A DNA stretch of 25,543 nt, from assembly GCA_945787295.1 (NCBI GenBank), contig CALZHQ010000064.1, positions 1 to 25,543 on the forward strand. Reading direction: 5' to 3'. The notes below the pieces were generated by a model, which was given only the letters and a program-made list of their open reading frames with translations, had not been told where the DNA came from and did no database searches. Shown in pieces: positions 1-25,543 of this stretch. The stretch comes from an uncultured Desulfuromonadales bacterium. Its GTDB lineage: Bacteria; Desulfobacterota; Desulfuromonadia; Desulfuromonadales; Geopsychrobacteraceae. Positions within the stretch are counted from its first letter, which is position 1. Each line of letters begins with the position of its first letter. Both the position numbers and the translations under genes were made by a program.

Positions 1-1184
1 AGCTACAGGAAAAAATCGCCCAGGCACGTTTAAACTACGTCAGTCACCTGCACTCACTTCAGCGCACAGAAAATGTTCTCGGCAGCAACCTGCTGGAGGT
101 CATCAGCAAAAACATTCTCGACCGTTTTTTCCTCAACGTCACCACCCAGGCGGCAGAATCGATCTGGTTGCAGCTCGATAGCTACTCGATCGTACAATCG
201 ATTTCACAACTGGTCAGTATGCTGCTGGCCCGATCGGACGTTTCGGAACTGCTGATGACGCTGACCCTCAACGAAGCGGAGGATGTCGAGTTGGTGGTTG
301 CCTGGCCGGAGATTTATGTGGATCCACAGCTGCTGACTGACTGGAAGCAGACCCCCTTTAGTGCAGATTCACAAGGTAACTTGCTGACCTTTAGTGACAT
401 CATCAAAAAGATGTCGGGAAGCATGAAACCGCTGGCCCATACGACGGATGCCTGCAACGGCATCCTGTTCGTCTTTCCGCAATACAAAGAGGACTTGCAC
501 ATGGCGATGCAGGTTGACCTGGAGCATCGACCCGTGTCGTACGAGTTTGATCTGTTTAATCGCCAGGATCTGCTGGAGTTGGGTCAAATGCCGCTGAGCA
601 AATTGACCTACGTGGTATTCGATACCGAAACGACCGGCCTGAACCCATCCGAGGGGGATGAGATCATCCAGCTCGGCGCAATCCGCAGCGTCAACGGTCA
701 ACTGCTCTATCATGAGACCATCGATCAACTGGTCGACCCGTTGCGCCCGGTCCCCCTGTCTTCGGTTGAAATCCACGGTATTCAACCGGAGCTGCTCCCT
801 GGCCAACCGACGATCGACAAGGTTCTGCCACACTTCCACAAGTTTGCTGAAAACTCGGTACTGGTGGCCCACAATGCCGCTTTTGATATGCGCTTTCTGC
901 AATTAAAAGAGGAGAGCACCGGCATCAGATTCGAGAACCCGGTTCTTGACACCCTGCTGCTGTCATCGATTATCCATCCGAATCAGGACAGTCATTCGCT
1001 GGAAGGTCTGGCCGAACGGCTCAATGTCACAATCGTCGGCCGACATACCGCTCTCGGGGATGCGATTGTGACCGGTCAAGTCCTGCTGAAGATGCTGCCA
1101 CTGCTGGAGGCAAACGGGATTTACACGCTGGCTGACGCGCTAGAAGCATCGGCCAAATCCCCGTACGCCAAGTTCACTTACTGA
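1..1184 (+). CDS. DEDDh 3'-5' exonuclease (DnaQ/PolC-epsilon type) with an N-terminal extension, 5' end outside window
   Basis: The reading frame is open from base 3 to the TGA at 1182-1184, so the gene starts before the window; a TTG at 168 lies inside it and is not a credible start. The last ~190 residues form a DnaQ-like exonuclease: the ExoI motif DTETTGLN supplies Asp and Glu, the ExoII motif is HNAAFDMRF, and the ExoIII motif HTALGDA supplies the catalytic His and Asp. Such enzymes remove nucleotides 3'-5' in proofreading or repair. The ~200 residues before it are helical, then mixed, and faintly resemble a degenerate histidine-kinase DHp/ATPase core; that resemblance is an inference. 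It converges on selD across 223 bases that hold no clear gene; a weak TCGGC/GCCGA hairpin lies at 1200-1219. The exonuclease call is firm; the N-terminal role is unknown. Confidence 0.85.
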   Translation, partial: LQEKIAQARLNYVSHLHSLQRTENVLGSNLLEVISKNILDRFFLNVTTQAAESIWLQLDSYSIVQSISQLVSMLLARSDVSELLMTLTLNEAEDVELVVAWPEIYVDPQLLTDWKQTPFSADSQGNLLTFSDIIKKMSGSMKPLAHTTDACNGILFVFPQYKEDLHMAMQVDLEHRPVSYEFDLFNRQDLLELGQMPLSKLTYVVFDTETTGLNPSEGDEIIQLGAIRSVNGQLLYHETIDQLVDPLRPVPLSSVEIHGIQPELLPGQPTIDKVLPHFHKFAENSVLVAHNAAFDMRFLQLKEESTGIRFENPVLDTLLLSSIIHPNQDSHSLEGLAERLNVTIVGRHTALGDAIVTGQVLLKMLPLLEANGIYTLADALEASAKSPYAKFTY

Positions 1185-1407
1185 TCAATCCAGACACACT
1201 CGGCACCAACAACTGCCGAATTATGAACGGCATGGCAAGCGGCAGACAAAGAAATTGACAACAATTCCTGCCGTAAACGCATGCACCTGACGGGTCATAT
1301 AGACAGTTCTGGCCTGAACCCGGACCTGTTCCTTCACCTGCGCTGTCGTGTTGTGACTTATTCAGAGAAAAGAAAACACCGCGATCAGAATAGAAAACAA
1401 GAAAAAC

Positions 1408-2454
1408 TTACCCTACTAGCTGAAGGCGTCCAGACACTTGTTCCGTGACTTCACCAATTCTGAACGCCGGCACTTTCTGCTCAGTTAAACGCCTGACCAG
1501 CAGATCCGTTTTTTGCGCCGAAACTGCCATCAACAAACCGCCCGAAGTCTGCGGATCACTCAGCAGATCGAGGTGGAATTGTTCACAACCCTGCTGGCCA
1601 TCAACCCGCGAGAAATAATAATCTCGATTCCGATAAGAGCCTTCCGGGATCAAGCCGATTTCTGCCATCTCAGCTGCGCGCGGATAGGCCGGCAAGCTCG
1701 GCGCGTTGATCCGCAGACCAACAACACTCGCCTCGGCAAGCTCAACGGCGTGCCCAATTAGGCCGAACCCGGTGATATCGGTGCAGGCCGAAACCCCCAC
1801 ATCTACCATCACCTCGGCCGCAGTTTGATTGAGCATGATCATGCCCTCAACGGCTACGCTGATCTCCTCCTCCGTCAAGACTTCACCTTTGAGCGCCGTC
1901 GCCAATATGCCCGTCCCAAGCGGCTTTGTCAGGATCAACTGATCGCCGGGCTGGCAACCGCAGGTCGAAAGCATCTTACGCGGATCGACCATCCCGGTCA
2001 CACTCAGACCGTACTTCGGCTCATCATCCTCGATCGAATGCCCCCCGACGATCAAAGCCCCGGCCTGCTGGACCCGTTCCGCGCCACCCTGCAGGATCCG
2101 CAACAGGACATCCGGTCCGAGCTGACAGAGCGGAAAGGCGACGATATTCATGGCGGTCAACGGCTTGGCGCCGATGGCGAAAATATCGGACAGAGAATTG
2201 GCGGCGGCAATCTGACCGTACTTATAGGGATCATCCACCACCGGGGTGAAGAAATCGACCGATTGCACCAGCGCCTGCGAATCGTTAATTCGATAGATGG
2301 CGGCATCGGCGAACGGGATCTCCTGGGACAACAGATCAGGATGATCCACTTTAGGGAGCTGACCCAGTACCTGGGCCAGGGTCTCGGGACCGATCTTGGC
2401 AGCTCAACCGGAGCTACGTGACAGAGCGGTCAGACGGAGACGTTTGTCCGTCAT
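1408..2454 (-). CDS. selD: Selenide, water dikinase SelD, selenocysteine-containing (Sec17, TGA at 2404-2406)
   Basis: SelD makes selenophosphate from selenide and ATP, the selenium donor for Sec-tRNA synthesis. An ATG at 2454-2452, seven to nine bases after a GAGGAGA ribosome site, begins MTDKRLRLTALSRSSG. A TGA then follows, and the frame continues AAKIGPETL through the whole SelD fold to the TAA at 1408-1410. Read through, the protein is 348 residues, the family's usual length. The TGA is residue 17 and Lys is residue 20, matching Cys17 and Lys20 of E. coli SelD, so the TGA encodes catalytic selenocysteine rather than a stop. A conventional gene caller would start at an internal codon (2349) and lose the active site. 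It is the last gene of selA-selB-selD, 73 bases after selB. Making SelD depend on Sec insertion allows selenium-dependent feedback. Confidence 0.95.
2361..2400 (-). promoter_or_regulatory. Candidate bacterial SECIS element in selD mRNA
   Basis: Bacterial Sec insertion needs a hairpin just 3' of the UGA that SelB binds. Two alternative hairpins can be drawn by eye. The first, nucleotides 7-32 counted from the U of UGA, has GCCA/UGGC and GGUC/GACC stems and a CCGA loop. The second, nucleotides 24-46, has a GACCC/GGGUC stem and an apical loop containing GGU. The first is at the better distance from the UGA and carries a GGUC like the E. coli fdhF element, although there it sits in the loop. Which one forms was not computed. 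Confidence 0.4.
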
Positions 2455-2527
2455 AGAAGCTTTCTCCTCAGCATGCGCATTAATTTCGGAACAGCCCAAA
2501 GGGGCCGGGCAAATAGCCAGTAGCAAA

Positions 2528-4435
2528 TCACTTTGGCAAATTCCAGGCGACCCGCTCTTCACCAGTGCGCCGTGTGTACTTGCAAGCGTCGAAATACTCA
2601 AGCAGAGCCTGAATCAGCTTGCGGTTACTATCGAGCCGATCGCGAAACTGGGCCAGGGTAAAAGAAGTCTGCTGCTGGAAAATCTCGAGTAACACCTGCT
2701 GTGCCCGCTGAAAACTATCATTATGCAAATAGCTTTCCTGGTTCAAACGAATTAGTGATTTTTCCTGCACCAGATAAGAAAAATACAGTTCAATATCGAC
2801 GCCATCAAGGCCAAGTTGATTGATCACTTCATTCTGGTTCTTGACCTGAAAACCGACTTGACGATAGTGGCTTTCGAGCTTGGTCAGCACCTGCAGTTCA
2901 GCTTCGGTCGGTTGCGGTTGCCAGCCCGGGGTCAGCACCAGATCCCCGGAAAGAGCCAGATCGCCACTGTCAACGACCCGCTGCAGCAATACCTCGAACC
3001 CCTTCGGGGCCAGTTTCTCAGCCAACTTGGTCTGCAGTGTCGCCCGCGGGATCCCGTGCCGCAAACGGTTCCGCTGTAAATAATCTGTGACCAGTTGCGG
3101 TAGCTGCTGTCGCCAGCTGCGAACCCGCTCAGTGACCACCCACTGGTCTGCGAGTTCTTCCACCTGTCCCATTTCGGCCAGCTTTTCCAGCCCCTGGCGC
3201 AATTCTTCGCGCCCGGTCCCGGTCTGCTTTTCCAGGTCGCGCAAGCGGGCGATCTCCAGTTCATCCAGCTTCTGCAACCAGAAACCCAGGTTTCCGGCAG
3301 AGAGCTCGGTCAGTCGCTTGATGACCTCCGGCCGGAAACGCTTGTGCTTGAGCGGCTCAACATCGATAACCTTGCCACCGCCGATGGTGAGCATCGGCGA
3401 ATAAGAGCGAACGATGAAGCGATCGCCACGATTGGAAAGCAGCGGCTGATCAAACGTCAACTGCACAAAGGCTTCTTCACCGGGAGCCAGTTCGTTACGA
3501 TCGAGCAGAATTGCCCGCGCCACGGTCCGGGCCGTACCGAGATGAAAATGGAGCGGATCGCGAAATTTAACCGGTCGCGGTGCATCTTTAAGCAGTTGCA
3601 AACGGACATCGATCCGCTGACTGGCGCGAAACAGACCGGCGGTGCCGACCACTGAGCCATGCGGCACCTGTTCCCGGGCGATCCCGGAAAGGTTCAGCGC
3701 TACGCGCTGTCCGGCCAGAGCTTCAGCGGCCTGCTCCCCATGCACCTGAACCTCTCGGATCCGCGCGTCAACCCCGGCTGGCAACAGCTCCAAACTGTCG
3801 CCAGGCCGAATCCGGCCACTATTGAGCGTACCGGTCACCACCGTACCGAAACCACTGATCGTGAAGCAGCGATCGACCGGCAAGCGCACGGCCCCGGTTA
3901 TTTCACGGGCCGGAACCTGCTTAAGTTGCTCGCGGATCGTCGCCAGCAGACCATCAAGACCGTCACCGGTGAGGGATGACACCCGGCAGCAGGGTGCCTG
4001 ATCGAGAAAGGTTCCGGACACCTGTTCGCGAACTTCTTCTTCGACGATATCGAGCCAGTCCGGCTCGACCAGATCACACTTGGAAAGCACGAGGATGCCA
4101 CGTTTGAGCTGCAGCAGCTGCATGATCTGCAAATGCTCGCGGGTCTGTGGCATCACCCCTTCGTTGGCATCGACAACCAGCAGCACCAGGTCGATACCGG
4201 CGATGCCGCTGAGCATCTGTGGAATGAATTTTTCGTGACCGGGGACATCGACCACCCCGGCCATCTGCCCGTTGCCCAGATCGAGCCTGGCAAAGCCAAG
4301 CTCGATAGAGATACCCCGTTTTTTCTCTTCCGCCAGCCGGTCAGTCTCGGTTCCGGTCAGCGCTCCGATCAGGGCCGTCTTGCCGTGATCAACGTGACCG
4401 GCCGTACCGATGATAAAATGCCCCTGTCCAGACAC
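2528..4435 (-). CDS. selB: Selenocysteine-specific elongation factor SelB
   Basis: SelB is a GTPase that delivers Sec-tRNA to ribosomes paused at UGA codons next to a SECIS hairpin. The 635-residue protein has the EF-Tu-like G domain: P-loop GHVDHGKT at residues 13-20, DVPGH at 63-67 and SKCD at 118-121. Domains II and III follow (FGTVVTGTL region onward). About 260 C-terminal residues correspond to the tandem winged-helix region that binds SECIS RNA. The length is normal. The GTG start at 4435-4433 lies three bases after the selA stop, with its ribosome site (GGCGAGG) inside the selA end, which implies translational coupling. The substrate within the window is the selD UGA. Confidence 0.96.
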   Translation of the reverse strand: MSGQGHFIIGTAGHVDHGKTALIGALTGTETDRLAEEKKRGISIELGFARLDLGNGQMAGVVDVPGHEKFIPQMLSGIAGIDLVLLVVDANEGVMPQTREHLQIMQLLQLKRGILVLSKCDLVEPDWLDIVEEEVREQVSGTFLDQAPCCRVSSLTGDGLDGLLATIREQLKQVPAREITGAVRLPVDRCFTISGFGTVVTGTLNSGRIRPGDSLELLPAGVDARIREVQVHGEQAAEALAGQRVALNLSGIAREQVPHGSVVGTAGLFRASQRIDVRLQLLKDAPRPVKFRDPLHFHLGTARTVARAILLDRNELAPGEEAFVQLTFDQPLLSNRGDRFIVRSYSPMLTIGGGKVIDVEPLKHKRFRPEVIKRLTELSAGNLGFWLQKLDELEIARLRDLEKQTGTGREELRQGLEKLAEMGQVEELADQWVVTERVRSWRQQLPQLVTDYLQRNRLRHGIPRATLQTKLAEKLAPKGFEVLLQRVVDSGDLALSGDLVLTPGWQPQPTEAELQVLTKLESHYRQVGFQVKNQNEVINQLGLDGVDIELYFSYLVQEKSLIRLNQESYLHNDSFQRAQQVLLEIFQQQTSFTLAQFRDRLDSNRKLIQALLEYFDACKYTRRTGEERVAWNLPK

Positions 4436-4438
4436 CGG

Positions 4439-5851
4439 TTAGACCTCGCCACGGATAGCGGCAATCAGTAATTGCGTCAGCAATGCCTGCTCATCGTCAC
4501 TGACAGCACGCAAATTGATCAATAAAGAGTCATTCTGCACCCGTGGCACCAGCGCGGGAATAAAACGACGCAAGCGACGGGCCAGGGTATCGACCGTAAG
4601 GTTGCTGGGATTGATTTCCAGCGCCCAGCCAGGTAATTGGACCTGCGGCATCGACCCACCACCAACCTGGGCAAAATCTTCCACCAGTGTCAGCTTGATC
4701 GGCAGGGCTTCCGCAGCCAAACGATCCAGTAACAGCTGGCAACGCTGCTTTTCATCCTCCGGCCTGACATTGAACATCCGCATGATCGGCAGTCGCTCTA
4801 CAACCTGGTCCGGTTGCAGGTAGAGGCGCAACGTACTCTCCAGTGCTGCCAGGGTCAGTTTATCGATCCGCAACGCCCGCGCCAGCGGATGGCGGCCAAT
4901 TTTCTTGACAAACTCTTTCTTGCCAACGATCAGTCCGGCTTGTGGTCCCCCGAGTAACTTGTCGCCACTGAAGGTGACCACGTCGACCCCGGCCTTGACC
5001 GTCTCGGCGACAGTCGGCTCATACGGCAGACCGTACTGAGTCAGATCGCAGAGCATCCCGCTGCCAAGATCCTCCATCAGGATCAAATCTTTTTCGCGCG
5101 CCAATGGCAACAGCTCTGCCGCAGAAACGGCACTGGTAAAGCCGATAATTCGATAATTGCTGGTGTGAACCTTGAGCAGGATCCTGGTCTCTTCGCTAAT
5201 CGCGTTTTCATAATCACGCAGATGGGTCCGGTTCGATGCCCCGACCTCGCGCAGTTTCAAGCCCCCCGCCTCCATCACCTCGGGAATCCGGAATGCGCCA
5301 CCGATTTCAACCAGTTCACCACGGGAGACGATCGCTTCGTAGCCCTTACCGAGGGCGGTCAAAGCCAGCAGGACTGCACCGGCATTATTGTTGACCACCA
5401 AGGCCGCTTCTGCGCCGGTCAACTGGGTCAACAAGTGTTCGACATGGCTGTAACGTTCACCACGCTGACCGGTACTCATATCGATTTCCAGAGTGGAATA
5501 GCCTTCGGCTACCGACTGGATCGCCTGCAATGCCTCTTGAGCCAGCGGCGCCCGGCCCAGGTTGGTATGCAATAATGTCCCTGTCGCGTTAATAACTTTC
5601 CGTAAAGACGGTTTCAGATAAGGCTGACAGAGCCCAGCAGCAACCATCGCCACCTGTTCGGGTTGCAAAGACCGCTCGGCCGGCACCGCTTCACCGTCCA
5701 GCAACTGACGGCGCAAATCAGCGACAGCCTGCTGCGCAGCCGCCGTCAGAACCTCTTGTGGCAATCGGCTTTCCAGGCTCTGCAGCACCTCCTCACGCAG
5801 AACCCGGTCAATTGCTGGAAGTGCTCGCAACAACTCTTGCTGCCCACTCAT
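4439..5851 (-). CDS. selA: L-seryl-tRNA(Sec) selenium transferase SelA
   Basis: SelA is a PLP enzyme that converts Ser-tRNA(Sec) to Sec-tRNA(Sec) with selenophosphate. The 470-residue protein shows the family signatures NATGTLLHTNLGRAPL (residues 88-103) and TFSGDKLLGGPQAG, with the PLP-binding lysine at residue 298 (Lys295 in E. coli). The frame is open further upstream to 5929. The ATG at 5851 was chosen because it follows GAGGGTG at the right distance and gives MSGQQELLRALP, the normal SelA N terminus. It is first in the selA-selB-selD operon. The tRNA(Sec) gene selC is not in this window. Confidence 0.95.
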   Translation of the reverse strand: MSGQQELLRALPAIDRVLREEVLQSLESRLPQEVLTAAAQQAVADLRRQLLDGEAVPAERSLQPEQVAMVAAGLCQPYLKPSLRKVINATGTLLHTNLGRAPLAQEALQAIQSVAEGYSTLEIDMSTGQRGERYSHVEHLLTQLTGAEAALVVNNNAGAVLLALTALGKGYEAIVSRGELVEIGGAFRIPEVMEAGGLKLREVGASNRTHLRDYENAISEETRILLKVHTSNYRIIGFTSAVSAAELLPLAREKDLILMEDLGSGMLCDLTQYGLPYEPTVAETVKAGVDVVTFSGDKLLGGPQAGLIVGKKEFVKKIGRHPLARALRIDKLTLAALESTLRLYLQPDQVVERLPIMRMFNVRPEDEKQRCQLLLDRLAAEALPIKLTLVEDFAQVGGGSMPQVQLPGWALEINPSNLTVDTLARRLRRFIPALVPRVQNDSLLINLRAVSDDEQALLTQLLIAAIRGEV

Positions 5852-5899
5852 AGACACCCTCTTCGGCAATGATGGAAACATCTGTAAATTCAGCACAGA

Positions 5900-5910
5900 A
5901 GTGTAACATG
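5900..5910 (-). promoter_or_regulatory. Candidate extended -10 promoter element upstream of selA
   Basis: On the minus strand the sequence TGTTACACT (TG-n-TACACT) lies about 50 bases before the selA start. No good -35 hexamer is seen at 17 bases, so the call rests on the extended -10 alone. The same 11 bases, CATGTTACACT, occur before the riboswitch-esterase gene at 16762-16772. Confidence 0.3.
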
Positions 5911-5960
5911 GGCGGCATAAAAAGACCATGTTTTCAAGCAGATGGCGGGATTTTTATTGA

Positions 5961-6161
5961 TCAGATATTTGTCTCGACGAGACCCCCCCGATCAGCACTT
6001 GCCGATCGGGCCGGTGCACTTGAAACCAGGGCCATGGCACAGGCCATCAATATCAGCAGCAAGACAATCGGGACAACATCGACCAGCAGATGATATGCCA
6101 GGCTCCGCAGCGATGTTCGCAGGCTTTCCTTGGTCGACTTTCCGATCCAGATCGTTTTCAT
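5961..6161 (-). CDS. Small single-span membrane protein, unknown function
   Basis: 66 residues starting MKTIWIGKSTKESLRTSL. A hydrophobic helix at about residues 26-48 (VDVVPIVLLLILMACAMAL) marks it as an inner-membrane protein with a basic N terminus, probably cytoplasmic. The ATG at 6161 was chosen over the in-frame ATG at 6218 because GGAGGAG sits five bases before it. No family is recognised. A 7-bp inverted repeat (CCCGATC, 10-nt spacer, GATCGGG, 5987-6010) lies inside the 3' end of the coding region and has no T-run, so it is not a standard terminator. The gene lies between selA and tRNA-Ala. Reality of the gene is likely; its role is not visible. Confidence 0.6.
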   Translation of the reverse strand: MKTIWIGKSTKESLRTSLRSLAYHLLVDVVPIVLLLILMACAMALVSSAPARSASADRGGLVETNI

Positions 6162-6258
6162 AAACTCCTCCAAAGGATCAGGCGCAAACATCTTTTCGTC
6201 ATTATCGCCAAGAAACATTAGTTAAAACTTAAGCAATCAGCTGCAGTGTTTTTTCCTG

Positions 6259-6288
6259 TTGACACCTCAAAGCCGAGTTTGCTATAAC
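6259..6288 (+). promoter_or_regulatory. Sigma70-type promoter of tRNA-Ala
   Basis: TTGACA at 6259-6264 is an exact -35 box and TATAAC at 6283-6288 a good -10 box, with an 18-base spacer. Transcription would begin about eight bases before the tRNA. Confidence 0.8.
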
Positions 6289-6302
6289 TCGCGGACTTGA
6301 AT

Positions 6303-6378
6303 GGGGCTGTAGCTCAGTTGGGAGAGCGTTTGACTGGCAGTCAAAAGGTCCGCGGTTCGATCCCGCGTAGCTCCACCA
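6303..6378 (+). tRNA. tRNA-Ala(GGC)
   Basis: A complete 76-base cloverleaf: acceptor GGGGCTG/TAGCTCC with the G3-U70 pair that identifies alanine tRNAs, D stem GCTC/GAGC, anticodon stem TTTGA/TCAAA with loop CTGGCAG (anticodon GGC), T stem CGCGG/CCGCG, and an encoded CCA. It reads GCC/GCU codons. Confidence 0.97.
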
Positions 6379-6386
6379 AAAAAATC

Positions 6387-6424
6387 AAAGGGTTAGCTGA
6401 TGTTTTTCAGCTAACCCTTTTTTA
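6387..6424 (+). terminator. Rho-independent terminator of tRNA-Ala
   Basis: A 14-bp perfect hairpin (AAAGGGTTAGCTGA and its complement, six-base loop) runs into a TTTTTT tract nine bases after the tRNA CCA. The A-rich left arm would let it work from the other strand as well. Confidence 0.92.
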
Positions 6425-6569
6425 TTGGTGACACGTTCCCCGCTCGCGTATTCCCTGCAAATCTCTGGCTGACTGGAGTCGTCTTCTGTGGTTGTGTTAA
6501 GATATTATTCCGACTGGAGCTATGACGTCAAATGATTCGACGTTGTAGCAGAACTGCAAGGAGTCAGAG

Positions 6570-6788
6570 ATGAAAAACTGCCTGTGGATGTTCAGCGTTT
6601 TCTTCGGCCTGATTTTTATTTCCCCCCTATTGCTGATCATGATTGCCTTGGTACGGACCGAAATCCCGATGAGCACCGCCATAATCTATTGGCTGCCGAT
6701 TTCGATTGCCGGTTCGCTGGCAATGACTTACTGGTATTCGAAACAAAACCGGAAGCAGCTGGAGAAACAAACCGACCAATCATTTTGA
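6570..6788 (+). CDS. Small two-span membrane protein, unknown function
   Basis: 72 residues. Two hydrophobic stretches, about residues 4-27 (FSVFFGLIFISPLLLIMIAL) and 36-56 (STAIIYWLPISIAGSLAMTY), are separated by a short polar turn and followed by a charged tail, so both ends probably lie on the same side of the membrane. AAGGAG sits eight bases before the ATG. No family is recognised. It stands alone between the tRNA-Ala terminator and pabB, which starts about 180 bases later. Confidence 0.6.
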   Translation: MKNCLWMFSVFFGLIFISPLLLIMIALVRTEIPMSTAIIYWLPISIAGSLAMTYWYSKQNRKQLEKQTDQSF

Positions 6789-6833
6789 GCGACAAACGAC
6801 AAACAGTAAGCCAGCGGAACAGTCTCCCGTGAC

Positions 6834-6864
6834 AGCCTGATCCCTGCCACCTTGCAGGCTTATT
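6834..6864 (+). terminator. Weak terminator-like hairpin
   Basis: AGCCTG (6834-6839) can pair with CAGGCT (6855-6860), with an alternative inner CCTGC/GCAGG stem, followed by TATTT. It lies 45 bases after the small membrane gene. The short T-rich tail makes it doubtful. Confidence 0.3.
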
Positions 6865-6965
6865 TCATTGCCAACACGGGGCAAATATTGTAACTATTCC
6901 AGCCATCGCTGCTAACTTGGCCCGACCGGCAAAACGACCTCACTGCGGCTGCGGATAAAATATCG

Positions 6966-8330
6966 ATGGCAATAAATACCCACAGCTTTTCTCTGGCAGA
7001 ATTCGACCCCTTGTCTCTTTATCTGGAGTTCTGCCCCGCTGGGCCAGGACTTCTCGAATCCCTGAATCCACTGCCAAAAACCGGTTGCTATTCCATTGTG
7101 CCGTTACGCTGGCAGGAGCGCTACCAGCTGCGCAGAGGTCAACTGTATCAGTGCGACGCCGCCAGCGCGGAGCATCTACCCGGCGACCCACTCAGCCTGC
7201 TCGCCAGTATTCTTCAGCAACGAACAGTTTCTGTATCTCCAGCCACCCCCTTCCCTGGCGGATTTTTCGGCTATTTTGGCTACGATCTGGCAGGACAGAT
7301 TGAAGAATTACCACAAAGTGCAGTACGTGACTTGCCGGTTGCCGACCTGGATCTTTATTGGGTGGACATGACTGCCGTCTATGATCACGGCAGGCAGCAA
7401 CTGACCTTGGCTTCGCTCGATGAAAACGTCGACCTTCCCAATCTCGAAAAGCAAATCATCGACTCTCAAATCCCCTTGGCAGAAACACCACTCGAACTTA
7501 CCAGCCTGCCGCAACCGATCCTTAAGCAGCAGCAGTTCGAAGCGATGGTTCAAAGCGGCAAAGACTACATCGCCGCCGGGGACATTTACCAGGTCAACCT
7601 TTCGTGCCGCTTCGATGGCCAACTCAAGGGGGAATCGACCGAACTCTATCGTCGTTTGCGCACCATCAACCCCTCCCCTTTTGCCTGCCTGCTGCACTTT
7701 CCGGAACTCGACATCATCTCCAGTTCACCGGAACGCTTGGTGTCCCTCCGGCAAGGGCTGGCGGAAACCAGGCCGATCGCCGGAACCCGACCACGCGGCT
7801 ACACACCTCCAGAAGACCAACTGCTCGGCGAAGAACTGCTCGGCCACCCGAAAGAGCGGGCTGAACACATTATGCTGCTCGACCTGGAGCGCAACGACCT
7901 CGGCAAGGTTTGCCAATCCGGCAGCGTAAAAGTCGATGAGTTAATGGTGCTGGAGCGCTACTCCCACGTCACCCATATCGTTTCCAACATCCGCGGTGAA
8001 CTTCGTGAAGAGTGCGGTCCATTCGACCTGCTGCGCGCGACCTTCCCCGGCGGCACTATCACAGGAGTTCCGAAAAAACGCTGCATGGAAATCATCGACG
8101 ATCTGGAACCGGTCGGGCGGGGCTGTTACACGGGCAGCGCCGGTTACATCAGCGCCTGTGGCACCATGGATCTGAACATCCTGATCCGTAGTTTCCAGAG
8201 AATTGGCGAACAGCTCAGTTATCAAACCGGGGCCGGCATCGTTGCTGATTCGATTCCAGCCAAGGAATGGGCCGAGTGTATGGCCAAGGGTGAGGCGCTG
8301 CACAAAGTCCTACAGGAGGCCATGGGCTAA
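6966..8330 (+). CDS. pabB: Aminodeoxychorismate synthase component I (PabB), chorismate-binding enzyme
   Basis: The 454-residue protein aminates chorismate to 4-amino-4-deoxychorismate for p-aminobenzoate and folate synthesis. The chorismate-binding domain is complete: GDIYQVNLS near 205-213, SSSPERLV near 252-259, PIAGTRPRG at 270-278, HPKERAEHIMLLDLERND and FPGGTITGVPKKR, then GYISACGTMDLNI. The motif in E. coli PabB is PIKGT, with a lysine nucleophile; here Ala272 takes that place, as in anthranilate synthase TrpE. The PabB rather than TrpE call therefore rests on the pabC gene starting two bases after the stop. No glutaminase subunit (PabA) is in the window. The ribosome site before the ATG is weak. 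Confidence 0.85.
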   Translation: MAINTHSFSLAEFDPLSLYLEFCPAGPGLLESLNPLPKTGCYSIVPLRWQERYQLRRGQLYQCDAASAEHLPGDPLSLLASILQQRTVSVSPATPFPGGFFGYFGYDLAGQIEELPQSAVRDLPVADLDLYWVDMTAVYDHGRQQLTLASLDENVDLPNLEKQIIDSQIPLAETPLELTSLPQPILKQQQFEAMVQSGKDYIAAGDIYQVNLSCRFDGQLKGESTELYRRLRTINPSPFACLLHFPELDIISSSPERLVSLRQGLAETRPIAGTRPRGYTPPEDQLLGEELLGHPKERAEHIMLLDLERNDLGKVCQSGSVKVDELMVLERYSHVTHIVSNIRGELREECGPFDLLRATFPGGTITGVPKKRCMEIIDDLEPVGRGCYTGSAGYISACGTMDLNILIRSFQRIGEQLSYQTGAGIVADSIPAKEWAECMAKGEALHKVLQEAMG

Positions 8331-8331
8331 A

Positions 8332-9165
8332 ATGCTGGTTTGTCTGAATGGAACATTTATTCCACACGAAGATGCCCACCTTTCCATCCGGGATGGTAGC
8401 TTCCTGTTTGGCGACACCCTGTTTGAAACCCTGAAAGCCCAGGGTAAAAAAATCCTCTTACAGGATGAACATCTCGATCGGCTAGAACTTTCCGCAAAGC
8501 TTCTTAAATTTCCCTGCGATCGAAAGCAGATCGAAACCTCCCTGCAACAGCTCGCCAGCGCCCTGACCACACCCGCAAGCCGAATCCGCCTGACTCTCAG
8601 CCGCGGGAGTTTCCAGGGATCAACTCTGCCCCCGAAAGAAAACGGCTGGTTCTTGCTGACAGCCACTCCCATGAATGAGATCAGTGATGAAGAACGGGAA
8701 AAAGGCGCCACCTGCGTGATTGCTCCCAACAGCCGCGCCAATCCCCTCGACCACCTGCCACAGATGAAGCGGGGCAATTATGCTGACTGCCTTTACGCAG
8801 CAGATTATGCCCGTCAGAAAAATGCACGGGAAGCGCTGTTTGTCGATGCTGACGGTAACCTGCTCGAAGGAAGCACCAGCAACCTGTTCGCCATGCTCGA
8901 CAAGCGGCTGATCACCCCACCGGTCGGCAAATCGATCCTCGCTGGCATCATGCGTCGGCAAGTTATCGATGCGGCCAGCGAACTGGGGGTTCTGGTGACC
9001 GAGCGCCAGCTCAAATTGGACGATCTGAAAAATGCAAAAGAGGTCTTCATCTGCAACTCATTGATCAATATTCTGCCAGTCGCAACAATTGCTGGACAAC
9101 CGATCAATAGAGGGGAAAACTGGAAATCCATTTTGAAAACATTACAGATGCGGATAGAGACTTGA
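8332..9165 (+). CDS. pabC: Aminodeoxychorismate lyase (PabC), fold-type IV PLP enzyme
   Basis: PabC splits aminodeoxychorismate into p-aminobenzoate and pyruvate. The 277-residue protein has the class IV aminotransferase pattern: RDGSFLFGDTLFETL near residues 20-34, PLP lysine 146 in PQMKRGNY, and the cofactor phosphate-binding region around EGSTSNLFA. The ATG at 8332 was taken as start: it follows AGGAGG and gives the usual MLVCLNGTFI N terminus, whereas upstream in-frame codons lie inside pabB. It is translationally coupled to pabB. A D-alanine or branched-chain aminotransferase of the same fold is the main alternative; the neighbour argues against it. The -35 box of the next transcription unit overlaps its stop codon. 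Confidence 0.88.
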   Translation: MLVCLNGTFIPHEDAHLSIRDGSFLFGDTLFETLKAQGKKILLQDEHLDRLELSAKLLKFPCDRKQIETSLQQLASALTTPASRIRLTLSRGSFQGSTLPPKENGWFLLTATPMNEISDEEREKGATCVIAPNSRANPLDHLPQMKRGNYADCLYAADYARQKNAREALFVDADGNLLEGSTSNLFAMLDKRLITPPVGKSILAGIMRRQVIDAASELGVLVTERQLKLDDLKNAKEVFICNSLINILPVATIAGQPINRGENWKSILKTLQMRIET

Positions 9166-9189
9166 CAAACACGTCCGGATAAATATAAT
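9162..9189 (+). promoter_or_regulatory. Strong sigma70-type promoter before the tRNA-Leu
   Basis: TTGACA (9162-9167) and TATAAT (9184-9189) are both exact consensus hexamers with a 16-base spacer. The -35 box overlaps the pabC stop codon. Confidence 0.85.
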
Positions 9190-9201
9190 CGTCAGGCTCG
9201 T

Positions 9202-9276
9202 GCCGAAGTGGTGGAATTGGTAGACACGTCGGTCTCAAAAACCGATGCCCTCCGGGCGTGCCGGTTCGATTCCGGC
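9202..9276 (+). tRNA. tRNA-Leu(CAA) body lacking the 3' acceptor strand and CCA; probably defective
   Basis: The 5' acceptor strand GCCGAAG, the D arm, the anticodon arm (stem TCGGT/ACCGA, loop CTCAAAA, anticodon CAA), a long class II variable arm (GCCC/GGGC) and the T arm (GCCGG-TTCGATT-CCGGC) are all intact and leucine-like. After the T stem the expected CTTCGGC-A-CCA is absent: the next seven bases are AAAGAAA, which cannot pair with GCCGAAG. The sequence passes directly into the terminator hairpin, as if about 11 bases had been deleted. The rest of the unit, including a consensus promoter, looks maintained. It is either a recent pseudogene, a sequence error, or an RNA with another use. 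Confidence 0.8.
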
Positions 9277-9315
9277 AAAGAAAACAGCCTCCGATTCGTC
9301 GGGGGCTTTTTCTTT
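9277..9315 (+). terminator. Rho-independent terminator after the tRNA-Leu body
   Basis: A long hairpin begins on the first base after the T stem: AGCCTCCGA pairs with TCGGGGGCT around a TTCG loop, and the flanking AAAGAAAA/TTTTCTTT extends it with one bulged C. The T-rich right arm serves as the U-tract. Confidence 0.9.
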
Positions 9316-9348
9316 ATCCAAACAAACTAATATTGTGGAGCACCAACT

Positions 9349-9564
9349 ATGGATATCGACCTTAAGCAGTTGGACAGGCTGATACATCATCGCCCCGATA
9401 AAATTGAAAAAGCCGTGGCCGGAAGCGGCTATCTGCCCAGAACAGTTATCGGTGTCGGCACCTTTTTACTCGACAACCATGGCGACGTCGATCTGCTGAC
9501 GGCCAAGCAACAGGTCACTTTTGTTAAATTCCTGAAACCGCTCCTCGAAACAGACACAGATTGA
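9349..9564 (+). CDS. Small soluble hypothetical protein
   Basis: 71 residues, beginning MDIDLKQLDRLIHHRPDKIE. It is predicted soluble and mixed helix/strand, with no membrane segment, metal motif or recognised domain. GTGGAG lies about eight bases before the ATG. It ends 12 bases before metC on the same strand, so the two are probably co-transcribed, either from readthrough of the tRNA-Leu unit or from a promoter not recognised here. Codon use resembles its neighbours, which supports a real gene. Confidence 0.65.
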   Translation: MDIDLKQLDRLIHHRPDKIEKAVAGSGYLPRTVIGVGTFLLDNHGDVDLLTAKQQVTFVKFLKPLLETDTD

Positions 9565-9576
9565 AAAGGCAGGCGC

Positions 9577-10743
9577 ATGAAAGATAAAGCGACCGAAATA
9601 ATCGGCAGCGGCTATAGCGGCGACAGCAGCAAGCTGGGACGGTACCACTCAATCAATCCGCCGATCTATCACGCTTCGACAGTGCTGTTCGAGAACTATG
9701 CGGAACTCAAATCGGCCGGGCAGGGACAGTACGACGGCTTCACCTATGGCACTGACGGCAGCCCCACGCAGGCAGCTTTTGAACAAGCGATGACCGAGCT
9801 CGAAGGCGGCTACTTCACCCGCGCCTTCCCTTCAGGATTGTTGGCCATCACCAGCACCCTGCAGGCCTTTTTGCAGAGCGGTGACCACCTGTTGATCTGC
9901 AACAGCGTCTACGGCCCAGTACGCCGGTTCGCTAGCAATGTACTGAAAAAGTTCGGCGTCAAGGTTTCCTACTTTCCGGCCGATATCGGCGCCGACATAG
10001 ATGAGCATATAACCCCGCAGACCCGGCTGATCCTGCTCGAGTCGCCCGGCTCCAACACCTTTGAAATTCAGGACGTCCCGGCGGTAGTCGAGGTGGCGAA
10101 GCAGCACAACGTCATCACTGCCATCGACAACACCTGGGCGACGCCGCTGTTTTTCCAACCATTTGAGCACGGTGTCGATGTTTCGATCCACTCGGTCACC
10201 AAGTACATTTCTGGCCATTCCGATCTGCTGCTCGGCAGTTCCACTGTCTCCGAAGCCTGCTATGAGCGCTTCCACCGCCTGTGTCGGTCACTGGAGATCT
10301 TTGCCCCACAGGATGCCTGTTACCTGGCACTGCGTGGGCTGAAGACCCTGAAAGTACGCCTGCAGCAACATGAAACCGCCGCCCTCGAGCTGGCGATGTG
10401 GCTGCAGACCGAAGCGGCCGTCGAAACGGTTCTGCACCCCGCCCTGCCCAGCCATCCGGAACATGCTATCTGGCAGCGCGATTTTTCCGGTGCCTCGGGG
10501 ATTTTCTCCCTCGTCTTAAAGCCGGACTATGATGAAGCGGCAGTGGCACGCTTTGTCGACAGTCTTGAACTGTTCGGCATCGGTTACAGCTGGGGTGGGT
10601 TCAAAAGTTTGGTGACGGCCGGCAAGTTCGCCCAGTCTGAAATCTCCCGCTATCATGATCGCTGGATGATCCGCCTGAATGTCGGACTCGAAGACGTGAC
10701 TGATTTAAAGGCCGATGTGCAGCAGGCTTTGGCGAAGCTGTAA
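9577..10743 (+). CDS. metC: Cystathionine beta-lyase MetC
   Basis: A PLP-dependent Cys/Met metabolism enzyme of 388 residues that splits cystathionine to homocysteine, pyruvate and ammonia in methionine synthesis. Visible features: YGTDGSPTQAAFE near 57-69, the ESPGSNTFE loop near 155-163, AIDNTWATPLFFQP near 182-195, and PLP lysine 209 in SVTKYISGHSD. The C-terminal IGYSWGGFKSL region matches MetC rather than MetB or methionine gamma-lyase. The length is usual. GGCAGGC precedes the ATG. It follows the small hypothetical gene closely; after it the dense core gene order stops. Confidence 0.92.
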   Translation: MKDKATEIIGSGYSGDSSKLGRYHSINPPIYHASTVLFENYAELKSAGQGQYDGFTYGTDGSPTQAAFEQAMTELEGGYFTRAFPSGLLAITSTLQAFLQSGDHLLICNSVYGPVRRFASNVLKKFGVKVSYFPADIGADIDEHITPQTRLILLESPGSNTFEIQDVPAVVEVAKQHNVITAIDNTWATPLFFQPFEHGVDVSIHSVTKYISGHSDLLLGSSTVSEACYERFHRLCRSLEIFAPQDACYLALRGLKTLKVRLQQHETAALELAMWLQTEAAVETVLHPALPSHPEHAIWQRDFSGASGIFSLVLKPDYDEAAVARFVDSLELFGIGYSWGGFKSLVTAGKFAQSEISRYHDRWMIRLNVGLEDVTDLKADVQQALAKL

Positions 10744-11043
10744 TGTGTAGTAAATCAGACTTGATCTGACAGACTCAGTAAGGAAATCCAATACTTGCTA
10801 TGTGTCTTCCAGCAGCTAATCGACAATTGATTGCCTCTCAAAAGTCCTTGAATATCTGCGATGCCCTGTTTTTACCGTGGGTGTTGCCGGAGGGCAGTGG
10901 CAGAGTAAGTCATTGGTTGTGACAGGGCAGAGGTGAAAAAGAGGAAATAAATTCCCAAAGTAGGGATCTAACGGGTTTATGCGGTAATATGGTAATTGAA
11001 AACTTTAGAAAATCTAAAACTAACAGGTAGATAGGAAGTGAAA
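10744..11043 (+). other. 300-base non-coding stretch after metC
   Basis: No coding region is credible on either strand. TGCCCTGT (10862-10869) and ACAGGGCA (10922-10929) form an 8-bp inverted repeat around 52 bases that contain a further TGCC/GGGCA pairing, so a small structured RNA is possible but unproven. Base composition turns AT-rich toward the right end. Confidence 0.4.
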
Positions 11044-11066
11044 TACGATTTCCGCCACCTCCACCA
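11044..11066 (+). other. Fragment resembling the 3' end of a tRNA or tmRNA (possible att remnant)
   Basis: TACGATT looks like a T loop (normally TTCGATT). TCCGC fits a T-stem 3' strand, CACCTCC fits an acceptor strand, and A-CCA ends it. The 5' half of a T stem is not present upstream, so only the terminal 23 bases resemble a tRNA or tmRNA. Fragments running from the T loop to CCA are typical of integrase att duplications. Confidence 0.4.
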
Positions 11067-11115
11067 ATAATGCAAAAGGATGTTCCATATAGGGAACGTC
11101 CTTTTGCATTATTGG
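11064..11115. terminator. 23-bp inverted repeat, probable bidirectional terminator
   Basis: CCAATAATGCAAAAGGA-TGTTCC (11064-11086) pairs with 11093-11115 around a six-base loop, with one G-U pair and otherwise perfect. Its left arm begins within the CCA end of the tRNA-like fragment, as a native tRNA terminator would. The right arm has TTTT inside it but no free T-run after it. Confidence 0.5.
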
Positions 11116-11202
11116 ATTATGATATTGTTTTGAAGTCTTAATTCCTTCACAGCTACTATATAGGTCTCAATCTTATAAAGAACATTTTATTGGAGTTCTT
11201 CT

Positions 11203-11694
11203 ATGCGAATCCTCTTAATTTTGTGGAGTGTTGCTTTAATTGGCTGTGTCACTGCCAAGTCAGTACCTACTACTAATCTTGAGCAGGTTCGCGAAACGGA
11301 AGAGTTGATCCGTTTCAGCCTGACAGGTCGTATTCTGGACAGTCTGAAGCAACGTAATCAAGATCGTTTCAGCTCCCTGCTGACCGCCAACGGGTTGACA
11401 GCAGAAAAGGCAGAGCAAACGTTGAATGAAGTATTTACAGAGACAGCTACGATAGAAGAGCAGCGTTTGCTTGACGCTCTTGTGCCGATCTATAGACGCT
11501 ACTATACGGCTGAAGAAATCCATCAACTGCTTTCTTTCTACAAGACAGAGGTTGCGCGAAAATCTCTCAAAGTCAGTGGGCAGATTGCAGCGGACGGGCA
11601 GAAGTATATTCGGCTGTGGCATGATCATTTTGAAGGCCAGCTTCTGGAGCGGATCGATAAAAGGCTGGCTGAAGAAGGGATTTCTCTCGACTAG
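11203..11694 (+). CDS. DUF2059-type lipoprotein
   Basis: 163 residues. The N terminus MRILLILWSVALIGC is a lipoprotein signal with lipobox LIGC and the lipidated cysteine at position 15, so the mature protein is membrane-anchored outside the cytoplasm. The C-terminal half, LVPIYRRYYTAEEIHQLLSF then YKTEVARKSL, matches the helical DUF2059 pattern, whose function is unknown. TGGAGT lies eight bases before the ATG. It stands alone, converging on the next gene with four bases between their ends. Codon use is more AT-rich than metC. Confidence 0.75.
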   Translation: MRILLILWSVALIGCVTAKSVPTTNLEQVRETEELIRFSLTGRILDSLKQRNQDRFSSLLTANGLTAEKAEQTLNEVFTETATIEEQRLLDALVPIYRRYYTAEEIHQLLSFYKTEVARKSLKVSGQIAADGQKYIRLWHDHFEGQLLERIDKRLAEEGISLD

Positions 11695-11698
11695 GGAG

Positions 11699-12040
11699 TT
11701 ACTGGTGACAAATAATCGTCCACAGATTACATAAGGCATCCTGCGAACTTTTAGAGAGGGAATAATCAAACCCTATTTGTCCGGATGAGGTAGGTAAGAA
11801 GACATAAAGTGTTTGATCTGAAACAAAGCCATTCATTCTAATCTTGTACTTAAATTGTTCCTCAAGACTCGTGACTTTCCCTTTAAAGACAAACTCGGGA
11901 ATCAGCCCAACATATCCATATTTTTTATGACGAAGGATCTCCCCCTGTAATAGTTGAATATAATTAATTGCAAGGACTACATGAAGGTAATCTTTTACTG
12001 GTAACAATTTAAGTACACATAGGTATGCTGACAAAACCAT
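11699..12040 (-). CDS. Hypothetical protein of about 110 residues
   Basis: No family is recognised. The sequence has hydrophobic and beta-rich stretches (GYVGLIPEFVFKGKVTSL, TLYVFLPTSSGQIGFDYSL) but no clear signal peptide or membrane helix. The ATG at 12040 directly abuts AGAAGG, which is too close. A TTG two codons later (12034) has better spacing and may be the true start. An in-frame stop lies about 34 bases upstream, so the gene is not simply longer. It could be a remnant of a larger gene. Reality is uncertain. Confidence 0.4.
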   Translation of the reverse strand: MVLSAYLCVLKLLPVKDYLHVVLAINYIQLLQGEILRHKKYGYVGLIPEFVFKGKVTSLEEQFKYKIRMNGFVSDQTLYVFLPTSSGQIGFDYSLSKSSQDALCNLWTIICHQ

Positions 12041-12187
12041 CCTTCTGTGAGGGGGGACGGAAAACTACGGGTCTTTGTTGGACAAAAAGATGACCGAGCG
12101 ACCGAAGGGCACTGATCCTGTGTCAAATCTTGTGAGTTGCGGTTGTGGGAGTTTTGTATTTGACCCTCAGAAAATCTGATAGTGCCA

Positions 12188-13459
12188 CTAGCTTACTAAA
12201 GGCAGATCCTCCCAGCGAGTCGTGTAGGCTGGTGAAAGGTTCGCTCGCTTCATGAACCAGTCTTCTTTGGGGCGCTGCCCTCCGAACCATATCTTTCCTC
12301 GATCCCCTTGATTGATCTTATCGACAACCGACATCAGGCCATCGTGGCTGGTTTGGGTCGCTGGTTCGGAAAATAGATCTAATTGAACCTTATCTTTGTG
12401 GCAGAAGTCTCCAAGCAGCACCCCGGCTTTTGCGTATCGATAGCCCTCTTTCCAAATAGAATCGAACAGATCGGTTGCGGCTTTGAGGATGGTCCTGGTG
12501 TCAGAAGCGGGATTGGAAAGTTTGGCAGTTGCTGAATTTGAATAACTGGGATCGCTGGCGTTGAACATGCTGGTGCGGATGGAGACGTTCACGACGCTAC
12601 AGACCTGTCCTTCGCCTCTGAGCCGCTCTGCGGCTCTCGCGGCAAATTCGCAGATGGTTTCACGCAGCGGGTCGTATTCAGTCATCCGTTCGGCAAACGA
12701 TCTGGAGCACATGAGCTGCTGCTTGGGAGTCGGTCCATTTTCTGCCGAGAAACGGACGCAGCCGTTTAGTTCCTCGATGGCCTTCACCATGCCTATCGAG
12801 AAAAGTCTTTGCGCCCTGTCCTTATTCATCTGCGACAACTGGAGTACAGTTTTCATGCCGATTCCCTTCAGCTTCTCGGCACTCTTGCGACCGACCCCCC
12901 AGACCTCACCAACAGGCGTGATGTCCATCAATCGCCGTTGTCGCTCCGGGTCAGTCAGATCGACAACGCCGATTGTCCCCGCATATTTCTTAGCCGCATA
13001 GTTTGCGAGCTTTGCCAGGGTTTTAGTCGGGGCGATGCCGACACAGACCGGAACCCCGACATGCTGTCCGACAGTCTGTCGTATCTTCTGGCCGTATCCT
13101 TCCAGCGAGCCCATGAGCTTAAAGCCGCTCAGATTCAAAAATGCCTCGTCTATCGAGTAGACCTCGATCTGCGGGGCGAGTGATTCAAGGGTCGCCATGA
13201 CCCGTGATGAAATATCTCCATAGAGGGCGTAATTGGAAGAAAAAACCCTGATGTTGTGCTGCTTGATCAGTTGTTCGATCTTGAACGCCGGGACCGCCAT
13301 CTTAATTCCCAGAGCTTTGCTCTCAGGACTCCTGGCGACAACACAGCCATCGTTATTGGAGAGAACGACGATCGGGACGTTTATTAACGAGGGATTGAAT
13401 AATCGTTCACAACTTGCGTAAAAGTTGTTGCAGTCAACTAGGGCAAAAACTGAGTTCAT
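12188..13459 (-). CDS. umuC: DNA polymerase V catalytic subunit UmuC (Y-family)
   Basis: UmuC with UmuD' copies past DNA lesions in the SOS response. The 423-residue protein is full length: catalytic Asp9 in VDCNNFYASCE, Asp104-Glu105 in YSIDEAFL, the helix-hairpin-helix region VWGVGRKSAEKLKGIG near 186-201, and a sliding-clamp binding motif QLDLF at 359-363. Its ATG overlaps the umuD stop by four bases, so the two are translationally coupled. Plasmids and islands often carry umuDC, consistent with the accessory surroundings, but chromosomal copies are also common. Confidence 0.95.
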   Translation of the reverse strand: MNSVFALVDCNNFYASCERLFNPSLINVPIVVLSNNDGCVVARSPESKALGIKMAVPAFKIEQLIKQHNIRVFSSNYALYGDISSRVMATLESLAPQIEVYSIDEAFLNLSGFKLMGSLEGYGQKIRQTVGQHVGVPVCVGIAPTKTLAKLANYAAKKYAGTIGVVDLTDPERQRRLMDITPVGEVWGVGRKSAEKLKGIGMKTVLQLSQMNKDRAQRLFSIGMVKAIEELNGCVRFSAENGPTPKQQLMCSRSFAERMTEYDPLRETICEFAARAAERLRGEGQVCSVVNVSIRTSMFNASDPSYSNSATAKLSNPASDTRTILKAATDLFDSIWKEGYRYAKAGVLLGDFCHKDKVQLDLFSEPATQTSHDGLMSVVDKINQGDRGKIWFGGQRPKEDWFMKRANLSPAYTTRWEDLPLVS

Positions 13460-13884
13460 AGATTTTGTAGTGAGTGGACGACGGTTGTCGCTACGCCGAA
13501 TATTTCAATATCTGTTTCTTCGGGGATCTCGACGGGGGAGTACTTATTGTTCATCGGAACCAAGCGCAACTTGGGCTTTGTTTCGAGCTTCTTGACCGTC
13601 AGCTCACTGTTTAGGGCGGCAATGACGATATCTCCATGCTTGGCGGTGAGGGAGCGATCCACGACGATCACATCACCGGGAAAGATTCCCGCTTCAATCA
13701 TAGAATCCCCTTGTGCACGGACGAAATATGTCGCAGCGGGGTGCTTTACGCAGAGGTCGTTTAAATCAAGGCGGGATTCACAGTAATCAGTGGCGGGGCT
13801 GGGGAACCCCGCAGCGACCGATTCGGTGAACATTGGCATCTTGGCGTCATTTTTTTTGTTTTTTTGTTGCTGCTTATCGGCCAC
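13456..13884 (-). CDS. umuD: UmuD, self-cleaving subunit of DNA polymerase V
   Basis: The 142-residue protein is a LexA-type S24 peptidase that cleaves itself with RecA to form UmuD'. Seen: cleavage site Ala25-Gly26 in VAAGFPSP, nucleophile Ser61 in GDSM, and general base Lys98 in LTVKKL, with the same 37-residue spacing as E. coli Ser60/Lys97. The GTG at 13884 is preferred to the in-frame GTG at 13893, because AAGGAG abuts the latter but lies eight bases before the former. The ribosome site is one arm of a small hairpin (ACTCC, A-rich loop, GGAGT). A -10-like TATACT lies at 13912-13907. No standard LexA box was recognised upstream. Confidence 0.93.
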   Translation of the reverse strand: MADKQQQKNKKNDAKMPMFTESVAAGFPSPATDYCESRLDLNDLCVKHPAATYFVRAQGDSMIEAGIFPGDVIVVDRSLTAKHGDIVIAALNSELTVKKLETKPKLRLVPMNNKYSPVEIPEETDIEIFGVATTVVHSLQNL

Positions 13885-14127
13885 TGAAGTCACTCCTTTT
13901 TTTGGGAGTATAACTCAGTACATGATTATTCGTATTCTGTAATTTAAATCGTTTTGAATCGCTGCTGGGTGTGTAGATTTTTTCAGTCTTAAATATAGTG
14001 AATTGTTGAGCAGACCATTATAATGTACGATTCATGAAATGAACAATAGCTCGCGGTTAAAATTTAAGTTTCAAAATCACTCTCGCGAGAAACTTTTGAT
14101 TGGCTTGTCCCAAGGAGTTGATTGGCC

Positions 14128-14715
14128 ATGAAATCTAGAGGCTTATTGATAGGACTGCTTTTTTTGGTCTTTTTATTACTGGTAGGTTGCTCCAGTAAGC
14201 GGTCATATAGTGACACCAGACCTAAATTAAAGCTTTTTTTGTGCGAACAATTTCCTATGGATCTTCGCACATATCCAGAGCTAGATCGGCTGATCGTAAC
14301 TCATTTTGACTACGAAATAGTAAGGATGGGCGGTGGATATGATCAGCTAGTGGCTCAGACAGATTATGAAAAATGGCGTAAGCTCCCTTATTGGAATAAG
14401 GCCATTTCCTTTGAAGATTATCTTATGCTAAGGGATAACGGTCTCAGGTTGCGCAAACAAGACATTAAAGTGATAGAAAAGTATGATTTGCAGCAAACTC
14501 CGATGATAATTTCTTTTGACTATAAGGGCCAAGAAACTGGTCGCTTTACAAAGATGAGAAGTGATGAAATTAGCATTAGAGTGAATGCTAGCTTTGCAAA
14601 AGGTAAAAAATCCGTGAAGGGAACAAATAAAGATCTTGAGCCCGTCTGGGAACTTTCAAACGATGTAGACAGACAGGTCCTTTACTCTTGGCTCTCAAAC
14701 ATAGTCATTCAATAG
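14128..14715 (+). CDS. Orphan lipoprotein, unknown function
   Basis: 195 residues from the ATG at 14128, ten bases after AAGGAG; an in-frame TTG at 14122 is too close to that site. The N terminus is a basic, strongly hydrophobic signal with lipobox LVGC followed by SS, so it is a predicted lipoprotein. The mature part is charged and rich in Tyr, Lys and Arg, with no recognised domain. Codon use is markedly more AT-rich than the core genes of the window, suggesting acquisition. It is divergent from umuD across 243 AT-rich bases, with a -10-like TATAAT at 14019-14024. Confidence 0.65.
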   Translation: MKSRGLLIGLLFLVFLLLVGCSSKRSYSDTRPKLKLFLCEQFPMDLRTYPELDRLIVTHFDYEIVRMGGGYDQLVAQTDYEKWRKLPYWNKAISFEDYLMLRDNGLRLRKQDIKVIEKYDLQQTPMIISFDYKGQETGRFTKMRSDEISIRVNASFAKGKKSVKGTNKDLEPVWELSNDVDRQVLYSWLSNIVIQ

Positions 14716-14716
14716 C

Positions 14717-14746
14717 ATGCAGCATCTTCTTCCACGAATGCTGCAT
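14717..14746 (+). terminator. Hairpin just after the orphan lipoprotein gene
   Basis: ATGCAGCAT and ATGCTGCAT are perfect 9-bp arms around a 12-base loop, beginning one base after the stop codon. There is no proper T-run, so it may act as an mRNA-end stabiliser rather than an intrinsic terminator. Confidence 0.4.
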
Positions 14747-15043
14747 ATTCAGGCACAAAGTGCCGATTCGGGTATGAGAGGAACTTAGCAAGCAGTCCCC
14801 TATAGCCTTTTTTCGGCTTTTGATATTGAGTCTCAATTCTTGTTACATGTGAAAAATCCACCATCTAACTATTCGAGAGTTTTTACCCTTTTATAAGATC
14901 TAACATTTGACAATCTCCCAAAGAATAGATGGATAGGGATCTCCTCTCTACAACCCAGGCAATGCATCGCATTTATCACATTTTTATCAACTGTTATACT
15001 AAAGGCAAAGGACTCCGATTAACCAGATCTCAGGGGGCAACAG
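14747..15043 (+). other. Non-coding stretch upstream of hspQ
   Basis: It holds two more small hairpins: GGCAC-AAA-GTGCC at 14752-14764, and AGCC-loop-GGCT followed by TTTT near 14807-14821. An extended -10 (TGTTATACT, TATACT at 14995-15000) lies about 45 bases before hspQ, with a poor -35 (TTTATC). No sigma32 heat-shock promoter was recognised. Confidence 0.4.
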
Positions 15044-15373
15044 ATGGGAACTGTAACGAATATTATCAGGGTAAAATTCTCCGTTGGCGAATTGGTTCAC
15101 CATCGGCTTTTCGACTATCGTGGGGTAATTGTAGATGTTGATCGAGATTTCCAAGGAACAGAAGAGTGGTACGAAACAGTCGCTAAGTCTCGTCCCCCGA
15201 AAAACAAGCCTTGGTACCATGTGTTAGTCCATGAAGAAGCGCACTCCACGTATGTGGCTGAACGGAATTTGGAGTCTGATGATAGCGAAGAACCCATCAG
15301 TCATCCTCTGGTAGAATATTTCTTTTCCAAATTCGAGAATGGAAAGTATTTTCGCAAGGAGACGGTTAGCTAG
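15044..15373 (+). CDS. hspQ: Heat shock protein HspQ (YccV-like hemimethylated-DNA-binding fold)
   Basis: 109 residues. The sequence matches the HspQ family over FSVGELVHHRLFDYRGVI and VDVDRDFQGTEEWY, and over SRPPKNKPWYHVLV and HSTYVAERNL. In enterobacteria HspQ influences degradation of mutant DnaA and acts as a Lon specificity factor; that is family knowledge, not visible here. Length is usual, with a slightly extended C terminus. A G-rich GGGGG site precedes the ATG. It is a single gene converging on the esterase through a shared terminator. Confidence 0.88.
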   Translation: MGTVTNIIRVKFSVGELVHHRLFDYRGVIVDVDRDFQGTEEWYETVAKSRPPKNKPWYHVLVHEEAHSTYVAERNLESDDSEEPISHPLVEYFFSKFENGKYFRKETVS

Positions 15374-15451
15374 TTTGTTGATATACCAGGGTAATTAACT
15401 AGTGGATCGCCACTAGTGAAATAGACATTTTTCAGGTTTCAAAAAAAGTAG

Positions 15452-15490
15452 AAATAAACACCCCGCCGGAGATCGACGGGGTGTTTATTT
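15452..15490. terminator. Bidirectional Rho-independent terminator between hspQ and the esterase
   Basis: AAATAAACACCCCG and its exact complement form a 14-bp stem around an 11-base loop. T-rich tails occur on both strands (TTTATTT), so it can stop both convergent transcripts. Confidence 0.92.
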
Positions 15491-15527
15491 CAGTGTTGCG
15501 GTGCGATGACGTCTTGGCCAGGGAGTC

Positions 15528-16535
15528 TTACTTCCCGAAGCAAACCCCGCGCCACCACGGCGGTGGCATTTCGTCAACCTTACCACGCAGCCCTGGTTTC
15601 CGGGCCTCTTTGTTACAGAAATCGGTGCGGAAGCGGTCGGCGAAGATCTGGTGCACTTTCGTGGTCGGGTGTACCGTGTCCCAGAACAGGTAGGTATCTG
15701 GATCGTTACAGGACGTGTTGTCGGGCATCAGGCAGGACTCGGTGACATTCACCAGGCCGTAGTCCGCCGGCGAGGCGACAAGATCGTTCACAACCTGATA
15801 GGAGTCGAACACATTAATCGTCTCCGCACATGCGTCCGGCAATCCGGCGAGGGCCTGTTCCAGGCCGGCATTGAACAGCATGACCGCTTGGGAAACCTGG
15901 GTCTGCGTGTCCGTGTCAAAACCCAGCACGAACGGCGTCAGGCTGAGATCGGGCAGGTTTCCGACCATGAAATGCCTCCCCCCGGCCGTCCCCAGCCGGC
16001 ACACAGCCTCGGTAATATTGGCCACAGCCTGGGTCAGAATGCTCTGCATCGCCTCCGGCTGCATCATGCCGAGGAACATGTCGTTCGGCCCGGCCCAGAC
16101 CACGTAGAGGGCCTTCGGGTTCAGCCCGTTGGGGTTGGCGGCCAGCAACGCATCGATCTCCTCGGGGACACCGGGCAGGGGGTCCGGAAAAAATTGGGGA
16201 TACTGCACGTTGTTGAAGTTGGAGAGTGGTGTCCCGCCAATGATGTAGGTCCCGGTAAACGCCCCGCCGTAAGACAGGCTGTCGACATCGACAGCCAGTT
16301 CGGTGGCCAGGTACTCAGGCCACACCGGTCCGTTGCTGAAGCGCTCCGCATAGGGTGGACTCGGTGGCCAGAACCCGGTCAACTCGTAGAAATTCCCTGT
16401 GTCCGACAGGCTGTCTCCGATGATATAGACGTCGTTGGCCGGATTACCGGCAAGCGACGTCCCGGTCGCAGCAACCAGCAACAATAAGCCGCAAAACAAC
16501 CCCAATTGAAACAATCTGCTCACGATCCCCTTCAT
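15528..16535 (-). CDS. Secreted GDSL (SGNH) lipase/esterase
   Basis: 335 residues. A signal peptide (about residues 1-29, MKGIVSRLFQLGLFCGLLLL then VAATGTSLAG) sends it out of the cytoplasm. Block I is GDSLSDTGNF with nucleophile Ser42, block III is WAGPNDMF with the oxyanion Asn, and block V is DTVHPTTKVH with Asp286 and His289, so all catalytic elements are present. The family hydrolyses ester bonds of lipids, acyl sugars or other substrates; the substrate cannot be read from sequence. No autotransporter domain follows. The ATG at 16535 follows GGAGG by six bases and gives the signal peptide; the frame is open further upstream through the leader, so longer starts are rejected. A c-di-GMP-type riboswitch lies in its ~215-base leader. 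Confidence 0.9.
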   Translation of the reverse strand: MKGIVSRLFQLGLFCGLLLLVAATGTSLAGNPANDVYIIGDSLSDTGNFYELTGFWPPSPPYAERFSNGPVWPEYLATELAVDVDSLSYGGAFTGTYIIGGTPLSNFNNVQYPQFFPDPLPGVPEEIDALLAANPNGLNPKALYVVWAGPNDMFLGMMQPEAMQSILTQAVANITEAVCRLGTAGGRHFMVGNLPDLSLTPFVLGFDTDTQTQVSQAVMLFNAGLEQALAGLPDACAETINVFDSYQVVNDLVASPADYGLVNVTESCLMPDNTSCNDPDTYLFWDTVHPTTKVHQIFADRFRTDFCNKEARKPGLRGKVDEMPPPWWRGVCFGK

Positions 16536-16578
16536 AACAACCTCCTTGCCTCCCAGTACCTGAGTATTCGAGTGCTTC

Positions 16579-16651
16579 CAAAAAAACACCGGCAAAGCAG
16601 GGCTTCCACCTGCTGCAGGCAATGTAGATAAAATGCAAACAGCCGGGCTGC
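16579..16651 (-). terminator. Possible riboswitch expression platform (terminator/antiterminator)
   Basis: On the minus strand, a U7 run (16586-16580) follows GCCGG (16593-16589). GCCGG can pair with CCGGC (16646-16642), enclosing an inner AGCAGG/CCTGCT hairpin (16614-16596), to give a terminator. The same CCGGC is the end of GCAGCCCGGC, which can instead pair over 10 bp (one G-U) with GCTGGGCTGC at the 3' edge of the aptamer. The two foldings exclude each other. Drawn by eye, with no energies computed. Confidence 0.4.
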
Positions 16652-16663
16652 CACATGCTCCAA

Positions 16664-16752
16664 GCGCAGCCCAGCCGTCTTAACATGGTCCGAAGTAAGA
16701 CCCGCGGCTTTCCGTCCCAACTTCGCAGCTGGTTTGGCATTATCCAATGATT
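16664..16752 (-). promoter_or_regulatory. GEMM / cyclic-di-GMP-I type riboswitch aptamer
   Basis: Reading the minus strand from about 16750, all core blocks of the class occur in order: AATGCCAAACC; a P2 stem CCAGCT/AGTTGG with a GCGA (GNRA) loop; GGGACGGAAAGCC; CGGGTCTTA...TAAGAC as the P3 stem; and GGCTGGGCTGC at the 3' side. In Vibrio Vc2 numbering A18, G20, A47 and the 3' C92 are retained. The usual G21 and C46, which I recall as pairing with each other, are exchanged for C21 and G46, a compensatory swap. G20 favours c-di-GMP over the cAMP-GMP (A20) variants known in Geobacter, but the ligand is inferred. A convincing P1 helix was not found by eye. Confidence 0.82.
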
Positions 16753-16761
16753 AATTTACAG

Positions 16762-16789
16762 AGTGTAACATGCCGGGATGCAAAGGCAA
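16762..16789 (-). promoter_or_regulatory. Candidate promoter of the riboswitch-esterase unit
   Basis: On the minus strand TTGCCT (16789-16784) and TACACT (16767-16762) are 16 bases apart. The -10 is extended by TG (TGTTACACT). Transcription would start near 16755, just before the aptamer, as is typical for riboswitches. Confidence 0.5.
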
Positions 16790-17097
16790 CTTGGCGAGGT
16801 CGCTGTAGAATGGGCTGTGCCGCGGTAGGGTCTGCTGAAACTTTTTAGGAATATTCCTGTACTGGGTCTTGTCTTGAATATCGTGAATTAATCTCACAAG
16901 CCCAGACTGAACCGCCACTCGCCGACTAGACATTTTCAAGTTTCACAAGTCGTGAGTATTCTATTTTGATACTCATCATTTTAAGGCTCTTGGCTCCTGC
17001 TGAGAGTCTTGTTTGATCTGTTGTCTACTGATCAGAAAGTTGTCAGTATGATCTGCTAGTATGCTCCTCGGTACAACATGTAACGAGGGGGATACCT
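16790..17097 (+). other. Non-coding divergent region between the esterase unit and the NifU-like gene
   Basis: About 300 AT-rich bases. A short minus-strand reading frame (16939-16751) has no convincing ribosome site or protein-like composition. An extended -10-like TGCTAGTAT lies near 17054-17062, about 40 bases before the NifU-like gene, without a well-spaced -35. Nothing else is recognised. Confidence 0.35.
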
Positions 17098-17322
17098 ATG
17101 AGGAACGATGTTGAAGCAGCAATCGAGATGATCCGACACAATCTACTAGCGACTGGAAGCGATGTTGAGCTGGTGAGTACGACCGATCTTGGTATTGTTT
17201 GTGTGAACTTGTCTGGGGAGTGTTGCTCTGGGCGGCTGAGACGACTGATGACCATCTTGCATATTGAAGACACTATAAAAAAGCAGGTTCCAGGCATTAA
17301 AGTAGTGATGGAAAATTCCTAA
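17098..17322 (+). CDS. NifU C-terminal-domain-like small protein with altered cysteine motif
   Basis: 74 residues. The pattern DVELVSTTDLGIVCVNLSG, then a cysteine block, then IEDTIKKQVPGIKVV, follows the NifU/Nfu C-terminal domain, which carries transient Fe-S clusters on a CxxC motif. Here the block reads GECCSGR: two adjacent cysteines with no second cysteine three residues on, so classical cluster binding is doubtful. The protein may be a diverged Nfu or only share the fold. GAGGGGG lies before the ATG. It is a single gene with its own terminator, divergent from the riboswitch-esterase unit. Confidence 0.6.
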   Translation: MRNDVEAAIEMIRHNLLATGSDVELVSTTDLGIVCVNLSGECCSGRLRRLMTILHIEDTIKKQVPGIKVVMENS

Positions 17323-17324
17323 CA

Positions 17325-17364
17325 AAATGAAGCCCAGCTCATCATGGCTGGGGCTTCTTCATTT
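17325..17364 (+). terminator. Rho-independent terminator after the NifU-like gene
   Basis: AAATGAAGCCCAGC (17325-17338) pairs with GCTGGGGCTTC...ATTT (17347-17364) with a small asymmetry, starting two bases after the stop codon. TTCTTCATTT forms the T-rich tail. Confidence 0.8.
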
Positions 17365-17468
17365 CAGTGTCTCTAATATCGTGAATTTCCATTTTGTGAC
17401 AGGACCGCCCGAAGCTCGAAAATCCTGCCCAGAAAATCTAAAGTTTTAGACGAAGTCCCCCTATCAGG

Positions 17469-17548
17469 TGAAACTCCCGACATTGTCAGGTCGGTAGCTC
17501 TTTGCCAGAGGTTGGATGAAATTAATAATAAAATGAAACTCCGGACAT
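17469..17548. repeat. Pair of 15-base direct repeats in the gap after the OmpA-like gene
   Basis: TGAAACTCCCGACAT (17469-17483) and TGAAACTCCGGACAT (17534-17548) differ by one base and lie 50 bases apart. The 17365-17622 gap has no credible gene on either strand. The repeats could be a regulator site pair or the remains of a mobile element end; neither is shown. Confidence 0.35.
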
Positions 17549-17622
17549 AGCTTGGTCTTCTTCTGCGTCTCGAAACAAGTGACATGCGGGCGTTTGATAG
17601 ATCGCTGTTAGACATTTTTGAG

Positions 17623-18867
17623 CTACTGGTTGGCATCTTGCTGTTCCAGAGAAGCCAGCGGTCCGAGCAACAATTCAACTCGACGATTTAGGTGGCGCGA
17701 AACGGGATCGTCATTGGGGATGCGTGGTTGGCTCTCGCCGTAGCCGATAGCGACGACTCGCTGTGTCGGCAATCCTTCATCGGCCAGCAGACGTGCGACG
17801 GATCTCGCTCGAGCAAATGACAACGCCCAATTCGATGTAAACTCTGAGTGCCTTATCGGCTTGTCGTCGGTATGGCCGGCGACGACAAGCACGCGACCAG
17901 GAGCCTGGGCAAGCTGGACGTGCAGTTCCGGCACAAGCCTCTGAACAGCTTCCCGCCCCGCTTCGCTAATCGCAGCAGAACCTGCACTAAACAAAAGCTT
18001 TCCATCAATCTCGATAAGGGTTCTCTGTTCGTCCGAATCAGGTGGTGGTTCAGTATTTTCAGGCGGTACCGACTGAACGACGGGTTGCTCCTGTAGCAGA
18101 TCAATCAGGCGGTTCTGAAAATTCCATGCATACACAAACAGGAGAAGGAACGCCAACAGAACTAAACACAGGGAGCCATTTGAGCTGGCAGGAGACGACA
18201 TTTTACGGCTGACAATCTCAGTTTTTAATGCATCGATCTGGGCCTGAATGTTGGCGCTGTCGTCTTTTGGAGAAGTCACTACACCACTGATCAACAGTTT
18301 CCAGCCATGTACAAATTCGAGAGACCAGCGAGAACCGAGTACCACAACCAGCGCAACCACCCACAGAATAAACGCAGCGGAAACGACCGTCACGACCTTC
18401 ACTGCTATTGCATAGGCCTGCCTAACCTGGGCAGACATTTTCAGTAATGGTGCCTGCAGCGCCAGTGTCGATCCCACCAACGCTTTGGTCTGATCGATGA
18501 CTGGACCCAGGTCCGGGAAATCTGGTAAGCGGAGAAAGTTAAGATTCAACTTCGAAATCGGCCAGATATCCCCTATCTTGTTGACTGAATTGACGACCGG
18601 TTTAAGTGCACCCATTACCTTTTCGAACTGTCGATTGAAGTCCGCAACTGGTTTTTTGACCGCATCGGCGTTCTTCTTGATGTGGGCGATCTGAGCTTGC
18701 ACGCTCTGCTCGAACTGCGTGACCTGCGTCGATATTGCAGAGAAGGTGATAGTGCCGCCGATGGCTACCGACAGCACGAACAGCAATGGAATACCAACTT
18801 TCATGATCAAGGACAGTCCGTAGATTCGCGGACCGATTGAGCTCCATATCCGAACCACAGTATTCAT
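17623..18867 (-). CDS. OmpA/MotB-like membrane protein with three transmembrane helices
   Basis: 414 residues. Hydrophobic helices lie at about 19-43, 154-178 and 232-250, which places the C terminus in the periplasm if the N terminus is cytoplasmic. Residues ~285-403 are an OmpA-like peptidoglycan-binding domain (LLFSAGSAAI, AGHTDDKPIR, SNWALSFARARSVARLL, GYGESQPRIPNDD, NRRVELLL). The HTDDKPIR and SNWALSFARA segments are closest in style to MotB-type domains. Between helices 1 and 2 is a long, probably periplasmic, helical segment. No MotA/ExbB/TolQ partner is next to it, so a stator role is only a guess. GAGGT lies eight bases before the ATG. Confidence 0.8.
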   Translation of the reverse strand: MNTVVRIWSSIGPRIYGLSLIMKVGIPLLFVLSVAIGGTITFSAISTQVTQFEQSVQAQIAHIKKNADAVKKPVADFNRQFEKVMGALKPVVNSVNKIGDIWPISKLNLNFLRLPDFPDLGPVIDQTKALVGSTLALQAPLLKMSAQVRQAYAIAVKVVTVVSAAFILWVVALVVVLGSRWSLEFVHGWKLLISGVVTSPKDDSANIQAQIDALKTEIVSRKMSSPASSNGSLCLVLLAFLLLFVYAWNFQNRLIDLLQEQPVVQSVPPENTEPPPDSDEQRTLIEIDGKLLFSAGSAAISEAGREAVQRLVPELHVQLAQAPGRVLVVAGHTDDKPIRHSEFTSNWALSFARARSVARLLADEGLPTQRVVAIGYGESQPRIPNDDPVSRHLNRRVELLLGPLASLEQQDANQ

Positions 18868-19265
18868 GATGATACCTCACGGGAATTTCTATACAAATGA
18901 ACCCGACATACTGAAAAGAGCACTGAGGAGAACGCACAGGAACTAGGCCGATCAGGAAAGCGCAATCTTTTCAATAGTATTGTACTGACAAAATATGATC
19001 CCACTAAAGGTTACCCCTGAGGTTATAATTTAACAACAAGGGGTAGCTGAATATTTTAAAAGACACTAGTTTTCAGATGCGGTGAATGAACAGAAAAGAT
19101 TGAAGAATAAAAGTGATTCGCCACGATTTTCTTTAGGATATTTCGAGTCTTAAAATTTGTAAGATTTGAACTGAAAATCGATGAGTTGAACTTGACTAGG
19201 TCTGACAATGCCTGTCAGAACAAGATTTGAGCTACTAGATGTAAAGAGACCTGAACAGTCCAGCC
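18868..19265 (-). other. 398-base AT-rich gap with a small inverted repeat
   Basis: No gene is credible on either strand. TCTGACA (19201-19207) and TGTCAGA (19213-19219) form a perfect 7-bp hairpin or operator-like dyad with a five-base centre, 47 bases beyond the end of the acetyltransferase gene; no T-run follows on that strand. The gap separates the accessory block from the nucleic-acid gene block. Confidence 0.4.
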
Positions 19266-19805
19266 TCAACACCGCTTCTTCCCTTTAGGTTTGGTTCGCT
19301 GGGGAGTTTTTACCGCCTTGACTGATTTAGTGGCTGTTTTAAACTCAGGTTCGTAACCGACAGTAAAGCTGCTGCCGGCATTTCTGATACTCAGAAAATG
19401 GGCATTGTTTTTATCATAGGGACAAATCGGCTGACGACAGGGTTCAAAACCGAATTTTTCATAATAGCCCGGCTCGCCAAGTACAAACAGGGTCTGGCTG
19501 TTGATAGCTTCTTGTCTTAAAGCAAAACGGAGCAGCTCCGAACCGACCCCCTGTTTTTGAAATTCAGGCGATACGGCCATCGGTGCCAGGTGCAATCCGC
19601 AGATATTGCGGCCGTGATAGGCATTGGAAAAGGCGATGTAGGCGATTGCCTTACCGGCATGAATACAGACCCATTCATGGAGCGGCTTGTCATTTTCGTG
19701 GAGCTTCTGCACCAAGGTCGCTTCGTAATCACTGCCAGGAAATGCACGGCGTAAAAGCGCATAGGCCTTGGCACGGTGCTGTTCAGTCAATTTCTGTATT
19801 TTCAT
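19266..19805 (-). CDS. GNAT N-acetyltransferase, YhbS-like
   Basis: 179 residues. The acetyl-CoA binding motif A is LAPMAVSPEFQKQGVGSELL (pattern Q-x-x-G-x-G), followed by the FVLGEPGYYEKFGFEP segment typical of YhbS-like acetyltransferases. The acceptor substrate is unknown. The C-terminal ~25 residues are strongly basic (PQRTKPKGKKRC), unusual for the family and suggestive of nucleic-acid or ribosome contact. The ATG at 19805 follows AGGAG by seven bases; the open frame upstream overlaps the preceding gene and is not used. It lies 37 bases after the exonuclease-RNase HI gene on the same strand, likely one transcript. Confidence 0.85.
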   Translation of the reverse strand: MKIQKLTEQHRAKAYALLRRAFPGSDYEATLVQKLHENDKPLHEWVCIHAGKAIAYIAFSNAYHGRNICGLHLAPMAVSPEFQKQGVGSELLRFALRQEAINSQTLFVLGEPGYYEKFGFEPCRQPICPYDKNNAHFLSIRNAGSSFTVGYEPEFKTATKSVKAVKTPQRTKPKGKKRC

Positions 19806-19842
19806 TCTCAGCTCCTGAAAAGCTTTCGGCTGGGAAACAAAT

Positions 19843-21294
19843 TTAACAGAGTCGCAGCTGACCATCATCGTCAGCATATTCGGCATCTTCCCAATCGGCA
19901 ACCGGGACCGGTTCTGCCGGAGCGGTCGGCACTGCAATCCCCTGCTCTTCCGGCGGACGTTGCGTAAAGCGAGCGACCACCGGATTCTCTTCATCGACCG
20001 TCTGCATTCCGGCTTCAGCAGCCCGCTTGGCCAGTTTGTCACAGCGTTCGTTAAATGGATGCCCGGCATGGCCGCGCACCCATTGCCATTCAACGTCATG
20101 TTGACGCGAAAGGACCGCCAGCTGCTGCCAGAGATCCTGATTTTTGAGCGCGCCCGGCTCTTCCAGTCGTCCCTTACGGATCCAGCCGTGAAGCCATTCG
20201 TTCATCCCGCGGACCAGATACTGGGAATCGCTGAAAACGCGGACCCGGCTGCGGCTATTCAGAGCTTCCAACCCCTTGATTGCCGCGATAAGCTCCATCC
20301 GCTGCGAGGTAGAAACCGGTTCAAAGCCGCTTAATTCCTTTTCGTGCTCGCCGTAGCGCAGTACCACGCCATAGCCCCCGGGTCCAGAGTCTCTGCCCGA
20401 GCCATCGCTGTACAGTTCGACCACACCTGCCTCCGGCGGGGTAAAAGCAATCTCCAGCCCCTCAAATTCGAGCTCACGAAGCAGTGGGATCAAGGTCGAC
20501 AGGTTCGGCGGCTGACACTTCAGATCGGCAAGCTCAACGTCCAGCGGCACGTCATAGCGAACGGTCGCCAGTTTTTTCGAGAGCCGCGCCTGGTCGACAT
20601 AAGTCTTTAAATTATCCCGCCGCTTCTTGCCGTTGACCAAACTTTGCCACTTGAAGACCCCTTCGAGAGAATCGAACTGTTTGATCAGCTCGGCAGCGGT
20701 TTTCTCGCCGATGCCGGGAACCCCTGGAATATTATCCGAAGTATCGCCAGCCAAACCGAGCAGATCCGGCACCAGTTCTGGGCCGACACCGAAGCGCTCA
20801 AGCACCTCTTGCGGACCGGAACGTTTGTCTTTCATGGTATCGAGCAAGTTGATCCGCCCAGTGACAATCTGCAACAAATCCTTGTCGCCGGTGACAACCG
20901 TCACCTCGAGTCCGTCAGCAGCGTGCTGACGGGCCAAAGTCGCAATCAGGTCATCAGCCTCGAAGCCGGGAGCGTCCAGGGCAGGAATATTGAGGGCCTG
21001 CACCAGCTGCTTGATGTAAGTAATCTGCAACACCAGATCCTCGGGCATCTCTTCCCGGTTCGCCTTGTATGCAGGATAGATTTCGCGCCGAAAGGTCTCT
21101 TCACGGGGGCGATCAAAGACCACGGCCAGGTAATCGGGGCGATTCTCCCGCAGCAGGTCGAGCAGCATCCGGGTGAAACCGAAGATGGCATTGGTCGGCA
21201 TCCCGCCAGTGGTGGCGAGATCGCGAATACCGTAATAGGCGCGATAGATGTAACTGGAACCATCCAGTAAACAAAGCTGTGGTGATGATTTCAC
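19843..21294 (-). CDS. Fusion protein: PolA-type 5'-3' exonuclease + RNase HI
   Basis: 483 residues, one uninterrupted frame. Residues ~1-285 are a complete PolA N-terminal 5'-nuclease without polymerase: Asp11 in LLDGSS, Asp61 in VFDRP, FEADD at 111-115, TGDKD at 135-139, GDTSDNIPG at 183-191 and the DNA-binding GVPGIGEKTA at 191-200. Residues ~292-430 are a complete RNase HI: Asp297 (YSDGSG), Glu334 (RMELIAA), Asp356 (FSDSQY), His409 (RGHAGH) and Asp419 (NERCDKLA). The last ~50 residues are acidic and disordered. Both activities act on RNA primers and flaps of Okazaki fragments, so a primer-removal role is the natural inference. It is followed by the GNAT gene and divergent from a second RNase H-fold gene. 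Confidence 0.92.
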   Translation of the reverse strand: MKSSPQLCLLDGSSYIYRAYYGIRDLATTGGMPTNAIFGFTRMLLDLLRENRPDYLAVVFDRPREETFRREIYPAYKANREEMPEDLVLQITYIKQLVQALNIPALDAPGFEADDLIATLARQHAADGLEVTVVTGDKDLLQIVTGRINLLDTMKDKRSGPQEVLERFGVGPELVPDLLGLAGDTSDNIPGVPGIGEKTAAELIKQFDSLEGVFKWQSLVNGKKRRDNLKTYVDQARLSKKLATVRYDVPLDVELADLKCQPPNLSTLIPLLRELEFEGLEIAFTPPEAGVVELYSDGSGRDSGPGGYGVVLRYGEHEKELSGFEPVSTSQRMELIAAIKGLEALNSRSRVRVFSDSQYLVRGMNEWLHGWIRKGRLEEPGALKNQDLWQQLAVLSRQHDVEWQWVRGHAGHPFNERCDKLAKRAAEAGMQTVDEENPVVARFTQRPPEEQGIAVPTAPAEPVPVADWEDAEYADDDGQLRLC

Positions 21295-21483
21295 GTTTAC
21301 TCCTGACGCCGTGCTGCTTCTTTTAAACGTACGTTATCTTGACCGCAACTAGGATGACACATTCTGAGCACAAAACAAATGCCTCAGATGTAAAATATCC
21401 CCCGTATCCGCTTGCATATATACGCCATCACAACTACACTCCCCGGCAGCCAAGCTCTTACAAAATAAGGACAATCCCGACAG

Positions 21484-21708
21484 ATGAGTGAACAACAGAA
21501 TAATGATCCGCTGCACGGCATCACCCTGGAGCAGATCGTCACCAGCCTGGTCGACTATTACGGCTGGGAAGAATTGGGCGAACAGATCGACATCAGGTGC
21601 TTCAACAACGAACCCTCAGTAAAATCGAGCCTCAAATTCCTGCGTAGAACTCCTTGGGCAAGAAAGCAGGTCGAAGATCTGTACCTCGCGGTAAAAAGGA
21701 TCGGTTAG
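21484..21708 (+). CDS. VF530-family (DUF2132) small DNA-binding protein
   Basis: 74 residues. [33 protein letters not shown] and [20 protein letters not shown] match the VF530 family almost throughout; family members are reported to bind double-stranded DNA, with an unknown cellular role. It is full length. Its stop at 21706-21708 lies two bases before the TTG start of the next gene, indicating an operon with the RNase H-fold gene. It is divergent from the exonuclease-RNase HI fusion across 189 bases. Confidence 0.88.
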
Positions 21709-21710
21709 TT

Positions 21711-22208
21711 TTGAATGAACTGATCCTCCTCACTGATGGCAGCGTGGACAACCAGTCCAAGGTCGGCTACGGAGCCTACCTGCTGGTGACTGACGCGAGA
21801 CTTTCATCGCCGCAGCTGAAGGCGCACGTCAAGCTGCAGCGCTTTGAGCAGACCTCTTCGAGCAAGCTTGAGTTACAGACGCTGCTTTGGGCGTTAGGTG
21901 ATATTCTACCCTTGGGGTGCAATCTGACTGTCTATACAGATTCGCAAAACATTATCGGTCTGCCGGGCAGACGTGAGCGGTTGGAACAGAACGATTATCG
22001 CGCCAAGAATCGACGTCGGCTTAATAACGATCAGCTCTACCGAGAATTTTTCCGCCTGAACGATCAGCTGAACTGTAAACTGTTAAAAGCCCAGGGGCAC
22101 CGGCCAGCCAAACAAAAAGAAGAGATTGACCGGCTGTTCAGTCTCGTCGATAAAGCTTCAAGAACGGCACTGCGCAACGCCCTGCAAGGGGCCAACCCTT
22201 GCTATTAA
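21711..22208 (+). CDS. Compact RNase H-fold nuclease-like protein
   Basis: 165 residues from a TTG at 21711, about ten bases after AAGGA. Upstream in-frame codons overlap VF530 and give a non-conserved basic leader. The RNase H carboxylates are all in place: Asp9 (LLTDGSV), Glu54 (SKLELQTLLWA), Asp77 (VYTDSQN) and Asp147 (LVDKASR). The GYGAYLL strand and the KAQGHRPAKQ turn, with His130, also fit. It is too diverged from RnhA to assume the same substrate, but RNA-DNA hybrid cleavage is plausible. The conserved basic-helix region is replaced by an Arg-rich segment (RRERLEQNDYRAKNRRRL). It lies between VF530 and yaeQ in a four-gene plus-strand run. Confidence 0.82.
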   Translation: MNELILLTDGSVDNQSKVGYGAYLLVTDARLSSPQLKAHVKLQRFEQTSSSKLELQTLLWALGDILPLGCNLTVYTDSQNIIGLPGRRERLEQNDYRAKNRRRLNNDQLYREFFRLNDQLNCKLLKAQGHRPAKQKEEIDRLFSLVDKASRTALRNALQGANPCY

Positions 22209-22225
22209 TGATTTAAGGACACTCG

Positions 22226-22771
22226 ATGGCCCTGACTGCCACTATCTTCAAAGCGACTTTGCAGGTTTCAGATATGGATCGCAACTATTACGTCGAACAC
22301 CTGCTGACCCTGGCCCGACACCCGTCAGAGACCGACGAGCGGATGATGGTGCGGCTGCTCGCCTTTGCCCTGCATGCCGGCGAGCAGCTCTGTTTCACCA
22401 AGGGCTTGTGCGCCGATGACGAACCGGATCTCTGGCAGATGAGCTTAACCAACGAGATAGAGCTGTGGATCGATGTCGGCCTGCCGGATGAACGGCGGCT
22501 GCGCAAGGCCTGTAATCGTTCCAAACTGGTTTATCTTTACAGTTACGGTGGCCGGAGCGCCGATCTCTGGTGGCAGAAAAACAGCGCTAAGCTGCAGCGT
22601 TTTGGCAACCTCAATATCATTGAAGTCCCCGAGACGGCGAGCAAGACGCTGGGAAAACTGGCTGAGCGCAACATGCAGCTGCAATGCACGGTGCAGGATG
22701 GCGAGATCTGGCTGAGTAACGGCGCGCAGAGCTGCAGTATTTCGCCACGCGTGAGAAAATCGCAGATTTAA
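22226..22771 (+). CDS. yaeQ: YaeQ family protein
   Basis: 181 residues, matching YaeQ from MALTATIFKATLQVSDMDR through RNYYVEHLLTLARHPSETD and RMMVRLLAFALHA to the SNGAQSCSISP end. Structures of the family show a PD-(D/E)XK nuclease-like fold, but no activity is established. An old link to RfaH-like antitermination in E. coli has not held up well. AAGGAC lies seven bases before the ATG. Seventeen bases separate it from the RNase H-fold gene and 42 from the helicase gene, so co-transcription is likely. Confidence 0.92.
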   Translation: MALTATIFKATLQVSDMDRNYYVEHLLTLARHPSETDERMMVRLLAFALHAGEQLCFTKGLCADDEPDLWQMSLTNEIELWIDVGLPDERRLRKACNRSKLVYLYSYGGRSADLWWQKNSAKLQRFGNLNIIEVPETASKTLGKLAERNMQLQCTVQDGEIWLSNGAQSCSISPRVRKSQI

Positions 22772-22813
22772 GCCACGACTGCAACATCAACCAATAGAAC
22801 AGAGAAACCACCC

Positions 22814-24217
22814 ATGTCATTCGCTTCCCTCGGACTTTCCGAGCCGCTCCTCCGCGCCATCAAGGAAAGCGGCTACAGCAAGCCGACGCCGATCCAGCGT
22901 CAGGCAATCCCCGCGGTTCTTGACGGCAAAGACCTGATGGCCGCAGCGCAGACCGGCACCGGCAAAACAGCCGGCTTCATCCTGCCGCTGCTGCAACGTC
23001 TGAGCGAAGGCCCCAAAGTCAAATCGAACCAGGTCCGCGTACTGGTGCTGACGCCGACCCGTGAGTTAGCCGTTCAGGTCGCGCAGAACGTTGCCAGCTA
23101 CAGCAAACATCTGCCGGTTAAATCGTGCGTGGTCTACGGCGGGGTGAAGATCAATCCACAGATGATGAAACTACGCGGCGGGGTCGACCTGCTGGTGGCA
23201 ACGCCGGGCCGCCTGCTCGATCTGGCCAGCCAGAATGCCGTCAAGTTTGCCCAACTTGAAACCCTGGTACTGGATGAGGCCGATCGTATGCTCGACTTGG
23301 GCTTCAGCGATGAGATCGGCAAAATCATGGCCTTGCTGCCGAAGCGGCGGCAGAGTCTGCTTTTTTCGGCAACCTTTTCCGACGAGATCCGCAGGCTGAC
23401 CAGAACCCTGCTGAACAAGCCACTGCAGATCGATATCAGCCCGCGAAATTCTACCGCTAAAAGTATCAAACAGTGGGTTATTGAAGTCGACAAGAGTAAA
23501 AAACCAACGCTGCTCAGCCACTTGGTCCGTAACCAAAACTGGTCGCAGGTGCTGGTTTTTACCAAGACCAAGAAGGGCGCGGACACGTTGGTTCGCCAGC
23601 TGAAGAACGACAATCTTTCGGCCGTTGCGATCCACGGTGACAAGAGCCAGGGACTACGCACCCGAGCGCTGAAAGATTTCAAGACCAACCGAACCCGTAT
23701 CCTGGTGGCCACCGACATTGCCGCGCGTGGTCTCGATATCAACGAGCTGCCCCACGTGATCAATTTCGACCTGCCGAAAGTTGCCGAAGACTACATCCAC
23801 CGTATCGGCCGCACCGGCCGGGCCGGTTTGCCGGGCGAAGCAATTTCACTGGTCAGTGCCGACGAAGCCAGACTGCTGGCCGCTATCGAATCTTTGATCA
23901 AACAGACCCTGGTGCGCGAAGTCGAGACCGGCTTTGTCCCGCATCACAAAGTCCCCCTGACCCGCCAGACAAATGCGCTACCGAAGAAACCGAAAAAAAC
24001 TAAGCTGAAACATAAACCTGTTGAAAGCAGAAAAACTACATCTGAACATTACGCAGGTGAGCTACCTCGGCGGGACAGCAAGCCACAGGATGCGGACAGG
24101 GCAAAAGGCAGGAGCAGGACAAGACGTGATCGAAACACTGCCCCGACAAAGAAGCACACGACGGCAAAATCAAATCGAAACAGTTCCCGGTTCAACAGAC
24201 CAGGCGATTGCCGTTAA
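22814..24217 (+). CDS. DEAD-box ATP-dependent RNA helicase, RhlE type
   Basis: 467 residues with all motifs: Q motif near residues 3-28, AQTGTGKT 45-52, PTRELA 81-86, TPGR 130-133, DEAD 154-157, SAT 185-187, then [19 protein letters not shown] and [10 protein letters not shown]. It unwinds short RNA duplexes in ribosome assembly or RNA decay. The C-terminal ~90 residues are Lys/Arg/Thr-rich and low complexity, as in RhlE-type enzymes, and would bind RNA non-specifically. It ends the plus-strand run VF530, RNase H-fold, yaeQ, helicase. The ribosome site is weak, consistent with translation helped by upstream genes. Confidence 0.93.
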
Positions 24218-24451
24218 AAAACCAGTCAACGAAACAATTTATTCGGGCGCAACCCTTTCGGCAAGCGGTGCCGAGAACCGCCATGATTTATATTCTGCCG
24301 CTGCCCGGATATCAATGTGGGAGACAGCCGCTTTAGAATTATCCCTGTGCCTCCCAACAAGAAGCGCCACCGAACGACCCGTCAGGCGTCAATTCACGTT
24401 CCAAGCCTCAACTGCAATTTTGCACTTTCCTCTTCACAGCGACAAGAACCC
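24218..24451 (+). other. Non-coding stretch after the DEAD-box gene
   Basis: No credible gene. A plus-strand frame running from inside the helicase gene to 24455 has a disordered, unconvincing translation and no ribosome site. No strong terminator was recognised by eye; GGGCGCAACCC... at 24246 onward forms only short pairings. Confidence 0.4.
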
Positions 24452-24480
24452 TTGAAATCTCTATCCCAGCGCTGTAATAT
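24452..24480 (+). promoter_or_regulatory. Sigma70-type promoter of the SH3/anchor protein gene
   Basis: TTGAAA (24452-24457) and TAATAT (24475-24480) lie 17 bases apart, giving a transcript that starts about 40 bases before the ATG at 24526. Confidence 0.6.
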
Positions 24481-24525
24481 CGCACAGTTGCCATTCCTAA
24501 ATGACCAAGAGACCGGGGGTTTACT

Positions 24526-25203
24526 ATGAGAAACGCTGCCTTTTCGTTTCTGACAATTCTTCTTCTCCTGCTGACAGCTGCGATTGCAGAAGCGGAAACG
24601 CGCTATATTTCCGACCAGTTAATTGTGACGGTCCGCACGGGTGCCGGCAATCAATACCAGATTATTGAGACGCTGAAAAGTGATTCGCCGATCGAGATTC
24701 TTGAAGAAACCGCTGAATATGTCAAAGCCAGAACCCCTAAAGGGACAGAAGGGTATATTCTCAAGCAGTATGTGACCAAAGCGATCCCGAAAACACAACA
24801 GATCGCCGATCTGAAAAAACAAAAAGTGGCTCTCGAAAAAAAGCTGCAAAGGCAGCAGCAAGAGCTTCAGGAAGCCTCTGGTCTGGCAACTTCAAGTCAG
24901 GGCATTGTCGAGCAACTGAACAGTGATCTCAAAAATACCACACAGCAACTGGATAAAGTGAGTCGCGATTTTCAACAATTAAAGGAACGCTCTGAAAATG
25001 TTGTCAACCTGACCACCGAGCGCGATCAACTGCTGGAAGAGAATAGTCTGATCTCCAGTGAGCTGAAAGTTCTTCAGGAAGAGAACAAGGATTTTCACCG
25101 TTCCAATATGATTCAGTGGTTTCTGGCCGGTGGCGGGGTTTTCTTCGGCGGCTGGCTGGCCGGTAAAATTTCACGGAAAAAACGCGGCTACAGCCGTTTT
25201 TAA
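24526..25203 (+). CDS. SH3-domain, coiled-coil, membrane-anchor protein (TIGR04211 / YgiM type)
   Basis: 225 residues. A signal peptide (about 1-23) is followed by a bacterial SH3 domain at ~25-85 (VTVRTGAGNQYQIIETL, KARTPKGTEGYILKQYVT), a long coiled coil at ~93-185 rich in Lys, Gln and Glu, then a C-terminal transmembrane helix (MIQWFLAGGGVFFGGWLAG) and a basic KISRKKRGYSRF end. This order is that of the TIGR04211 family, which includes E. coli YgiM. The SH3 domain would sit in the periplasm, possibly touching cell-wall peptides; no activity is known. It is a single gene with its own promoter, converging on the permease gene. Confidence 0.87.
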   Translation: MRNAAFSFLTILLLLLTAAIAEAETRYISDQLIVTVRTGAGNQYQIIETLKSDSPIEILEETAEYVKARTPKGTEGYILKQYVTKAIPKTQQIADLKKQKVALEKKLQRQQQELQEASGLATSSQGIVEQLNSDLKNTTQQLDKVSRDFQQLKERSENVVNLTTERDQLLEENSLISSELKVLQEENKDFHRSNMIQWFLAGGGVFFGGWLAGKISRKKRGYSRF

Positions 25204-25243
25204 CAGAGCTCCGCCAAAGGACTTCCAAGTCGGCAGGCCTTAA

Positions 25244-25543
25244 TTACCGTCGCACTTCAGGCAACCGCAGCTGATCGTACCTGGTAAAGAAACTGCGATA
25301 GCCCTGATGCAGGATTAAAAACGAAGTCACTGCGACACTGCCGGTGATAACGCACATGATCGCCAGCTGATATTTTACGGCAATGATCGGCTCGGTACCG
25401 GAAAGAATCTGCCCTGTCATCATCCCCGGCAGAAACACAATCCCCATTGCGGCCATGGCATTGATCGATGGTATCAAGGCCGCATTAAAGGCACTTCGTA
25501 CGGCCGGCAAACTGGCCTGACGGGCACTGGCCCCGAGGCAAAG
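25244..25543 (-). CDS. fetB: FetB/YbbM-type ABC transporter permease, N-terminal part outside window
   Basis: The frame stays open through the window end: before the TTG at 25510 it reads LCLGASARQAS, which continues the family sequence, so this is the C-terminal ~99 residues of a longer protein. SLPAVRSAFNAALIPSINAM, then FLPGMMTGQILSGTEPI and two hydrophobic helices, match the UPF0014/FetB family. E. coli FetAB is linked to iron export and peroxide resistance. The ATPase partner would lie outside the window. It ends RLPEVRR, 40 bases from the convergent SH3-protein gene. Confidence 0.85.
   Translation of the reverse strand, partial: LCLGASARQASLPAVRSAFNAALIPSINAMAAMGIVFLPGMMTGQILSGTEPIIAVKYQLAIMCVITGSVAVTSFLILHQGYRSFFTRYDQLRLPEVRR

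Follow-up and report, generated by a model that had tools for sequence, protein, structure and literature searches.

Two questions are raised by this locus: which second messenger is read in the leader of an exported esterase gene, and whether that messenger switches the gene on or off. The window, the whole stretch of 25,543 nucleotides analysed here, carries a riboswitch upstream of a GDSL esterase gene on the minus strand, as the first-pass annotation had read from the sequence, and both elements were confirmed by profile searches. The gene and the aptamer are located as follows.

15528..16535, minus strand: exported GDSL esterase/lysophospholipase-like protein, 335 aa (PF00657, 1.1e-20; signal peptide by eye)
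16662..16748, minus strand: c-di-GMP-I (GEMM-I) riboswitch aptamer (RF01051, 54.9 bits, gathering score 35)
16712..16737, minus strand: P2 with the swapped outer pair C21 (16737)-G46 (16712), the next pair C22 (16736)-G45 (16713) and a GCGA loop (RF01051 alignment)
16738, minus strand: G20, the base guiding ligand selection (c-di-GMP or cGAMP), where cGAMP switches have A (alignment; according to PMC6456294 and PMC9262584)
16666, minus strand: C92, ligand-pairing base and also part of the edge terminator (alignment; C75 in PMC6274999 and PMC9262584)

The 335-aa protein scored 75.1 bits against PF00657 (GDSL lipase, Pfam cut-off 23.6), and GDSLSD, GPND and DTVH motifs together with an N-terminal signal peptide were recognised by eye. 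The closest solved structures by sequence were lysophospholipase A 8a24 (1.2e-28) and ChoE 6uqv (5.7e-24). PlaA and ChoE, GDSL lysophospholipases/esterases, are the best solved relatives within the family, but with a score of 145.4 the protein remains below the NCBIfam PlaA cut-off, which is 450, so that it is no PlaA orthologue by that test. A literature search, with most subscription papers outside its coverage, gave no paper combining "c-di-GMP riboswitch" with "GDSL". Eight loci were found by a homologue scan of genome contigs. Two of them have a riboswitch before the same GDSL gene: L001 of an uncultured Desulfuromonadales bacterium, with a protein 93% identical in amino acids over 335 residues, and L002 of a member of Desulfuromonadaceae, 72% identical over the 218 residues on its contig. 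In the remaining six (Oculatella, Burkholderia and Legionella; 27-39% identity) no c-di-GMP riboswitch reached the gathering cut-off.

Several other features were noticed in the window. A selD-like gene (1408-2526, minus strand), located beside selB and selA, is interrupted in frame by a TGA codon where the active-site residue is expected (RSSGUAAK), and therefore its product is probably itself a selenoprotein. A tRNA-Leu-like remnant (9202-9276, plus strand) matched only positions 8-63 of the Rfam model with 35.4 bits and was not called by ARAGORN; its 3' acceptor side appears by eye to be replaced. A 483-aa protein (19843-21294, minus strand) is composed of a Pol I-type 5'-3' exonuclease (PF02739, PF01367) fused to RNase H (PF00075), and the ORF at 21654-22208 is RNase H-like by eye too.

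The minus-strand aptamer, which had been taken for a GEMM-type riboswitch, was recovered at 16748-16662 by the RF01051 covariance model well above the curated cut-off (E 2.3e-8 for the whole window), and the GNRA cap noticed on P2 is a GCGA loop in the alignment. According to this alignment G20 is at 16738, C21 at 16737, C22 at 16736, G45 at 16713, G46 at 16712, A47 at 16711 and C92 at 16666, and the pocket bases expected for c-di-GMP-I (G20, A47 and C92) are all present. A second family of the same clan, c-di-GMP-I-GGC (RF03167), whose name we take to refer to G47, was rejected for the window aptamer because of a score of 53.4 bits under its gathering score of 59 and A47 instead of the consensus G47. 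Both L002 aptamers exceed the RF03167 cut-off, as do matches in 111 of the 136 genomes of L001's order, where riboswitches of the clan are abundant.

The first-pass annotation had drawn attention to the C21/G46 swap as a change that keeps the base pair and is hard to explain by chance. The pair is indeed kept in the RF01051 alignment and the swap is nonrandom, but it is widespread in the order and common descent accounts for it. The swapped pattern GCCAWACC...GGACGGAAAGC had 65 matches, spread over 43 of the order's 136 genomes, and the reversed control pattern had one; on these counts the idea of a one-off compensatory event was rejected, and the swap is no special trait of the window copy. 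The usual form, searched strictly as GGCAAACC...GGACGCAAAGC, occurred 32 times in 25 of the 136 genomes, the two search patterns being not quite equally strict.

The swap was also already known structurally, since C15-G40, the pair that opens P2 in the Geobacter 3',3'-cGAMP riboswitch 4YAZ, maps onto C21-G46. Position 20 corresponds to A14, A47 to A41 and C92 to C75 of that structure, as these bases are given in PMC6274999. The window matches 4YAZ at the C15-G40 pair, A41 and C75, and differs from it in having G20 instead of A14. Of the 277 genomes searched from the class, 170 had A20 forms, and outside the order 72 of 76 A20 sites among the matches listed read ACUAAACC with GGAAAGC, which means that they have C21-G46 too. 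If C21-G46 is taken as a trait of cGAMP (GEMM-Ib) switches, as a feature of 4YAZ and of these 72 of 76 listed A20 sites and not as a published definition, the trait is present in the window. C21-G46 is the mark of a scaffold common to Geobacter cGAMP switches and no repair peculiar to the window copy.

The other base by which cGAMP switches are recognised, A at position 20, is replaced by G (16738) in the window, so c-di-GMP is predicted over cGAMP, and we infer c-di-GMP as the ligand. The predicted pocket is thus of c-di-GMP type (G20, A47 and C92) on a Geobacter cGAMP scaffold. An engineered counterpart is the A20G variant of Gmet_0970, in which selectivity moved from cGAMP to c-di-GMP according to PMC6456294; it resembles the window in a c-di-GMP-selective G20 on a GEMM-Ib aptamer, the likeness being drawn on base 20 and not on the 21/46 pair. 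For D. acetoxidans, PMC9481103 describes two aptamers preferring c-di-GMP by in-line probing and a homologue with an altered pocket and increased c-AMP-GMP affinity, and these natural aptamers agree with the ligand predicted from G20.

Ser at the Hypr signature position (taken from PMC6456294) was detected in three of the 50 readable GGDEF domains among 65, namely L255 and L256 in genome G001 and L258 in genome G002, and these are possible cGAMP synthases in both relatives. G002 also has two A20 aptamers, L014 (by eye) and L015; the strict A20 pattern had no match in G001 and G002 and was too narrow, as these two show, and the idea of relatives devoid of cGAMP switches was dropped. Considering the Hypr-like domains and the A20 aptamers, cGAMP may be present too, and such cells possibly signal with both messengers. 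It is nevertheless unlikely that 3',3'-cGAMP, or both dinucleotides, is the ligand at this locus, a reading that overlaps with the ON switch proposed below. The match of C21-G46 to the crystallised cGAMP switch (PMC6274999), the Hypr-like domains of both relatives, the OmcST switch reported as responsive to both ligands (PMC6456294) and the description of position 20 as a selectivity factor instead of a hard filter (PMC9262584) would suit it, but the window has G20, A20G alone shifts Gmet_0970 to c-di-GMP (PMC6456294), and C22-G45 stands, as we map it, where pilM has a U-G pair (PMC9262584).

The direction of regulation depends on the structures downstream of the aptamer, and these are given here with the other elements of the leader.

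16762..16789, minus strand: sigma-70-like promoter, TTGCCT (16789-16784), 16 nt, TACACT (16767-16762) (block conserved in the window, L001 and L002; start site inferred)
16640..16677, minus strand: edge terminator hairpin, the aptamer 3' edge 16677-16666 paired to 16651-16640 (folding energy; shuffle test)
16630..16639, minus strand: imperfect U run UUUGCAUUUU after the edge terminator (UUUGCRUUUU in the window, L001 and L002)
16580..16620, minus strand: second hairpin with U7 (16586-16580), the terminator of the first-pass annotation (folding; leader alignment)
16541..16547, minus strand: Shine-Dalgarno AAGGAGG (sequence; kept in the window, L001 and L002)

The alignment of the three leaders conserves the TTGCCT...TGTTACACT block, the aptamer, the edge partner GTGGCAGYCCGGCTG and UUUGCRUUUU. 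A promoter had been placed just upstream of the aptamer; a strict consensus scan of 16450-16900 returned none, but TTGCCT/16 nt/TACACT is kept in both relatives, and a promoter at 16789-16762 is plausible. The edge hairpin has 12 outer pairs and -24.5 kcal/mol in the window, -24.5 kcal/mol with one mismatch in L001 and -31.4 kcal/mol in L002, and in each of the three the edge pairing was matched by at most 2 of 100 shuffled downstream sequences. The U7 hairpin is poorly kept, with 28 nt gone in L001 and a degenerate form reading GGCCGGTGTGTTTT in L002, and was therefore rejected as a conserved terminator.

These 28 nt (16607-16580), which hold most of the U7 hairpin, are flanked by GGAAGC direct repeats in the window and have no counterpart in L001; a small insertion or deletion thus distinguishes the leaders of these close relatives. 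L002 contains two swapped G20 aptamers back to back (4134-4211, minus strand, and 4363-4449, plus strand), which precede the GDSL gene and a divergent gene for a putative lipoprotein of 942 aa, whose FG-GAP match stays under the Pfam cut-off; unlike L002, the window showed no second aptamer in the Rfam scan.

We hold with fair confidence that the leader is a transcriptional c-di-GMP-I riboswitch that turns the GDSL gene on. Without ligand, the aptamer 3' edge would pair downstream, and the resulting terminator would end transcription ahead of the GDSL gene; binding of c-di-GMP would keep the edge in P3 and the pocket, so that no terminator could form and the exported esterase would be made. 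At the sequence level this is based on the aptamer, the G20/A47/C92 pocket and a downstream strand complementary to the 3' edge including C92. Both loci with the same gene keep the edge helix, the U run and the promoter block, but not the U7 hairpin. The first-pass annotation had the ligand stop transcription, which the comparison does not support: the terminator conserved at the three GDSL loci uses the aptamer edge, so the ligand should prevent termination, and the sign is probably to be reversed to ON.

A terminator strand pairing with the aptamer edge including C92, as present in the window, is a trait of the pilM-type ON platform. In the cGAMP-reading pilM riboswitch of Geobacter metallireducens, as described in PMC9262584, the terminator requires the aptamer strand and the ligand turns the gene on; the strand with the ligand-pairing C serves either the aptamer or the terminator, and therefore the two exclude each other. 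pilM differs from the window in that it reads cGAMP and forms P1 with ligand, while the window has G20, C22 and almost no P1. For GSU1761, the authors of PMC6456294 infer that cGAMP stabilises an antiterminator and expression is on. The Cd1 riboswitch of C. difficile (c-di-GMP, OFF) is of the same aptamer class and ligand type, but there the aptamer and terminator coexist and the ligand stops transcription, according to PMC9262584. The window riboswitch is an unexceptional representative of its established class, and its probable ON platform follows a design already described.

The window RNA, folded as far as its first U run, gave -49.5 kcal/mol when free and -30.9 kcal/mol with the aptamer enforced, both figures being ligand-free output of an energy model. 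Because the free fold is so far below the enforced one, switching would have to be kinetic; pilM was modelled cotranscriptionally in PMC9262584. Two mutually exclusive downstream pairings had been proposed. The edge stem and the U7 hairpin both exist, but the free fold of aptamer plus platform holds them together, and for CCGGC:GCCGG, which is presumably the exclusive pairing that was meant, folding of the RNA after C92 gave a probability near 0.015. When this RNA was folded alone, the stem probability of the U7 hairpin was 0.16-0.30, and a freed downstream strand may loosen it.

Some features weigh against an ON switch. The first U run is imperfect, one terminator pair is mismatched in L001, and P1 is barely formed in the window and L001 by eye, for which reason a lower affinity is expected. 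The second hairpin, with its better U run, could terminate transcription irrespective of ligand.

The platforms of related aptamers were compared across the order. The set was defined by a core-pattern match and at least 95 nt after C92, and after removal of duplicates contained 176 aptamers (106 swapped, 69 normally oriented and one mixed), with the window, L001 and L002 counted among the swapped ones and one swapped row (L144) consisting mostly of N; loci entered the set through a pattern match, through the best Rfam score or as the first of their genome, and are not a random sample. An edge terminator was called where the aptamer edge has a better pairing partner downstream of C92 than in shuffled sequence, with a U run after it. 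It was found in 77 of the 106 swapped and none of the 69 normally oriented aptamers (Fisher p 1e-25), although p values overstate the case because the sequences are related. The strict test was thus failed by 29 of 106 swapped aptamers in the order, and by 22 of 41 outside it. Among 28 genomes having both orientations, 51 of 65 swapped and 1 of 41 normal aptamers passed at a looser cut (p<=0.05).

The edge and downstream strands also covary. For 105 swapped loci with 39 distinct edges, the mean pairing with the own edge was -21.2 kcal/mol against -17.0 kcal/mol (sd 0.29) after permutation, and the gain was small in 67 normal loci (-13.4 against -13.0, sd 0.22). The window's own edge beats only 60% of foreign edges, by 0.9 kcal/mol on average, so this single case adds little. 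Outside the order, 61 aptamers from 52 loci were obtained by searching 67 of the 141 class members there, chosen with a lean to A20-rich genomes; the contrast was weaker than within the order, with edge terminators in 19 of 41 swapped aptamers and 1 of 20 normal ones (p 0.001). In the A20 ACU class outside the order only 3 of 13 passed, although the Geobacter switches of this class described in the literature are ON, and some genuine edge terminators have therefore probably escaped the test.

It is rather improbable that the leader is an OFF switch, in which the ligand would hold the edge in the aptamer, the edge stem would act only as antiterminator and the U7 hairpin would stop transcription. 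U7 is the longest U run of the leader, and free terminators with a 5' arm matching the P1 3' strand do accompany 31 of 70 normally oriented aptamers in the order, but this arrangement is rare among swapped aptamers (3 of 105; 175 rows, the mixed one counted with the 70 canonical), also outside the order (1 of 41). The U7 hairpin, moreover, falls in the 28-nt stretch that L001 does not have and survives in L002 only in degenerate form; it folds alongside the edge stem and not in place of it, and CCGGC:GCCGG is hardly formed. It is very doubtful that the leader is decaying and no longer switches, with a recognisable aptamer but P1 lost, U runs weak and regulation gone: the poor P1 of the window and L001, the imperfect U run and the loss of the U7 hairpin in L001 would fit, but the P2/P3 core and the edge helix are preserved in L002 despite 72% protein identity, and model positions 43 and 78 in P3 form a C-G pair in the window but a U-A pair in L001.

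Edge terminators were not distributed by base 20. Within the order they were found in swapped aptamers with G20 (50 of 70) and A20 (27 of 36) alike, and in no normally oriented aptamer with either base (0 of 31 and 0 of 38), and ligand class was rejected as the driver of platform type. An aptamer tree (233 rows, 82 columns) required at least 9 changes of pair orientation, at least 38 of base 20 and at least 36 of the platform call. Only three independent pairs on supported branches were available for an evolutionary test of the link between pair and platform, which is too few, and the contrast may rest on few ancestral events.

With slightly more doubt than belief, we propose that the Desulfuromonas/Geobacter class has two GEMM-I lineages distinguished by the pair at the foot of P2: C21-G46 with an edge terminator (predicted ON), and G21-C46 with, in the order and for somewhat fewer than half of the aptamers, a free terminator whose 5' arm matches the P1 3' strand (predicted OFF). 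Outside the order this OFF arrangement accompanied only 3 of 20 normally oriented aptamers, which lowers our confidence in the proposal. Both lineages include members with G and members with A at the ligand-reading base 20, which seems to have switched several times. This platform split by one base pair may be the sole new part; no title or abstract among the matches listed dealt with P2 pair orientation and regulation sign, most subscription papers being outside the coverage.

The downstream gene could be located for 87 of the 106 swapped aptamers of the order. Thirty proteins behind G20 swapped switches included, by Pfam, three transglutaminase-like proteins, two each of multiheme cytochromes, NHL propellers, PEP-CTERM proteins and isochorismatases, a zinc carboxypeptidase, a di-haem peroxidase and single others, seven being without family. 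Many target proteins of swapped switches start with a signal peptide (by eye, unscored). Four normally oriented switches (L131-L134) are headed by flagellar-hook-like proteins, also by eye.

For this organism, an ON switch would correct the likely sign: the signal should raise, not stop, production of the exported esterase. The locus also provides natural G20 switches on the C21-G46 scaffold, comparable to the engineered A20G variant. Should the two-lineage reading be true, one base pair would indicate whether a switch is ON or OFF and base 20 which ligand it reads, and c-di-GMP and cGAMP ON and OFF regulons would become predictable from genomes in a group studied for metal respiration.
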